Shown here one piece after another: positions 1-64,000 of a DNA stretch of 64,000 nucleotides. Source of the DNA: an uncultured Gammaproteobacteria bacterium (GTDB taxonomy: Bacteria; Pseudomonadota; Gammaproteobacteria; Pseudomonadales; Pseudohongiellaceae); assembly GCA_913061515.1 (NCBI GenBank), contig CAJXSF010000002.1:1-64000 (forward strand). Reading direction: 5' to 3'. Below the pieces are notes generated by a model. It had not been told where the DNA came from. It worked only from the letters and a program-made list of their open reading frames with translations, and ran no database searches. Both the position numbers and the translations under genes were made by a program. The first letter of the stretch is position 1, and every line of letters starts with the position of its first letter.

Positions 1-49
1 ACGAGATGTAGAGAGGTCTCGTGGGCTCGGAGATGTGTATAAGAGACAG
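1..49 (+). other. Illumina Nextera i7 adapter fused to contig end (artefact)
   Basis: Bases 31-49 are AGATGTGTATAAGAGACAG, the Tn5 mosaic end used in Nextera libraries. Bases 16-30 (GTCTCGTGGGCTCGG) are the standard read-2 overhang before it. Bases 1-7 (ACGAGAT) match the end of the P7 flow-cell primer, and bases 8-15 (GTAGAGAG) sit where the 8-base i7 index lies; from memory they match index N707. The whole P7-index-adapter order is intact, so this is library sequence rather than a transposon. Genomic sequence begins at about base 50. Any protein starting here carries the familiar artefactual peptide ending MCIRDR. Confidence 0.98.
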
Positions 50-542
50 GCTATTAGTTATCTCCTCCTCTATCTCACACGACTTACTAAAACGCTGCTT
101 GGCACCGGACATCACCGAGAAACAGGAATTAAACTACGCGCGAATAAGCATCTTTATCGCCGTGTTAATCGCAGGTTATTTTGGCATTAACCCGCCAGGG
201 TTTGTCGCAGAGGTGGTGGCATTCGCGTTTGGTCTCGCCGCCGCTTCATTTTTCCCCGCAATCGTCCTAGGCATTTTCTATAGCCGCATGAACCGTCAAG
301 GGGCAGTGGCAGGGATGCTGACAGGCTTCGCTTTCACCGCAAGCTATATCATATTTTTTAAGTTTATTAACCCAGAGATGAGCACTGCAGAAAATTGGTG
401 GTTTGGTATTTCGCCGGAAGGAATTGGGACAATGGGCACTATTTTAAATTTACTTGTGGCTTTGACCGTCTGCCGTTTCACAGCCCCGCCCCCAGAATAT
501 GTACAGCGCATTGTTCGCCATATCAGACTTCCGGGGGAGTAG
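50..542 (+). CDS. Sodium:solute symporter (SSS family), C-terminal part only
   Basis: About 163 residues of an inner-membrane sodium/solute symporter, cut at its 5' end by the contig end. At least three hydrophobic helices are visible: around IFIAVLIAGYFGI, VVAFAFGLAAASFFPAIVLGIFY and LLVALTVCRF. The pattern FGLAAASFFPAIVLGIFYSRMNRQGAVAGML is broken here only for description; its FxPA...G.F..R.N..GA.AGM spacing is typical of ActP-like and VC_2705-like SSS members. An ATG at 25 lies inside adapter sequence and is not a start. Substrate cannot be told; acetate or another small acid is a guess from the family. The TAG stop at 540-542 lies 8 bases from the convergent mrp gene. Confidence 0.85.
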
Positions 543-550
543 TGAAAGCA

Positions 551-1372
551 TTAGTCGTCGGTTTCGGTAAACGTAGGGGCTGACACACTTTCTTCTGCTA
601 ATTGCTCAACACGTTGCACCATCGCATCGGCCAGAGCCAAATACGCTTGCGCCACCGCACCGTCTGGCTGAGCGATGACAATTGGCGTGCCATTGTCGGT
701 ATGCTCACGAATGCCTAAATCCAAAGGCAAGGAACCGATGACTGTAATCCCGTAATCTTGCGAGAGCTGCTCGCCCCCACCGGTCCCAAAAATCGCCTCT
801 GCGTGCCCACAATTAGAACAAATGTGAACTCCCATATTTTCAACAACGCCAAGCAATGGCACTTTCACTTTGCGAAACATCTCGATGCCTTTACGGGCAT
901 CCAACAACGCTACATCCTGCGGAGTTGTGACGATGATTGCTCCAGAAATATTCGCCGACTGGGATAGACTTAGCTGTATATCCCCAGTCCCTGGTGGCAT
1001 ATCAACAATCAGATAATCTAAGTCTGACCACAAGGTATCTTTAAGTATTTGATTAAAGGCGCCCACAATCATTGGCGCTCGCCAGACCATAGGCGTATTC
1101 GGGTCTACCAAATACCCCATCGAGTTAGACTCAATGCCATGGGCAATAATGGGCTCCATGAATTTGTTATCGACTATCGATGGCCTAGTACCAGCCTTCA
1201 CACCTAGCATTAACGGTTGGCTCGGACCATAGATATCGGCGTCCAACAACCCTACTTTAAAGCCTCGGCGCTTAAGCGCTAAGGCAAGGTTCACCGCTGT
1301 GGTGGATTTTCCGACCCCACCCTTACCCGATGCGACGCAGACTATCTTTTTGATATTTCTAAGTTTTTCCAA
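551..1372 (-). CDS. apbC: Mrp/ApbC-type iron-sulfur cluster carrier ATPase
   Basis: Cytosolic P-loop ATPase of the Mrp/NBP35 family, which holds and passes on Fe-S clusters. The deviant Walker A GKGGVGKST is at residues 17-25, followed by the LLDADIYGPSQP switch region and VDMPPGTGD (Walker B). A CxxC pair in HICSNCGHAEA is the conserved cluster-bridging motif. At 273 residues it lacks the N-terminal MIP18/DUF59 domain that brings many bacterial Mrp proteins to about 360. The chosen start is TTG at 1372 with GGAAGAG eight bases upstream; no ATG fits better. The family call is firm; the physiological role is family knowledge. Confidence 0.93.
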   Translation of the reverse strand: MEKLRNIKKIVCVASGKGGVGKSTTAVNLALALKRRGFKVGLLDADIYGPSQPLMLGVKAGTRPSIVDNKFMEPIIAHGIESNSMGYLVDPNTPMVWRAPMIVGAFNQILKDTLWSDLDYLIVDMPPGTGDIQLSLSQSANISGAIIVTTPQDVALLDARKGIEMFRKVKVPLLGVVENMGVHICSNCGHAEAIFGTGGGEQLSQDYGITVIGSLPLDLGIREHTDNGTPIVIAQPDGAVAQAYLALADAMVQRVEQLAEESVSAPTFTETDD

Positions 1373-1446
1373 TTTATCAACTCTTCCGATTAACGTGATA
1401 GCAACATAAAATAGTGAAGACGCCCATTATCCATCTAAGGAGCAAG

Positions 1447-1590
1447 ATGGAACAAGCCATCAATCATGAGATCAACGCAAACGTGAAGATTGCCTAACAG
1501 CACATTTGCTCATGGAAAAAACTAGACGAGTACGCTAATCTGCAAAGGTTTCTAGCAAGTATCGCCGATATTTCTACGGCTGAGGATTGA
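1447..1590 (+). pseudogene. Possible small gene interrupted by one stop codon
   Basis: An ATG at 1447 has a good ribosome site (AAGGAG, four bases away). Its frame stays open to TGA at 1588-1590 except for a single TAA at 1495-1497. Reading through would give about 47 residues, the second half being QHICSWKKLDEYANLQRFLA and a short acidic end. As written it makes a 16-residue peptide. It may be a decayed small gene, a leader peptide, or chance. I do not recognise the product. The 225-base gap between the divergent apbC and the next gene holds nothing else I can name. Confidence 0.25.
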
Positions 1591-1597
1591 ATTAGCT

Positions 1598-2152
1598 ATG
1601 TCCAAGGCGTCGATTGCCCTTTGTATTGCCCTTATTGTTCCACAGATCGCCTACCCGCAAGGCTCAGATGCCTCGACAGGTGCGGCCGATGAAGAGGAAT
1701 ATCCAATAAAGTATTCGATTTACTCCAGTGCTTGGGGGACTCGAAGTAACGCGGGCCTACGTCTTATTGCGCAGAACTTGAGTGACAACGAAGCGGTATT
1801 GGAGTCCATCACGTTTATCGACGAAGATGACTCACTGGTTCGCACCGATCTCAATCTCGAGATCAGCGTCCCTGGGCATGGATGGGCTGAGAAAGAGATG
1901 GAGTATGTCGACCTCTTGTTTGGCAGCGAATGCATCAGCCGCATCATGGAAGAAGACTGGAAGCTTGTTGAGATTTCCAACTACACGCTCAATCCATCCG
2001 TTCGCGGCCTCATCATCGAGGACACAGATTCGTTTCGCATTTACCAATGCGTGCGCAATGTGCAAGTGAGTTGGACCAATACCAAAACGGGCAACACCAA
2101 CGCACACACAGAGTGGGTTCTTTATCATTTCGAAAGACTTTTGATTAACTAA
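1598..2152 (+). CDS. Secreted protein of unknown function
   Basis: 184 residues, not recognised. The N-terminus (KASIALCIALIVPQIAYPQG) is a Sec signal peptide, with cleavage likely just before or after the YPQG. The mature part is acidic and beta-rich in appearance, with two cysteines (GSECIS and IYQCVR) that could form a disulfide in the periplasm. It has no membrane segment after the signal. It is followed at once by a strong terminator at 2164-2196 and stands alone, so context gives no clue to its job. The ATG at 1598 has only a weak upstream GAGG. Confidence 0.6.
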   Translation: MSKASIALCIALIVPQIAYPQGSDASTGAADEEEYPIKYSIYSSAWGTRSNAGLRLIAQNLSDNEAVLESITFIDEDDSLVRTDLNLEISVPGHGWAEKEMEYVDLLFGSECISRIMEEDWKLVEISNYTLNPSVRGLIIEDTDSFRIYQCVRNVQVSWTNTKTGNTNAHTEWVLYHFERLLIN

Positions 2153-2163
2153 ATTTCAGGCGT

Positions 2164-2196
2164 AAAAAAAGGGGCTATTAATAGCCCCTTTTTTTA
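2164..2196. terminator. Bidirectional intrinsic terminator
   Basis: GGGGCTAT (2171-2178), a two-base loop, and ATAGCCCC (2181-2188) form a perfect 8-bp stem. It is flanked by seven A on the left and eight T on the right, so it works for both the upstream secreted-protein gene and the convergent hppA. Confidence 0.93.
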
Positions 2197-2206
2197 TGTG
2201 CAGTTG

Positions 2207-4357
2207 TTAACCGCCCATCAATACCCCACCGTATTGCACAAAGAATGGTGCAAAAACGAGTGAGAGAATCGCTGACAATTTGATCAGGATGTTCAAAGAA
2301 GGACCAGAGGTATCTTTTAATGGGTCGCCTACTGTATCGCCCACCACGGCTGCTTTGTGTACCTCGGAGCCTTTGCCTCCAAGATTACCAGCCTCCACAT
2401 ACTTCTTCGCATTGTCCCATGCTCCACCACTATTGGATGACGCAATCGCCAAGACACCCCCTGTCACTAATGACCCGGCAAGGATCCCTGCCACCGCAGG
2501 AACGCCAAACAGAAAGCCCACCACTAGAGGCGTCCCCATGATGAGTACCCCTGGGGCGATCATTTCACGCAATGCTGCTTTTGTAGAGATGGCCACACAC
2601 TGAGCATAGTCAGGCTCTGCAGTGCCTTCCATAATGCCGGGAATAGTATTGAACTGACGGCGCACCTCTTCAATCATGTCGAAAGCTGCTTTACCAACCG
2701 ACTTCATAGTCATTGCAGTGAACAGAAACGGCAAAACCGCCCCCAAAAACAAGCTCACAAACACAATTGGGTCTAGCAGATTGATAGAGCCCAAGAGGTC
2801 ATAACTATCACCTCGCTGTTCCTTCATTAACGCATCGGCACTCGTTAAGAACGCAGCAAATAATGCCAAAGAAGTCAGAATTGCAGCTCCAATTGCGAAG
2901 CCTTTGCCGATTGCTGCAGTCGTATTGCCGGCTGAATCGAGAATATCTGTGCGACGACGAACCTCTTTATCGAGCCCTGCCATTTCAGCGATGCCGCCAG
3001 CGTTATCGGCAACTGGTCCATAAGCGTCGATAGTCAGTGCGATCGCCAAGGTGCCAAGCATCCCTAAAGAGCCAATCGCTACCCCGTACATGCCTCCAAG
3101 CTCCCAGGAAATGAAAATGGCGATAGCAATGGCGATATAGGGCAACACGGTACTCTTATACCCTAGAGCCAAACCATAAATAATGTTTGTAGCGGCACCT
3201 GTCTCACAGGACTTGGCCACCTCTTGAACCGGCGAGTATTTATCAGAGGTGTAGTAACCGGTCAGCAGCCCAACGGCTAGCCCTGCAACCAAACCAGAGA
3301 AGAAACACCAGTAAATCCCCATGCTTGAATAAGTCACATCACGCAGGACAAACTGCTCTGGAATCATCATCCCGGTGACAAAATACATACTGATCGCCAT
3401 CAAAATGCTGGAGATAATCAGCAACTTCATCAATGCCGGCGCTACGTCTTCTTCTTTCTTTACTGAGACGCACATGAGCGTTATCAAGCTAATTGGAATA
3501 CCCACAGCACTGATCATGATCGGATAAAGTAGTGCGTCAATATTGCCCGCAAAGACAACCGCGCTAATGACCATTGCCGCACAAGTACTTTCGGCACATG
3601 ATCCAAATAGGTCTGCCCCCATACCCGCGACATCGCCAACATTGTCTCCAACGTTGTCAGCGATAACCGCTGGGTTACGAGGATCATCCTCTGGAATCCC
3701 TTTCTCAACTTTGCCCACAAGGTCAGCGCCCACATCTGCCGCTTTGGTGAAAATTCCACCGCCAACACGAGCAAATAGCGCGATTGTGGAACCACCTAGG
3801 CCGAACCCAGCAATGATCTCCATCAACACATAGTTGGGCAGATCCGCTGGTACCCAGGCCTTCATTGCCACATATACTAGGACCAGGCCCAGCACCGCTA
3901 AGCTCACTAGCGCAAAGCCCATCACGGCTCCAGAGTTCAGGGCCACTTTATAGGCATCGCTGATGTCGTTGCGTGCAGAAACGGTGGTTCGCGCATTACC
4001 CTGCGTGGCAATCTTCATACCGATATAACCGGATGCGATTGAGATGATACCGCCGAATAGAAAAGCCACTGCGGTATAGAGACCCTCCCGAGTATCGGGA
4101 GTGTGATTATCGTCGATAAGCACCGCGATAATCGCGGCAAACACCAACATAAAGATAGCGAGAAATTTGTACTCCTGCTTCAGAAATGCCATGGCACCCT
4201 GGGCAATTGCACCGTGAATGAATTTAAGTCGGGTCTTTTGTTCGCCTTCAAGACCGAGGTCCAACGGCACACTCATTACTTGGCGCATATAGACATACGC
4301 CACGCCCAAACCGAAAAGTGAAAGCAAAATCGTAATACTAATTGTCATGCCTGGCAT
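2207..4357 (-). CDS. hppA: Membrane-bound ion-pumping pyrophosphatase, K+-dependent type
   Basis: 716-residue polytopic inner-membrane protein (about 16 helices) that couples pyrophosphate hydrolysis to H+ or Na+ export. The substrate-binding motif [15 protein letters not shown] lies at residues 206-220, with further Asp-rich loops ([19 protein letters not shown], residues 235-253; [17 protein letters not shown]). The GNTTAA motif at 477-482 has Ala where K+-independent enzymes carry Lys, so the enzyme is predicted to need K+ (known from family mutagenesis). Whether it pumps H+ or Na+ cannot be settled by eye. ATG at 4357 has AGGGG about ten bases upstream; an in-frame ATG three codons in is the alternative. 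It is monocistronic and ends at a shared terminator. Confidence 0.97.
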
Positions 4358-4568
4358 CTTACGGTATCCCCTATATTGTTTTTGTTAACGGACCCCGCCG
4401 ACTGTAGCATATCAATCCGGACAAACAAAGCAGGGACCAAAGCTTCCAAAAAGCATTATGGAACACAGGGAATCAAGGGGTTTCAAGCCAGTGAAGGCCA
4501 TAGAAGAATGGTTAACGAGGATTCAATAAGTGGCGTTATTGTCGCCGCGTTCCAAGTCAACAAACGAA

Positions 4569-4760
4569 TCAACGAGATGGTTTTTTGGACTTCTTTTTGC
4601 GCTTAGCACTACCCACACGGGCGGCCTTCAGTTTAGCTGCGGGTTTAGCGTCCATGCGGGCGGCCCTGAACGCCTCCCGCATATTCTGCAAGCGCTCTTC
4701 TTTGACTTTGTACTGCCGTTGCTCGAGCGCCTTAGTGATATCGACTATTTCGCCGGTCAT
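4569..4760 (-). CDS. Small basic protein of unknown function
   Basis: 63 residues with an amphipathic middle (ALEQRQYKVKEERLQNMREA) and a Lys/Arg-rich tail (AKRKKKSKKPSR). Not recognised. Its ATG overlaps the stop of the upstream lipoprotein gene in a TAATG arrangement, so translation is probably coupled and the two products may work together. The tail suggests binding to nucleic acid or an acidic surface, but that is only inference. Without the coupling, an ORF this short would be doubtful. Confidence 0.6.
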   Translation of the reverse strand: MTGEIVDITKALEQRQYKVKEERLQNMREAFRAARMDAKPAAKLKAARVGSAKRKKKSKKPSR

Positions 4761-5392
4761 TACTGTGCTAGCGCCTCAGCTTCGCGTTTCAACGTATTCT
4801 TGCGTGCCTCAAGATCTACTAGTAAATCTTTTTCAAGAGGCACCAATAACTCGCCTTGCGCATTCGTGTTGCTGTATTTGCGCTGTTCCGCATTGAGTGC
4901 ATCGAGCAAGGCTTGCGCCGCTGCGATGGTTTCTTCGTATTTGCTATTGGCCGCTAGTCTTGAGGCATTGCTAGCGCGCAAGGCCTCGATCTGTGTTTCT
5001 AGCTCCGCGATACGCGCTTGCTGTGCCTGCTCCCTTGCTCTGGCGGCACGTCGGGCCTGCTCGGCCGCAGCGATTCGCGCTGCTTCTTCGCGCTCGGCTT
5101 GTGCCTCAGCTTCTGCCGCTGCTTGCGCTATTCGAGCCGCCTCTTCTCGCTCGGCCGCCTCCTGCCTTGCGCGCTCGGCTTCAATGCGTGCGATACGAGC
5201 GCGCTCTTGCGCAGCGCGAGTCGCCGCTGCTTGCTCTGCAGCTCTCTGACTCTCTATCACACTGGCTTGATCGATTGCAGCTTGCTCCTGCGTATTACTA
5301 GAAGCACAGCCTACCAACCCTAGCACTATAGCCCCAAGCACACACAGTTTGACGTTCGCTGCGAATTTATTGGGTTTTGTGTAGTGTTTCAT
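4760..5392 (-). CDS. Coiled-coil lipoprotein rich in Ala, Glu and Arg
   Basis: 210 residues. A signal peptide ending LVGC (lipobox, Cys at residue 29) is followed by a long uninterrupted helix of E/A/R/Q repeats, roughly residues 40-160, such as AAEREEAARIAQAAAEAE and AAEQARRAARAREQAQQ. This predicts a rod-like coiled coil anchored to the outer membrane and spanning the periplasm. The C-terminal 50 residues are less regular (NTNAQGELLVPLEKDLLVD). Similar Lpp- or TolA-like rods tie membrane to wall or scaffold envelope complexes, but no specific family was recognised. It forms a two-gene unit with the basic 63-residue protein through a TAATG overlap. Confidence 0.75.
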   Translation of the reverse strand: MKHYTKPNKFAANVKLCVLGAIVLGLVGCASSNTQEQAAIDQASVIESQRAAEQAAATRAAQERARIARIEAERARQEAAEREEAARIAQAAAEAEAQAEREEAARIAAAEQARRAARAREQAQQARIAELETQIEALRASNASRLAANSKYEETIAAAQALLDALNAEQRKYSNTNAQGELLVPLEKDLLVDLEARKNTLKREAEALAQ

Positions 5393-5556
5393 TTTGCAGA
5401 ATCCTATTTAATCGATGAGGTGTCGCTATAATTCGTTCAAGACTTGACGACACCATAATCAGTCACTGATAGTAGGGTCAAGCAACGAGTACAGCGCCAA
5501 GACTTGCACTTTATATCTATAATTCAGGAATTTGTCAGCATTTATGCTGAATTCTC

Positions 5557-6882
5557 ATGACAAAAGCCCGCAACATCAGTTACCTAAGTCGAATCAGACG
5601 CATCATAGGCCTTCTCCTAGGGCTTGTCTTGTTGCTCGCCGTCTTGATTTTTCAGTGGCAACCTAGTGTTCCCGACAACCCGACGCTCGATAATCTTGCT
5701 ATTAATACGATTGAACAGCTTATTGTCGACAATGCTCCCGCGTCCATTAGTGCTCCGGGCGAAGTCAGCCTTCACCTAGATAACGAAGAACTAAACCTTC
5801 TTGCAGCGTTCTTATTGCAAAATGTCCCTAGCCTCAATGCTGTTACTACAAATGTCGCCATCGATGATGGCAATGCCACCGTGGACATGAGCATTCCATT
5901 AGCAACCCCAATAAAGACAAGCTATCTCAATCTACACACTCAGGTACGCCAGATCGAAGAGCAAGTGGAGCTATATTCAGTAAAAGTCGGCTACTTGCCT
6001 ATCCCAAGCGCCTTAGTCCGGTTTCTGCGCAGCCGGGCTGAGGAACAATTGGCAAGCACCTATGTCAATTATCAACAAATAAGCGACTTGCAACGCAGTA
6101 TTCGCACAATTGATTTTCACAAAGACGCCCTAGAGATTCATTTAGATTGGGACCCAAAATTGCTCGCCCAAGTACAAACCCAAGCAGAACAATTGCTCTT
6201 AAGCGCCGAAGACAAAGACAAGATCGTATTTTACTTTGGCCAGATCATCGAGTTAGCGCAAGCTCAAGACGAGAACACCCGCAGCATTTCCCTAAACACA
6301 CTCCTCGTTCCCCTATTCAATACCGCTTACGACCGTATTGCCGGTGGAGCCAATCCGTTGAGCGAAAATCGCGCCCTTCTACAGGCACTTTCTTTGTACG
6401 TTAATGAATCAGACCTAAGCCAATTGATTGACCCTCCAAGTGCGGCTGCTCTCATCACCCCTCGTCGCCTGAATGTCACTATTCAGCGGCGCCCAGATCT
6501 TGCGCAGCATTTCACTAGCTCCGCCGCAATGAGTGCCACCGTTGGGGCAGGCGTTGCCGGAATACTCTCGACTAGCAAAGAGGTCCATGATGCCCGTTAT
6601 CGCTCAGGGTTTAGTTTTAGCGATCTCACAGCGAATACGGCAGGTGCTGCACTAGGCATGGCGGCAACTAAAAATGTCAGCGATGCAAAACGCTTTGCCC
6701 AACGCATCGCCTTCGCCACACAGGAAAGCGACTATATGCCCCCTGTGTCTCGAGACAATGCAGGGTTAACCGAGAATGACTTCTCCGCTCAGTTTACCGA
6801 CCGCAATAGCCCCGCCTATCGCGCCAAACTCGCCGAAATCGATGCTCAAATTGCTAATCTGCCGATCTACATTGAGGACTAA
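5557..6882 (+). CDS. Membrane-anchored periplasmic protein with YfiM-like C-terminal segment
   Basis: 441 residues. One N-terminal anchor (RIIGLLLGLVLLLAVLIFQW, about residues 14-33) is followed by a large periplasmic domain of unknown type. From about residue 335 the sequence SKEVHDARYRSGFSFSDL and then TANTAGAALGMAAT resembles the KE..D...G.S..DL..N..G pattern of YfiM/DUF2279 lipoproteins. This resemblance is by eye and is inference. The ATG at 5557 is within ATTCTCATGAC, without a clear Shine-Dalgarno sequence. A TATAAT at 5518-5523 is a possible -10 box. It stands alone, so context does not help. Confidence 0.6.
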   Translation: MTKARNISYLSRIRRIIGLLLGLVLLLAVLIFQWQPSVPDNPTLDNLAINTIEQLIVDNAPASISAPGEVSLHLDNEELNLLAAFLLQNVPSLNAVTTNVAIDDGNATVDMSIPLATPIKTSYLNLHTQVRQIEEQVELYSVKVGYLPIPSALVRFLRSRAEEQLASTYVNYQQISDLQRSIRTIDFHKDALEIHLDWDPKLLAQVQTQAEQLLLSAEDKDKIVFYFGQIIELAQAQDENTRSISLNTLLVPLFNTAYDRIAGGANPLSENRALLQALSLYVNESDLSQLIDPPSAAALITPRRLNVTIQRRPDLAQHFTSSAAMSATVGAGVAGILSTSKEVHDARYRSGFSFSDLTANTAGAALGMAATKNVSDAKRFAQRIAFATQESDYMPPVSRDNAGLTENDFSAQFTDRNSPAYRAKLAEIDAQIANLPIYIED

Positions 6883-6972
6883 ACGCCTCTAGCAGTGTTC
6901 AGCTCGACGCAGGTCTTATATACTGCCGCCTTCAAATCCTCGCTACCCCTTGCGCATTAGGACCTTGGCAGC

Positions 6973-8214
6973 ATGAGCACCGACAAGAAAAAAGCCCATT
7001 TCGACACTGTCAATTTACACTCCGACAGGCGTGACAAACCAGAACACGGTGCATTGCATAGAGCGACTCACACATCGATTGCTTTCGAGTATGACGATGC
7101 ACGTGAACTAGCGGCAGTCTTTCAGGGCAAGCGCCCAGGCTACAACTACGCACGCCAACAAAATCCAACTGTAAATGCCTTACAAAAGCGTGTCACCCAA
7201 ATGGAACAGGGTAGTGCGACGGTCGCCTTTGCCACAGGAATGGCCGCTATCGGGTCGATCTTTTTCTCGCTACTAAGAGCGGGGGATCATGTAGTCTCCA
7301 GTGCGTTTTTATTCGGCAATACAAATAGCTTATTCAACACCTTCCGCAACCTTGGAGTCGACGTAAGCTTTGTCGATGCAACCGATGCCGCTAATGTTGC
7401 CGAAGCCATCACCGATCGCACTAAATTGGTCTTTGTAGAAACTATCGCCAACCCTGTTACGCAAGTGGCCGACCTTCAGAAAATTGGCGAGCTTTGCGCA
7501 CAAAAACAGCTTATCTACGTAGTCGATAACACCATCACGACTCCTAGCCTATTTAGCCCTAAATCGGTCGGTGCCTCATTTGTCGTGAACTCTCTATCGA
7601 AATATTTTGGCGGCCATGGCGATGCCTTGGGCGGCGCTGTGACCGATACAGGACTTTACGATTGGGCCCAATATCCGAACATCTTTGACAATTACAAAAC
7701 GGGTGATAGCCACAGTTGGGGCTTAACACAGATCAAAAAGAAGGGTTTACGCGATTTCGGCGCCACTTTGGCACCTGAAGCCGCGCACACATTGGCGTTA
7801 GGCTCTGAAACACTATCTCTGCGAGTAGAGCGTGCTTGCGCAAATGCTCTAGCCCTGGCCCAGTTCTGCGAGGCACACCCACGGGTACGAAGTGTGAATT
7901 ACCCCGGCCTACCGAGCCACCCCCAGCATCAACGTGCCACCGATTTATTCAAACAATTTGGGGCGCTAATGAGCATCGAATTGCACGAAGAGATTGATTG
8001 TTTTGATTTTCTAAATCAGCTCGAATTTGTCGTCTCCTCAAGCAATCTTGGCGACACTCGCACCTTAGCCATCCCAGTTGCACACACTATTTTTTACGAA
8101 ATGGGTGCAGAACGACGTGCCTCTATGGGAATTCCAGATTCATTGATTCGCATTGCAGTAGGCATTGAGAATATCGACGACCTGATTGCTGATTTTAGTC
8201 AGGCACTCGCGTGA
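6973..8214 (+). CDS. Cys/Met-metabolism PLP enzyme (cystathionine gamma-synthase family)
   Basis: 413-residue cytosolic PLP enzyme. The PLP lysine is K210 in NSLSKYFGGHGDALGG, and D185 in YVVDNTITTP contacts the pyridine nitrogen. YNYARQQNPTVNALQ and the C-terminal SLGDTRTLAIPVA segment are typical of gamma-replacing or gamma-eliminating enzymes. It could be an O-acyl- or O-phospho-homoserine sulfhydrylase (MetZ/MetY-like) or a cystathionine gamma-synthase; the eye cannot decide. ATG at 6973 has AGGACC about eight bases upstream. No SAM riboswitch was seen in the 90-base leader. A small Rieske protein gene follows 13 bases later, probably in the same transcript. Confidence 0.88.
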   Translation: MSTDKKKAHFDTVNLHSDRRDKPEHGALHRATHTSIAFEYDDARELAAVFQGKRPGYNYARQQNPTVNALQKRVTQMEQGSATVAFATGMAAIGSIFFSLLRAGDHVVSSAFLFGNTNSLFNTFRNLGVDVSFVDATDAANVAEAITDRTKLVFVETIANPVTQVADLQKIGELCAQKQLIYVVDNTITTPSLFSPKSVGASFVVNSLSKYFGGHGDALGGAVTDTGLYDWAQYPNIFDNYKTGDSHSWGLTQIKKKGLRDFGATLAPEAAHTLALGSETLSLRVERACANALALAQFCEAHPRVRSVNYPGLPSHPQHQRATDLFKQFGALMSIELHEEIDCFDFLNQLEFVVSSSNLGDTRTLAIPVAHTIFYEMGAERRASMGIPDSLIRIAVGIENIDDLIADFSQALA

Positions 8215-8227
8215 GAGAATGTAAAAA

Positions 8228-8572
8228 ATGATGACACTTTGCCACGAAAACGATATCGAAGAAGGCAGCTCTAAAGGCTTCGAAGTAGCAAACAAGTACC
8301 TATTTGCTGTGAAGAAAGATGCACAGATATTTGTATACTACAACTACTGCCCACATCTCGGCACACCTTTAGAATGGCAAGAAGATCAGTTCTTGGACAG
8401 CGATGGCGCGCTCATACAATGCTCCACACACGGCGCATTATTTTTAATTGAGTCCGGCCAATGCATTCAAGGGCCTTGTAAAGGGAAGCATCTCAAAGCC
8501 ATCCCTTTTCAACAAGGCAATGGCTTTATCATGATCAATGAAGAAGATGTCGCGAGACTCGGCCGCATTTAA
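8228..8572 (+). CDS. Small Rieske [2Fe-2S] ferredoxin-like protein
   Basis: 114 residues. The two halves of a Rieske cluster site are clear: C41-P-H43 in NYCPHLGTPLEW and C65-S-T-H68 in IQCSTHGALF. There is no transmembrane segment or signal peptide, so it is a soluble electron carrier, perhaps for an oxygenase or reductase encoded elsewhere. It follows the PLP enzyme by 13 bases, suggesting co-transcription, though no functional link is obvious. The stop lies only two bases from the end of convergent sfsA, with no terminator between them. Confidence 0.88.
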   Translation: MMTLCHENDIEEGSSKGFEVANKYLFAVKKDAQIFVYYNYCPHLGTPLEWQEDQFLDSDGALIQCSTHGALFLIESGQCIQGPCKGKHLKAIPFQQGNGFIMINEEDVARLGRI

Positions 8573-8574
8573 GC

Positions 8575-9297
8575 TTAGCTTTCAAACGAAAAAGGAAGCG
8601 CGTCGTGAAGGCGTATCTCCTGCGCGCTTATTCTGGCGCGATAGGCATAAATCTCAACTCCCGAATCATAAGCCTGCTGCAATAAGGCCGCATAAGCAGA
8701 GTCTATTTCATAGGCAGGGCGCACTCGCTCGATCCCTTCATGCTGCACACAGTACAGCAGCACAGCGCGATGCCCCTGCTCCTTCATTTGTATTAACTCA
8801 CGCAGGTGTTTAGCACCACGGCTACTGACCGCATCTGGAAACTCTCCGACACCTTGCCCTACACCAAGCGTGACGCTTTTTACTTCGACATAACATAATT
8901 CTTCTGGCTTTTGCGGATGTTCGCTCAATAAAAAATCGATACGGCTATTTTCATTGCCGTACTTCACCTCTGCTTGGGTTTTTCCATAGCCACGCAATGG
9001 CACGATGATATCGTCAGCGATTGCTTCGGCGACAAGAGCATTCGCACGCCCAGTGTTTACACCAACCTTAAAACGCTTATCAACCTCTACCAACTCCCAA
9101 GTAAATGGGTATTTGCGTTTTGCGTTAGAAGACTCAGAGAACCACACGCGAGCACCCTCTGGCGCACAATTACGCATAGAGCCAGTATTGGGGCAATGAA
9201 TAGTGGTTTCGCTACCATCGCTAAGCTTTACATCGGCCAAGAAACGCTTATAACGTTTTATTAGTCGAGCTTCTAGTAAGGCGGGAGAGTACTTCAT
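8575..9297 (-). CDS. sfsA: SfsA family protein
   Basis: 240 residues, full length for SfsA. Recognised by IHCPNTGSMRNCAPEGARVWFS near residues 33-54, by SRIDFLLSEHP, by CYVEVKSVTLG, and by FPDAVSSRGAKHLREL. The E/K and D residues there resemble a PD-(D/E)XK nuclease fold. SfsA was named for stimulation of sugar fermentation in E. coli and has DNA-binding activity; its true function is unsettled. Its ATG overlaps the stop of the upstream aminotransferase gene by ATGA, so the two are co-translated. The pairing of these two genes is seen in other gammaproteobacteria (from memory). Confidence 0.93.
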   Translation of the reverse strand: MKYSPALLEARLIKRYKRFLADVKLSDGSETTIHCPNTGSMRNCAPEGARVWFSESSNAKRKYPFTWELVEVDKRFKVGVNTGRANALVAEAIADDIIVPLRGYGKTQAEVKYGNENSRIDFLLSEHPQKPEELCYVEVKSVTLGVGQGVGEFPDAVSSRGAKHLRELIQMKEQGHRAVLLYCVQHEGIERVRPAYEIDSAYAALLQQAYDSGVEIYAYRARISAQEIRLHDALPFSFES

Positions 9298-10505
9298 TGG
9301 GCTAGGCGCCCCGACGCCACCGCCCCGCGCAAACGCTCCACAGCAAGCTCGAGCTCTTGCATTGAGGTCGTGAAGGCGAAACGCACATAGCGTTGGTTTT
9401 CAAAGTCGCCAAAATCCGTACCTGGAGTGACGGCAACGCCAAACTCGTCTAATAAGATTTGACAGAACCGCTCGCTATTGGATGAAAACGCTTCGATGCC
9501 GGCATAAATATAGAATGCACCTTGAGTTGGCACCGCTATTGTAAAACCAAGCTCTGCCAATGCCGTAGTGAGGAAGTCTCGCCTCTGCCGAAACGCCGCT
9601 CTGCGTTGCTCTAGGATAACGGTCGTTTCGGGATCGAACGCTCGCAGCGCGGCGTGTTGAGCAACAGTTGATGCGGCAATAAATAAATTTTGCGCCAAGA
9701 TATTGGCTGCCTCGACTAAGACCTGCGGAACCACCAACCAACCTAGTCGCCACCCTGTCATACCAAAATATTTTGAAAAACTGTTGATCACTAGGGCCTC
9801 ATCGCAGACCCGTAACACACTTGGTAAACCGTCGACATAATCGAGGCCGTGGTAAATTTCATCGACCAGAAAATGCGCATCGCGTTGCTCACACCACTGG
9901 CTAATTGCTTGCAAGGACGCACGACTTAGCACCGTTCCCGTTGGATTATTGGGCGAGGCCGCCCACACGCCTCGAGTGCTCTCGTCACAAACCTCATCGA
10001 GCATGGCTGCGCTCAACTGATAATTCGTCTCGGCTGTCACTGGCACGAGCTGAGCGGTACCACCGGCAAGCCGCACATAGTTGCGATTACAGGGGTAGCC
10101 AGGGTCGGACATCAATACACCATCACCAGGATTAATGAGCATCTGAGCCACTAGGCTCAGTGCGCCACTGGCCCCTGGGGTTACAAATATTCGCTCTGGC
10201 GATACCACCACCCCTTGCGTATCGAGGTAATGGGCAGCGATGCGTTCACGCAACTGCGGCAGCCCTGCCGCAGGCGTATAAGCCGTGTAACCCTGCGCAA
10301 GCGCATTGCGCCCAGCCTCAAGAATTGGCGGAGCAGTCACAAAGTCCGGCTCACCTACTTCCAAATGCACAATCTTGCGGCCTTGCGCCTCTAGCGCTTT
10401 AGCGCGCTGCAGCACTGTCATTACCCGAAATGGGTTTACATGCCGCATGCGAGTCGCGGGAGAGAATCGAGATTTATGAGCATTTATTGACAAGGCAAAC
10501 TCCAT
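9294..10505 (-). CDS. Class I/II PLP-dependent aminotransferase
   Basis: About 403 residues from the chosen ATG at 10505. The PLP lysine lies in INSFSKYFGMTGWRLGW, the SPNNPTGTVL and VDEIYHGLDY motifs are intact, and RYVRFAFTT near the end holds the carboxylate-binding Arg. The fold type and motifs suit an amino-acid transaminase of the AspC/AlaC type; the substrate is unknown. The frame stays open back to a GTG at 10586, but homologues begin shortly before RMRHVNPFRVM and the extra residues look unlike protein, so a start at 10505 (or at 10541) is preferred. No candidate has a good ribosome site. It overlaps sfsA by four bases. Confidence 0.88.
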   Translation of the reverse strand: MEFALSINAHKSRFSPATRMRHVNPFRVMTVLQRAKALEAQGRKIVHLEVGEPDFVTAPPILEAGRNALAQGYTAYTPAAGLPQLRERIAAHYLDTQGVVVSPERIFVTPGASGALSLVAQMLINPGDGVLMSDPGYPCNRNYVRLAGGTAQLVPVTAETNYQLSAAMLDEVCDESTRGVWAASPNNPTGTVLSRASLQAISQWCEQRDAHFLVDEIYHGLDYVDGLPSVLRVCDEALVINSFSKYFGMTGWRLGWLVVPQVLVEAANILAQNLFIAASTVAQHAALRAFDPETTVILEQRRAAFRQRRDFLTTALAELGFTIAVPTQGAFYIYAGIEAFSSNSERFCQILLDEFGVAVTPGTDFGDFENQRYVRFAFTTSMQELELAVERLRGAVASGRLAQ

Positions 10506-10733
10506 GTAAAATGCATATATTGAAATGACAAAGTTTGCCATTATATTCAGTGAAGATGAAATGCGTATAACCGAACTTACGCTCACTTTGAGATGGGATT
10601 ATGTCAGGCATACTTTCCTATAGCGCGCCTGACAATATTCTGGTAGTTTAGCGGGCTTTCTAAGGTTCAGCCTGCGATAGATTTGTATGCTGGCGGCGTA
10701 AGATGTAAGTTCATCTGATCCGATCTTGCCGAC

Positions 10734-10739
10734 TATAAT
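10734..10739 (+). promoter_or_regulatory. Candidate sigma-70 -10 box for dksA
   Basis: A perfect TATAAT lies about 140 bases before the dksA start, in the 375-base gap between the aminotransferase and dksA. The -35 region at the right distance (TTCATC) is weak. A long leader for dksA would follow. Nothing else was recognised in this gap. Confidence 0.4.
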
Positions 10740-10880
10740 CGGTATGATGCAGCAGCAACTGCACTCAGGAATGCAATATACGCTTAGAAAATAGCGGACA
10801 CTGTGCTGGCATCACGAAGTTTATGATTGCGAGTGATTCAATTGGACAAGCCCGTTTTGGGCAATGAGGCATAGCGAAAC

Positions 10881-11324
10881 ATGTCTAACAAGCAAGCCCC
10901 TGCTTCTGCACCTGTTCTGAAGAACTTTACCCCTTATAAAGAAAAAAAAGGGGAAGAGTATATGAACGAGAATCAAAAGGATCATTTCAAATCGATTCTC
11001 TACAGTTGGCGTAATCAGCTCATGGAAGAGGTGGATAGAACTGTTCACCACATGCAAGATGAAGCTGCCAATTACCCTGACCCAGCAGACCGAGCGACGC
11101 AAGAAGAGGAATTCAGCCTCGAGTTGCGCACGCGTGACCGTGAGCGTAAGTTAATTAAGAAGATTGACTCGACGCTTGAGATGATCGCGCAAGACGACTA
11201 CGGCTTCTGCGAGTCCTGCGGTATTGAGATCGGCATCCGACGCCTTGAAGCTCGCCCAACTGCGAACAAGTGCATCGACTGCAAAACGCTCGACGAAATC
11301 AAAGAGAAGCAATGGGGCGCGTAA
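10881..11324 (+). CDS. dksA: RNA polymerase-binding transcription factor DksA
   Basis: 147 residues. DksA enters the secondary channel of RNA polymerase and works with ppGpp to repress stable RNA promoters and activate others. The zinc finger is complete: C110-x2-C113 (FCESCG) and C131-x2-C134 (KCIDCK). The coiled-coil tip carries D67 and D70 with A72 in PDPADRAT, the residues known to be needed at the active site. ATG at 10881 has GAGG about eleven bases upstream. gluQ follows after 82 bases, the usual order in gammaproteobacteria, with an inverted repeat between them. Confidence 0.97.
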
Positions 11325-11347
11325 GCGCACCGTTTGCTCGTCCCTGC

Positions 11348-11382
11348 CTAGCAATGCAGCCAACGCTGTGTTGCATTGCTAG
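11348..11382 (+). terminator. Inverted repeat between dksA and gluQ (attenuator-like)
   Basis: CTAGCAATGCA (11348-11358) and TGCATTGCTAG (11372-11382) are perfect 11-bp arms around a 13-base loop. No T-run follows, so it is not a classic terminator. A terminator between dksA and gluQ is known in Shigella; this hairpin sits at the same place and may trim or attenuate read-through into gluQ. Confidence 0.55.
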
Positions 11383-11406
11383 TGCAGCACTCTTGCTCAC
11401 TCCCTT

Positions 11407-12294
11407 ATGAATGCCGACGCTACCTATATTGGTCGCTTTGCACCCTCCCCTAGTGGCCCCCTGCACTTCGGCTCACTTCTAGCAGCGCTTGCCAGCTTTC
11501 TTGATGCGAGAGCCAACAAAGGACAATGGTTATTGCGCATGGAAGACTTAGACCCAGCCCGAGAACCACCAGAGGCCGCGGATCAAATATTGCGCTGCTT
11601 AGAACAATTCTCTCTGCACTGGGACGACGAAGTACTCTACCAGAGCCATCGCTTTGAGGCCTATGCTGAGGCATTGGATCGATTGCGCGAGAAAGGTCTT
11701 ATTTACGCCTGTGATTGCACCAGACAGCAAATCCAAGCGATGGGGGGAGTGTATGACAATCGTTGCCGCCACAGAAAAGACCAGGTAATTGGAGGAGCCT
11801 TGCGGGTACAAACGCAAAACATCCAGGTCAGTTTCGACGATCGAATCCAGGGGGAGCAGTCTCAGGATCTTCTCTACGAATGTGGCGACTTTGTTCTGGT
11901 GCGTAAAGACGGACTCTTTGCCTATCAATTAGCGGTAGTCGTCGACGATGCCTTTCAACAGATCACCGATGTAGTGCGCGGCTTCGACCTCATTGAGTCC
12001 ACACCACGACAGATCTATCTGCAACAATGCCTTGCCTACCCTCTGCCGCGCTACGCCCATATTCCGGTGGTGGTAAACAATGAAGGCCAGAAACTGAGCA
12101 AACAGCACTTTGCCGACGCTGTGAATCCGCGCCAAGCTTCCGAACTACTGTTAAAGGCCCTACACTTTCTAGGCCAAAATCCCGATCCAGCACTTGCTGG
12201 GGCCAATAGTAGCGAATTGCTGGCATGGGGGATCGCCCACTGGGATATACAGGCAGTGCCCAAGTTAGCTAATATCCGGCACGAATCTGTTTAA
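11407..12294 (+). CDS. gluQ: Glutamyl-Q tRNA(Asp) synthetase
   Basis: 295 residues, the usual length for this truncated GluRS paralogue. It activates glutamate and attaches it to queuosine in the anticodon of tRNA(Asp). The class I HIGH-like signature is GRFAPSPSGPLHFGSLLAAL, and the KMSKS-like loop is GQKLSKQHFA. Zinc ligands are in YACDCTRQQIQ and the following YDNRCRHR. The anticodon-binding domain of true GluRS is absent. The ATG at 11407 has no clear ribosome site, in keeping with translation tied to the dksA transcript or weak expression. Confidence 0.95.
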   Translation: MNADATYIGRFAPSPSGPLHFGSLLAALASFLDARANKGQWLLRMEDLDPAREPPEAADQILRCLEQFSLHWDDEVLYQSHRFEAYAEALDRLREKGLIYACDCTRQQIQAMGGVYDNRCRHRKDQVIGGALRVQTQNIQVSFDDRIQGEQSQDLLYECGDFVLVRKDGLFAYQLAVVVDDAFQQITDVVRGFDLIESTPRQIYLQQCLAYPLPRYAHIPVVVNNEGQKLSKQHFADAVNPRQASELLLKALHFLGQNPDPALAGANSSELLAWGIAHWDIQAVPKLANIRHESV

Positions 12295-12324
12295 GCCTTT
12301 CGCTCAACTACCAGAGGAATCGAT

Positions 12325-12501
12325 GTGTATTTAACTCGCTCCACGCTCCTTCTTATTATGTGTAGCTACATCGTTTTCGTTGCGAGTGTCGATTGGCTTG
12401 CACAGCCTACCGGTGCTTGGTACAGACCATTTATCATCGGCCTATTCGTCATTATCATTGCTGCCGTTTGCCACAGGGAACAGAATTCAGATGACCTTTG
12501 A
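12325..12501 (+). CDS. cbrX: CbrX-like small membrane protein upstream of cbrA
   Basis: 58 codons from a GTG at 12325 to TGA at 12499-12501, with a strong ribosome site (AGAGGA, six bases before the start). The product has two hydrophobic stretches: LTRSTLLLIMCSYIVFVASV and, after WLAQPTGAWYR, FIIGLFVIIIAAVC. Its end overlaps the cbrA ATG by 11 bases, so cbrA translation is probably coupled. Pseudomonas carries a similar tiny membrane-protein gene, cbrX, overlapping cbrA. The position, overlap and topology match; sequence identity was not tested. It may regulate or assemble CbrA. It is easily missed because of its length and GTG start. Confidence 0.75.
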   Translation: MYLTRSTLLLIMCSYIVFVASVDWLAQPTGAWYRPFIIGLFVIIIAAVCHREQNSDDL

Positions 12502-15448
12502 TCTAAGCGGCCTTTTCATTATGGGTGTGATCTATATGGTCGTACTCTTTGGCGTTGCCTATGCCACCGACAAGGGCTGGATACCCCAGAAGGTCACCCG
12601 GCACCCCATTGTCTATGTGCTTGCGCTCGGCGTGTTTGCCAGTGTGTGGTCCTATTTTTCAACGACAGCGAATGCCTATCGCGATGGTTTTGGCTACCTA
12701 GCCCCTTTCATAGGCATTTCACTCGCTTTTCTGTTCTCGCCCCTCATGCTGCGCCCAATTTTGGATATTACGCGCAGTTATCAATTGAGTTCCTTGGCCG
12801 ATCTTTTGGCATTTCGTTACCGCAGCCCGATGGCGGGAACACTAACGACGATTGTAATGCTGATCGGGGTAACTCCTTTGCTATCGCTGCAGATTCAAGC
12901 GGTCGCCAGCAGCGTTGCCATTATGGCACCAGAGGTTTCTCAGACTAGACTCGCGCTCGCTTTCTGTGCCCTTATCACCTTATTCGCGATTTTCTTTGGC
13001 ACGGGAAGAGGCGCAGGACGCGAGAAACACGAAGGCTTAGTGATGGCGATTGCATTCGAGTCATTGGTTAAATTGATTGCCATGCTCTGCCTAGGGGGGT
13101 TCGCCGTTTACCAAGGCTTTGGCGGTTTTTCTGGCATCGATGAATGGTTACAAACACAACCCGAGCTCATTGCTAGCATCAAGCAACCAGACTCACCTGG
13201 CTCCTTCCATATTACGGCCATCTTGTTCTTTACGGCAGCGGTGGCCAGCCCTCATATGTTCTATATGATTTTCAATGAGAACAAAGACCCCAAGGCTTTG
13301 ACACTTGCCAGCTGGGCGCTGCCTTTGTATTTTTTGCTATTGAGCTTGCCCGTCTTCCCTATTCTTTGGGCAGGCCTAAAAATAGGCTCTACGGCGCCAC
13401 TGGAATACTACCCCGTTAGCCTCGGCGCCGAGTACGGTTCCGGCTTTATGACCATGATTGGTTTTCTTGGCGGGCTCTCCGCCGCTAGTGGCCTGATTAT
13501 CGTGATCACCTTGGCACTGTCTAATATGTGCCTCAATCATCTTATACTGCCGCTTTATCAACCCAATGCACGCAACGACATTTACCGTTGGCTACTCTGG
13601 CGACGCCGCGCACTGATCGCTGCATTGATCTGGATTGGTTTCCTATTTTATTTTCTGCCAGAGGATAAATTCAGTGTCCGCGCAATTGGCAACGTCTCTT
13701 ATATCGCCAGTTTGCAATTCCTCCCAAGCATCATCGCCCTTCTCTATTGGCCTAAGGGCAATAAAAAAGGCTTTATTGCCGGGCTGCTGATCGGCGTCCT
13801 GATCTGGTTATTATTCCTCATGCTGCCAGTGCTAACAGGGTTTAGCCTGCCTTCGTTCGAAAACATCAGCACTCGCGAAATCGTTGCCATGTCGCTTGTC
13901 TGCAACATCATTTTGTTTGTGGGGATTTCTTTGTGGACGCGCACCTCGGCCGAGGAACGCGCCTCTGCAGATGTCTGCGCTCTGGACACCATTCGCCGCC
14001 GCAACCGTACGGGGCTTGTCGCCAAGTCTCCGGAAGATTTCATTGCCAAGCTCACCAAGCCATTGGGAGCCAGAACCGCCACGCGAGAAGTGTTGCAGGC
14101 AATGCGAGACCTGAGCATTCACAAGGATGAGAAACGCCCACACGCCATGCGCCTGTTACGTGGTCGCTTAGAGGCGAACCTGTCTGGCTTATTAGGCCCT
14201 TCGATTGCGCATGACCTCATCGATCGCTTTCTGCCATTCACGATCGAATCCGAACATGGCAGCACCGATGTGGATGTGATCGAAAGTCGCATCGAAGCCT
14301 ACCGAAGCAATCTCTCTGGCATGGCTGAAGACTTAGATAATTTACGTCGCTACCATCGCCAAGTGCTTCTAGAGTTGCCACTTGGGGTATGTTCACTCGG
14401 CGAACAGAACCAGATCGTCATGTGGAACCATGCGATGGAAGAGTTAACCGGCATCCCTAGCCAAGAGGTCTTAGGCTCACAGCTAATTGAAATTGCCGAG
14501 CCCTGGGCCTCATTAATTCACGAGTTCACGGTGGGCGATACAGCCCATGCGCACAAGCGCGCTGTGCAAGTGAAGAGCAAACGCCGAGTCATCAGCTTGC
14601 ACAAGGCCATTATTGAAAAATCAGCCGCCCATAAGATCAAACAAGACGGTGTGGTGATATTGCTAGAAGATTTAACCGATACCGAGCTACTCGAAGAAGA
14701 GCTTACCCATAGTGAGCGCCTCGCCTCAATTGGGCGTCTCGCAGCTGGGGTCGCGCACGAGATTGGCAACCCGATCACAGGTATCGCTTGTCTGGCGCAA
14801 AATATTCGCGACGAAACTAATAATGACGAACTGCGCTCAATGGCACGACAGATTATTGAACAAACCGATCGCACCTCACGAATTGTGCAATCCTTGGTAA
14901 ATTTTGCCCACAGCGGCAGCAACAAAGTCGACCACAACAGTGAAATCGTCACGATCGAAGAGTGCGTCAACGAAGCTATTGCCTTAATATCTCTAGATAA
15001 AAAACGCAAAGAAATCGAGTATGTGGTGAACTGCAAGCCTGGATTGCAGGTACTTGGCGACGCGCAGCGATTGCTGCAAGTATTGGTCAATCTGCTTAAT
15101 AACGCTCACGATGCGAGCCCAAGTGACAGCAAAATCACGCTATCGTCGAAGCTTGTGTCGGGATCTGTCCAGATCTCCGTGACCGACGAGGGCAGCGGAA
15201 TCCCAGAGCAAATTCGTGAACAAATCTTCGACCCATTCTTTACGACAAAGGAACCGGGAGAAGGCACAGGCCTAGGGCTTTCCTTGGTCTACAGCATTGT
15301 TGAAAACCTGAACGGGCATATTGATATAATCAGTGCATCGAACAGGAAAGAGAACCCAGGGACACGAGTAATTCTGACTTTTCCCTGCTATGATGGTTCG
15401 AATATAGAGAGCGCAGCGCTTGAACAAGCGAGCCAATCTAGAACGTAA
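12491..15448 (+). CDS. cbrA: CbrA-type sensor histidine kinase with SLC5 transporter domain
   Basis: 985 residues. The N-terminal half is a polytopic sodium/solute-symporter-like domain (about 13 helices, roughly residues 5-490). It is followed by a linker, a PAS domain ([20 protein letters not shown], about 640-740), a HisKA domain with phospho-acceptor H756 in GVAHEIGNP, and a HATPase domain ([28 protein letters not shown]). In Pseudomonas CbrA transports or senses histidine and drives CbrB in carbon/nitrogen control. The start at 12491 (MTFDLSGLF) is preferred over an open frame extending to 12380, because the upstream stretch overlaps cbrX. It overlaps cbrX by 11 bases; cbrB follows 34 bases later. 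Confidence 0.95.
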
Positions 15449-15482
15449 CCTGTTGAATTAGTTATCAATCTGCTTGAGTAAC

Positions 15483-16871
15483 ATGATGACAGCGCAGAAC
15501 AAAGTATTAGTAGTAGAAGATGAACCAGTCATTCGTACTGCCCTTAAACGCCTCTTAGAACGGCATGAGTATTCCGTTCAAGAAGCGGGTAGCGTGAAAG
15601 AGGCAATCGAAAGTCATCAAATGGATGAATTCGATATCGTCATTAGTGACCTGCGCCTACCAGGGGCGCCTGGCACAGACCTTATCAAAGCGACAAAAAC
15701 CCCTGTTCTGATCATGACCAGCTACTCTAGCATGCGCTCGGCAATCGACTCGATGAAGATGGGCGCAGTGGACTATATCTCCAAGCCGTTCGAGCATGAA
15801 GAAATGCTTGAGACCGTGGCACGCATCGTCGAAGAAAGCGCCAGTCGCAAAGTGGTGGCAAGCAAACCGACGCCCCCGCCTGAACCTCCCGTTTATGGCA
15901 TGATCGGCAGTTGCCCGCAGATGATGGAATTATTCCGTCGCATCCGCAAAGTCGCTCTCACCAACTCTACTGTGCTGATTAACGGCGAGTCAGGAACCGG
16001 CAAAGAATTAGTGGCGCGTGCGATACACAAACTAAGTGACCGCAACGAAGTCGAAATGATTTCAGTTAACTGCGCCGCTATTCCTGAAAACCTCATTGAA
16101 TCCGAGCTTTTCGGCCATGAAAAAGGCGCATTTACTGGCGCCACGGCGAACCGCACAGGCTTAGTCGAGGCCGCCAGCGGCAGCACCCTCTTTCTAGACG
16201 AGATCGGCGAGCTCCCCTTGGAGGCGCAGGCGCGCCTATTGCGTGTTCTACAAGAAAACGAAATTCGCAAAGTGGGCTCAGTACAGTCAAAGAAAGTTGA
16301 TGTCAGGCTCGTAGTCGCTACTCACAGAGACCTTAAACAGCTGGTGATAGACGGCGATTTCCGCGAAGACCTGTATTACCGCATTAATGTGATGACCCTT
16401 ATCATCCCACCTCTGAAAGAGCGTGGTAACGATATCTTGGAGCTTGCCGATGCAATCCTCGAGCGCACCTGCAAGCGTTTGAAGTCACCTATGCTTAAGT
16501 TCAGCTCTGAGGCGACACAAGCGATTGCCTCATACCCATGGCCTGGAAACGTGCGAGAGCTCGAAAACGCTATCGAACGTGCTGTAGTGCTAGCAGAGAC
16601 CGAAGAGATTGGGGCTGAATTGCTCGCGATCGATACCAGTCTGCGCGCGCAGCTGCGCCCAATAAGTGAACGCACGGCCGCCAATAACACCATGACACAA
16701 GAAGACCCCGCAGAGGAGTTATCGCTTGAGGATTATTTCCAGCGTTTTGTGCTAGAACACCAAGACCAAATGAATGAAACTCAACTCGCCCGAAAGCTCG
16801 GCATCAGCCGAAAGTGCCTCTGGGAACGACGCCAGCGTTTCGGCCTACCTCGCAAGAAAAAACAAGCCTAA
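15483..16871 (+). CDS. cbrB: CbrB sigma-54-dependent response regulator
   Basis: About 462 residues. Receiver domain with acidic pocket (VVEDEP), phosphorylatable D56 in IVISDLRLPG and K in ISKPFEHEEM; then an AAA+ domain with GESGTGKE, the sigma-54 contact loop GAFTGA, and Walker B LFLDEIGE; then a Fis-type HTH (NETQLARKLGISRKCLWERR). The receiver closely follows Pseudomonas CbrB (DLRLPGAPGT, MKMGAVDYI). It activates sigma-54 promoters, in Pseudomonas chiefly that of the small RNA CrcZ, and such a promoter lies 240 bases downstream here. A TTG at 15474 is in frame; ATG at 15483 or 15486 is more likely. A hairpin follows the stop. Confidence 0.95.
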   Translation: MMTAQNKVLVVEDEPVIRTALKRLLERHEYSVQEAGSVKEAIESHQMDEFDIVISDLRLPGAPGTDLIKATKTPVLIMTSYSSMRSAIDSMKMGAVDYISKPFEHEEMLETVARIVEESASRKVVASKPTPPPEPPVYGMIGSCPQMMELFRRIRKVALTNSTVLINGESGTGKELVARAIHKLSDRNEVEMISVNCAAIPENLIESELFGHEKGAFTGATANRTGLVEAASGSTLFLDEIGELPLEAQARLLRVLQENEIRKVGSVQSKKVDVRLVVATHRDLKQLVIDGDFREDLYYRINVMTLIIPPLKERGNDILELADAILERTCKRLKSPMLKFSSEATQAIASYPWPGNVRELENAIERAVVLAETEEIGAELLAIDTSLRAQLRPISERTAANNTMTQEDPAEELSLEDYFQRFVLEHQDQMNETQLARKLGISRKCLWERRQRFGLPRKKKQA

Positions 16872-16888
16872 ATTCCGCTATTGTCGAA

Positions 16889-16925
16889 TCATGAATGCCT
16901 TTTTGAACGAGAAGGGCATTAATGA
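16889..16925 (+). terminator. Hairpin after cbrB
   Basis: TCATGAATGCC (16889-16899) pairs with GGCATTAATGA (16915-16925) with one mismatch, 17 bases past the cbrB stop. No T-run follows, so it may be a weak or Rho-assisted end, or an mRNA-stabilising structure. Confidence 0.45.
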
Positions 16926-16992
16926 TTCCCCGCGCGCATTTTTCCTACAAGTTTGTGACAGAAATCACAGACAATTCGCAACAGGCTTAATT

Positions 16993-17039
16993 TGTTACTG
17001 ATACCCATCTACCCACCCAAATAGAGATATTAGGTAACA
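16993..17039 (+). promoter_or_regulatory. Inverted CbrB-like half-sites upstream of the sigma-54 promoter
   Basis: TGTTAC at 16993-16998 and its inverted copy GTAACA at 17034-17039 match the half-sites reported for CbrB at Pseudomonas crcZ (from memory). They lie at about -147 and -101 from the predicted start, the normal place for an enhancer. Spacing is 35 bases (centres 41 apart, close to four helical turns), wider than the spacing I recall in Pseudomonas. Confidence 0.6.
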
Positions 17040-17113
17040 CAGTACCAAATAATCTTGTCTGGCCAACCCCCTAAAAACAAGTAAGTCTTTGTTTTATATA
17101 GACTCTCAATAAC

Positions 17114-17129
17114 TGGCACAGTTCCTGCT
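17114..17129 (+). promoter_or_regulatory. Sigma-54 promoter of the CrcZ-like RNA
   Basis: TGGCACAGTTCCTGCT: the GG (17115-17116) and GC (17127-17128) have the required 12-base register of -24/-12 elements. Predicted start is near 17139-17140, exactly where an A-rich repeat tract begins. There is no ORF close downstream, so the promoter drives a non-coding RNA or a long leader. Confidence 0.85.
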
Positions 17130-17138
17130 CTATACTAA

Positions 17139-17395
17139 GCACAATAACAATAAATAATAACAACGACCGTAAATAATAATAAAAATAGCGCTATGTAATT
17201 GGTGCAAAAAACAATAAGAATAATGAAGTAGATTGCCAGTAATATGAGAACGTGTTTGTTGTCTGACTGCTAATACTGTTTCATAAAATAAAAATGCTTT
17301 GCGGTGCTGTATTTGGTGCCTGATTAGTCTAATAATAATAACAAAACTAAATTACCTTCCTTGCGGGGGGGCTGTACTCGCCCCCCAAAGCATTT
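17139..17395 (+). ncRNA. crcZ: CrcZ-like Hfq/Crc-sequestering small RNA
   Basis: The predicted RNA starts at about 17139 with GCACAATAACAATAAATAAT and carries at least four blocks of AAYAAYAA-type motifs: 17141-17164, 17171-17186, 17206-17227 and 17330-17345, plus an A-rich patch near 17283-17294. Such motifs bind the distal face of Hfq and titrate the Hfq/Crc translation repressor in Pseudomonas. The location, between cbrB and pcnB behind a sigma-54 promoter, is that of Pseudomonas crcZ. A 10-bp closing stem (17292-17301 with 17386-17395) and a G7/C6 hairpin (17365-17386) are possible 3' structures. The exact end is uncertain since no T-run follows. No protein frame with a ribosome site was found here. 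Confidence 0.8.
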
Positions 17396-17542
17396 CCTCC
17401 TGCTAATTTCCCTTATTTCAGTGTATTATCTCGTCCCGTTCCCATTGTATTTAGCAATACGTAATAGTGTATTCAGGCAGATATGGGATTATGCAAGCTA
17501 GCATTTCACATTATGCTTGCAGTTAATGGATTTTAAAACTCG

Positions 17543-19027
17543 ATGTTAAGAAAGATAAGCAAAGCGCTATTCGGCAAACGCTCTAAGGCAAACCCTACTG
17601 AGCAAGCAGAAAACGCCGCTCCAAAACAACGCCCGCACTCAAACGATAAGCGTGGCCGCGCAAGTATCTCCGATCTCGACCTGTCGGGTGCGGATATCAT
17701 TGAGCGCGACGAGCATTGCATTTCACGACGCGACATCTCCCCCAATGCCCTAAAAGTGCTCTACCGATTGAACGATGCGGGCTATCACGCCTTCCTCGTA
17801 GGTGGCGGCGTGCGCGACCTCCTCTTGGGCGATAAGCCTAAAGATTTCGACATATCGACTAACGCAACACCAGAGCAAATTAAGCAATTGTTTCGCAACG
17901 CCATGATCATTGGCAGACGCTTCAAGATTATTCACGTGCGCTTTGGCCGCGAAATAATTGAAGTTACAACGTTCCGAGCGCCTCATGAGCCAGAGAACGA
18001 GTTCAAAGAAAATACCACCAACCGCAGCATCAAAGGCCTAGATTCGGCGCACTCAAGCGCTGGCCTAATTTTGCGCGACAATGTCTACGGCAACATCAAC
18101 GAAGACGCCCTGCGCAGAGACTTCACAGCCAACGCTCTGTACTACACTACCGACGGCTTCCGTATCATCGATTTTGCGCAAGGCCTTCACGATATCGAAA
18201 ACCGTCTCTTACGAATGATCGGAGACCCTGCGACTCGATATAGAGAAGACCCCGTGCGCCTACTGCGCGCCGTACGCTTTGCTGCGAAGCTCGGTTTTGA
18301 TATTGAAAAGAACACACGAGCACCAATGGACGAAATGGCGCCCCTATTGGCGTCGATATCCTCCGCGCGCCTTTTTGACGAATCTCTTAAATTGTTGACT
18401 GGCGGAAAAGCTGAGAAGACCTTTGCCCTAATACGCAAATTTAAAGTCGGGCAAATACTATTTCCCGCAACGATGGCAGCAACCAAGGATCCAGAGAGCG
18501 TCGAAAGCAAACTACTAAACTTAGCGATGCGCAATACTGACAGGCGTCTTGCCCAAGGCAAGTCTGTGACCCCAGCGTTTCTTTATGCCGCCATCTTATG
18601 GGCGCCATTGCAACAAACGCTTAGAAAATACGCTGCTGGCAAAACTGTCACGATTCCCGAACATCATGAAGCCGCGAATCAAGTGATTATTAAGCAGATT
18701 CAAGTCACAGCTATACCAAAACGTTTCTCCATTGCCACCAAAGAGATTTGGGAGCAACAACTGCGTCTACAAACCCGTACCAAACGGGCAGCTGAGTCAG
18801 CCTTTGCCCACCCAAGGTTTCGCGCAGCGTACGACTTCTTGTTATTAAGAGAGGAAGCAGGCGAGGATCTAGACGGTATTGGGCAATGGTGGACTGACTT
18901 CCAAAATGTTGATAAAAATCAGCAAGAGCACATGATTAACAGTCTAGGCAAAGGGGCCGCGACCAAACGACGTCGACGCCGCAAACCAGCCAAAAAGCCA
19001 AACACGGGATCAGAGGACAACGCGTGA
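17543..19027 (+). CDS. pcnB: Poly(A) polymerase I
   Basis: 494 residues. Adds poly(A) tails to RNA 3' ends, marking them for decay. The nucleotidyltransferase motif LVGGGVRDLLLG starts at about residue 85 and the catalytic DFD is at 101-103 (KPKDFDISTNATPEQ); RRDFTANALYY and the RxxEDPVRLLRAVRF segment follow. This length and the basic tail (KRRRRRKPAKK) separate it from tRNA CCA-adding enzymes. It follows the CrcZ-like RNA as in Pseudomonas. The next gene starts with a GTG overlapping its stop by four bases (GTGA), leaving no room for folK, which often follows pcnB in related bacteria. Confidence 0.95.
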   Translation: MLRKISKALFGKRSKANPTEQAENAAPKQRPHSNDKRGRASISDLDLSGADIIERDEHCISRRDISPNALKVLYRLNDAGYHAFLVGGGVRDLLLGDKPKDFDISTNATPEQIKQLFRNAMIIGRRFKIIHVRFGREIIEVTTFRAPHEPENEFKENTTNRSIKGLDSAHSSAGLILRDNVYGNINEDALRRDFTANALYYTTDGFRIIDFAQGLHDIENRLLRMIGDPATRYREDPVRLLRAVRFAAKLGFDIEKNTRAPMDEMAPLLASISSARLFDESLKLLTGGKAEKTFALIRKFKVGQILFPATMAATKDPESVESKLLNLAMRNTDRRLAQGKSVTPAFLYAAILWAPLQQTLRKYAAGKTVTIPEHHEAANQVIIKQIQVTAIPKRFSIATKEIWEQQLRLQTRTKRAAESAFAHPRFRAAYDFLLLREEAGEDLDGIGQWWTDFQNVDKNQQEHMINSLGKGAATKRRRRRKPAKKPNTGSEDNA

Positions 19028-19695
19028 GCACGACAGCACCGTCCCCACATCGCACAGCACCGCGTTTCATTGCTGTGGAAGGCCCTATTGGTGTGGGTAA
19101 GACTAGCCTTACAAAACGTTTAGCGGAGACTTTCAATTACGAAACACTGCTAGAGATGCCGGAAGACAATCCATTTCTGGAGCGTTTTTATCTCGACCCG
19201 CGCCGTAATGCTCTGTCCACGCAACTGTTCTTCCTTTTTCAGCGTTCTCGTCAAATTCAAGATTTACGCCAAGAGGATTTGTTCGAGCAAGTGCGTGTTG
19301 CCGATTTTTTGATCGACAAAGACCCGCTGTTCGCGAGACAGAACCTTGACGATGATGAATTTGCACTCTACCAACAAGTCTATCAACACCTGACTATTGA
19401 TGCCCCGGTGCCAGACCTCGTGCTATACCTGCAGGCGCCAGCCCCAGTGTTGATCGAAAGAATTCACAAGCGCGGCATCGAGGCTGAACAAAATATAAGC
19501 AGCGACTATTTAGAGCGCCTTAATACTGCCTACACAGACTTTTTCCATTACTATGACAAAAGCCCTTTGCTCATTGTCAATTGTGCTGAGATTGACCTTG
19601 TTGGCAATGACGATGATTATCAAATACTCGTTGAGCAAATTATGGCTGGCATCAAAGGAACGCATTACTTCAATCCTAAGCCGAGCCTTCTATAG
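19024..19695 (+). CDS. Deoxynucleoside kinase
   Basis: 223 residues of the deoxyadenosine/deoxyguanosine kinase family, which phosphorylates deoxynucleosides for salvage. P-loop [10 protein letters not shown] (about residues 20-29), the nucleoside-site Glu in [15 protein letters not shown], the [13 protein letters not shown] motif (a DR-type region), and the Arg-containing LID ([12 protein letters not shown]) are present. GTG start at 19024 overlaps the pcnB stop, so translation is coupled. panB follows after 20 bases. In many gammaproteobacteria a kinase of this type sits between folK and panB; here folK is missing. Base specificity cannot be read by eye. Confidence 0.9.
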
Positions 19696-19715
19696 CCTAC
19701 AGTGGATGGACGATT

Positions 19716-20549
19716 ATGAGCTCTCAAGCATCACCCAATGTTCCACAGACGCCCCGTCGCGCCACAACTCTGAGCACCCTTATCAAGATGAAGCAAAAGG
19801 GTGAGAAATTCACCTGTTTGACCGCCTATGACGCCTGCTTTTCAAGCCTTGTTGGCGAGGCTGGGGTCGATGTCATCTTAATCGGCGATTCCCTTGGCAT
19901 GGTCTTGCAAGGCCACGACAGCACTCTTCCAGTGACTATGGATGATATGGTCTATCACATTAGTAGCGTGAAGCGTGGCAATCGCGGGGCTTTTCTCATC
20001 GGTGACATGCCCTTCATGAGCTATGCCTCTGAGACCCAGACCCTAGAGAACGCAGCGACATTGATGCGCGCTGGTGCGCAAATGATAAAAATTGAAGGGG
20101 GTGCCTGGATCTCTAGCTCTACGCATCTTTTGGCAGAACGCGGCATTCCCGTTTGCGCCCATATGGGGCTCACCCCGCAATCGATTAATCGAATAGGCGG
20201 CTACCATGTCCAAGGCCGTGACCCTCGACAAGCGCAAAGCATGTTAGCCGAAGCAAAATTATTGGAAGCCTCTGGCGCCAGCATGTTGTTGTTGGAGTGT
20301 GTGCCGCAAAAATTAGCCAAAGAAATCAGCGAATCCCTCAGCATTCCAGTCATTGGTATTGGTGCCGGCCCAGACACTGACGCGCAGGTCATGGTGCTTC
20401 ACGATCTACTTGGCATCTCGCCAATCACTCCGAAATTTGTGAAAAATTTTCTAAGCATTTCCGATGACGGGATTCGTGGCGCTTTAAGCGCATTCGTACA
20501 ACAAGTAAAAAATAAAGAATTCCCTGCACCCGAACATTGCTTCGATTAA
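19716..20549 (+). CDS. panB: Ketopantoate hydroxymethyltransferase
   Basis: 277 residues. Transfers a hydroxymethyl group from methylene-tetrahydrofolate to 2-oxoisovalerate, the first committed step of pantothenate synthesis. Recognised by [32 protein letters not shown] and the metal-binding DD in [14 protein letters not shown], and [17 protein letters not shown] near the end. Full length. ATG at 19716 has GGA nine bases upstream. panC starts ten bases after its stop, so panB and panC form an operon with the kinase and pcnB. Confidence 0.97.
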
Positions 20550-20559
20550 ACGAGCCCTC

Positions 20560-21414
20560 ATGCAGCATCTTACGCAGATTCAACAATTACGTGACACCTT
20601 GGCAACCTACCGGCGCCAAGGTCAGCGTATAGCATTGGTACCTACTATGGGCAATCTGCATGCAGGCCACATTCACTTGGTCGAAACAGCTCGTAGTCAT
20701 GCCGACATCGTCGTCAGTACGATTTTTGTGAACCCAATGCAGTTCGGCAAAAACGAAGACCTTGACTCTTATCCGCGCACCCTTGAACAAGACAAAGCGA
20801 AACTAATCGCCGCAAACTGCGATGTGCTTTTCACGCCAACGGCAAATGAGATCTACCCTACGGGGCATGAAAACAATACCGTCGTGTCGGTGCCGCAAGT
20901 CTCAACACGATATTGCGGGGCTAGCCGACCAGGGCATTTTGACGGCGTCTCGACTGTCGTTTGTAAGCTCTTTAATATCGTGCAGCCTGATACAGCCGTG
21001 TTCGGTTTAAAGGACTATCAACAATTTTTAGTTATCAGCAAAATGGTGGCGGATCTCTGCCTTCCTGTGACACTGGTTGGCGTCCCTACTCAACGCGACG
21101 GCAGCGGACTTGCCTTAAGTTCACGCAACAGCTATTTGAGCGAGAAACAAAAACACGATGCAGTGGCATTGATCGAGACTCTCCGATGGGCTGCCAGCGA
21201 CCTACTGGCAAGAAAGCCAGCTCACGCGATAGAAGAAGAGGCAAAAAGGCGACTAAGCAGCGCAGGCTTTACCCCCGATTATTTTGCAATATGTCATGCT
21301 CGCACACTAGAGCCGGCTCAACAAAACGATGTTGATTTGGTCATACTCGCTGCAGCCTATCTTGGCAAAACCCGTCTTATCGACAATATAACCCTGCAAC
21401 TGCCCCCCGCATAA
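20560..21414 (+). CDS. panC: Pantothenate synthetase
   Basis: 284 residues. Joins pantoate and beta-alanine using ATP, completing pantothenate synthesis. The HIGH-like site is in VPTMGNLHAGHIHLVETA; FVNPMQFGKNEDLDSYPRT and the KMSKS-like GLALSSRNSYLS are intact, as is GLKDYQQFLVI. Full length, starting ten bases after panB. The 140-base gap to acs holds no recognised terminator. Confidence 0.97.
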   Translation: MQHLTQIQQLRDTLATYRRQGQRIALVPTMGNLHAGHIHLVETARSHADIVVSTIFVNPMQFGKNEDLDSYPRTLEQDKAKLIAANCDVLFTPTANEIYPTGHENNTVVSVPQVSTRYCGASRPGHFDGVSTVVCKLFNIVQPDTAVFGLKDYQQFLVISKMVADLCLPVTLVGVPTQRDGSGLALSSRNSYLSEKQKHDAVALIETLRWAASDLLARKPAHAIEEEAKRRLSSAGFTPDYFAICHARTLEPAQQNDVDLVILAAAYLGKTRLIDNITLQLPPA

Positions 21415-21554
21415 CGCGAATAATGCCAGCAGTATTTCTCTGCAATTTTACTCACTGCTCAAAACCTGCTAAAACCTTTAGATAACGACTTAATATCGCG
21501 ATAGTGGCCTTACCTATCGCAACCACAAGTAATAACCAACAAAAGGACTTAGCG

Positions 21555-23492
21555 ATGCCTGCCAATCGTGTTTACCCAGTTAGTGATGCAATCGCCGCCA
21601 ATAGCTTAATTAGCAAAGAAGACTACCAACAGCTTTATCAACAATCGCTTCATGAACCCGAGCAATTTTGGACCAAAAAAGCCAAAGAGTTCCTTGATTG
21701 GATAGAACCATGGCAGCAATTGCGCAGCGGCGATTTTAAAGATGCCTCCAACCAATGGTTTGTCGGGGGCAAGCTTAATGTTTGCGTCAATTGTGTCGAT
21801 CGCCACCTGCCCCATCGTGCGCAACAAACGGCACTCATCTGGGAAGGAGACGACCCTAAAGACAGCGAACATATTAGCTATCAAACCTTGTTTGAGAAGA
21901 CCTGCAAAATGGCCAATGCACTGCGTGCGCGCGGCGTAAAGAAAGGCGACAGAATCAGCATTTATATGCCAATGATTCCCGAAGCTTGTTATGCGATGTT
22001 GGCTTGCGCGCGCATTGGCGCCGTTCACTCGATCGTATTTGGTGGTTTCTCGCCCGAGGCTATCAAAGACAGAATATTGGATTCGGATTGCCGAGTAGTT
22101 ATCACCGCTGACCAAGGTTTGCGCGGGGGCAAACACATTCCCTTGAAACGCAATGTCGATAAAGCTTTAGACCATTGCCCTGACGTTCATACTGTATTGG
22201 TCGTAAAACATACTGGGGCGGATATCGCCTGGCACGACGATCGCGATGTGTATTATCACGAGATCATCGATGAGGTTAGCGCCCATTGTGAGCCTGAAGT
22301 GATGGACGCTGAAGACCCACTATTTATTCTCTACACCTCTGGGTCTACGGGCAAACCAAAAGGTGTTTTACATACTTCTGCCGGCTACTTGCTGATGGCT
22401 GCAATGACGCATCGATACGTTTTCGATTATCAAGAAGGAGACGTTTACTGGTGCACTGCCGATGTCGGTTGGGTAACCGGACACAGCTATATCGTCTACG
22501 GCCCGCTAGCCAATGGTGCCACGACACTTGTTTTTGAAGGTGTACCGACCTATCCCGATGCCTCTAGATTCTGGCAGGTCATCGATAAACATCAAGTAAA
22601 TTCATTCTACACAGCTCCCACAGCTATTCGTGCACTCATGTCTGCCGGCGATGAGCCTGTAAAAAGCACCTCCCGCCAATCACTACGTATTCTTGGTTCT
22701 GTGGGCGAGCCGATTAATCCAGAAGCATGGCAATGGTATTACGATGTTGTCGGCGAAGGACGTTGCCCAATCGTGGATACCTGGTGGCAAACCGAAACCG
22801 GCAGCATCATGATTACACCACTGCCTGGGGTTACCGACTTGAAACCTGGCTCAGCGACATTGCCTTTCTTTGGTGTGCAACCAGCATTACTCGATGCCAA
22901 TGGCGAAGAATTAAAAGGACCGGCAACTGGCAACCTAGTCCTTTGCAGCAGCTGGCCAAGCCAAATTCGTTCAGTCTATGGCGACCACCAGCGATGTATC
23001 GACACTTATTTCAAGACCTACCCCGGTTACTATTTCACCGGCGACAGTGCTCGTCGTGATGCCGATGGCTATTACTGGGTGACGGGGCGCGTTGACGATG
23101 TCATTAACGTATCAGGGCACCGACTTGGCACGGCCGAGATTGAAAGCGCCCTAGTGTTGCACCCCAAAGTTGCTGAGGCCGCGGTAGTCGGGTTTCCGCA
23201 TGACATCAAGGGGCAAGCAGTTTACGCCTACGTCACACTAATGTTAGATGAGCAGGAGAGCGAAGATCTAAGACGCAATCTATTGGCGTTTGTCGCAGAA
23301 GAGATCGGGGCTTTTGCCAGACCAGAGATAATCCAGTTTGCACCGGGCCTCCCTAAGACTCGCTCGGGTAAAATTATGCGTCGGATTCTAAGAAAAATTG
23401 CGGCAAACGAGCTAGAAAATATGGGTGATACGACAACTCTGGCAGACCCATCGGTTGTCGATCAGCTGATTGAAAATAGAGTCAATCGCTAA
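21555..23492 (+). CDS. acs: Acetyl-CoA synthetase
   Basis: 645 residues. Makes acetyl-CoA from acetate, ATP and CoA by an acetyl-AMP intermediate. The AMP-binding motif [15 protein letters not shown] and the [11 protein letters not shown] motif are present, and the catalytic, acetylation-controlled lysine is K606 in [14 protein letters not shown]. The ATG at 21555 ([11 protein letters not shown]) has AAAGGAC eight bases upstream and matches usual Acs N-termini; the open frame back to a GTG at 21504 is not coding. acs lies in the same place in Pseudomonas chromosomes beyond panC. The thiolase gene follows closely, so acetate assimilation and acetoacetyl-CoA metabolism may be co-expressed. Confidence 0.97.
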
Positions 23493-23538
23493 CGCACCGC
23501 GTTGCCACAAATGCTCCAATCATTCGGGGAAAAAGAAA

Positions 23539-24717
23539 ATGGAAGATGTTTATATTGTGGCCGCAGGTCGCAGCGCCGTAGGGAATTTCAACGGTGCCCT
23601 CGCGGACCTCTCTGCTGTAGAACTAGGCAGCCAGGTAATCAAACAGTTGTTGGATCAACATAATATTGATCCAACATTGGTCGATGAGGTAATACTCGGG
23701 CATGTACTGAGTGCCGGGTGCGGGCAAAATACTGCAAGACAAGCTAGCATCCATGCCGGCATTGGTATTGCTACTCCAGCATTAACTATCAACAAGGTTT
23801 GCGGGTCGGCACTGAAAGCGGTGCACCTTGCAACACAAGCAATCGCACTTGGCGATGCCCAACTGGTGGTTGCCGGCGGCATGGAAAGCATGAGCCAATC
23901 AGCCCACGTGTTGCCACAGGCTCGACGCGGGAAAAAGATGGGCAATTGGGAGCTAGTCGACACGATGCTCCACGACGGGCTCCAAGATGCATTCAAGCAT
24001 TATCATATGGGCATCACTGCCGAGAATCTCGCTAGTCAGTACGGCATTTCCCGCAGTGAACAAGATGAATTTGCACTCTCATCTCAACAAAAGGCATCTG
24101 CCGCCATTGCGAATAATCGATTCGATGATGAAATTTTGCCAATACAGGTGCCGCAACGTCGAGGCGATCCAATTGTTGTAGATCGGGACGAGGGGCCACG
24201 CCCCGATGCAAGCGCCGAATTACTAGCGCGACTAAAACCAGCCTTTAAGGAAGATGGTTCAGTAACTGCCGGCAATGCCTCTGGGCTGAATGATGGTGCG
24301 GCGGTCGTGATCCTTTGCAACAAAGCCATGATTAACCACTTAGGCTGCAAACCTCTCGCGCGAGTGGCAGCCTATGCGAGCTCAGCTGTAGCCCCAGAAA
24401 TCATGGGAATTGCACCCGTGAGTGCAACTGAACTATGCCTTAAAAAAGCCGGATGGCGCCTTGATGACGTGGACCTAATCGAGGCTAACGAAGCCTTTGC
24501 GGTGCAGTCACTGGCGGTAGGGAAAGTGCTGCAATGGGACGCCACTAAAGTAAACGTCAACGGCGGCGCAATCGCCATCGGCCACCCCATTGGCGCATCA
24601 GGATGTCGCGTGTTAGTAACTTTGATACACGAAATGCTTAAACGGGACTCTAAAAAAGGGCTTGCGACGCTATGCATCGGTGGCGGTCAAGGTGTTGCTA
24701 TCGCTATAGAGCGTTGA
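23539..24717 (+). CDS. Acetyl-CoA C-acyltransferase (thiolase)
   Basis: 392 residues, full length. The nucleophile is C88 in NKVCGSALKAV; NEAFAVQ, GGAIAIGHPIGASG (catalytic His) and TLCIGGGQG (second Cys) are all there. The size and motifs fit a biosynthetic acetoacetyl-CoA thiolase (AtoB/PhaA type) rather than FadA, but the substrate range is inferred. The start at 23539 (MEDVYIVAAG) follows GGGGAAAAAG; the frame is open back to 23470 inside acs and that part is not coding. The 3' end overlaps the convergent GNAT gene by 31 bases. Confidence 0.93.
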   Translation: MEDVYIVAAGRSAVGNFNGALADLSAVELGSQVIKQLLDQHNIDPTLVDEVILGHVLSAGCGQNTARQASIHAGIGIATPALTINKVCGSALKAVHLATQAIALGDAQLVVAGGMESMSQSAHVLPQARRGKKMGNWELVDTMLHDGLQDAFKHYHMGITAENLASQYGISRSEQDEFALSSQQKASAAIANNRFDDEILPIQVPQRRGDPIVVDRDEGPRPDASAELLARLKPAFKEDGSVTAGNASGLNDGAAVVILCNKAMINHLGCKPLARVAAYASSAVAPEIMGIAPVSATELCLKKAGWRLDDVDLIEANEAFAVQSLAVGKVLQWDATKVNVNGGAIAIGHPIGASGCRVLVTLIHEMLKRDSKKGLATLCIGGGQGVAIAIER

Positions 24718-25172
24718 TACATCGTGACGATTTCACGCGTGGGAAGCATTACACTTTCTATTGCGTGAAAGCCCATGCTTTGCACAAAGAGATGTCCAAT
24801 TTTGTTGCTGGGACGATCGTGCACCTGACACACGAGTGCTGTTTTCTTGTCCGCCTTCGCCTTGGCGATACACAACTCAAATAGTCCTGACCCTACCCCT
24901 TGTCGCCGCGAAGAGGAATCGACAACTATCCTATCCAAATACACAAAATCTTCAAATCTCGTCATAAACCATTGATAGCTAAATTGCTCAATGGCTTGCC
25001 CCGAACTCATCGCTAACGCGAAAGCAGAAACTTTTGCACCGCGACGTAAATCGAAGTGGTAATCACAATATTGGTAAATTTCTACGAATAGACTTTCGGT
25101 TTGCTTCTGCGCTTGGAAAGCAGTGCTTTCATTTAAGCGCCACATCGCTTTTATAGCGGAAGTCTCAAGCAT
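24687..25172 (-). CDS. GNAT family N-acetyltransferase
   Basis: 161 residues. Acetyl-CoA-binding motif A is VVDSSSRRQGVGSGLFE (about residues 83-99), preceded by the beta strand FVYLDRIVV and followed by the FVQSMGFHAIE strand-turn typical of GNAT enzymes. The acceptor is unknown. It is the last gene of the sulfur operon, starting six bases past the SulP stop, so it is probably co-transcribed. Its 3' 31 bases run tail-to-tail into the thiolase gene on the other strand. Confidence 0.8.
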   Translation of the reverse strand: MLETSAIKAMWRLNESTAFQAQKQTESLFVEIYQYCDYHFDLRRGAKVSAFALAMSSGQAIEQFSYQWFMTRFEDFVYLDRIVVDSSSRRQGVGSGLFELCIAKAKADKKTALVCQVHDRPSNKIGHLFVQSMGFHAIESVMLPTREIVTMYQRSIAIATP

Positions 25173-25178
25173 AGATAA

Positions 25179-26876
25179 TCACTTCAACGCTTCAACAGCT
25201 TGATGCTGAGACAAATAGACGTTGCCACTGAGCTTAGTTAAGAATTCACCTCGCTCAAGGCGATCCATGACTGGCCCTTTCACTTCCGAGAGGTGAAGCT
25301 TTATGTCTAATTCATCAAGATGCTCATTCATCGCCAAAATCGATTCCATCGCACTCATATCAATCTCGTTCACGGCGGTACACATCAAAATAACGTGCTT
25401 CAAGCGAGGCCTTTTAGCCACCATTGCATAGATGATATCTTCAAGATACCGCGTATTAGCAAAATACAAACTCTCATCAATTCTGATTGAAAGAATCGTT
25501 TCATGAGTTTCAACCTCATGCCTTGCCGCATTGCGAAAATGCTCCGTTCCAGGAAGCTCCCCCACAACGGCTACATGCGGTCGAGAGGTTTTATACAGAT
25601 GCACTATTAACGAGACTAAAACCCCTGCCGCCACACCTATTTCTACCCCTGCAAGCAGAGTTAAAACAATAGTGGCTAGAACAGCGAGAAAGTCTGCCTT
25701 AGAGAATCGCCAAGCCGTTTTTAGAATTGAGATATCGACCAAGGACCACACTGCAGCAATAATGGTTGCCGCTAGTGTCGCTTTTGGCAAATACACTAAC
25801 AAGGGCACGAACAACAATGTGGCAAGCGCCATCAATAGCGCAGCAATCAGTCCCGCAGCAGGAGTCGCAGCTCCTGCATCGTAGTTCACCACGGACCGAG
25901 AAAAGCCGCCAGCAACAGGAAACCCGCCAAAGAAACTAGTCGCAACGTTTGAGGAGCCAAGTGCAAGTAATTCTTGATCAGGATTAATACGCTCACGACG
26001 TTTAGCTGCCAATCCCTGTGCTACAGAGATCGATTCTACAAAACCGATGGTAGCGATCAATACGGCAGAACCGCCAAGCAAACGCCACATCTGCATATCG
26101 AAAGAGGGCAAAGTAACACTTGGTAAGCCTGTTGGAACTTGACCAACAGTCGCCAGACCAATCTCGTCTAAACGGAACCACCAAGCAATCATAGTGGTAG
26201 CAACCACCGAGACGACGGGACTAATACGCGAAAACATTTGCGCGGTACTATGAGAAACTCCCCAGCCTTTTAGAAGCTTGGCTACCCCATTGCGCGACCA
26301 AAATAGCCATAGCAAGGTGGGAGCAGACACCATCACAGTGACCCAATTTAGCTGGCCTGCTGACTTCCATAACGAAGGCAGCAATTCAAACAGCGTATAG
26401 CCATGAGATTCGATTCCGAGCAAATGTTGAACCTGGCTGACTGAAATAATCAAGGCAGAAGCCGTGATGAACCCCGTCACTACTGGGTGTGACATAAAAT
26501 TTGCCACAAACCCCAACCGCAAGGCTCCAAGCAACATGAGCATTGCTCCTGCCATAAAGGCAAGTGTGAGAGCTGCAGTTATATATTGCTCAGGGGCTAA
26601 ACCAAGAGAGCCAAGCGCGGCCGCTGTCATTAATGACATCACCGCGACAGGCCCAACCGATAACACTCGACTAGTCCCTAAAAACGCATAGACCACCAAG
26701 GGCAATATGCTTGCATACAATCCCATCTCTGCAGGCAAACCTGCCAGCAGCGCATACGCAAGCGATTGGGGAATCAGCATGATGGTAACAATGACAGCCG
26801 CTAACGAGTCTTCTGTGAACTTAGTGCCATTGTATGTTTTTACCCACGCTAGCGCCGGCAACCATTGTCTTGCCAT
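25179..26876 (-). CDS. SulP family anion permease with STAS domain
   Basis: 565 residues. A SulP (SLC26) membrane domain with the signature PQSLAYALLAGLPAEMGLYAS near residue 36 and about 12-14 helices is followed by a C-terminal cytosolic STAS domain from about residue 435 (SIRIDESLYFANTRYLED, CTAVNEIDMSAMESI). The family exchanges sulfate, bicarbonate or related anions. Being third in an operon with persulfide dioxygenase and SQR, it may export sulfite or sulfate made by sulfide oxidation; this is inference. ATG at 26876; 45 bases separate it from the upstream SQR gene. Confidence 0.92.
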   Translation of the reverse strand: MARQWLPALAWVKTYNGTKFTEDSLAAVIVTIMLIPQSLAYALLAGLPAEMGLYASILPLVVYAFLGTSRVLSVGPVAVMSLMTAAALGSLGLAPEQYITAALTLAFMAGAMLMLLGALRLGFVANFMSHPVVTGFITASALIISVSQVQHLLGIESHGYTLFELLPSLWKSAGQLNWVTVMVSAPTLLWLFWSRNGVAKLLKGWGVSHSTAQMFSRISPVVSVVATTMIAWWFRLDEIGLATVGQVPTGLPSVTLPSFDMQMWRLLGGSAVLIATIGFVESISVAQGLAAKRRERINPDQELLALGSSNVATSFFGGFPVAGGFSRSVVNYDAGAATPAAGLIAALLMALATLLFVPLLVYLPKATLAATIIAAVWSLVDISILKTAWRFSKADFLAVLATIVLTLLAGVEIGVAAGVLVSLIVHLYKTSRPHVAVVGELPGTEHFRNAARHEVETHETILSIRIDESLYFANTRYLEDIIYAMVAKRPRLKHVILMCTAVNEIDMSAMESILAMNEHLDELDIKLHLSEVKGPVMDRLERGEFLTKLSGNVYLSQHQAVEALK

Positions 26877-26921
26877 CAGTGTTCACCCACCGTTTTATCC
26901 AGAAACAAACGAGTCACTGTA

Positions 26922-28574
26922 TTAGACCTTGGGCTCCGGCTTCACCATCCACTCCCGCCCTTTGAGCATCGCGTTCCAATACACAGGAGGCAATAAATCT
27001 TTTTTCAGCGCCCATGCCATTCGCGTTGCTTGCTGCCCATCCAACAACCAAGCTGGAAAGCTTGGTAGCAATTTCCCCCCATAACCAAACTCGGCCAAGA
27101 CAATTTTACCTTTCTCAACTGTGAGTGGGCAGGAGCCATAACCATCATAAATCGCGACGCCCTTTGTCACACCCATTGCTGACAACAGGTTATGAGCGAC
27201 AATTGGTGCCTGTTTACGAGCCGCAGCCATTGTCTTGGCATTCGGAGCATTCATTACATCCCCCAACGACCAGACATTTTCAAAAGCCTTATGTCGAAGA
27301 GTGCCTTGATCCACATCGACCCAACCTGCAGCGTCCGCTAAAGCACTACTGCGAATAAAGTCAGGGGCTTGCTGCGGCGGGCATACATGCAACATATCAA
27401 ACTCTGTGCTGACTATCTCTTTGTTACCCTCAGCATCACTCTTCTCAAACCAAGCCGTGTGGGCTTCACCATCGACCTTTGTTAAGCGGTGATTGAAGTT
27501 AAGGTGCGCGTTGTATTTTTCAATATACTTCATAAGCGCCGGGACATATTCTTTCACGCCAAAGAGCACACCGCCGGCATTGTAAAATTGAATATCGATC
27601 GCATTAAGGGTGCCATTTCTGTGCCAGTGATCTGCAGACAGGTACATCGCTTTCTGTGGCGCTCCTGCGCATTTAATAGGCATGGGCGGCTGAGTAAACA
27701 CCGCTTTGCCTGATCGCAGGCCTTGCACAAGCTTCCATGTATAGGGGGCAAGATCAAAGCGATAATTGGAGGTCACGCCGTTCTCCCCTAGGGTGTCTAC
27801 TAGGCCCTCTACTCCTTCCCAATTGAGCTTAAGTCCACAGGCCACTACTAAGTGGTCATAGCTAAGCTGACTGCCATCATCTAAGGTCACGCTATTGTTC
27901 TGCGGGTCAAACTCCTGCGCCGCGCACTGAATCCAATGAACCCCTTTGGGAATCAACGGCCCCGTGTCTCGCTCGGTATCAGATGCGTGAAATACGCCGC
28001 CTCCGACCATTGTCCAACCCGGTTGGTAGTAATGTTTCTCAGCTTTATCAACAATGGCAATCTGCAACCCTGGTTGACGCTTTAATAGACTCGCGGCCGT
28101 ACTAATTCCGCCAGAGCCAGCACCGATGATGACTACTTTAAAATGCTGTGATTTGACCGGTTCAGAGGCAGGACTGAGCACACTTTTAAGATCGTAACCT
28201 GCCTGCTCAGCAGTATTAAGCAACTGCTCAACGGCTTGCCCTTGCGCCTTCTGTCCTAGCGCCCACAAGGTAATCGAACGGGTTCCCGTGCGACAGTATG
28301 CCACCATCGGTTTCGGCATTGTGGCCATGGCACTATCAAACTGCTCAACATCAGCCGCTTTAATTCCCCCGGACACAACCGGGATGTAACGGACCTGCAT
28401 GCCGTGACTTTGCGCGGCGGCCTCTATATCTGCATAGGGGACTTGATCCCCAGACTCACCATCGGGGCGGTTGCAAATGATAGATTTCACCCCTTGCTCG
28501 GCCAATATTTCAATATCAGTACCGTTCAATTGCTCCGTGACTGCAAACTCTTCAGTTATCTGCTTAATATTCAT
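26922..28574 (-). CDS. DUF442 sulfurtransferase-like domain fused to type II SQR-like flavoprotein
   Basis: 550 residues in two domains. Residues 1-110 are DUF442/Blh-type, with the loop C94-RTGT-R99-S; this is C-X4-R, closer to rhodanese than to C-X5-R phosphatases. From about 145 a FAD domain follows (VVIIGAGSGGISTAASLL) that tracks human sulfide:quinone oxidoreductase: HYYQPGWTMVGGG, PIKC302AGAPQKAMYL, LADAAGWVDVD, KTMAAARKQ, YDGYGSCPLTV. The first redox Cys (C302) is kept, but the second is replaced: GDV440MNAPNAKT where human SQR has GDC. A Cys at 398 (HVCPPQQAP) is an alternative. Likely oxidises sulfide or passes sulfane sulfur at the membrane. AAAGGAT precedes the ATG. Confidence 0.88.
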   Translation of the reverse strand: MNIKQITEEFAVTEQLNGTDIEILAEQGVKSIICNRPDGESGDQVPYADIEAAAQSHGMQVRYIPVVSGGIKAADVEQFDSAMATMPKPMVAYCRTGTRSITLWALGQKAQGQAVEQLLNTAEQAGYDLKSVLSPASEPVKSQHFKVVIIGAGSGGISTAASLLKRQPGLQIAIVDKAEKHYYQPGWTMVGGGVFHASDTERDTGPLIPKGVHWIQCAAQEFDPQNNSVTLDDGSQLSYDHLVVACGLKLNWEGVEGLVDTLGENGVTSNYRFDLAPYTWKLVQGLRSGKAVFTQPPMPIKCAGAPQKAMYLSADHWHRNGTLNAIDIQFYNAGGVLFGVKEYVPALMKYIEKYNAHLNFNHRLTKVDGEAHTAWFEKSDAEGNKEIVSTEFDMLHVCPPQQAPDFIRSSALADAAGWVDVDQGTLRHKAFENVWSLGDVMNAPNAKTMAAARKQAPIVAHNLLSAMGVTKGVAIYDGYGSCPLTVEKGKIVLAEFGYGGKLLPSFPAWLLDGQQATRMAWALKKDLLPPVYWNAMLKGREWMVKPEPKV

Positions 28575-28618
28575 TGTTATATCCTTTATTTTATCGCTTT
28601 AAGGAGCCTGTCCTCATG

Positions 28619-28642
28619 GTGAAGCTCCAATCGAAGCTTCAC
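28619..28642 (-). repeat. Perfect inverted repeat inside the sulfur operon
   Basis: GTGAAGCT (28619-28626) and AGCTTCAC (28635-28642) form an 8-bp stem with an 8-base loop at the stop codon of the dioxygenase gene. Without a T-run it is more likely an mRNA-stability or attenuation element than a full terminator. Confidence 0.5.
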
Positions 28643-29535
28643 AATATATTGAGAGGAACCTTCAAAAATACTTTGCCATCAGCCTCTGCAGGAGGAAGAT
28701 GCCCTGCCCGCATATTCACTTGTAGTGAAGGCAGAATCAGACGTGGCATATCCAATGTTTTATCACGAGCTTCACGCATTTGGACAAACTGGTCTTCACT
28801 AATGCCTTCATGAACGTGGATATTATGTTGACGCTCTTCAGCAACGCTCGTCACCCAGCTGAGCTCTCGATTATCTGGATAATCGTGGCACATAAACAAA
28901 CGGGTTTCATCAGGCAAAGACAACACTTTCTGTATGGAACGGTACAACACCCGCGCATCCCCGCCAGGGAAGTCGGCTCTTGCCGACCCTCCCTCAGGCA
29001 TGAAGATAGTATCGCCTACAAATGCTGCGTCTCCTATGACATGTGTCATACATGCAGGAGTATGTCCTGGAGTATGCATCGCATGAGCTGTCATTCCACC
29101 AATTTGGTAGCTGTCCCCGTCCTGAAATAGCCGATCGAATTGCGAGCCATCGCGTTGGAACTCAGTCCCTGCATTAAATACTTTCCCAAACGTTTCTTGG
29201 ACAATATTGATGTTTGCTCCAATTCCTAGGGAGCCACCAAGGGCCTCTTGCAAGTATGGAGCTGCAGAAAGGTGGTCTGCGTGTACGTGAGTCTCGATGA
29301 TCCACTGCACCTCCAAACCTCTGTTTTTAACATAAGCGATGATTTGATCAGCACCGCTCAAATCTGTGCGGCCAGAGGCGTAATCGAGGTCCATCACAGA
29401 ATCAACGATCGCGCAGGCATTCGAATTCGGATCCTTCACGACATAACTAAAAGTATTTGTTGGCGCATCGAAAAATTGCTGTACCTCGGGTTTCACATTC
29501 ATCTGTGCAGTAAAGCCTAGTTCAACTTTATTCAT
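28639..29535 (-). CDS. Persulfide dioxygenase-like metallo-beta-lactamase-fold enzyme
   Basis: 298 residues. MBL-fold iron-binding motif H83-V-H85-A-D87-H88 in ETHVHADHLSAAPYL, then HTPGHTPACMTHV, FVGDTIFMPEGG and MCHDYPDN. This set, without zinc beta-lactamase features, is that of ETHE1/PDO/Blh sulfur dioxygenases, which oxidise glutathione persulfide to sulfite. First gene of the operon; a sigma-54 promoter lies 50 bases upstream and AAGGAGAG nine bases before the ATG. A GTG one codon earlier (29538) is equally possible. Co-transcription with SQR completes a sulfide-to-sulfite route. Confidence 0.9.
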   Translation of the reverse strand: MNKVELGFTAQMNVKPEVQQFFDAPTNTFSYVVKDPNSNACAIVDSVMDLDYASGRTDLSGADQIIAYVKNRGLEVQWIIETHVHADHLSAAPYLQEALGGSLGIGANINIVQETFGKVFNAGTEFQRDGSQFDRLFQDGDSYQIGGMTAHAMHTPGHTPACMTHVIGDAAFVGDTIFMPEGGSARADFPGGDARVLYRSIQKVLSLPDETRLFMCHDYPDNRELSWVTSVAEERQHNIHVHEGISEDQFVQMREARDKTLDMPRLILPSLQVNMRAGHLPPAEADGKVFLKVPLNIL

Positions 29536-29585
29536 CACTTAGCTCTCCTTAAAAATTTTATAAATGGCGCTATTACTTAGAGTGT

Positions 29586-29601
29586 AGCAATTCGCAGGCC
29601 A
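29586..29601 (-). promoter_or_regulatory. Sigma-54 promoter of the sulfur-oxidation operon
   Basis: On the minus strand TGGCCTGCGAATTGCT gives GG and GC in exact 12-base register (-24/-12). Predicted start about 29575, some 37-40 bases before the dioxygenase start. A FisR-like sigma-54 activator is encoded divergently next to it, which supports the call. A bidirectional regulatory region of 212 bases separates the two genes; no clear dyad enhancer was identified. Confidence 0.82.
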
Positions 29602-29747
29602 AGCTTGCACGGCAAACCAAAAAATCCATTATCCTATTGATATTATTACACTTTTAACGAAATACCCAAAAATAAAACACTCTCGAAGCTAGCCAAACCT
29701 CTAATTTAAAGACATAATTGGCAATCACCGCAGACAAGAATGACAAT

Positions 29748-31043
29748 ATGCAAATAATCGCCTCCGATCTTCGCAACCCCGTATCCGCCGGTATTCTTGA
29801 TGGCTTTGATTACCCTGCCATTTTAGTCAGCAGCAGCTATCAAATTCTTGCAGCCAACGACCAATATACTCGCTCCTTTGGCAAAATCACCCCTGGCGAC
29901 TCAGCCTATTGCTATAAGGTTTCGCACGACTATGACCGCCCCTGTGATCAAGCTGGCGAGTCTTGCCCATTAGCCGCCTGCAAAAAAACTGGCCACCGTG
30001 AGAAAGTATTGCACATACACAACACCCCAAGGGGACGCGAGCACGTCGATGTTGAAATGCTGCCGATCTTCGACCAAGAAGGCACGCTAGTCTATTTCGT
30101 TGAACTACTGAAACCAGTTACGCACGCGAGCGCTCAGGCGAGCAAAGAATTGATGGTGGGCACGAGCCCGCAATTTAATCGCCTGCTCGAATTAATCAAT
30201 CGCGTAGCCCCCAGCGATGCCTCCGTGCTGCTTTTGGGGGAATCAGGCACGGGCAAAGAACTCGCGGCGAAAGCGATTCATCAATCTAGCCCACGCAAAG
30301 AAAAACCATTTGTCACGGTAGAGTGCGCCGGATTAACGGAAACGCTTTTCGAAAGCGAGTTATTTGGTCATACCAAAGGCGCGTTCACCGGTGCAACTTA
30401 TAGCAAACAAGGTCTAGTAGATGCAGCCAATGGCGGCACATTATTCCTCGATGAGATTGGTGATATCGCTTTATCACAGCAGGTTAAACTTTTACGCCTC
30501 ATCGAAACAGGCACCTATCGCGCCGTTGGCAGTATCGAGCCAAAAAGCACAGACTTTAGGCTAGTTTGTGCTACTCATATGAATCTTTGGGAAATGGTAG
30601 AGCGCGGCGAGTTCCGCGAAGACCTTTATTATCGAATCAATGTGTTCCCAATTCATTTACCTGCCTTACGGGAACGCAGTGCGGACATTCCACTGCTTGC
30701 TCGCTCTATTCTTAGCAAGCTGCACGAGCATACTCACTATACCCTCGACAAACACGCTGAAGAGTGCCTTATGCAATATACTTTCAATGGCAATATTCGG
30801 GAACTTCGCAACATTTTGGAACGGGCTGTACTGCTATCCAATACCACAGTGATCAGTGCTAAATTAATTGACGACAGCATGTCCAGTGATATCAAACGCA
30901 GCCCCCACCCTCAAGATCTACAAACTCTTGAGCGCACCCATTTACAAAAATTGCTCCAGCAATTTGACGGCGACAAAGAGAAAGTGGCTTCGGAGCTAGG
31001 GATCTCTGTCAGAACGCTTTATCGCAAACTGCAGGCAGATTAA
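29748..31043 (+). CDS. FisR-like sigma-54 activator sensing sulfane sulfur
   Basis: About 431 residues. N-terminal PAS-like sensor with cysteines at C55, C66 and C73 (counting from the ATG at 29748) in [16 protein letters not shown] and [10 protein letters not shown]. Their 11- and 7-residue spacing equals that of the three sensing cysteines of Cupriavidus FisR. Then an AAA+ domain with [14 protein letters not shown] and LFLDEIGD, and a Fis HTH at the end ([18 protein letters not shown]). FisR senses persulfide and turns on sqr-pdo operons. A TTG at 29718 is in frame, but the ATG at 29748 gives cysteine numbers close to FisR. It is divergent from the operon it probably controls. Confidence 0.9.
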
Positions 31044-31123
31044 CAAAGGAGATAATTAATGGTTTAAGAGGCTCAATATCAACGAGCTCTTTAATTTCAA
31101 TACCTTAGTGATAAAAATAGATG

Positions 31124-31151
31124 TTGACTTGGCTTGGATTGCCCGTATACT
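31124..31151 (+). promoter_or_regulatory. Sigma-70 promoter with long leader for the cold-shock gene
   Basis: TTGACT (31124-31129), a 16-base spacer and TATACT (31146-31151) form a good promoter. It leaves a leader of about 180 bases before the csp start, as is usual for cold-shock genes whose long 5' UTR folds with temperature. The leader has no gene with a ribosome site. Confidence 0.7.
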
Positions 31152-31341
31152 GCACATCAGCCTGAATACCGGCTATATTTATGTATTGCACTTCGAAGAC
31201 CCGCCGTTAAGTACTCGTTCTGTATCTCATATTTTATATTCGAATTCTAATGCTACCGACTCATGCGTAGGCAAAGTACTTCCGTACCTGTCATTGCGAG
31301 AGTCAAACACTTAAATACTATTTGATATACAGGATGACAAC

Positions 31342-31551
31342 ATGTCTAACACAGTAACTGGCCAAGTTAAATTTTTCAACGAATCAAAAGGTTTCGGCTT
31401 TATTTCTCAGAGCAATGGCCCTGACGTATTTGTACACTACAGTGCAATCCAGGACAGCGGCTTCAAAACTTTGGCTGAAGGCCAGCAAGTTCAGTTCACA
31501 GTAACTCAAGGTCAGAAAGGCCCACAGGCTGAGAACGTTGTTGCATGCTAA
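31342..31551 (+). CDS. CspA-family cold-shock protein
   Basis: 69 residues, a single OB-fold cold-shock domain. RNP1 is KGFGFISQ and RNP2 is VFVHYSAI, both intact. Binds single-stranded RNA and DNA and opens RNA structures. ATG at 31342 has AGGATGA upstream. It is transcribed alone: a sigma-70 promoter lies about 195 bases upstream and a strong terminator follows. Which of several CspA paralogues it is cannot be told. Confidence 0.96.
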
Positions 31552-31594
31552 TTGCTCTTAACGCTTTTTAGAGCGTTATAGCGAATTGCGAGAA

Positions 31595-31634
31595 AAGGGT
31601 GGTGTCACTAACGGGTGGCGCCGCCCTTTTTTTT
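31595..31634 (+). terminator. Intrinsic terminator after the cold-shock gene
   Basis: AAGGGTGGTGTC (31595-31606) pairs with GGCGCCGCCCTT (31617-31628), using three G-U pairs, and eight T follow (31627-31634). Confidence 0.9.
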
Positions 31635-31682
31635 GCATAGATTTTTCCAAAGACTGCCCCATTCGGCAGTTTACTATCCTCA

Positions 31683-31716
31683 ATGTCATCAGACTGTCAT
31701 AGCGTTTTTTTACACT
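31683..31716 (+). promoter_or_regulatory. Pho box and -10 element for the phytase gene
   Basis: ATGTCAT (31683-31689), four bases, then CTGTCAT (31694-31700) match the two 7-bp direct repeats of a PhoB site with the correct 11-base period. A -10-like TACACT lies at 31711-31716, ten bases after the second repeat, the usual place when the Pho box replaces the -35. The gene downstream encodes a phytase, which makes phosphate control sensible. Confidence 0.8.
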
Positions 31717-31782
31717 TACCTACTTTTGCATCGAGCAATGATCCCATTGCCGCTTTATATGTATTTGTAGGAGCGTAAGCCC

Positions 31783-33711
31783 ATGACAACTCCCCAAACT
31801 CGTTCTCTAAGCACTGCCATCTTGCTAGGCCTTTCCGCGCTCATGTTATCGAGTTTCAGCGCCTGCGCAAACGAATTTAAACTTAGTCAAATTAACGCTT
31901 CTGGTGAGCACTTACTACCACTTGATGCTAACGCTAGCCAATGGTTGAGCGTTGGGGAGCGAAGCGGAATTCGGCTACTCGATGCACAACAGCAAACGCT
32001 AGATGCGTGGCAGCGAAACGCTGAATATCTCGATTCACGCTCTATCAATGTGAGTGGAGTACAAAAGCGACTATTCTCCAGTTTCGATAGCAGCTCCAAT
32101 CAAGTGCTACTGTACTCCCTCGACGAAGGTGCCAAGATCTCCCAAGAGTTCATAAGCCAACAGATCCCTTATCCAGTCGAAGGACTTTGTCTCTACAAAG
32201 ATAGCCATGAGCTCATGCATTTGTTTGTCATTAGCGAAATGTTTCAAATTCATCAGTACCTAATCAAAAATGAACCAAGCGACCAATGGCAGCTTCAGCC
32301 ACTGCGCACATTGCCTATTGGTCCTGAAACAGAATTTTGCGCAGTAGATGATCTCTCCGCCACGATATTTGTTAGTGAAGCAGAACAAACACTATGGGCG
32401 TTTCCGGCTGACCCGGAAGCTGAAATTGCCCGCACGCTTGTAGATATTGCCTCCCCTTTTGGGGGGTTGGCATCCGGACCACTTGGCTTAAGCACCACAG
32501 AGGGAATACTGAATGTCCTGAGCGGCGATGGACCACTTTTGCATCGCTACACAATAGATGGGGAAGAAGAAAAGTACGAACCGCTTCCCTCAACAACATT
32601 GGAAACACAGTCGATAGAGTCAGCCGAATCGCTCTCCAGTATCGTTCACAATGGCAAAGTAGTGCATAGTGTATTCGACGAAGAGCGCAACTTGGTGACG
32701 CTCCTCGAAAACAATATCGCAAGCAATTCAGTTGCACAGACAAAGTTACCCGAAGTCAAAGCGCAAGCAGAAACAGCTCCCATGCCACAATATGGTGACG
32801 CTGCTGATGACCCAGCACTTTGGGTGCACCCTACCGAAGCCAGTCACAGCCTTGTCGTCGGGACCAATAAGCGCCAAGGCTTATTCATTTACAACCTCGA
32901 CGGAGAAAAGGTGCAGCAGCTAGACATTGGACGTCTAAACAATGTCGACATTCGTTATGGGATGAACATCAATGGAAACATTGTCGATATTGCTGTCGCA
33001 TCCAATAGAGATTTAAATGCATTATCGGTCTTTAGCATCGATCGGCAATCTCGCCTATTTGAGTTAGTTGCCACAATTAGCACTCCATTGCAGGATATCT
33101 ATGGGTTATGCATGTATCAAGACAGCAACGGCTTGATGTATACGTTTGCAAATGATTCAAATGGCACTTTTCTTCAATACGCATTAAGCGCAGATGGCAG
33201 CAGCGTCACCGGCGAGCTTGTTCGCGAGTTCAAAGTCGCGACGCAACCCGAAGGCTGTGTCGCGGACGATCAGCTTGGCCAACTCTTCATTGGCGAAGAA
33301 GACGTCGGTATTTGGACCTTAGGTGCTGGGGCGCAAGACTCTACTTCACTACACTCAGTTGCCACGGTTGGTGGACTATTACATGACGACGTTGAAGGGC
33401 TAGCCCTTTATAGAAAGAACGGACGCAGCGTGCTGCTTGCCTCTAGCCAGGGCAACGATAGCTATGTGCTATTTGCAACGACTCCCCCCTACCAAGCGCT
33501 TGGAGCCTTCCGTATCGGCTTGAATGCTGAAGCCGGTATTGATGGCGCCTCAGAAACAGATGGCTTAGAAGTCAGCAGTGTCAACCTCGGCGGCCCTTTC
33601 AGTGAAGGTATCCTGATCGTGCAAGACGGCCGCAATGTGCTGCCGGCACAGGAACAAAATTTTAAGCTTGTCCCATGGCGGGACATCCAGTTGCTCTTCC
33701 CCGAAATGTAG
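31783..33711 (+). CDS. Dual-domain beta-propeller phytase
   Basis: 642 residues. Exported: an N-terminal signal (TAILLGLSALMLSSFSACA), cleaved after ACA or lipidated at the Cys, although Phe at -3 is unusual for a lipobox. The C-terminal half is a standard beta-propeller phytase, releasing phosphate from phytate with Ca2+: DAADDPALWVHPTEA, TNKRQGLFIYNLDG, YGLCMYQD, QPEGCVADDQLGQLFIGEED and DVEGLALY. The N-terminal half repeats the pattern more loosely (YPVEGLCLYKDS, GPETEFCAVDDLSATIFVSE) and is probably a non-catalytic second propeller, as in other marine dual-domain phytases. AGGAG precedes the ATG. A Pho box lies 83 bases upstream; a terminator follows directly. Confidence 0.9.
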   Translation: MTTPQTRSLSTAILLGLSALMLSSFSACANEFKLSQINASGEHLLPLDANASQWLSVGERSGIRLLDAQQQTLDAWQRNAEYLDSRSINVSGVQKRLFSSFDSSSNQVLLYSLDEGAKISQEFISQQIPYPVEGLCLYKDSHELMHLFVISEMFQIHQYLIKNEPSDQWQLQPLRTLPIGPETEFCAVDDLSATIFVSEAEQTLWAFPADPEAEIARTLVDIASPFGGLASGPLGLSTTEGILNVLSGDGPLLHRYTIDGEEEKYEPLPSTTLETQSIESAESLSSIVHNGKVVHSVFDEERNLVTLLENNIASNSVAQTKLPEVKAQAETAPMPQYGDAADDPALWVHPTEASHSLVVGTNKRQGLFIYNLDGEKVQQLDIGRLNNVDIRYGMNINGNIVDIAVASNRDLNALSVFSIDRQSRLFELVATISTPLQDIYGLCMYQDSNGLMYTFANDSNGTFLQYALSADGSSVTGELVREFKVATQPEGCVADDQLGQLFIGEEDVGIWTLGAGAQDSTSLHSVATVGGLLHDDVEGLALYRKNGRSVLLASSQGNDSYVLFATTPPYQALGAFRIGLNAEAGIDGASETDGLEVSSVNLGGPFSEGILIVQDGRNVLPAQEQNFKLVPWRDIQLLFPEM

Positions 33712-33715
33712 ACAT

Positions 33716-33754
33716 AAAAAAAGCCCCGCAGACTTAGTCTGCGGGGCTTTTTTT
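33716..33754. terminator. Strong bidirectional terminator
   Basis: AGCCCCGCAGAC (33722-33733), loop TTA, and GTCTGCGGGGCT (33737-33748) give a perfect 12-bp stem with A and T runs on the two sides. It serves the phytase and the convergent gene ending at 33771. Confidence 0.96.
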
Positions 33755-33770
33755 AGTTCATGCATTTGCG

Positions 33771-34730
33771 TTACGGCAATACATTCACTGTAACGTATTC
33801 ATCGTGATACAAACCACCATCGTCTGCACGCGCCCACAACACATATGTGCCTGGCTTATCGAAGGTTACGTTTACATCAATCATACCGTCTTCTGGTATT
33901 ACCGGAGGAGTCCAGTGAGCTCCCCAAGGGGAGTTTGCAGAAGTACGAGTGTCTTCCCAAGGCTTAGACTGGGGTGGATCAAATGTGACATTGCCTTCGC
34001 CACGGTAGACATTCCAAGACAGGAATAGCCCATTGATCTTACCAACAGTGATCTGCACAGGAGGACGCAGTAAACGAGACTTTGCTGCTGTTCCGTTGCC
34101 TGCAAATGGCGCAAGGCTGCGAGGCTGAGGCAGACCGTCATCTTCTACTTTCGCCGTTAAAGTTAATGGCTCACCAACGCGCACTGTACGAATAACTTCA
34201 CCACCAACGCGATCACCCTGGACTTCAACTGTCGGTGGGATATTTGCGCGTGATTCAGGACTACTAGTACCCGCACCTAGCGAACCAGTTTCTGATGCGA
34301 TAACAACGTTGTCTACCACATAGTCACGAGCCAAAGTGCCATAAGCCACTTTAGTCACCCCGTTAACTGTCAGTGACCATTGCAGCTCTTTATCACCCCA
34401 GTCCGCAGGGACTGGGACTTCAAAAGTAAAACGGTTACGTTTTGGTAAGAAATGCGTAGGTTGACCGCGATCTTCTGCTCCAGGGCTGAAAAAGTTGTTT
34501 TCGCCAACTGGCACATCGGGCTCTTCTACCCAGTTCTCATTGTGATAACCGAACATCATTACATAACTGCCGTCATCAAGCTGGCGCCAACCTTCATAAG
34601 CAGGCTCAACGTGCTGCCCCTTATTATAGTTAGCAGAAGCAGCGCTAGCTGCTCCTGCCACTAAGCTCAATACAACAAACAGTGTGGCAACTACTGCTTG
34701 ACGTTGCCGAGTCAAACTAAACAAACCCAT
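33771..34730 (-). CDS. Secreted protein of unknown function, partner of the cytochrome/monooxygenase-like gene
   Basis: About 319 residues from the ATG at 34730 (MGLFSLTRQRQAVVATLFVV), which has AAGGGG upstream. Its signal peptide ends near AGAASAASA. The mature protein is beta-rich, with FTFEVPVPADWGDKELQWSL in the middle and, at the end, a PKD/Ig-like pattern, PGTYVLWARADDGGLYHDEY. The family is not recognised. It starts four bases after the stop of the upstream gene, so the two are co-translated and probably act together in the periplasm. An open frame extends twelve codons upstream into that gene but is unlikely to be used. Confidence 0.7.
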   Translation of the reverse strand: MGLFSLTRQRQAVVATLFVVLSLVAGAASAASANYNKGQHVEPAYEGWRQLDDGSYVMMFGYHNENWVEEPDVPVGENNFFSPGAEDRGQPTHFLPKRNRFTFEVPVPADWGDKELQWSLTVNGVTKVAYGTLARDYVVDNVVIASETGSLGAGTSSPESRANIPPTVEVQGDRVGGEVIRTVRVGEPLTLTAKVEDDGLPQPRSLAPFAGNGTAAKSRLLRPPVQITVGKINGLFLSWNVYRGEGNVTFDPPQSKPWEDTRTSANSPWGAHWTPPVIPEDGMIDVNVTFDKPGTYVLWARADDGGLYHDEYVTVNVLP

Positions 34731-34734
34731 CTGA

Positions 34735-36222
34735 TCAATCCCCTTGTGATGATGCAACTTCGGCACCTAGTACTTCTTCGTATGCCGGAGCAACTAGCGG
34801 AGCTAGACACAAAGGACAACCGATTTGGTGATCATTAGGACCAAGATTCAATTCTTCACGACGATCAGCCATTTCTTGGAAGAAGTCTTCTTCAGACAAC
34901 GTGACTCGCATACCAAGGTCAATAAACATATTCGTCACAGAACGGTTACCCGAACCCTGCCAGTTGCGTGGATCAGGAACATTTGGGTTAGTACGAGTGT
35001 TGTTCATGTAGCCCACGATGTGCAGGATTGTGCCTTTTGGCAACAATGGCGCAGCGTAATCTGCATACGTGTAGCCACGTACCCAGTTGTGGTCATAGCC
35101 AACACATGTAAGCGTTTCAACTGTATAGCCCCAAACCGCTTCTAGACACATACGCTCACCAGGTGCGTGCAAATGCGGCTCGAACGTTACGATTTTAGTG
35201 TGCTGGTTCAGAACCGCATAGGCGTGTAGCTCTTGGCCATCTTCGTTACCAGTAATACTGATATCGACACCATTACCAAGACCGATCAACGCTGGGCGGT
35301 ACTTAGGCTCGTAGCCAACTGGGTGGAAACGGAAGCCGATCATCAAGTGACCAGTTGTGTCTACACCAGTGGAGTGAAGATGCACAGAGTCAGAAACAAT
35401 GTAAGAGCCTTTCTTCAGCAAACGACCGCTATCTGGGTCGAAAATGTCTGGGTTACGAGCAATCTCGTGTACTGGCCAACCTACTGCAACGTCGCCATCA
35501 ACAGGAAGCATAGTTTCTGGATCAAGTACTTGAGTACTCCAAATCATGTGGTGGAATATGTTACGACCACCTACTGTTCCCGCTGCACCACTAGTATCCA
35601 CATCATTTACTTCGATGATTTCAACAGAAGATACATATCGGTCTTGTTCGATTGGAATTGCAATACGTGGAATATCACCCCACCAGTCTGGATCTCCGCC
35701 CAATACAGTAATATCAGCAGAGTTCACGATGAGGTCAGGCTCCCCTGCAGTCCATGTAGCACCGCTTGGAAACTCACGAGGTGCCGGCGCATCAGCCACA
35801 TCCCCTTTAGGTGTGCCGTTACGAGCCCAAGTTGAAATAGCCGCGATTTCTTCGTCAGTCAGAGAAGGATCGTCCTTATAATCTTGAATACCGATATCGT
35901 GTTCGAGGTAGTAAGGAGGCATTGCTCCTGCGCGATCACGAAGACCAGTCTTGTATTCGATCAAACCGGCGAAAGGCACGGTTTCTTCATACGTTACCAA
36001 AGACATGGGTGCCACACCCGCTGGGCGGTGACAGTTCTGACAGCTACGCTGCAGAATTGGCTCGATATCTTTGTGGAAAGTCACACCATCAGCAGATTGC
36101 GCGCTAGCAGCTGCTGGCAGCAAGAACGCTGCAACAGACACACATTTGGCAATTGCAGACATGCTTTTAATATTGAAATCTAATCGGGTCTTGAGCCGTA
36201 GCAGTTCGGATTGAACGCGCAC
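34735..36222 (-). CDS. Secreted cytochrome c / copper type II monooxygenase-like protein
   Basis: 495 residues. The signal peptide ends near PAAASAQS (about residue 42). A mono-haem site C61-QNC-H65 lies in SCQNCHRPAGVAPM. From about residue 160 the rest resembles the copper type II ascorbate-dependent monooxygenase (PHM-like) fold: FHHMIWSTQ, HLHSTGVDTTGHLMIGF, FEPHLHAPGERM, DHNWVRGY and GYMNNTRT offer His and Met ligands. The end has a CPLC pair. The substrate is unknown. GTG start at 36222 has a near-perfect AGGAGGT five bases upstream; an ATG at 36162 would give a shorter signal peptide but has no ribosome site. The downstream secreted gene is tightly linked. Confidence 0.8.
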   Translation of the reverse strand: MRVQSELLRLKTRLDFNIKSMSAIAKCVSVAAFLLPAAASAQSADGVTFHKDIEPILQRSCQNCHRPAGVAPMSLVTYEETVPFAGLIEYKTGLRDRAGAMPPYYLEHDIGIQDYKDDPSLTDEEIAAISTWARNGTPKGDVADAPAPREFPSGATWTAGEPDLIVNSADITVLGGDPDWWGDIPRIAIPIEQDRYVSSVEIIEVNDVDTSGAAGTVGGRNIFHHMIWSTQVLDPETMLPVDGDVAVGWPVHEIARNPDIFDPDSGRLLKKGSYIVSDSVHLHSTGVDTTGHLMIGFRFHPVGYEPKYRPALIGLGNGVDISITGNEDGQELHAYAVLNQHTKIVTFEPHLHAPGERMCLEAVWGYTVETLTCVGYDHNWVRGYTYADYAAPLLPKGTILHIVGYMNNTRTNPNVPDPRNWQGSGNRSVTNMFIDLGMRVTLSEEDFFQEMADRREELNLGPNDHQIGCPLCLAPLVAPAYEEVLGAEVASSQGD

Positions 36223-36652
36223 GAGGCACCTCCTTCGTCTAGGTTGTAATCGAGTTGTACTTCTTTTTATTAAGTATCAAGGCTTAAGCAAGCCCATGTA
36301 CCTGATCGTTCGATTGGAACATAGGAAACAGAGTTCGTCTCCCTTAAAGCGAAAAATTTTCTATCAAATACTAAAAAACTGCCTATTCACTTCACGTCAG
36401 GCCAAGCGATACTGAAAACACCTTTTATTTCAGACAGTTACTGCCTAGCGATATTTTCATTTCACACGGCTTTAATGCACTTTTCACCATGCTTTTATCA
36501 GTCTAGGGAAGCATTTACACAAATTCAATCGTCTTTTTGAAAAGCTCGCCAGTGCGTGTAAACCAAGCGACAGTTCGCACGTTGATAATCTTGTAGGTGC
36601 AATGCCTTCTGGCAACACCGTACTTTATACTCGTTCAAATAGGAGCATCATC
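36223..36652. other. Divergent intergenic region, 430 bases
   Basis: This AT-rich gap lies between the minus-strand cytochrome/monooxygenase-like gene and the plus-strand EF-hand gene and must hold promoters for both. I see no convincing -35/-10 pair, sigma-54 element, riboswitch or RNA gene in it. A frame open from 36602 into the EF-hand gene lacks a ribosome site. Confidence 0.5.
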
Positions 36653-37285
36653 ATGTTTAAGCCACAACTCTTGGCGATTACAATCGCAATTTCCGGTGCG
36701 ACATTTGCCGGCGCAACTCTCGCCCAAGACCAAGAGACAGAACAGCTAGAGCGCAAGAAGCATGGCCGTGCAGAGCTGCGCGATAGTCGTGCGCGCCATG
36801 GCCGCGATTCAGCGAATCGAACTCTGCAACGCATGGATACAAACGAAGACGACCTTATTAGTTTAGAAGAGTATCTAGGCGACGCAATCCCGCGCTACTC
36901 GCAGACTTTCGCTCGTGCCGATAGAGACGGTGATGGCTATGTAACCCAAGAAGAACTTCAGCCATCACGCAAGGGGCAGCGGCCACAATTCGATCAAGCG
37001 GCGCTACACGCCTGTTTAGATGAGGCTGGCAGTACTGTGGATCGCAATAATGACCGTGTGGCGACAAACGATACCAATGGCGACGGAGCCCTTAGCCAAG
37101 ATGAATTCTTTGCAATGCTGGAGCAAGGCGCTTTAGACCGATTTGCGCTCATCGATAGCGATGGTGATGAGCAGCTGACAAAAGAAGAGATTCAAACGAG
37201 TAGGCAGGAACAAAATGCGCTACGGAGTGCACAACGCAAAGCGCTACGTTCCTGCATAAAGGAGCAACGAGATCTAGCGCAGTAA
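36653..37285 (+). CDS. Periplasmic EF-hand calcium-binding protein
   Basis: 210 residues. The signal peptide (LAITIAISGATFAGATLAQ) is followed by a charged stretch and four EF-hand loops: DTNEDDLISLEEYL, ADRDGDGYVTQEEL, DTNGDGALSQDEFF and DSDGDEQLTKEEI. Most loops keep Asp at positions 1, 3 and 5 and Glu/Asp at 12, so at least three should bind Ca2+. The role is unknown; such proteins act as calcium buffers or sensors. ATG at 36653 with AGGAG ten bases upstream is preferred over the longer open frame. A terminator follows. Confidence 0.88.
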   Translation: MFKPQLLAITIAISGATFAGATLAQDQETEQLERKKHGRAELRDSRARHGRDSANRTLQRMDTNEDDLISLEEYLGDAIPRYSQTFARADRDGDGYVTQEELQPSRKGQRPQFDQAALHACLDEAGSTVDRNNDRVATNDTNGDGALSQDEFFAMLEQGALDRFALIDSDGDEQLTKEEIQTSRQEQNALRSAQRKALRSCIKEQRDLAQ

Positions 37286-37303
37286 GGCCCTGCGCTTCCC
37301 CTT

Positions 37304-37331
37304 AGGCCGGACCTTGTTCCGGCCTTTTTTT
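37304..37331 (+). terminator. Intrinsic terminator after the EF-hand gene
   Basis: AGGCCGGA (37304-37311) and TCCGGCCT (37318-37325) form a perfect stem, followed by seven T (37325-37331). Confidence 0.93.
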
Positions 37332-37340
37332 GTGTGCTTT

Positions 37341-37973
37341 TTAATGCTGACGAGGTCGTCTAGGCGCTTGCCTGCCATCCCCTTGTGGCCTTCGGCGCTC
37401 AAATCGTGGAGGGTTAGGTCGAAATATTGGGGGTGGCGGTGTGGCTGCGTCCGCTGTTGGCTCTTCAGATTCACCTTCCATTGGCTCAGCAGTGGTATCA
37501 CTATTGCCTTGCTCTTGCTGCTGCCTAAAACTTTCAAAACGCAAGCGCAGCTCTTCCCGATCACCTTGTGGCAATTGTCGAAACCTTTCCTGCGCCTCTT
37601 TTAGCCGCCTTTGTTGCGCTGGGGGCGCATTATTAAACTGCTGAAAGCGCCGCACGATCCGCTCTCGCTCCTGCAAGCTACGACGCTGAAATGAGTCTTG
37701 TCGCCGCCTAACCATCTCGCGCTCGTCCGGATCCATCTCTAGCCAACGTTGAGCACCATCGCGCAGCTCCATCTGGCGATCTAAGCTTAAATGCTCCCAA
37801 CGCCTCTCAACTTGTTTCAATAATTGCTGCTCTTCACCTGAAAGATCATCCCAAGCGATGGGCTCTTGCGCAGACACGATTGCACTCTGCACAGTGAAAA
37901 GCATGACACAACAGCCAAACCAGAGGCCGGGGCGTTTTGAAAGTCGCTTTTTGATTAGCCAAGGCTTCTTCAA
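37341..37973 (-). CDS. DUF3106 family exported protein
   Basis: 210 residues. Signal segment GLWFGCCVMLFTVQSAIVSAQ, then a helical, Arg/Glu/Gln-rich domain typical of DUF3106 (WDDLSGEEQQLLKQVERRWEHLS, LPQGDREELRLRFESFR), then a Pro/Arg-rich tail. Third gene of an operon with an ECF sigma factor and a membrane protein; in many proteobacteria these three travel together. Its function is unknown. TTG start at 37973 is the only one that keeps the signal peptide; no ATG is available before it, so the start is uncertain. Confidence 0.75.
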   Translation of the reverse strand: MKKPWLIKKRLSKRPGLWFGCCVMLFTVQSAIVSAQEPIAWDDLSGEEQQLLKQVERRWEHLSLDRQMELRDGAQRWLEMDPDEREMVRRRQDSFQRRSLQERERIVRRFQQFNNAPPAQQRRLKEAQERFRQLPQGDREELRLRFESFRQQQEQGNSDTTAEPMEGESEEPTADAATPPPPIFRPNPPRFERRRPQGDGRQAPRRPRQH

Positions 37974-37999
37974 CTCGTTTTTCCCAAAGTATATTGTTG

Positions 38000-38539
38000 C
38001 TAGTATGTCGGCTCAGCATCTGCAAGCCATTGATAAAACTCAAGGTTCTCATAAAGCTCTAGCTCTTCATCGGGCACCAACACCAAGTCATTCTCAGCCA
38101 CCACCAAGGGCATCGCCTCTTGTGGGCTCTGAGCAGGAAACAAGCTTAATGCTGTTACCAGAATACAGGAGAATGCGAAAGCACTCCCCGGAACCGCGAA
38201 ACCTTTAGGCGGCCAAAGACGCTCCAACCAAGTACCTGTAGAGCGGGGCTTTGACGCCTGTGCATGCAGCAAAGCCTGTTGACGTATGGCATCTAATCGC
38301 TCTGTGATATCACGAGGCAATTGCTGCGCGCTCTGATCCAAAGTTTGCGAGATATTATCTTGTGCATGCATTGGCTGAGAGGCACGTAAAATCGCCGCAT
38401 GTCGAGCCACATCAAGCCGCTTATTCAACTCAGGTGAGTTCAATTCAAGACTGTCATCGAGAACGCTCGACACTTTCTGTAAAAGGCGTTGATCCTCGTT
38501 TTGCGAAACTCGCTCTCGCTTCTCATTCAATTGCTTCAT
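38000..38539 (-). CDS. DUF3619-like membrane protein, possible anti-sigma factor
   Basis: 179 residues. A soluble N-terminal part (about 110 residues) is followed by one membrane segment (GSAFAFSCILVTALSLFPAQ) and a short acidic outer tail ending ELELYENLEFYQWLADAE, a pattern seen in DUF3619. Its ATG shares the A of the sigma-factor stop (TAATG), so the two are made together; this and the topology suggest an anti-sigma factor that holds the ECF sigma at the membrane. That role is inferred and no zinc anti-sigma motif is visible. Confidence 0.7.
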   Translation of the reverse strand: MKQLNEKRERVSQNEDQRLLQKVSSVLDDSLELNSPELNKRLDVARHAAILRASQPMHAQDNISQTLDQSAQQLPRDITERLDAIRQQALLHAQASKPRSTGTWLERLWPPKGFAVPGSAFAFSCILVTALSLFPAQSPQEAMPLVVAENDLVLVPDEELELYENLEFYQWLADAEPTY

Positions 38540-39063
38540 TACCAGTGCTCACCCAATTCTTCACGCAATGTATGAACAGCTCTTGAGTAGTGGGACTTTA
38601 CACTACCTGGGGCACAGGACATTGCCTGCGCAGTTTCATTGACGTTCAAGCCTTCCCACACACGCAAAAGAAACACTTGCTGCTGGCGCAGAGGCAGAGC
38701 CTGAAGCGCTTCTTGTAGTCTCTCCATGCTGCCATTTTGTTGAAGTAACTGCTCTGGCGAGCGTTGCGCTGTGTCTTCGATTTGCTCTAATGGGTCTTCC
38801 TTGCTATCCAAGCTAGGCAATAACCAAGTCATAAAACGCCTGCGCACCGAAATACGCCGATGCCAGTCGTTGATTCGGCTCTGCAAAATACTATAGAACA
38901 ACGGGCCCCATTCGCTTTCATCGCGTTGAGCATATTTCTCTACTAGTTTAAACATGGCATCTTGCACTAGGTCTAGAGCGTCGTCCGAACTATTCGTCGC
39001 AATTTGCGCAATTCGAAACGCTCTGCCTTGCTTCTCGGCAAGAAAGCGGTCGAGCCTCTGCAT
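38539..39063 (-). CDS. ECF-type RNA polymerase sigma factor
   Basis: 174 residues. Region 2 is DDALDLVQDAMFKLVEKY (about residues 28-45) and region 4 is LPLRQQQVFLLRVWEGLNVNETAQAMSCAPGSVKSHYSRAVHTLRE near the C-terminus, here quoted in its key parts: QQVFLLR, NVNETAQAM, GSVKSHYSRA. It directs RNA polymerase to a small set of stress or envelope promoters. First gene of a three-gene unit with the DUF3619-like and DUF3106 genes; autoregulation is likely but no promoter motif was identified in the 236-base gap upstream. Confidence 0.93.
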   Translation of the reverse strand: MQRLDRFLAEKQGRAFRIAQIATNSSDDALDLVQDAMFKLVEKYAQRDESEWGPLFYSILQSRINDWHRRISVRRRFMTWLLPSLDSKEDPLEQIEDTAQRSPEQLLQQNGSMERLQEALQALPLRQQQVFLLRVWEGLNVNETAQAMSCAPGSVKSHYSRAVHTLREELGEHW

Positions 39064-39299
39064 TGTATCCAGTGTCTTGCTCCACGTTTTGTAAGACGTC
39101 TCTTGTGGCCGTCGATGTACTTACTGCCTCAACGTGCAGTATTCCCCTAGACTCTTAAACGATCAACAGCCACTTTGGTTTACAAACTGAACAAATAATT
39201 CAATAGCAATCGAGAAACACGCCTATAGACGACAAGCCTTGTGATAATTATTGTTTTACGATAATTTATATGCACAAAACAGAAATCATGAGATATATT

Positions 39300-39815
39300 A
39301 TGAACTCAAGCATCGAGAAAAACCTTAGCAAAGCACAAACGCTAGCTAAGAGCGCCCAAGTATTCGCGATCCTCGCTTTAGCTTTCATAGGACTCGCGAT
39401 ACTAAGCAATACTGGCATCCCACTGCTTCGCGTCCTCACTGAAGACGCATTCAGCTGGACACAGCGAATCAACGAATCTGGATTGCTGCTCGTGCAAATC
39501 CTGCCCGCTATCCTACTTTGTGCCTCTATTAAGCAACTCAGCAAAGCCTTGCACACCTACAGCGATGGGGATTTCTTCAGTCATCAGGCGTCAAAACAGG
39601 TGGCTCGGGCTGGGGACTACGCTGTAGAGGCAATGGTGGCAGCGATGCTCATAGTGCCCAATCTCAGCTTATGGATTGCTCATGAGGGAGGGTTCGATGT
39701 GCGTATCGAAAATGAATTTATCGGCATGTTGGCGTTTGCAATTTTTATCGCTGCTGTTGGCCGAATACTCGCTGCCGCAGCCACTTTGAAGCAAGAGAAC
39801 GAATCTTTCATATGA
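39300..39815 (+). CDS. DUF2975 membrane protein
   Basis: About 171 residues with four membrane helices (VFAILALAFIGLAILSN, GLLLVQILPAILLCAS, AVEAMVAAMLIVPNLSLW and FIGMLAFAIFIAAVGRILAA). The pattern SKALHTYSDGDFFSHQASKQV between helices 2 and 3 is typical of DUF2975. These proteins are usually encoded with a small XRE regulator, as here, and their function is unknown. The start could be 39270, 39288 or 39300; the last has GAG eight bases upstream. Its TGA overlaps the next ATG. Confidence 0.8.
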   Translation: MNSSIEKNLSKAQTLAKSAQVFAILALAFIGLAILSNTGIPLLRVLTEDAFSWTQRINESGLLLVQILPAILLCASIKQLSKALHTYSDGDFFSHQASKQVARAGDYAVEAMVAAMLIVPNLSLWIAHEGGFDVRIENEFIGMLAFAIFIAAVGRILAAAATLKQENESFI

Positions 39816-40036
39816 AACAGATCATCGTTCGACTTGATGTAATGCTGGCCTTACGAAAAATGAAGGCGAAAGACCTTGCCGAGCAAATAGGCATTACCGA
39901 AGCAAACCTCTCCTTATTGCGTACAGGCAAAGTCAAAGGGGTGCGCTTTGAAACATTAGCTCGGCTTTGCGACGCTCTAGAGTGCACCCCCGGTGACTTA
40001 CTCGACATTAGCCAGGATGACAGCGGGCATAGTTAA
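39812..40036 (+). CDS. Small XRE/Cro-type HTH regulator
   Basis: 74 residues, almost entirely one Cro/C1 helix-turn-helix: VMLALRKMKAKDLAEQIGIT, then EANLSLLRTGKVKGVRFETL and LCDALECTPGDLLD. Starts by an ATGA overlap with the DUF2975 gene, so the pair is co-translated. It probably represses its own operon. The convergent rhlE gene ends 46 bases further on. Confidence 0.9.
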   Translation: MKQIIVRLDVMLALRKMKAKDLAEQIGITEANLSLLRTGKVKGVRFETLARLCDALECTPGDLLDISQDDSGHS

Positions 40037-40082
40037 AGGCGGTGCAAGCCTACGCTCGACACCACCTCGATTACCCTGCGCC

Positions 40083-41453
40083 CTAAGAGCGGTAAAGTAA
40101 AGTTGTAGCCCCTGATTTGCTTTGAGCTTGGCCCGCAGTCTGTGCTGCACGTGCAGGTCGATTGCCTTGCACGCTAGCGCGCCGGCTATTATTAGCATTG
40201 CCCTTGGCTTGCCCATCGCGAGAGCGAGGGGCCGCGCCATTATTCCCGCGCGAGCCACCCGCACGCTTAGGACGGTTTTGCTGAGTGCGCTGTGGTGCGG
40301 TTACAGGTTTTGTGAAGTCTTCAGTTGATTTGAACCCTTCAATCTCAGCGCGGTCAATCGTACGCTTAAGTAGACGCTCGATATCACGAAGCATTTTACG
40401 CTCTTCTGCACACACAAATGAGATAGCCTTACCGCTAGAACCGGCGCGGCCTGTACGACCGATTCGGTGCACATAATCCTCCGGCACTTGGGGCAAGTCG
40501 TAATTCACCACTTGCGGCAGCAAGTCGATGTCAATACCACGCGCGGCAATATCAGTAGCTACAAGAATTTGCAGTTTGCCTTCTTTGAAACGCTCTAAGA
40601 CTTTTGTACGGTGCGCTTGGCTCTTATTGCCATGAATCGCAGCTGCATGAATCCCCACGTCTTCGAGTTGTTTCACAATCTTATTAGCACCATGTTTGGT
40701 GCGGCTAAATACTAGCGCTTGGTACCAGTTCTCATTCTTGATCAAAGTCTTTAGCAACTCTGTCTTGCGACCTTTGTCGACAATATAAAGCTGCTGCGCA
40801 ACCAGCTCTGTTGCAGTATTCAACGGCGCAACACTGACTTCAACAGGGGCATTCAAAAGCCCTTTTGCAAGCTTCTGTATCTCTGGGGAGAATGTCGCAG
40901 AGAACATCAAGTTTTGACGCTGCTTAGGCAATTTTGCCAGGATTTTTTTAATGTCATTAATGAAACCCATATCTAGCATGCGGTCAGCTTCATCGAGGAT
41001 GAGTGTGTTGATCTCATCAAATTTAATCGCATTTTGTTGAAACAAATCGAGTAAACGACCGGGCGTTGCGACAAGTATCTCGACACCACCACGCAGCTTC
41101 TGCATCTGTGGATTTATTTTCACACCGCCGAATACAACGGTAGAGCGCAAAGACAGATAACGTCCATAATTTTCAATACTGGCATGTACTTGCGCCGCTA
41201 ATTCGCGAGTAGGGGTCAAAATTAGTGCGCGAGTACGATTGCTTGATGCTCGTGGCTGCAACGCTAGTTTTTGCAGTAGCGGCAATGTAAAGCCTGCCGT
41301 TTTTCCTGTACCTGTTTGCGCTGAGGCCATGATGTCATTGCCAAGCAAAATTGCAGGGATCGCTTGTTCTTGGATTGGTGTAGGGCTTGTGTATTGTTGT
41401 TCCGCAAGCGCTTTAAGTAGAGCTTCAGAAAGCCCTAGATCTGTAAAATTCAT
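40083..41453 (-). CDS. rhlE: DEAD-box RNA helicase RhlE
   Basis: 456 residues. All helicase motifs are present: Q motif ([10 protein letters not shown]), motif [27 protein letters not shown] in [16 protein letters not shown], and motif [12 protein letters not shown]. The tail (about residue 370 on) is a low-complexity basic region rich in Arg, Asn, Gly and Gln that helps bind RNA. RhlE proteins act in ribosome assembly and RNA decay. It stands alone, and the 344-base upstream gap contains two perfect palindromes that may control it. Confidence 0.95.
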
Positions 41454-41556
41454 AAATTTTCCTGAAAGTGCCTATTGGCACATATGCCACAAACTCACGA
41501 TCCGTATACATACGAAGTGTCGAGGTTTTTGACAGTTAGTTGGGACAGCGGGAGCC

Positions 41557-41574
41557 AAGTTACCTAGGTAACTT
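41557..41574. repeat. Perfect 18-bp palindrome upstream of rhlE
   Basis: AAGTTACCTAGGTAACTT reads the same on both strands. It lies 104 bases before the rhlE start, in a gap of 344 bases (41454-41797) without genes. It is a good candidate operator; the protein that would bind it is unknown. Confidence 0.65.
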
Positions 41575-41673
41575 ACTCCAAAATATACGGGGGTTACCGC
41601 AATACAGCGTTGCCATTAGTTGTGCGATACACACAGTGCGGCATGCAGTAATTGGCACTCTTAGAGGGGGTTA

Positions 41674-41690
41674 TGTGGTGTGACACCACA
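41674..41690. repeat. Second palindrome upstream of rhlE
   Basis: TGTGGTGT, one central G, then ACACCACA: a perfect 8-bp inverted repeat. It is about 220 bases before rhlE and 110 bases past the DUF2333 stop. It may be an operator or part of a transcript end; no T-run is present. Confidence 0.55.
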
Positions 41691-41797
41691 GGGACCAGAC
41701 AATTAACGATGACGCCTTTGATCCTTTGACCAAAGCTCGGGCGGCACTTTAGCACAGATGCAGCTTAAACACCTAAGTAATTCATATTACTTGTAGT

Positions 41798-42832
41798 TTA
41801 GCCCTGATTGAGCAACTCACGTAGGTCTATTATGGCGGCGTTGGCACGGGAGACATAATTGGCCATCACTAATGAATGGTTGGCAAAGAAACCGAAACCA
41901 CCCCCATTGAGTATGAAAGGGCTGAAGACCGTTCTCTGGCTAGCTTCGAGTTCACGAATAATCTGGCGTACGCTAACTAATGCGTTTTTATCGCGCAGCA
42001 CAGCTTCGAAATCCACCTCTATGGCTTGCAAGAAATGCATTAACGCCCAAGTTGCGCCGCGGGCTTCGTAAAAAACATCATCCACTTGCGTATAAGGAGT
42101 CTTGACGAGTCGTTGGCTCGGGGCGCTTGTGGATTGTGTCGCGTTGCGATCACCCGCTGTATCAATATTCACTTGCGATTGGCCAACGCTTGCACTTAAA
42201 CGCTGGGATAGGCTACCAAGGCGAGACTCGACATTCGCTAGCCAGCGCGAAAGATTATCAGCACGCGCATAGAACTGCGCGTCTTGATTCTGCGGGTCAG
42301 CAATACGGCTAAGATAGGAGGTCATCGAATTGATCGCTCGGCGATACTCGGTTTCTGAGGCAGGAAGAATCCAACTGTCGTTGGTAACGCTGAATCGCGG
42401 CTCAACGATCAATAGGTCGGGATCTTCGGTTGATTGTGATTGCGAACGGCTGAAATTTTGCCGAAAAGCTAACGCGAGGTCGCGTACTTGAATAAGCACT
42501 CCGTACTCCCAATTGGGAATATTATCCAAATACAAGCCAGGTGGCGCGATATCATTACTGAGAAACCCGCCGGGCTTGTCTAGCATAGTCTCAGCAACGC
42601 GAATCAGCACAGCCGCAGTTGTCGAACCTACCACTTGCTCGGAGTCTGGCAACTTCTCTTGTGCATTCTGCCTAACATCGAACGGTTCGGGTTCTGCACT
42701 CCAGTAAAATCCAAGTACGAATACCACGACAATGTAGAAAACGAAGAGCGCTGCGACGCCCTTGCGCACCAAACCCATGGAGTGCCAAGTGATCGTTTTT
42801 GGAAAAAAGCCTGCGAAACGTTTGCCACTCAT
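41798..42832 (-). CDS. DUF2333 family inner-membrane protein
   Basis: 344 residues. One N-terminal anchor (GVAALFVFYIVVVFVLGFYWS, about residues 25-45) and a large periplasmic part with conserved stretches: DKPGGFLSNDIAPPG, LDNIPNWEYGVLIQVRDLALAFRQN (key part NWEYG..Q.RD), and FYEARGATWALMHFLQAIEVDF. These match DUF2333, a family found mainly in gammaproteobacteria, function unknown. It follows the TPR lipoprotein gene by 16 bases, so the two probably act together in the envelope. Confidence 0.85.
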   Translation of the reverse strand: MSGKRFAGFFPKTITWHSMGLVRKGVAALFVFYIVVVFVLGFYWSAEPEPFDVRQNAQEKLPDSEQVVGSTTAAVLIRVAETMLDKPGGFLSNDIAPPGLYLDNIPNWEYGVLIQVRDLALAFRQNFSRSQSQSTEDPDLLIVEPRFSVTNDSWILPASETEYRRAINSMTSYLSRIADPQNQDAQFYARADNLSRWLANVESRLGSLSQRLSASVGQSQVNIDTAGDRNATQSTSAPSQRLVKTPYTQVDDVFYEARGATWALMHFLQAIEVDFEAVLRDKNALVSVRQIIRELEASQRTVFSPFILNGGGFGFFANHSLVMANYVSRANAAIIDLRELLNQG

Positions 42833-42848
42833 GAAAAGTATTTATCTC

Positions 42849-43610
42849 CTAGACGTCACCGTCATTGGGCAATATTAGGCGCACCGTTGGGCTATCCCCC
42901 AACTCGATGTTACCGCGCAATCGATGTCCTTCTACTGCCGCTTGCATTTGCGAATAGATCCATCGCGCCTGCGTATCATTGGGCGCAGTGATGAGAAAAA
43001 ACGCTCCCGTTTCTCGTGCCTGAACGCCAATTTTGGCCAGCTCTTCCATCAGGGTTGCTGAACGATTTGCCAATTCACGCACACTAATGGCATGCACCAC
43101 ATCCGACGAGTTCATCTCCTGCTCAAGCCTAACCCAAGCCGCTGCGATTCCTGCATGGGTATTGTCCACTTGCTCTGCGCGTCTCAAATATTGCTTTGCA
43201 TTATCGAATTGCCCTTGCCTACCGGCTTGTTCGGCCAATTGCAGATATTTAGCGACAATTTCTTGAATACCATTGAGTGCCACCGGGTTGCTTGGTTCTA
43301 CCGAAAGCACGCGACTAAAATAGGCATGAGCACTGATATCGGGGGGGGTTAAAAGCCGATTAGCATTGAGAGCCTTAATCCCCTCGTAAAGCAGATCCGC
43401 GATGATGCGCTGATATCGAAGGTCTTCTTCAAACCTTTCGATAACCGCGGCCTCGTCAAAGGGCTCGACGCTTTCGCTGACAGGCTCGGGCTCAGGAATA
43501 GCGACAACTCGCGCATTCTGCGTTGGCTGACAGGCGCCTAATAAGCCCAAAAACAAACAGGCCAATGGGGTGAATTTTCTAATAGCGAAGACCTTTCGAG
43601 AACAGTTCAC
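42849..43610 (-). CDS. TPR-like lipoprotein
   Basis: 253 residues. Lipobox LLGAC (Cys at about residue 27). Residues 70-160 hold helical repeats of TPR type (AHAYFSRVLSVEPSNPVALN, AEQAGRQGQFDNAKQYLRRA). The C-terminal part (about 180-253) ends in a small alpha/beta pattern (FFLITAPNDTQARWIYSQMQ, then PTVRLILPN) that could bind peptidoglycan or a partner. The GTG at 43610 is the only start upstream of the signal peptide and has no good ribosome site. Likely an envelope partner of the DUF2333 protein downstream. Confidence 0.75.
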   Translation of the reverse strand: MNCSRKVFAIRKFTPLACLFLGLLGACQPTQNARVVAIPEPEPVSESVEPFDEAAVIERFEEDLRYQRIIADLLYEGIKALNANRLLTPPDISAHAYFSRVLSVEPSNPVALNGIQEIVAKYLQLAEQAGRQGQFDNAKQYLRRAEQVDNTHAGIAAAWVRLEQEMNSSDVVHAISVRELANRSATLMEELAKIGVQARETGAFFLITAPNDTQARWIYSQMQAAVEGHRLRGNIELGDSPTVRLILPNDGDV

Positions 43611-43654
43611 AACTCGCGCTCACGTGTGGCACACAGGCCAATAATCTAAGGGCA

Positions 43655-44890
43655 TTAAACCTGCCCGACTATCTCACTTAATGGCAGGAATCTCAACAGA
43701 TCCCCCGGCAAAACCGATGTTTTTGGTGGGATTATGGCTAAGCCATCGCAAGCACTGATGGAGGACAATACGCCAGAGCTCTGATTTCCTGTTAATTGCA
43801 GCTGCACATTTTGTTGATCTTTGCGCACGCATCGTACACGCAGATACTCCTGGCGCACGCCTGTCGGCCCATACTTAAAGTCGGCGGCTAAATGCCAAGG
43901 AATAGCTGGCACATCGCGTACCCCTTGCAAGCGATTCAAACAAGGTCTCACGATCAATGCAAAATTGATAAATGCCGAGACAGGATTGCCGGGCAAACCA
44001 AAGAACGGGGTATTTTCAACACGCCCAAAAGCAAAGGGTTTGCCAGGTTTGATCGCAAGCTTCCAAAAATTAAGTTCACCGGAACGCTCTAGCGCATGGC
44101 GCACATGATCTTCTTCTCCGACGGACACGCCACCACTGCTGATTATGCAATCGGCTTTATTAGCAGCGTTGCGCAAGGCGCTTTCCGTGGCCTCCAAAGT
44201 ATCTTCGACTATGCCGCAATCGATAACCTCGTGCCCTAAATTGCGCAAAAGGCTGCTAACTGTGTAGAAGTTGGAGTTGTAGATTTGCCCAGCCTTTAAA
44301 GGCTGGCCAGGACGTATGAGTTCGTCGCCCGTTGTTAAAACTGCAACTCGCAAGGGCCGGCGCACCTTGACGGTGTCGATCCCAACCCCTGCCAACATGC
44401 CAATGTCAGGGCCTCGCAAGCGCTGACCTGCTGCAAATAAAGGCGCACCCTTTTCAACATCTGCGCCCGCGCGCCGAATATTCTCACCGGCCTTTACGCC
44501 CTGCTCTACGATCAGCAAATCACCGTCAATACGGCAATTTTCTTGCATGATGACGGCATCTGAACCTTCCGGCACCGGCGCACCGGTAAAGATGCGCGCG
44601 AGGGTTTGGGGCAGCAAAGCCTCGCCAACGCTTCCTGCAGGGATGCGTTGAGAAACTAAGAATTGGGTTTGACCACGAAGAATGTCTTGGCTATTGACCG
44701 CATAACCGTCCATCGCACTATTGTCGTAGCCGGGCACGGCGATGGGAGCACTAATGCTTTGGCTCAACACTCGATTCAACGCATTGTCTAGCGTGACGGT
44801 TTCACTTTCTGCGATGGCATCCATGGAGCTTAGCAATAGCTGCAATGCATCATCGATTGGTGTGAGAGTGCCATTGGGCGAATTCGCCAT
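43655..44890 (-). CDS. moeA: Molybdopterin molybdenumtransferase
   Basis: 411 residues. MoeA inserts molybdate into adenylated molybdopterin, the last step of molybdenum cofactor synthesis. Recognised by GYDNSAMDGYAV near residue 60, the GAPVPEGSDAVIMQE loop, TGDELIRPGQPL, SSGGVSVGEEDHVRHAL, and KPGKPFAFGRVENTPFFGLPGNPVSAF (key part GLPGNPVS). Full length. No other moa/moe gene is nearby, so it stands apart from the rest of the pathway. ATG at 44890; 18 bases separate it from the upstream RmlD-like gene. Confidence 0.95.
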   Translation of the reverse strand: MANSPNGTLTPIDDALQLLLSSMDAIAESETVTLDNALNRVLSQSISAPIAVPGYDNSAMDGYAVNSQDILRGQTQFLVSQRIPAGSVGEALLPQTLARIFTGAPVPEGSDAVIMQENCRIDGDLLIVEQGVKAGENIRRAGADVEKGAPLFAAGQRLRGPDIGMLAGVGIDTVKVRRPLRVAVLTTGDELIRPGQPLKAGQIYNSNFYTVSSLLRNLGHEVIDCGIVEDTLEATESALRNAANKADCIISSGGVSVGEEDHVRHALERSGELNFWKLAIKPGKPFAFGRVENTPFFGLPGNPVSAFINFALIVRPCLNRLQGVRDVPAIPWHLAADFKYGPTGVRQEYLRVRCVRKDQQNVQLQLTGNQSSGVLSSISACDGLAIIPPKTSVLPGDLLRFLPLSEIVGQV

Positions 44891-44908
44891 AATGCTCCCG
44901 CTTAGCGT

Positions 44909-45829
44909 TTAAGCTTGCTCTATAGATTCGTTTGAATTGGCTTTGAGGATGCCTTTAATCAACGCTTGCAAACTGCCATGCCAAGAGCGCTGTTTAATCC
45001 CAAAAGTGTCGAAGATCTTTTTCGTTGCTAGCGTCGAGTTGGCGATCTCTGGCTTTTCAGCTCGCAGCAAATTCAAACTCAAATGGTCGAGTAATTTGTA
45101 CACATTCTCGTCGTATTGCGCTGCTAGCTTTAGCACGTGTTGCACAAATTCGCTCTCACGCTTGGTTTCTAAGCCACAATAATGATACGTGCCCCAGACT
45201 TCTGCGTCACAATCCACTTGCAATGCTATGGCTAACAAGACTCGGGCAACGTCCTCGACAGGGGTAGGGCTAAACTTGCGCCGCAACACAGTCACCGCCC
45301 CTTCGGCCTCTTTTGCCTCAAATATCCAGCGTCGAATAAACTCATCCTGCCCGGGCCCGAACACCCACCCAGTGCGCAGAATGATGTATTTTTCTAGACT
45401 CGCCACGATGGCTTCTTCGCCACGTTGACTGCTAGCGCCATAGACCCCCACTGGCTTAACTACATCCAGTTCGTTATAGCCGAGTTTCTTGTCACCACTA
45501 AACACATAGGGTGTAGAGAGATGCAACAGAGGGATGTTGAGATGATCACAGGCTTGTGCCAAAACCGAAGGCTGCTCGTGATTGACCAACTCGCAAGCCT
45601 CGGGATCAAGCTCAGCACCATGAATAGCGAACTGACTCCCCGCCTGATAAGAGGCCAAATTAACCACTTGATCGGGTGCGCATTTTGTCAACACACGAGC
45701 GACCTTGAGTGGGTCGCGAGGGTCTAAGTCGCTGGCATTCGGCGCAACAAAGTCCACAGCACGCTGCTGCAGAAGTTTGATAAATTCCACACCGATAGCA
45801 CTATCGGCTCCAACAATGAGTAGCTTCAC
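44909..45829 (-). CDS. RmlD-like sugar-nucleotide reductase family protein, active-site Lys missing
   Basis: 306 residues of the extended short-chain dehydrogenase/RmlD type. The nucleotide-binding start is MKLLIVGADSAIG, and HLSTPYVFSGDKKLGYNE and GVYGASSQRGEEAIV follow the RmlD plan. The catalytic Tyr is Y130, but the Lys expected four residues on is Ser (S134). The ADSAIG loop also departs from GxxGxxG. It may be inactive as a reductase, perhaps regulatory like the MAT2B branch of this family. GTG start at 45829. It lies between ssb and moeA without other sugar genes nearby. Confidence 0.75.
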   Translation of the reverse strand: MKLLIVGADSAIGVEFIKLLQQRAVDFVAPNASDLDPRDPLKVARVLTKCAPDQVVNLASYQAGSQFAIHGAELDPEACELVNHEQPSVLAQACDHLNIPLLHLSTPYVFSGDKKLGYNELDVVKPVGVYGASSQRGEEAIVASLEKYIILRTGWVFGPGQDEFIRRWIFEAKEAEGAVTVLRRKFSPTPVEDVARVLLAIALQVDCDAEVWGTYHYCGLETKRESEFVQHVLKLAAQYDENVYKLLDHLSLNLLRAEKPEIANSTLATKKIFDTFGIKQRSWHGSLQALIKGILKANSNESIEQA

Positions 45830-45864
45830 CTGTCCCGTTTACCCTGCATCAATAGTTCCTACAA

Positions 45865-46365
45865 TTAGAACGGGATGTCATCGTCAAAGTTATCGAAATT
45901 AGAAGGCGCAGGTGCTGAAGGCTTAGGTTGCGCTGCCCCTTCACGCTGACGATTTGGGTACTGCGACGGGGCAGAGTCTTGCCCAAACTGATTGTCTTGC
46001 TGGCCACCACCAGCACCGCCGCCTTGACCGCGCGAATCAAGCATTTGCATTTCATTAGCAACGATCTCAGTGGCATAGCGTTTAACACCATCTTGTTCCC
46101 AAGAACGGGTGCGCAGGCTGCCCTCAATATAGAGCTTTGAGCCCTTCTTTACGTATTCATTAACGATCTCTGCAAGCCGATTGAAAAACACCACTCGATG
46201 CCATTCAGTCTTCTCTTGCGGTTGCCCCGTGTTCTTATCTTTCCACGTTTCGCTTGTTGCGAGTGTAACATTGCTCACGGCACCGCCACTGGGAAGGTAT
46301 CTTGTTTCAGGGTCTCCCCCGCAATTGCCCACCAGTATCACCTTATTTACGCCTCTGCTCGCCAC
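45865..46365 (-). CDS. ssb: Single-stranded DNA-binding protein
   Basis: 166 residues from GTG at 46365 ([19 protein letters not shown] follows). The OB domain has the usual [20 protein letters not shown] and [15 protein letters not shown]; a Gly/Gln/Pro-rich linker follows; the tail DNFDDDIPF is the acidic tip that recruits replication and repair proteins. The GTG is chosen because GGAGG lies five bases upstream; a TTG at 46377 would put that ribosome site inside the gene. Divergent from uvrA, an arrangement common in gammaproteobacteria. No LexA box was recognised in the 179-base region between them. Confidence 0.96.
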
Positions 46366-46544
46366 ATTACCCTCCAAAAATTCACTATTTTGCGCCAGAT
46401 GTTCCAGCCCAGTTCCATAAGCAGGCTAGTCTACCGCAAGCATAGCAGTAATTAACAGAATGACTTGTCAGCCTTTGCGCTTATCCCTCAGATTGACGAT
46501 AATGCTCTGTTTAATTTGCCCGACGCAACAAGAGCGAGTAGTCA

Positions 46545-49385
46545 ATGGACAAGATCATCGTCAGAGGGGCCCGTACCCACAATCTGAAAAACATCAATGT
46601 CAGCATTCCCCGTGACAAACTCGTCGTCATCACAGGCTTGTCTGGGTCAGGCAAGTCCTCCTTAGCCTTTGATACACTCTATGCGGAAGGTCAGCGCCGC
46701 TATGTAGAGTCATTGTCGACTTATGCGCGCCAGTTCTTATCAATGATGGACAAGCCCGATATTGACCATATCGAAGGCTTATCACCCGCAATATCGATAG
46801 AACAGAAGTCCACATCGCATAATCCTCGCTCTACTGTCGGCACAATTACTGAGATCTATGACTATTTGCGCCTATTGTTTGCCCGAGTTGGCGACCCGTT
46901 CTGCCCTACTCACCACCAAAAACTCGAGGCGCAAACCGTCAGCCAGATGGTTGATCAAGTCTTAGCATTGCCCGAAGGCACACGCGTGATGGTGCTTGCC
47001 CCTTTGATTCGGGAGCGCAAAGGCGAGCATTTGCACGTGTTCAATGAGCTCAAAACCAGCGGTTATATCCGCGCCCGAGTCAACGGCATCGTTACCGAGA
47101 TCGATTACCCGCCTGAATTAGAGAAAAACAAAAAGCACAGCATCGACGTGGTCGTTGACCGTTTAAAAGTTCGCCCTGACATGCAGCAACGACTTGCCGA
47201 AAGTTTCGAGGCCGCCTTACAGTTGACCGATGGCCTGGCAAAAGTAGCGTTCATGGAGGACGATGGCGAGAAGTCGCACAAAGACGACCTGTTGTTCTCA
47301 TCATTGTTTGCCTGCCCCGCATGTGGCCATAGCATCAGCGAACTAGAGCCGCGTTTGTTTTCGTTCAACAACCCTGCCGGTGCTTGTTCTGGCTGTGATG
47401 GTTTAGGACTTAAACAGTTTTTTGATGAAAGCCGTGTGATTACCGACGACTCGTTAAGCCTAGCCGAAGGTGCGATTCGCGGCTGGGATCGACGCAATTT
47501 CTATTATTTCCAAATGCTCACCTCGCTAGCGAAGCATTACGACTTCGAAGTCGAAACGCCACTATGCGATCTCGACCCAAAACACCGCGAAGTCGTGCTG
47601 CGTGGTAGCGGCGATGAAGTCATCGATTTTCACTTCCTCAACGATCGCGGGGACACCGTCACCCGACGTCATAGCTTTGAAGGCATCTTGCCAAACATGG
47701 AAAGACGTTACCGCGAAACCGAGTCCAGTGCAGTACGCGAAGACCTGTCAAAATTTTTGAGTTCCCAGTCTTGCCCTGATTGCGACGGCACACGCTTGAA
47801 GCCCGAATCTCGCAATGTCTTTATCGATGGAACAAATTTGCCGACAGTTTCAGCAATGACCATCACCAAGGCGGCTCAGTATTTCAACACGCTAGCCTTA
47901 CAAGGCAACCGAGCCGCGATCGCCGAAAAGATCTTAAAAGAACTACAAGATCGTTTGCGCTTCTTAGTCGATGTTGGACTTAACTACCTGACTCTCAATC
48001 GCAGCGCCGACACACTCTCTGGAGGCGAAGCACAACGCATCAGACTCGCTAGTCAGATAGGGGCTGGGCTCGTTGGTGTCATGTATATTCTCGACGAACC
48101 CTCTATTGGCTTACACCAGCGCGACAACGACCGGCTACTAAGCACGCTCTACCATTTGCGGGACATCGGTAACACTGTCATCGTGGTTGAACACGACGAG
48201 GATGCTATTCGCAACGCCGACCATATTATCGATATTGGTCCGCGTGCCGGCGTGCATGGTGGCGAGATCGTGGCGCAAGGCAGTTTGCAAGATATTCTCG
48301 ATTCCAAAGAATCCCTGACTGGTCAGTACCTTTCGGGAAGACTGGAAATCAGTGTGCCGAATAAACGTATTGAGGCAGATGAGGAGAAAATACTTCAGCT
48401 CGCCGGAGCCACAGGCAATAATTTGCAGGATGTCACACTGAATATCCCTCTAGGGTTGCTCACCTGTATTACCGGTGTTTCTGGCTCTGGCAAATCAACG
48501 CTAATCAATGGCACCTTGTATCCACTGGCGGCCACGGCTCTCAACGGCGCAACCACGCTAAATGCCGCGGCTCACAAAGCCATTATTGGCCTCGAAAAGC
48601 TCGATAAAGTGGTCGACATTGACCAAAGCCCCATTGGCCGCACGCCGCGCTCGAATCCGGCAACGTACACCGGCATCTTTACACCAGTACGAGACTTGTT
48701 TGCAGGCACGCAAGAGGCAAGAGCCCGCGGGTATAAAACGGGGCGCTTCAGCTTCAACGTCAAGGGTGGACGCTGCGAGGCCTGTCAAGGTGACGGCGTC
48801 GTCAAAGTTGAAATGCATTTCCTTCCCGACGTCTATGTGTCGTGTGACGTCTGTAATGGAAAGCGTTACAACCGAGAGACCTTAGAAGTTAAATACAAGG
48901 GCAAAAATATAAGCGAAGTATTGGATATGACCATCGAGGATGCACGCGAGTTCTTCGATGCTGTGCCCGCAATCGCACGAAAATTACAAACATTGGTCGA
49001 AGTAGGTCTGTCATATTTATGCTTAGGGCAAGCAGCAACCACTCTTTCGGGTGGTGAAGCGCAGCGGGTCAAACTTGCTCGCGAATTGTCCAAACGCGAC
49101 ACAGGACAAACGCTTTATATATTGGATGAACCTACCACTGGTTTGCACTTCGAAGATATCAAACAACTATTGGCGGTATTGCACCGACTGCGCGATCAAG
49201 GCAACACCATAGTGGTCATCGAACACAATCTGGATGTGATCAAAACGGCCGATTGGATTGTTGACTTAGGGCCCGAGGGGGGCGATGGTGGCGGACGCAT
49301 CATCGCCGAAGGAACGCCGGAAGCTGTCGCCCAGAATCCGGCCTCTTATACTGGTAAATATTTGGGCCGCCTACTGTCGAAGTAA
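46545..49385 (+). CDS. uvrA: Excinuclease ABC subunit A
   Basis: 946 residues, full length. UvrA finds DNA damage and loads UvrB in nucleotide excision repair. Both ATP sites are present: Walker [15 protein letters not shown] near residue 31 and [17 protein letters not shown] near 640; ABC signatures [16 protein letters not shown] and [16 protein letters not shown]. Zinc modules are [10 protein letters not shown]...CSGC near 255-285 and CEACQGDG...[10 protein letters not shown] near 740-770. ATG at 46545 lies 179 bases from divergent ssb. The stop is three bases from the convergent tannase-like gene, with no terminator between. Confidence 0.98.
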
Positions 49386-49388
49386 GGT

Positions 49389-51032
49389 TTATTCACGACA
49401 GGCGAAATTCTCAGCAATCCAATTGCGTGCGTCGTTTTGGCCGCCCGCAGGTCCAATATAGACCGATTGCTGTGGGTGTGGACACAGCAATCTTTCATTG
49501 TCCACGATTCCCCGCGTACTATGGGTCGCTATGATGCTATCTGGCGCCTTGCCGTTCTCTACCCAATCGACTAAGGCTTCCAGCTTGTCCCACGCGTTCG
49601 GCCCTTCTCCGCCACTGCAATGCCCCATCCCAGGCGCAAAAAACAGTCGGGTACTGGCCATCGCTGCGTCCTGGTCATTCGCAAAAGTCGCCGCTAACAT
49701 GGCGTTGAAGTATTGCAAGGTCGCAGCAGGGGAGGACAACGCATCATTCCAACCGTGGTAGAGCAGCAACTTGCCATCATTATCGCGAAGAAAGCGGCTA
49801 AGATCTGGGTCAGTGGCATCCATGATGGATTGCATGGTGCTGGCTTTACCTGCACTCAAATCGTTGATATCGAACTCCAGCCATGAAAACTCAGGTACAG
49901 CAGCGTTTGTTCCAGAAACCTGGAGCGGTTTCGTCATATCCGCAATGACGACCCCAGGATCTTTCTCATAGAACAAATAGTTAACATGATCACCGGCAGG
50001 CCCCATTAGCATTCCGGGGCCATTGGCATTTCCTGCATGAGGAATATACAGCGAGCTCCACGAAAGCTCTGAGCCTAAGGCTTTTCCTGGGTACAAAATA
50101 CTGCCAGCACTATCGCTTGGCCCGGTATAAAAATCTTTAATCGTTTGCACTTGCGCATTCGTAAAACAACGATCAGTGGCCCCATCGGCACCACACATCG
50201 CATCTGCAAGCTCTATTTCGGGCGCAAATGTACACTGCAATGGATTATTGATCACACCGTCTTGGATGCCATCAATGGCATCACATTTTTCGAGAACTCT
50301 TTCGTGCAAGGTGTCTAACAAACGCAAACTATCGAAACTACCGTCACCGTCTGTATCGACCGCCAAATTACCGGCGAAATTGTCTTTAAAGAGTCTTTGC
50401 AACCACCAAACACCTGCTGCGTTCATGGCCTGATAATAATTCACCGGGGCGCCGGCCACGATGCCATCGAAATCCATTGGATAACGCTGCGCTTCCATCA
50501 AGCCCTGCCGCCCTCCTGTCGAGCAGCCTTCAAAATAAGAATAATTTGGTTGCGCGCTGTAATACTGCTGAGCGAGCGCCTTGCCTGCCATGACCGTTGT
50601 GTGCACCGCGCGATAGCCGAAATCAATCTCTGCTTGACGATTGTTAAAGCCGAATTGCGAGCCTGGCTCGACAGAATTGTCATGCCCAGTATTGCTATTG
50701 GCAACCGCATAACCCTGCGTCAAGCGATGGTCTGCAAAATCAAGATCTCCATCTTTGCCGCCATCACCCCATTGTAAAAACCGCCTATTCCAATTGCTCG
50801 GCAAGGGGAGCTGCACATGGTAATGAATCCCCGGTGGAATAAGCCCGCGAGCATAACAGTATGCCGGCACCCCATCTTCAGCAGGCTTAATATTAGCGGA
50901 CAAAATAGTCAATGAAGGCACCTGCGTGAGCGCCGCACATGCGTCACGCTCAGCGGGCGTTTGCGAGAACGCCGAGCTCGTTGTTAAAGCACAAACACTA
51001 AGCGTTAAGGAATATAACAATATTATTTTCAT
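49389..51032 (-). CDS. Tannase/feruloyl esterase family secreted hydrolase
   Basis: 547 residues. Signal peptide (IILLYSLTLSVCALTTSSAFS). Alpha/beta hydrolase with the family's CS-D-HC arrangement: C170-S171 in FEGCSTGGRQG, D430 in LYHGWND, H471-C472 in GMGHCSGG; the two cysteines link the nucleophile and His. A Ca2+ loop DTDGDGSFDS lies at 227-236 in the lid domain. The family includes tannases, feruloyl esterases and MHET-type aromatic esterases; which ester is cut here cannot be said. Extracellular or periplasmic breakdown of plant or algal phenolic esters is the likely role. It is followed on the minus-strand side only by convergent uvrA. Confidence 0.92.
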   Translation of the reverse strand: MKIILLYSLTLSVCALTTSSAFSQTPAERDACAALTQVPSLTILSANIKPAEDGVPAYCYARGLIPPGIHYHVQLPLPSNWNRRFLQWGDGGKDGDLDFADHRLTQGYAVANSNTGHDNSVEPGSQFGFNNRQAEIDFGYRAVHTTVMAGKALAQQYYSAQPNYSYFEGCSTGGRQGLMEAQRYPMDFDGIVAGAPVNYYQAMNAAGVWWLQRLFKDNFAGNLAVDTDGDGSFDSLRLLDTLHERVLEKCDAIDGIQDGVINNPLQCTFAPEIELADAMCGADGATDRCFTNAQVQTIKDFYTGPSDSAGSILYPGKALGSELSWSSLYIPHAGNANGPGMLMGPAGDHVNYLFYEKDPGVVIADMTKPLQVSGTNAAVPEFSWLEFDINDLSAGKASTMQSIMDATDPDLSRFLRDNDGKLLLYHGWNDALSSPAATLQYFNAMLAATFANDQDAAMASTRLFFAPGMGHCSGGEGPNAWDKLEALVDWVENGKAPDSIIATHSTRGIVDNERLLCPHPQQSVYIGPAGGQNDARNWIAENFACRE

Positions 51033-51095
51033 TTTCAGCGCCTCACTTATGCCGCGAAAGGTCTTATTACGACAATCTACGAGGCTGATAATGGC

Positions 51096-53564
51096 CTATT
51101 CATGACGTAAGGACAAGGCAGGGCTACGTGCTGCAATTCTTGCCGATAACAAGCCCACGGTCAGCGCAGCGATTAGCAAGGCAGCTACCCCCGATGCTAG
51201 GAAGATAAGGGGATTCATCGTTACCCGATAGGCAAAGTTGTCTAGCCACCCATTCATAAAATAGGCAGCCGTTGGCCATGCAATGGCTGTGGCAACAATC
51301 ACGAGAAGCAAAAAGTCTTTCGACAATAACTGCACCAATTGCCACACGCTACTGCCTAAGACCTTGCGGATACCAATCTCACGAGTTCTTCGCCCAGTCA
51401 TATATGATGCTAGACCAAACAAGCCTAATGCGGCGATCAGTATGGCCATTGCACTAAACCATGAGAACAGGATGCCCTGCCGGCGCTCACTTTCATAAAG
51501 CCCATCGATGTCGGCATCGAGAAAAGATTGCTGAATGGGAATGCCAGGCACGAATTGCTGCCATGTAGAATTAATGAAGGCAATCGTTTCATCGCGCTGC
51601 TCACCGGAGATGCGAATGGCCATGCTGCGCAGATTGGGAAACGGGTTAACCCGGCTCTGACTATTCATGACACGGTAGTAAACAGGTTTCACGGCTTCTC
51701 GTATTGATGAGAAATATACATTATCCACTACCCCTACAACCGTGCCACGCACCACCTGCGTCGCTGCTTGATCCATGACGCTTTCCATCCACTTCCCGAC
51801 AGCGGTCTGCGCCGTCCAGCCCATTTGCAGCGCTGCTAACTCGTTGATAATAAAATTGGCATCCGTGCTAGGCTCCCCTGGCACAGGTTCTAGAAATAAA
51901 TCACCGCCTCTATCTTGGGAAAAACTGCGGCCAGCATAAAATTCAATGCCGAAAGTTTCGAAAAAATCGAAATCGATATTGAGATACGGCATGCCGATAG
52001 TGCCTACTCCCCCACCTTCAAAACGCACGCCGTCCGCATTGGTGTTTTGATCACCTGGCATTAAATTCGCTGCCGTAACCGACACTATATGGGGGTGACG
52101 AAGCAACTCTTGTTTCATAGTCGCGTAGCTCTCTCCTAGGCCTTGTTGCCCCGAACCTCTGTAAACAAGGACTTCTTCTTGCGCAAACCCTAAGTCTAAA
52201 GTTTGCGCATAACGCAGCTGCGACAAAGCGATGCCAGTTGCCGAGACCATCGCAATAGAGATTGCAAACTGCAACACGACTAAAAGCTTGCGCAAGTGTT
52301 GCCCACCTTTGCCACGACTTAACTCACCGCGCAATATTGTCGCCGATGGAAAGGAGGCCAAGTAGAAAGCCGGATAGACGCCTGCGAGAAGTCCAACAAA
52401 AATAGCGAAAAGGATTAAACTGGGCAGCACCCATAGATTTTGCGTGAGCCCCAAAGTCAAACTACTACCCAGCAAGCTATTAAAGGCTGGTAGGCTAAGC
52501 AAAACGAGCGCAGTCGCTAGCGCCACCGCTAACAAGGCAACCAGTAGCGACTCACTGAGAAACTGCGCAGCGATATTTAACTTACTAGCCCCGCAAACCT
52601 TACGCATCCCTACTTCACGCGCTCGAGCTAAGGAACGTGCTGTCGAAAGGTTCATAAAATTGAAACACGCTAATAACAGAATGAATACGGCAATCGCACT
52701 AAAGGTAATGACGGTCACTCCATTGCCATTGCCTTGAAGTTCATTGTCTCGGTGCGAATTCAAGTGGATATCGGTCAACTTCATAACAGTAAAGCTCGTG
52801 AACTCTGGCGCCTGTTCACTCACATGTCGTCGCAAGAAATCAGGCATTTGCCCCTCAAAACTTGCCAAATCAAAACTCTCGTCAGGGACTATATAAGTGT
52901 GAAAATTATTGAACCCCCAGCTTTGCATGCGATCACCCAAAATTACCTCAGCGGTCTGCATTGATGTGAAAGCACGTGCATCTAGATGGGTGTTGCTTGG
53001 CAGATTCTCCATCACCCCGGTGACCAACACCGGCACCTGCCCATTCATCACAATGGTGCCACCAAGTGCTCCACCTTGCGGGAAATATTTTTCGGCCAAC
53101 TCTTCATTAATGACAACTTGAAAAGGACCGTTAAATAAATTGTCTGAGTCACCTTCTAACAAAGAGATATCAAATACCGAGAACACATCTGAGTCAGCAA
53201 AGTACAAACCAGACTCATAGAAAGAGTCGGCGCTATTGGGTCTGGACAATACTGCCGTGTTATCCATTAAACGGACGATAGACTCAAACTGAGGGTATTC
53301 GAGCTTAAGTAATGGCCCAACCTGCGGAGCATTAGTCGCTAGATAGAGCGGCGCACCGCCACCGGGAGGATTGAAGTTACGCATGACGCGATAGGTGCGA
53401 TCAGCATTGCGCCACTGTTTATCGTAGTCCAATTCAGCTCGGACAAATAACGCAATCAATATCACCGAAGCGATTCCGATTGTCAGACCTAAAATATTGA
53501 TGAAGGAGAATAGTAAATGACTTTTCAGATTACGAGCGGCAATGACAAAATAGTGGCGCAACAT
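51096..53564 (-). CDS. Orphan MacB-like ABC transporter permease
   Basis: 822 residues. Two FtsX/MacB repeats: an N-terminal helix (SFINILGLTIGIASVILIALF) with a periplasmic MacB core domain, three helices with GMRKVCGASKLNIAAQFLSESLL, a second core domain, and a last helix set with TREIGIRKVLGSSVWQLVQL. It is full length and a clear paralogue of the permease at 56937-59411. Unlike that one it has no ATPase or membrane-fusion gene beside it, so it may borrow those of the other operon. A sigma-54 promoter lies about 140 bases upstream, with an 11-bp inverted repeat beyond it. Confidence 0.9.
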   Translation of the reverse strand: MLRHYFVIAARNLKSHLLFSFINILGLTIGIASVILIALFVRAELDYDKQWRNADRTYRVMRNFNPPGGGAPLYLATNAPQVGPLLKLEYPQFESIVRLMDNTAVLSRPNSADSFYESGLYFADSDVFSVFDISLLEGDSDNLFNGPFQVVINEELAEKYFPQGGALGGTIVMNGQVPVLVTGVMENLPSNTHLDARAFTSMQTAEVILGDRMQSWGFNNFHTYIVPDESFDLASFEGQMPDFLRRHVSEQAPEFTSFTVMKLTDIHLNSHRDNELQGNGNGVTVITFSAIAVFILLLACFNFMNLSTARSLARAREVGMRKVCGASKLNIAAQFLSESLLVALLAVALATALVLLSLPAFNSLLGSSLTLGLTQNLWVLPSLILFAIFVGLLAGVYPAFYLASFPSATILRGELSRGKGGQHLRKLLVVLQFAISIAMVSATGIALSQLRYAQTLDLGFAQEEVLVYRGSGQQGLGESYATMKQELLRHPHIVSVTAANLMPGDQNTNADGVRFEGGGVGTIGMPYLNIDFDFFETFGIEFYAGRSFSQDRGGDLFLEPVPGEPSTDANFIINELAALQMGWTAQTAVGKWMESVMDQAATQVVRGTVVGVVDNVYFSSIREAVKPVYYRVMNSQSRVNPFPNLRSMAIRISGEQRDETIAFINSTWQQFVPGIPIQQSFLDADIDGLYESERRQGILFSWFSAMAILIAALGLFGLASYMTGRRTREIGIRKVLGSSVWQLVQLLSKDFLLLVIVATAIAWPTAAYFMNGWLDNFAYRVTMNPLIFLASGVAALLIAALTVGLLSARIAARSPALSLRHE

Positions 53565-53700
53565 AGTGGGTTCTTCTTTTTAGACTGTTAATTCTGTTAA
53601 TGGCAGCTTTGTAAAAGCAGGGAAAAAAGTGCTGCCCGGCGTTGATGCAATTAGCACCTCAGCGCGGGCAGCCACAAGCTTCGCTAACCAAGATAGGTAT

Positions 53701-53716
53701 AGCAAGGTTTAGGCCA
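53701..53716 (-). promoter_or_regulatory. Sigma-54 promoter of the orphan permease
   Basis: On the minus strand TGGCCTAAACCTTGCT has GG and GC in the exact -24/-12 register and the full TTGC(T) box. Predicted start near 53690, giving a leader of about 126 bases before the permease ATG at 53564. Confidence 0.78.
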
Positions 53717-53743
53717 GAATTTTTTCACTATATTTATCAATCG

Positions 53744-53779
53744 CTTACCAACACCTCGCTAAGAAGATGTGTTGGTAAG
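53744..53779 (-). promoter_or_regulatory. 11-bp inverted repeat, candidate enhancer or hairpin
   Basis: CTTACCAACAC (53744-53754) and GTGTTGGTAAG (53769-53779) are perfect arms with a 14-base gap, centred about 72 bases upstream of the predicted sigma-54 start. It could be the binding site of the sigma-54 activator for the permease, or a transcript hairpin after the upstream PQQ gene. Confidence 0.55.
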
Positions 53780-53803
53780 CATTAAGAAGTTGTGGATTTC
53801 GCT

Positions 53804-53819
53804 AAGTGCTTGAGCACTT
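53804..53819 (-). terminator. Hairpin after the PQQ dehydrogenase gene
   Basis: AAGTGC, loop TTGA, GCACTT: a short perfect stem 16 bases beyond the dehydrogenase stop, with outer bases (GTGG...CCAC) able to extend it. No T-run, so termination is unsure. Confidence 0.4.
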
Positions 53820-53834
53820 TCGCCACAGAAAGGA

Positions 53835-55967
53835 TTAACGCGGAACCGCGTCTGCTTGTTGCAATAGATAAGCACGAATATTCTCGACTTCTATTGCACC
53901 GAGGTCTTCAGAGAAGCTCGCCATTCCTCTTGATTCGAACAAACCATCCAAGACGATGCTCATAAAGGCATCCTGATTGAGAATGCTAGAGGAAAATCTT
54001 AGATCAGGGATTGAGCCAACGCTTAATGCAGCGGGTCCATGACACACAGAGCAGAAACTACCATAGGCTAGAGCTCCCTCTAAGACATTACCGCTAGTCG
54101 TTGTTGTGCTCGTATCGAGCGCTGGCAGAGGGTTAGGCTCGGCAATATCTAACGGGGCGTCGGCGCCCAGCTTAAAGGCAATCAACCTACCGTTCATATA
54201 GCGCGGACCGTTTCCTGATAACAACCCCATCGTCAACGGAATCGCGCCACCCTGCCCTGCCAACGCCAAGACATACTGCTCGCCATCGAGCTCGTAGGTG
54301 ACAGGGCCGCCCAAAATGGCATCCCCTACCTCAGTTGACCAATACTCCATTCCATCATTCGTGCCATAAGCATGAAAGACTCCATCGGCCGATCCTTGAA
54401 ATACGAGTCCACCGCCAGTGGCAAGCGTGCCACTATTGCCGTAGACAGGGTAGTCCACCCGCCACGCGGGGCTTTGCGCCACAGGATCCCAAGCGATTAA
54501 GCTTGAGGGAGTGAGTGCTGCAGATCGTGCTCGATCTTGCGGGTTGCGCGGCTCGCTTGGCATGGGATCAAGACCAAGATTCCAACCAGCCTCCTGCTTC
54601 TCCATCTCCCCTGGGTTAGCGTATTGATAGGAGGTGTTCTGCGTCGGCAGAAACACATAACCAGTTGTTGGGTCGCGCGACATTGGATACCAGTTATGTC
54701 CACCAAGTGGCCCAGGCATCATCACCACAGGTTGATCCTTATAGCGGATCCCTTCTGCTTCAATTGGACGACCCGACACTGGGTCTAGACCACTCGCCCA
54801 ATTAATTTCCACGTAATTCTCGCCAGAGATAAACTCCCCATTGGTGCGATCAATCACATAGAAGAAACCATTCTTAGGCGCTTGCATTAATACTTTACGT
54901 GTCTGCCCGTTAATCTCGAGATCCGCCAACATGATGTGCTGCGTGGCCGTGTAGTCCCATGACTCTGCGGGAGTTGTTTGAAAGTGCCATACATATTCGC
55001 CAGTCGCTGGGCGCAAAGCCACAATTGAGGATAGGAATAAGTTATCGCCCTCTCCGTTTGAGCGAATTTCGTGATTCCAAGGACTGCCATTACCAACGCC
55101 TATATAGAGAAGGTCGAGCTCTGGGTCATACGCCATTGAGTCCCAAACTGTGCCGCCACCGCCTAATGCCCACCACTGACCAGCCCATGTTTCGGCAGCC
55201 ATCTCCATAGCAGCATTCTCAAAACCGTCGGCAGGGTTTCCAGGGACAGTGTAGAAGCGCCACAACATTTCACCAGACTCAGCATCGTAGGCAGAGATGT
55301 AGCCACGCACGCCAAGCTCTGCACCACCATTGCCTATAATGACTCGACCATCGATGACACGCGGAGCGCCAGTAATGGTATAGCGTAATTCAGGATCAGC
55401 GGTCTCTGCCGTCCACGCAACGTCACCGCTATCCCGATCTAAAGCGATCAAACGTCCATCGATAGTGCCCAAGAAGACTTTATCGCCCCATGCGGCCATG
55501 CCGCGATTGACGACATCGCAACAGGCGTTGACGCCATAACGCCCTGGTACTTGTGGGTCGTAACGCCACTTCTCTTCGCCGGTGCGAGCGTCCAATGCGA
55601 ACGCTTTACTCCAGGCCGATGTGAAATAGATGGTGCCATCGATCACTAAAGGCGTCGCCTCTTGCCCTCTGTTGGTATCTAGCTCGAAAGACCAAGCCAC
55701 ACCAAGTTGCTCAACCGAGCCTCTATTAATTTGAGTGAGCGGGCTGTAACGCTCTTCTGAGTAGGTACGCCCATAAGTTAACCACTGCGCGTTATCATTC
55801 GCGGCATTAAGAATATCAGCTGCCACAATGACTTCGTCCGAATGCTCGGGCGCCGCGCTTTGCGTTTCCTCGACCATGACAGGCGCCGTGGCTGGCTGCT
55901 CCTCACTACATGCGCCTAATGCTGACAAGGCGATCAAACCCAAAAACAGTCTGCGTGTACTTAACAT
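53835..55967 (-). CDS. PQQ-dependent quinohemoprotein alcohol dehydrogenase
   Basis: 710 residues. Lipoprotein signal ending LGAC (Cys20). An eight-bladed PQQ propeller follows, with the adjacent-cysteine disulfide C149-C150 in GVNACCDVVNRG and blade motifs such as LDARTGEEKWRY, ALDRDSGDVAW and WDPVAQSPAWRV. A cytochrome c domain ends the chain: CSVCH at 639-643 with axial Met 682 in RGMASF. It oxidises alcohols in the periplasm and passes electrons to the respiratory chain. The catalytic Asp motif reads WDYT rather than WDYD, so the extra Asp of lanthanide enzymes is absent and Ca2+ is expected. The PQQ synthesis genes are not in the window. Confidence 0.93.
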   Translation of the reverse strand: MLSTRRLFLGLIALSALGACSEEQPATAPVMVEETQSAAPEHSDEVIVAADILNAANDNAQWLTYGRTYSEERYSPLTQINRGSVEQLGVAWSFELDTNRGQEATPLVIDGTIYFTSAWSKAFALDARTGEEKWRYDPQVPGRYGVNACCDVVNRGMAAWGDKVFLGTIDGRLIALDRDSGDVAWTAETADPELRYTITGAPRVIDGRVIIGNGGAELGVRGYISAYDAESGEMLWRFYTVPGNPADGFENAAMEMAAETWAGQWWALGGGGTVWDSMAYDPELDLLYIGVGNGSPWNHEIRSNGEGDNLFLSSIVALRPATGEYVWHFQTTPAESWDYTATQHIMLADLEINGQTRKVLMQAPKNGFFYVIDRTNGEFISGENYVEINWASGLDPVSGRPIEAEGIRYKDQPVVMMPGPLGGHNWYPMSRDPTTGYVFLPTQNTSYQYANPGEMEKQEAGWNLGLDPMPSEPRNPQDRARSAALTPSSLIAWDPVAQSPAWRVDYPVYGNSGTLATGGGLVFQGSADGVFHAYGTNDGMEYWSTEVGDAILGGPVTYELDGEQYVLALAGQGGAIPLTMGLLSGNGPRYMNGRLIAFKLGADAPLDIAEPNPLPALDTSTTTTSGNVLEGALAYGSFCSVCHGPAALSVGSIPDLRFSSSILNQDAFMSIVLDGLFESRGMASFSEDLGAIEVENIRAYLLQQADAVPR

Positions 55968-56148
55968 AACCCCAACCCTCTTCTATGAAGAGTTGAGCAT
56001 AAACAGGACATGGCCAGCGCGCAAGGAAGCCAATAGCGATTTAGCGTTTTCCCCTAACAATTGTCATTCTCGCCAATCTCTGGCGCGCCTATCCAACCAC
56101 AAGTTTCCACGCCCCCCTATCTAATTGTTTTAATTAAATAATAAATTC

Positions 56149-56164
56149 TGGCACAGCGATTGCA
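56149..56164 (+). promoter_or_regulatory. Sigma-54 promoter of the ABC export operon
   Basis: TGGCACAGCGATTGCA matches the -24/-12 consensus almost completely (TGGCAC, four-base gap, TTGCA). Predicted start near 56175, 70 bases before the ATPase gene. It is the best sigma-54 site in the window. A short inverted repeat CTCTTC-TAT-GAAGAG at about 55982 lies upstream. Confidence 0.88.
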
Positions 56165-56244
56165 AACCCTAGCCTATAAATCTGCTCATTACGGGCAATT
56201 CATTTTAATTTAATAAAGTTATATGACCCCTTGGAGTCGAGACC

Positions 56245-56925
56245 ATGATTATAAAAACTGAAAATCTCACTAAACTCTTCCGCACAGACGAAGTCGAAAC
56301 GACTGCCTTAGGCGGAGTAAGCATCGAGATCGCCGAAAAAGAATTCGTTTCAATCATGGGTCCCTCGGGCTGCGGTAAATCCACTCTACTCAATATCATT
56401 GGCCTCATCGACAACCCAGATGGCGGGCAGTTCTATTTTCTAGACCAAAACATCTCAAGAGTAGGCGAGCGAGAACGCGCTATTCTTCGCAAAGAAAACC
56501 TCGGGTTCATCTTTCAAAGCTTCAACCTCATTGATGAGCTGAGCGTTTATGAGAATGTAGAGTTACCTTTGATCTATACAAAGGTGCCCGCAAACGAGCG
56601 CAAACAGCGGGTCGAATCGGTGATCGAAAAAATGAACATGAGTCATCGCATCCGCCATTTTCCACAACAGTTATCTGGGGGGCAGCAGCAACGAGTCGCA
56701 GTCGCACGGGCATTGGTAAACCGACCAAAGCTTATCCTAGCTGACGAACCTACGGGTAACTTAGACAGTGAGCATGGCATTGAGGTGATGCAATTATTGC
56801 AGCAGTTAAATCAAGAAGGCACGACCATCGTGATGGTAACCCACTCGCCCGAACACGCAGAATACGGCACACGCACAATCCGTATGCTCGACGGACAAGT
56901 CGTTACAACGCCCACTGCTGCTTAA
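56245..56925 (+). CDS. ABC transporter ATP-binding protein (LolD/MacB type)
   Basis: 226 residues, a single ABC domain of the MacB/LolD class: Walker [13 protein letters not shown] near residue 41, the [12 protein letters not shown]-loop, signature [15 protein letters not shown], and Walker [14 protein letters not shown] with the H-loop [11 protein letters not shown]. It powers the permease encoded 11 bases downstream. GGAG lies twelve bases before the ATG. First gene of an operon behind a near-consensus sigma-54 promoter. Confidence 0.95.
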
Positions 56926-56936
56926 GAGAAATTAAT

Positions 56937-59411
56937 ATGTCCGCCTCTTCATTATTAGCCAGCTACACTCGCATTGCGCTTCGCAAGCTTGTCAAAGAGC
57001 GCAGTTACAGCGTCATCAATATCGCCGGCCTCACTATCGGAATAGCCTGCTGCCTCATCCTTGGTCTCTACCTGCATAGTGAACTAAGCTACGATCAACA
57101 CCATGAGAAAAAAGACCGCATTTATCGCATAATCAACGAACTCACTATCAATGGTGACGCAACTTATGCCGCTGTGACATCGACGCAACTTGCGCTCGTG
57201 CTTGCAGAGCAAAACCCTGTCATAGAATACGCCACACGTTTTCGCAATGTGCCCAATGCGCAATCTCTAATGCGCACTAACGACAATCAAGCCCTCTACT
57301 GGGAAGATGTCTACCTAACAGATAATGCAACCTTCAAAATCTTTAGCCATGATGTACTTTACGGCAACCCCGACACGGCGCTGATTGATCCGAACAGTAT
57401 CGCCGTAAGCGAAACCTTTGCTAGACAATATTTTGGCGATCGCAACCCGATTGGTGAAACAATTTTCACGGATGCCTACACGTATCGCATAGACTTGGTA
57501 TTCGCAGACTTACCCGACAATACGCACCTGAAATACGACGTGCTCATCTCTTACAATCAGTCGCCAATATTGGACTCAGCAGAACGGATCGAAGAGTTGT
57601 GGAGCATCAATGCTTACACCTATGTCCTATTGCCAGAGAATTTTACTGACGCGGATTTTCAAACGCTTACAGAAGAATTTTACGAACGCAATATGCGCCC
57701 GATGGTGGAACAACTCAACATCAATGCCAGCGCTAAATTCACTCTTGAACCGATTAGCTATATTCATTTGCAGTCGAGCACCGATTTCGATCTACCCAGA
57801 GGCAATATTTTTTATATTTACGCTTTCTCAGCGATCGCGCTATTTGTTCTGATAGTGGCGTGTATCAATTACATTAATTTGGCCACTGCCCGCTCTATTG
57901 GCAGGGCAAAAGAGGTGGGGATGCGCAAAGTACTAGGCGCATCTCGCAGCCAATTGCTTGGGCAATTTATTGGCGAGTCAGTCATCTATGTACTGGTCGC
58001 TCTGGCTCTCGCTGTGTTCGTCAGCTGGATTGCAATTGCATTTACACCAATCACAACACTGCTGGACTCTCCGCTGCCCCTTAGCGTGTTATTCTCGCCA
58101 CTGGTATTGATAGGGCTCATCTTCAGCGCCATTGCACTAGGCTTATTGTCCGGCCTATATCCAGCCATTTATCTTTCTGCCATCCCTCCTGTCGCTGCGT
58201 TTAGGGGAGCACAAGGCAATGGCCGACAAGGTGCCAGCACACGCCAAGCACTCGTATTAATGCAATTTGTCATCTCAATTGCTGTCATCGCTAGCACCTT
58301 ATTAATGCTCTCGCAGATGCAGTTCGTGCAAAGTAAACCGCTAGGGTTTCAACCTGACAATCGCTTGGTCTTGCGCGTTTCTGGAGCAGATCAAATTGAG
58401 CGCTTACCAGCCTTTCTCAATGAGCTACGCCAAACCAACGGTGTGATATCAGTAGCGGTCACCGAAGATCTCCCTGGCGAACAACCTAGCATCAATGCAC
58501 TTCAGGTTGAGAACAAACAGGGAAGCTATGAACAGATGACTGTAAACACAATGGACATGGGACCAGAGGTGATCGAAACATTGGGGATGCAATTATTGCA
58601 AGGCAGAGACTTCGACATTAATCGCAGCAACGACCCGCGCCGCACCGCTATTGTTAATCAAAGTTTAGTACGGCAAATGGGGTGGTCAAATCCTATTGGA
58701 AGACGCATACAGCAGTTTGGGACCGACGACAATCCAGTGATCGAAATCATCGGCGTTGTAGAAGATTTTCATATGCTGGGTCTACAACAAGCCATTACTC
58801 CTTTGGCAATATTCTATAGACCTGCTGATTTCAGTGAGTACACCGAAGCACAACGTCGTTCGTATTCGGAGTTAGTGATCATACAGATTGAGCCTAGCGC
58901 CACTAATAGCGTCTTAAACGATTTGCAAAACCAGTGGTCGCAGTTTGATCCAAGCCACCCTTTGACATTCACATTCTTGCAAGAAGATCTACGCGAGCTG
59001 TATGGCTCTGAGCAACGACTCATGGGGCTTGTCGGGAGTTTCGCTGGGCTTTGTATATTCATTTCGTGTTTAGGGCTTTTTGGTCTGTCTGCCTTCAACA
59101 CAGCCAAAAGAACTAAGGAAATCGGCATACGCAAGGTACTCGGTGCTTCTACTATTAGTATTATTGCATTACTCTTCCAAAATATACTTGCCTTGTTAGC
59201 AATTGCATCACTGCTAGCATCAGCCATATCGTTCTGGGCGATTAGCAAATGGTTAGAAGGGTTCTATTATCGAATCGATCTACTCGGCGCTAATTTAATG
59301 ATTTTTGGATTTGCAGCTTTAATCGCGATTACTGTGGCTTTCACTACAATGGCCATGCAGTCCCTGCGCACGATACAAGCTAGCCCAAATCTTGCATTAC
59401 GATACGAATAA
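56937..59411 (+). CDS. MacB-like ABC transporter permease
   Basis: 824 residues with two FtsX/MacB repeats. First helix SVINIAGLTIGIACCLILGLY, a periplasmic MacB core domain (about 50-280), helices near 290-420 with GMRKVLGASRSQLLGQFIGE, a second core, and final helices with TKEIGIRKVLGASTISIIAL. With the ATPase upstream and the fusion protein downstream it makes a three-part exporter or mechanotransmission system of the MacB class; antimicrobial peptides, lipids or siderophores are known cargo for the class, but the cargo here is unknown. Paralogue of the orphan permease at 51096-53564. Confidence 0.93.
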   Translation: MSASSLLASYTRIALRKLVKERSYSVINIAGLTIGIACCLILGLYLHSELSYDQHHEKKDRIYRIINELTINGDATYAAVTSTQLALVLAEQNPVIEYATRFRNVPNAQSLMRTNDNQALYWEDVYLTDNATFKIFSHDVLYGNPDTALIDPNSIAVSETFARQYFGDRNPIGETIFTDAYTYRIDLVFADLPDNTHLKYDVLISYNQSPILDSAERIEELWSINAYTYVLLPENFTDADFQTLTEEFYERNMRPMVEQLNINASAKFTLEPISYIHLQSSTDFDLPRGNIFYIYAFSAIALFVLIVACINYINLATARSIGRAKEVGMRKVLGASRSQLLGQFIGESVIYVLVALALAVFVSWIAIAFTPITTLLDSPLPLSVLFSPLVLIGLIFSAIALGLLSGLYPAIYLSAIPPVAAFRGAQGNGRQGASTRQALVLMQFVISIAVIASTLLMLSQMQFVQSKPLGFQPDNRLVLRVSGADQIERLPAFLNELRQTNGVISVAVTEDLPGEQPSINALQVENKQGSYEQMTVNTMDMGPEVIETLGMQLLQGRDFDINRSNDPRRTAIVNQSLVRQMGWSNPIGRRIQQFGTDDNPVIEIIGVVEDFHMLGLQQAITPLAIFYRPADFSEYTEAQRRSYSELVIIQIEPSATNSVLNDLQNQWSQFDPSHPLTFTFLQEDLRELYGSEQRLMGLVGSFAGLCIFISCLGLFGLSAFNTAKRTKEIGIRKVLGASTISIIALLFQNILALLAIASLLASAISFWAISKWLEGFYYRIDLLGANLMIFGFAALIAITVAFTTMAMQSLRTIQASPNLALRYE

Positions 59412-59420
59412 GGAATAACA

Positions 59421-60674
59421 ATGGACCGCGTAATTGAGAAGAAAAAACGGCCGCTTTGGCAATGGGCTTTGTTGTTTTTGGCGCTCTCAGCAGCAGCCTT
59501 TTGGGTTTACGGTTTGCTTAGTGATGCCTCCATCCGCACTTTCAGGCTCCCCTCTCAACAAACAAGCATCGCCAGTGTCAGCTATGGCGCATTCGAGGAT
59601 GTCACGCCGATTCGCGGGTCTATTCAACCGCTCAATAGTGTGTACCTCGATGCAGTTGATGGCGGTGTCGTTGAGGAGGTGTTAGTTGAGGAAGGCAGCT
59701 TTGTAGTGGCAGGACAACCGTTGTTACAACTGAGCAATACCGACCTGCGTCTTAATGTTGCACGTAACGACACATCCATCACCGAGCAGCTGAATAATTT
59801 GTCCAACATTTCTAACGGCCTAGAAACCACCAAACTAAATACCGATAGACAAGTGATAGAAATCGAATACCGAATAATCGTATTAGAGAGGCAAGAGCAA
59901 CGTTTGCAACAGCTTGCTAGCGATAGCCTAGTATCAAAAGAACAATACGAGTCAGTTGTAGACGAGTTGACTTACCAACGCAAACTTCTTGCGAACACTC
60001 GCTCGCGGCAAGTGCTAGAAGACAGAATCCGAAAAGATCGTATGGAGCAGATCGCCCTGCAAGTGACTAAGCTCGAAGAAAACTTAGAACTTTCACAAAG
60101 TAGTTTCGAAAACTTACTTGTAAGGGCCCCGATTTCTGGCCAATTAACCTCTTTGTCTGTGGAAGTCGGTGAAAATAAAACGCGTGGGCAACGCTTAGGG
60201 CAAATCGATGTGATTGAACAATTCAAAATAGTCGCTCAAGTCGATGAATACTATGTCACTCGTGTTGCGAACGATCAGTCCGCGCGTTTTGTTCTTGCGG
60301 GACAACAGTACCAAGCACGCGTCATCAAAATTTATCCAGAAATTACAGATGGCACTTTTACCATAGACTTGGTGTTTGACGGGGTATCGCCTGAGAATAT
60401 TCGTCGCGGTCAAACTTTGCAGTTAGACTTGACACTTGGCAGCTCCGTTGAGTCCCTTCTCCTACCATTAGGTAGCTATATACAAGACACTGGCGGCAAC
60501 TGGGTGTTCGTCCTCGATAGTGACGGGAATTTCGCAAGCCGTCGCAATATTCGCACGGGTCGACGTAATAATCGATTCATTGAAGTCGTTGACGGTTTAT
60601 CCCAAGGCGATAGAATTATCACTTCAAGTTATAGTCAATTAATGGAAATGGATCGCGTCCAACTCAACGAATAA
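59421..60674 (+). CDS. Membrane-fusion (HlyD/MacA-like) subunit of the exporter
   Basis: 417 residues. N-terminal anchor (WQWALLFLALSAAAFWVYGL, about 13-32), lipoyl half-motifs (GGVVEEVLVEEGSFVVAGQP and VRAPISGQLTSLSVEVGE), a long coiled coil between them (about 115-230, EYRIIVLERQEQRLQQLASD), and a beta-barrel and membrane-proximal domain after. It bridges the permease to an outer-membrane channel; no TolC-like gene is in the window. AAGGA precedes the ATG, nine bases after the permease stop. Confidence 0.93.
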   Translation: MDRVIEKKKRPLWQWALLFLALSAAAFWVYGLLSDASIRTFRLPSQQTSIASVSYGAFEDVTPIRGSIQPLNSVYLDAVDGGVVEEVLVEEGSFVVAGQPLLQLSNTDLRLNVARNDTSITEQLNNLSNISNGLETTKLNTDRQVIEIEYRIIVLERQEQRLQQLASDSLVSKEQYESVVDELTYQRKLLANTRSRQVLEDRIRKDRMEQIALQVTKLEENLELSQSSFENLLVRAPISGQLTSLSVEVGENKTRGQRLGQIDVIEQFKIVAQVDEYYVTRVANDQSARFVLAGQQYQARVIKIYPEITDGTFTIDLVFDGVSPENIRRGQTLQLDLTLGSSVESLLLPLGSYIQDTGGNWVFVLDSDGNFASRRNIRTGRRNNRFIEVVDGLSQGDRIITSSYSQLMEMDRVQLNE

Positions 60675-60798
60675 GTTTTACGAAATTTTTTAATTGTTTT
60701 GGGTTGTTTTCCTACAGACGACAACACAAATTATGCGTTATGCTGAGGCATTAAAATTACAAACTCGTTATTTTTATGCTTCAAAAATTGAATATTAC

Positions 60799-62370
60799 AT
60801 GACGCGAATAAAGACGCTACAACTTACAATCGCGTTGGCTGTTCTTTCAGCGATTGGACCAATCTTGGCTGCCGAGTACCTTGCCTATCAACAAGGTTTA
60901 CGCATTGAAACCGAACATGTCCTGCGTTATGTAAACGATGTTATCCATCGCTCTGATCGCACCACCTATCAAATCAACGAGTCAAAAGGACAAATACAGG
61001 CAGAGTTTCCAGGACAAGCTTGCTCTGAGCAAATGATCGCGCGCATGAGTACCATAGCGCTAGAGAAAGAGTTCGTTGAAGTGATCGGCCATATGAACGG
61101 CAATCTTATGGATTGCTCTTCATTGGGCTGGCACTCCCCCCCTATAGACTTAGGGCCTCCAGACCAAACTACGAGAGTCGGTAATTCATTACGAGCCGAT
61201 CTTCACTTTCCACTAGCTCCTAATGTACCAATGGTTAGCCTTGATCAAGATGGTTTCGTGGCCATTGCTAATCGCAGCCTTTCGATAGACCTATCGGACG
61301 AAGAGGTTGGGGTGCGTTTTGCCACGTTCACACCAACAACTGGGGAAATTCGCTCGTCTAACGGTACGATCGACCCCGAATGGTTGACTCGTCTGGGCCA
61401 AGAAAAACAAATAAGCTTTATTACCGATAGTTTTATTGTTGGGGTCGGGCGCTCAGAAGATATATTACTAACGGCTGCAGTTGCCGCAGTCCCTCTCTCA
61501 ACCTTGCACGAACGTGTCAATGAGTTCACCTGGCTCATGGTCCCCATTGGCTTATTCTCAGGCTTAATACTTGCCGCGCTCGTGGCATTTCTCGCCCGCC
61601 AACACCTTTCGATCGGCACTGAGATCAAACTGGCATTGAGACGCAAAGAGTTCTATGCCGTTTACCAACCCATCGTTCGTCTGCACGACAAAAAGATCAT
61701 TGGCGCTGAAGCACTGCTGCGCTGGAAACGCCAAGACGGCACTACCACTATGCCAGATGTGTTTATTCCAGAGGCGGAAAAACTAGGTTTGATCACCAAG
61801 ATTACTCACCAATTAATCGAGCTAATTGAAAAAGATGTGCGACGCCATTTCAACGACTACCCTAATTTTAAAATCGCCATCAATATCTCTGCGGCTGATT
61901 TAGAGTCAGAACAAACACGCCCACTTATAAAAAAACTCGCAGAGAAAATTAACGGCGAGTGCACCGTTGAAATTACCGAACGCGTTCTATTGGATGCAAA
62001 GCATTCAGCCGACCGGATTGAAGTACTGCGCAAAGACAAAATATCGGTAGCACTAGACGACTTTGGTACGGGGTATAGCAGCCTGTCCTATCTGCAAACA
62101 CTGCAATTCGATTATTTGAAGATCGACAAAATATTTGTTGATGCAATCAACACCCAAGCAGCCACCAACCATGTAGTACTACACATCATCGAAATGGCTA
62201 AAACGCTGGGTTTGGCTATACAGGCAGAAGGCGTTGAAACAGAGGAACAGGCGCGCTTTCTAGCAGAGCGCAATGTCGAGTACGCCCAAGGCTGGTTATT
62301 TGGTAAACCCGTACAAGCTAGTGACTTCTCAGTCGTATTTGTGGGCGCTATTGCGAATTATAAAGAATAA
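60799..62370 (+). CDS. CSS-motif EAL-domain c-di-GMP phosphodiesterase
   Basis: About 523 residues. A periplasmic CSS sensor (Cys in MDCSSLGWHSPP and in GQACSEQM) sits between two membrane helices (LTIALAVLSAIGPILAAEYL; WLMVPIGLFSGLILAALVAFL), followed by a complete EAL domain: AEALLRWKR, INISAADLE, EITERVLLD, LDDFGTGYSSLSYL, K in YLKIDK, and AEGVETEEQ. All metal and catalytic residues appear kept, so it should cleave c-di-GMP, under redox (disulfide) control as known for CSS proteins. The start is uncertain: ATG at 60799 is preferred, with 60733 possible; neither has a ribosome site. It follows the exporter operon by 124 bases. Confidence 0.9.
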   Translation: MTRIKTLQLTIALAVLSAIGPILAAEYLAYQQGLRIETEHVLRYVNDVIHRSDRTTYQINESKGQIQAEFPGQACSEQMIARMSTIALEKEFVEVIGHMNGNLMDCSSLGWHSPPIDLGPPDQTTRVGNSLRADLHFPLAPNVPMVSLDQDGFVAIANRSLSIDLSDEEVGVRFATFTPTTGEIRSSNGTIDPEWLTRLGQEKQISFITDSFIVGVGRSEDILLTAAVAAVPLSTLHERVNEFTWLMVPIGLFSGLILAALVAFLARQHLSIGTEIKLALRRKEFYAVYQPIVRLHDKKIIGAEALLRWKRQDGTTTMPDVFIPEAEKLGLITKITHQLIELIEKDVRRHFNDYPNFKIAINISAADLESEQTRPLIKKLAEKINGECTVEITERVLLDAKHSADRIEVLRKDKISVALDDFGTGYSSLSYLQTLQFDYLKIDKIFVDAINTQAATNHVVLHIIEMAKTLGLAIQAEGVETEEQARFLAERNVEYAQGWLFGKPVQASDFSVVFVGAIANYKE

Positions 62371-62405
62371 GCTCAACCGAGCTCTCTCGAACTCGGCTCT
62401 AAGAT

Positions 62406-63125
62406 TTATTTGGCGACAGCTTGGATGCGAACAGTCAGCGATACTTCAGATTTTCCCGCCTCAGCAACTGGGTTCGCTTTCTCGGCGACCGAGTCCATCG
62501 CCATGGAGCGCGCCATCATCAACGGCTGCGCATAGCCCATCGCTTCATCGATCGAGATAGTGGCGATATCAACATCGCTTTTACCCATGGCTTGCGCGGC
62601 GCGCTCGGCGTTGGCTTGTGCTCGCACTATAGCGCTCTCCATCAAACCGTCACGAATCTCATCCGCGCGCTGGGTACTCAAGCTATAGCTAAGATTATTC
62701 ATAACAAAGCCTAGTTCCTGAATCTCACCAGCCAACTCCAACACAGTTTGCGCATCGGTGGACTCCAAAGTAATCGATTGTGCACCTCGCCATTGACGAT
62801 CGGTCCTGCCTCCTTGCGGTGCGTTATTGAACTGATAGACGGAATAATAACCGGTGGCAACCTCAACGGAAGCTACATCATCAGTGCGCTCCAACGCCTG
62901 CGCCATCGCTGCATTAATCTCTCTTTGCAGAATTTGCGCGTCTTTATTCTCGCTTTCGATTCGGAGCACGGCCGTCAATGTATCTTGCTCCACGCTGATC
63001 TTTTCAGTGACGGATAAACTGATCAAGGTTTGCCCTTCTGGTAAAAGCTCGATGTTTTGGGCACTCGCTCCTAGCGACGCTAACCCTAAACAACTTGCCA
63101 TCACTACTTGCGCTATCAGCTTCAT
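62406..63125 (-). CDS. SIMPL-domain (DUF541) periplasmic protein
   Basis: 239 residues. Signal peptide (VVMASCLGLASLGASAQ) and a SIMPL/DUF541 domain: TLISLSVTEKISVEQDTLTA at the start, QREINAAMAQALERT, YYSVYQFNN and RADEIRDGLMESAIVRAQ later. The family includes E. coli YggE, linked to oxidative-stress tolerance and forming ring assemblies. Its precise role is not known. Convergent with the EAL gene; a short hairpin (CCGAG 62377-62381 / CTCGG 62392-62396) separates them. Confidence 0.88.
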   Translation of the reverse strand: MKLIAQVVMASCLGLASLGASAQNIELLPEGQTLISLSVTEKISVEQDTLTAVLRIESENKDAQILQREINAAMAQALERTDDVASVEVATGYYSVYQFNNAPQGGRTDRQWRGAQSITLESTDAQTVLELAGEIQELGFVMNNLSYSLSTQRADEIRDGLMESAIVRAQANAERAAQAMGKSDVDIATISIDEAMGYAQPLMMARSMAMDSVAEKANPVAEAGKSEVSLTVRIQAVAK

Positions 63126-63266
63126 TTACTGCTCCTTTGTTTCAGTTTATCGGTAACTTCTTTGACGCGACCATTATAGAGATAGTTTGCATTAACCAAG
63201 CCTGAATAGAACCCACCTCCATTGCTGCATTGCCAATCCACGCTATAGTGCTATAGATTAGCCAGT

Positions 63267-63962
63267 ATGAGTATACCTCCCTCAGATCGACCAAAGGATA
63301 TTCGGGTTTCGCTAGTTGGCGAAGATGCCTTGCTATTTGCCTTCACAGCCACTACTGCTGCAGATGTGCCAATCGATGTTCAACAGCGCGTATGGCAACT
63401 CTATGGGTGGTTAGACCTGCAGCGTGAGCCACTAGGTCTGATAGAGATTGTGCCGGGTATGGGTAACATCCTGATACGGGCAAGCCAGAAAACTCTTCTC
63501 AACACCCTTCAAGACCTCGTTCTAACTCACTGGCCGCAATTAAAAGACATAGATGTCCAAGGTCGCACGATTGAGATTCCCGTGAGCTATGGCGGCGCAG
63601 ACGGGCCTGACATCGACTACGTTGCCGAGCATTGCGGAATAAGCATTGTGGAGCTAATCGAAACCCATTGCAGTCGCACCTATCGCGTCTACTGTCTTGG
63701 CTTTCAGCCGGGGTTTGCGTATCTGGGCGACTTAGATCCACGTTTAATCTTGCCACGCGCAAAGACGCCGCGTCTTGCTATAGCCCCTGGGTCGGTCGCC
63801 ATCGCTGGCAGCCAGACAGCCATCTACCCCAGTGAATCGCCCGGGGGTTGGCATATCATAGGCCACACCGAAGTGCCTTTATTTACGCCCACTAAATCCC
63901 CCATCACTTTGCTGCAGATCGGCGACTCGGTTCGTTTTGTGCCGGTTGGGGAACCACGATGA
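63267..63962 (+). CDS. pxpB: 5-oxoprolinase subunit B (KipI family)
   Basis: 231 residues. With PxpA and PxpC it opens 5-oxoproline (pyroglutamate) to glutamate using ATP. Recognised by EIVPGMGNILI, the YGGADGPDIDYVAEHCG segment, and GFQPGFAYLGDLDPRLILPR with SVAIAGSQTAIYP and ESPGGWHIIGHT. Full length. Its stop overlaps the pxpC start by ATGA, so the two subunits are co-translated. ATG at 63267 lacks a strong ribosome site. Confidence 0.94.
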   Translation: MSIPPSDRPKDIRVSLVGEDALLFAFTATTAADVPIDVQQRVWQLYGWLDLQREPLGLIEIVPGMGNILIRASQKTLLNTLQDLVLTHWPQLKDIDVQGRTIEIPVSYGGADGPDIDYVAEHCGISIVELIETHCSRTYRVYCLGFQPGFAYLGDLDPRLILPRAKTPRLAIAPGSVAIAGSQTAIYPSESPGGWHIIGHTEVPLFTPTKSPITLLQIGDSVRFVPVGEPR

Positions 63963-64000
63963 TAGAAGTACTTCGATCGGGCCCATTAACAACAGTGCAG
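63959..64000 (+). CDS. pxpC: 5-oxoprolinase subunit C (KipA family), start only
   Basis: Fourteen codons (MIEVLRSGPLTTVQ) before the window ends. This opening is typical of PxpC/KipA, and the ATGA overlap with pxpB supports it. The gene runs on beyond the window. Confidence 0.88.
   Translation, partial: MIEVLRSGPLTTVQ

Follow-up and report, generated by a model that had tools for sequence, protein, structure and literature searches.

In Pseudomonas, the small RNA CrcZ sequesters Hfq and thereby relieves the repression of sugar and amino-acid use. Hfq is the RNA-binding repressor in P. aeruginosa, with CrcZ as its decoy and Crc as co-repressor, and deletion of crc merely about halves repression (PMC8266614). 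Crc belongs to the exonuclease/endonuclease/phosphatase family, having lost catalytic residues, and the substitution R140E abolishes its function in P. aeruginosa (PMC6422490). The CbrB subsites, TGTTAC and GTAACA, were defined by mutation in P. putida (PMC6296734). Both CbrAB and CrcZ have been called exclusive to the Pseudomonadaceae (PMC8871633, PMC6296734). Our literature search found no report of either outside this family in open-licence papers; a report elsewhere is possible.

Here we describe a locus in a 64,000-nucleotide stretch (G000:C2:1-64000, hereafter the window) of a 3.23 Mb draft genome, which is 98% complete, with about 2% missing. The best explanation of the locus, and in our judgement a probable one, is a crcZ orthologue that is driven by CbrB and sigma-54 and would titrate Hfq directly, without Crc. 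The orthology to crcZ is well supported by position, promoter and motif, all of them read from the DNA.

The cbrA-cbrB-pcnB locus and its promoter

The frames inspected in the window follow the order dksA-gluQ-cbrA-cbrB-(RNA)-pcnB-kinase-panB-panC-acs, which we take to be close to the order in Pseudomonas. The RNA thus has the position of CrcZ, between cbrB and pcnB, in a gap of 671 bases that houses the -24/-12 element and the A-rich RNA. The features of the locus are:

12491..15448, + strand: cbrA, sensor kinase with a long N-terminal part, then PAS, HisKA and HATPase
15474..16871, + strand: cbrB, response regulator with receiver and sigma-54 activation domain
16993..16998, + strand: TGTTAC, CbrB forward-type half-site, kept in 15 of 15 aligned family members
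17034..17039, + strand: GTAACA, CbrB reverse-type half-site, 41 bp from the first half-site
17114..17129, + strand: putative sigma-54 promoter -24/-12, TGGCACAGTTCCTGCT (TGGCAC-N6-TGCT; GG and GC 10 bases apart)
17140..17393, + strand: CrcZ-like small RNA with RF01675 match and ARN blocks; start inferred from the promoter, 3' end uncertain
17543..19027, + strand: pcnB, poly(A) polymerase, reaching the NCBIfam PcnB cut-off

The longest frame of cbrA begins with a TTG at 12380, and 12491 is the ATG where the conserved part begins. An SLC5-like membrane part forms the N-terminal region of the known CbrA. The CbrA of the window is 37-70% identical over about 980 amino acids to CbrA from other genera and families, and its CbrB is 54-65% identical to the CbrB adjoining crcZ in other families. 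Next to pcnB there is accordingly a cbrA-cbrB pair of the known type, in which a kinase with a long N-terminal part, PAS and HisKA is followed by an NtrC-type regulator.

The sigma-54 element, the upstream TGTTAC and GTAACA and the RpoN encoded in the genome would together make up a CbrB-dependent promoter. The geometry of the half-sites is constant in all 15 family members, with 41 bp between them and 79-80 bp to the -24 element; in several other families the spacings are 21 and 53-54 bp, and 80 or 89 bp to the promoter. Ten bases past the -24/-12 element, at 17140, lies CACAATAACAATAAATAATAACAAC, and the promoter position predicts a +1 at about 17140. An earlier reading of the sequence without any database search (the sequence-only reading) had placed the -24/-12 element at 17114-17129, the start at 17139 and pcnB directly after the RNA. 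The element is a good sigma-54 element, the predicted start agrees and pcnB follows at 17543. Its promoter was drawn too short, as the region reaches up to the CbrB-type half-sites at 16993 and 17034.

Match to the Rfam CrcZ model

The CrcZ model (Rfam: RF01675), which the sequence-only reading had suggested running on the region, aligns end to end (model 1-398) with 17147-17423 at 33.7 bits. With an E-value of 3.2e-7 in the gap and 3.7e-7 genome-wide, this full-length alignment is significant at the scale of the genome and is the sole match in 3.23 Mb. A curated-threshold Rfam scan of the window returned nothing, the gathering cut-off of RF01675 being 95 bits, and since 33.7 bits falls short of it we class the RNA as an orthologous CrcZ-like RNA and not as a member of RF01675. 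On the curated-threshold scan by itself, the RNA would have been discarded. The earlier suspicion that models built from Pseudomonas might miss the RNA is therefore right at the curated cut-off and does not fully hold below it, where the RNA is found in full length at E about 3e-7.

A blind search with RF01675 matched 20 of 57 relatives and, in an order-wide sample, 59 of 294 genomes, with no match in 14 controls. Nearly all fetched matches are located immediately ahead of pcnB; where the contig extends far enough, cbrB precedes them. Because the RNA model is blind to protein genes, such adjacency is not to be expected by chance.

Motifs, fold and ends of the RNA

The motif AAYAAYAA occurs ten times (overlapping) in 17140-17400; 2000 dinucleotide shuffles average 0.22 occurrences and never reach ten. 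Elsewhere in the 64 kb there are four occurrences on the + strand and eight on the - strand. The motifs form six AAN/ARN blocks, at 17143, 17156, 17172, 17207, 17287 and 17331, and their predicted mean unpaired probability is 0.80-0.96 against 0.54 for the whole RNA. There are thus several AANAANAA/ARN motifs, predicted to be single-stranded, which the distal face of Hfq could bind. The main elements within and behind the RNA are:

17143..17185, + strand: 5' cluster of Hfq-type AAN blocks (17140-17185 is 91% identical in the genus, 79% in the family)
17207..17223, + strand: middle AAN block, AAAAACAATAAGAATAA
17331..17344, + strand: 3' AAN block, AATAATAATAACAA
17354..17397, + strand: conserved 3' element, ACCTTCCTTGC-G7-loop-C6-AAAGCATTTCC, a hairpin without T-run

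U makes up 48% of the third bases of AAN in the window's family, compared to 23% in Pseudomonas-type CrcZ. This U-rich version still fits A-R-N because the third base is free. Up to the end of the hairpin the RNA is about 255-260 nt long, against the 398 positions of the Pseudomonas CrcZ model. No long or conserved reading frame was found in 17140-17400, where the overlapping ORFs have merely 25 to 46 amino acids and all start from TTG. Repeated AAYAAYAA blocks after the start, the lack of a protein frame, a shorter RNA than Pseudomonas CrcZ and more U-containing motifs had all been described from the letters alone, and every one of these descriptions is borne out by the counts given here.

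The strong conserved G/C hairpin lies at about 17365-17387. No T-run stands behind it, which leaves the position of the 3' end uncertain and gives no assurance that the RNA has a discrete end. Most hairpin pairs are invariant across the family and hence give little covariation support, and the fold energy is mildly better than that of shuffles (z -1.8). Right after the hairpin, at 17420-17430 of the window, there is an GTGTATTAT element which is kept across the family and is perhaps the -10 of a pcnB promoter.

Conservation within the family

We aligned 15 cbrB-pcnB gaps from the window's family and calculated the pairwise identity, a comparison that the sequence-only reading had proposed. Upstream of the promoter region the identity is 15%, compared to 77% in the half-sites (16992-17042), 48% in the spacer and 84% in the -24/-12 element. 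In the RNA it is 79% in the 5' ARN cluster, 54% in the middle and 86% in the 3' ARN block with the hairpin. The stretch right after the hairpin reaches 68-81%, and 17436-17530, just ahead of pcnB, 36%. The A-rich blocks and the promoter element are therefore kept while the flanks diverge.

The pattern TGGCAY-N6-TGC-N(5-30)-AAYAAYAA matches 30 of the 36 family genomes, mostly at the cbrB-pcnB locus, and read backwards it has one match across all 36. The second match of the pattern in the window's genome is an isolated AACAACAA elsewhere, so that crcZ looks single copy there. By model matches and inspection, the RNA is present in 30 of the 36 genomes and missing from four, all of genus g2, and two were assigned to neither group. 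These four genomes (L296, L300, L301, L303) have kept cbrB and pcnB, and the gap between them carries neither a sigma-54 element nor ARN blocks. In genus g2 crcZ appears to have been lost, which makes the RNA dispensable in some lineages.

Hfq is present and no Crc was found

The genome encodes a canonical Hfq of 91 amino acids (Pfam: PF17209, 100.9 bits). By profile, residues, tree and pyrE-rph locus, no true Crc was found in the window's genome (98% complete) or in the sampled family genomes. The exonuclease III family has one protein in the window's genome, in which every tested catalytic position is intact. The catalytically dead Crcs group as a single clade (support 100/100) in a tree of 50 proteins, and the exonuclease III of the window's genome falls outside of this clade. 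Lys139, Arg140 and Arg141 are invariant in the dead Crcs; the exonuclease III of the window's genome reads Asp-Asp at 139/140.

The dead-Crc profile matched in 35 of the 36 family genomes, with one ExoIII-family protein per genome and two in genus g4. In 28 of these genomes the proteins were read position by position, and all of them retain the complete catalytic set; the remaining seven family genomes match the profile only with scores typical of canonical exonuclease. Where a dead crc is present it sits by pyrE and rph. In all 12 family genomes checked (the window's genome and 11 others), these two genes directly adjoin each other and leave no space for a further gene. A dead ExoIII homologue at the pyrE-rph locus with K139-R140-R141 is hence not found in the window's genome, and the lone exonuclease III, a candidate for Crc by similarity, was ruled out by catalytic residues, tree and locus. 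The earlier proposal that the RNA soaks up Hfq/Crc is therefore not supported as it was put, and of the two partners whose lack the sequence-only reading had named as a refutation, Hfq is present and Crc was not found. The RNA is most likely a sponge for Hfq without Crc.

The same searches were sensitive enough to detect dead Crcs in more than 20 further families of the order. Dead Crcs occur on both sides of the CbrA-CbrB-PcnB tree, which makes a loss in the window's family the simpler reading, although this tree gives the family no firm place. The RNA without a dead Crc match occurs in family f17 (G051) as well.

Besides these proteins, there are intact exonucleases with Crc-like features in other genomes. 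In L263 and L266 (G097 and G056 of f22, on the Alcanivorax side), the gene between pyrE and rph combines intact exonuclease III residues with an RKRR RNA patch, and could possibly be an intermediate or a replacement of Crc. Intact exonucleases away from pyrE-rph carry the RKRR RNA-contact motif of Crc in L072 (G231), L130 (G148), L279 (G047) and L123 (G024); G231 and G047 have a separate dead Crc in addition. The f22 enzyme at the crc locus and the RKRR exonucleases offer a starting point for tracing the change of a DNA repair enzyme into an RNA-binding co-repressor.

Distribution across the order

The arrangement of cbrB, TGGCAY-N6-TGC promoter, ARN blocks and pcnB is found in the families f2, f13, f14, f17, f20, f21, f22, f24, f32, f36, f40 and f42, with cbrA ahead of cbrB in those outside families wherever the stretch reached. 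P. fildesensis clusters with f21, whose RNAs score above 300 bits; this family is the Pseudomonadaceae. Named genera with the layout are Dasania, Gilvimarinus gilvus (CrcZ model 36.3 bits), Seongchinamella sediminis (28.8 bits) and Vreelandella lutescens. The cbrA-cbrB-pcnB order and ARN blocks are also present in Alloalcanivorax balearicus, which has no strict -24/-12 match. The CbrA-alignment scan of named genomes used generic kinase motifs and yielded seven full-length CbrA relatives and one partial one. As the same locus occurs in many other families, this carbon-control switch, which goes unlisted by gene callers, is probably widespread.

Several variants of the locus were observed. In L108 and L109 (f8, genomes of 6-7 Mb) and L116 (f38), a CrcZ-like RNA with a TGGCAC promoter lies right before pcnB with no cbrB upstream, and in L109 a different gene occupies the usual place of cbrB. 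The cbrB-pcnB gaps of L154 (Dasania) and L156 (Seongchinamella) hold two tandem sets of ARN blocks that look like a duplicated CrcZ unit, each set in L156 being followed by a GGATGGGGAAG..CTTCCCC hairpin. In L016 (G048:C160:7911-7993) there is a second RNA of the CrcZ type, possibly a CrcY analogue, which has a TGGCAC promoter of its own and lies away from cbrB. There is also a sub-threshold PrrF RNA match in Gilvimarinus gilvus (L155:1339-1535), with 38.8 bits against a cut-off of 90.

Proposed mechanism and alternative explanations

CbrA would sense the carbon or nitrogen state and activate CbrB, which, bound to TGTTAC/GTAACA and together with RpoN, would fire the -24/-12 promoter at 17114. 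The six single-stranded AAN/ARN blocks of the resulting A-rich RNA of about 260 nt may then bind the distal face of Hfq hexamers. Once abundant, the RNA would draw Hfq off the ribosome binding sites of catabolic mRNAs, so that their translation resumes. We infer CbrB binding, transcription, Hfq binding and the release of repression from the work on Pseudomonas. Because the co-repressor Crc appears to be absent from the window's family, the sponge would act there on Hfq alone. We judge Crc to be unneeded because in P. aeruginosa it is Hfq that represses and CrcZ that decoys Hfq, and repression is about halved on loss of crc (PMC8266614). The acs leader (21525-21555), near the locus, was the single candidate considered as an Hfq target and was rejected, as the AGUAAUAACCAACAAAAGG upstream of its AUG is suggestive but unconserved among relatives.

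It is unlikely that the CrcZ orthologue is still paired with a Crc activity, provided by the intact exonuclease III doubling as Crc. This enzyme is the closest Crc homologue found in the genome, it branches near Crc and is 44% identical to Pseudomonas-type Crc, and some related intact exonucleases (G231, G148, G024) bear the RKRR patch that Crc uses for holding RNA. In f22 genomes, the crc locus between pyrE and rph is occupied by an intact enzyme. However, the exonuclease III of the window's genome has Asp-Asp for Lys-Arg at Crc positions 139/140, where R140E kills Crc function (PMC6422490). Moreover, several family genomes that keep crcZ possess only a different, canonical exonuclease III, and the conservation of the enzyme is sufficiently explained by its being the sole ExoIII.

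We regard as quite improbable that the conserved region acts chiefly as a long 5' leader of pcnB, with the sigma-54 promoter reading through the hairpin and the Hfq sites controlling pcnB. The hairpin without T-run, the 68-81% identity just past it and the presence of pcnB directly downstream at nearly every locus would all fit such a leader. Yet CrcZ of Pseudomonas is a separate RNA in the same place (PMC8871633), the distance from the promoter to the aligned pcnB start varies widely across families (about 300 to 915 bp), 17436-17530 ahead of pcnB is poorly conserved (36%), and genus g2 retains pcnB without the element. Simple ARN repeats come about easily, and intergenic DNA is rich in A and T, but that the motifs are a chance or compositional product of an AT-rich spacer is hardly credible: no dinucleotide shuffle out of 2000 has as many motifs, the motifs, the promoter and the half-sites are kept where their neighbours have diverged, and the reversed pattern has one match in 36 genomes.

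Going beyond the single locus with its Hfq-titrating crcZ orthologue, we lean towards the view that the whole family, perhaps also f17, runs CbrAB-CrcZ Crc-free, and that the Hfq/Crc system thought to be confined to Pseudomonadaceae is order-wide. A Crc-free family offers a natural test of the purpose of CrcZ, which could be the titration of Hfq or of the Hfq/Crc complex. Should CbrB still drive the RNA there, and should the RNA still bind Hfq, then Hfq would suffice as the target and Crc would act as a booster.

Comparison with known systems

The RNA of the window resembles CrcZ of Pseudomonas and Azotobacter (Rfam: RF01675; also CrcY and CrcX) in its place between cbrB and pcnB, its sigma-54 promoter with CbrB half-sites, its several AAN/ARN blocks, its 3' G/C hairpin and its full-length match to the model. 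Unlike these RNAs of about 400 nt, it has about 260 nt to the hairpin, scores below the Rfam cut-off, has mostly U and not C as the N of AAN, lacks a T-run, has no partner Crc and appears to be single copy.

By analogy with the Hfq/Crc repression of Pseudomonas (PMC4063720, PMC6422490, PMC8266614), Hfq is presumed to be the repressor and the sponge RNA its antagonist. In contrast to that system, there is no dead Crc at pyrE-rph in the window's genome, and its exonuclease III is intact and lacks the Arg140 contact. The RNAs RsmY and RsmZ of GacSA differ in regulator, motif and target protein and serve as an analogy only. In both cases a two-component system would drive a repeat-bearing RNA which titrates a translational repressor (compared in PMC8871633).
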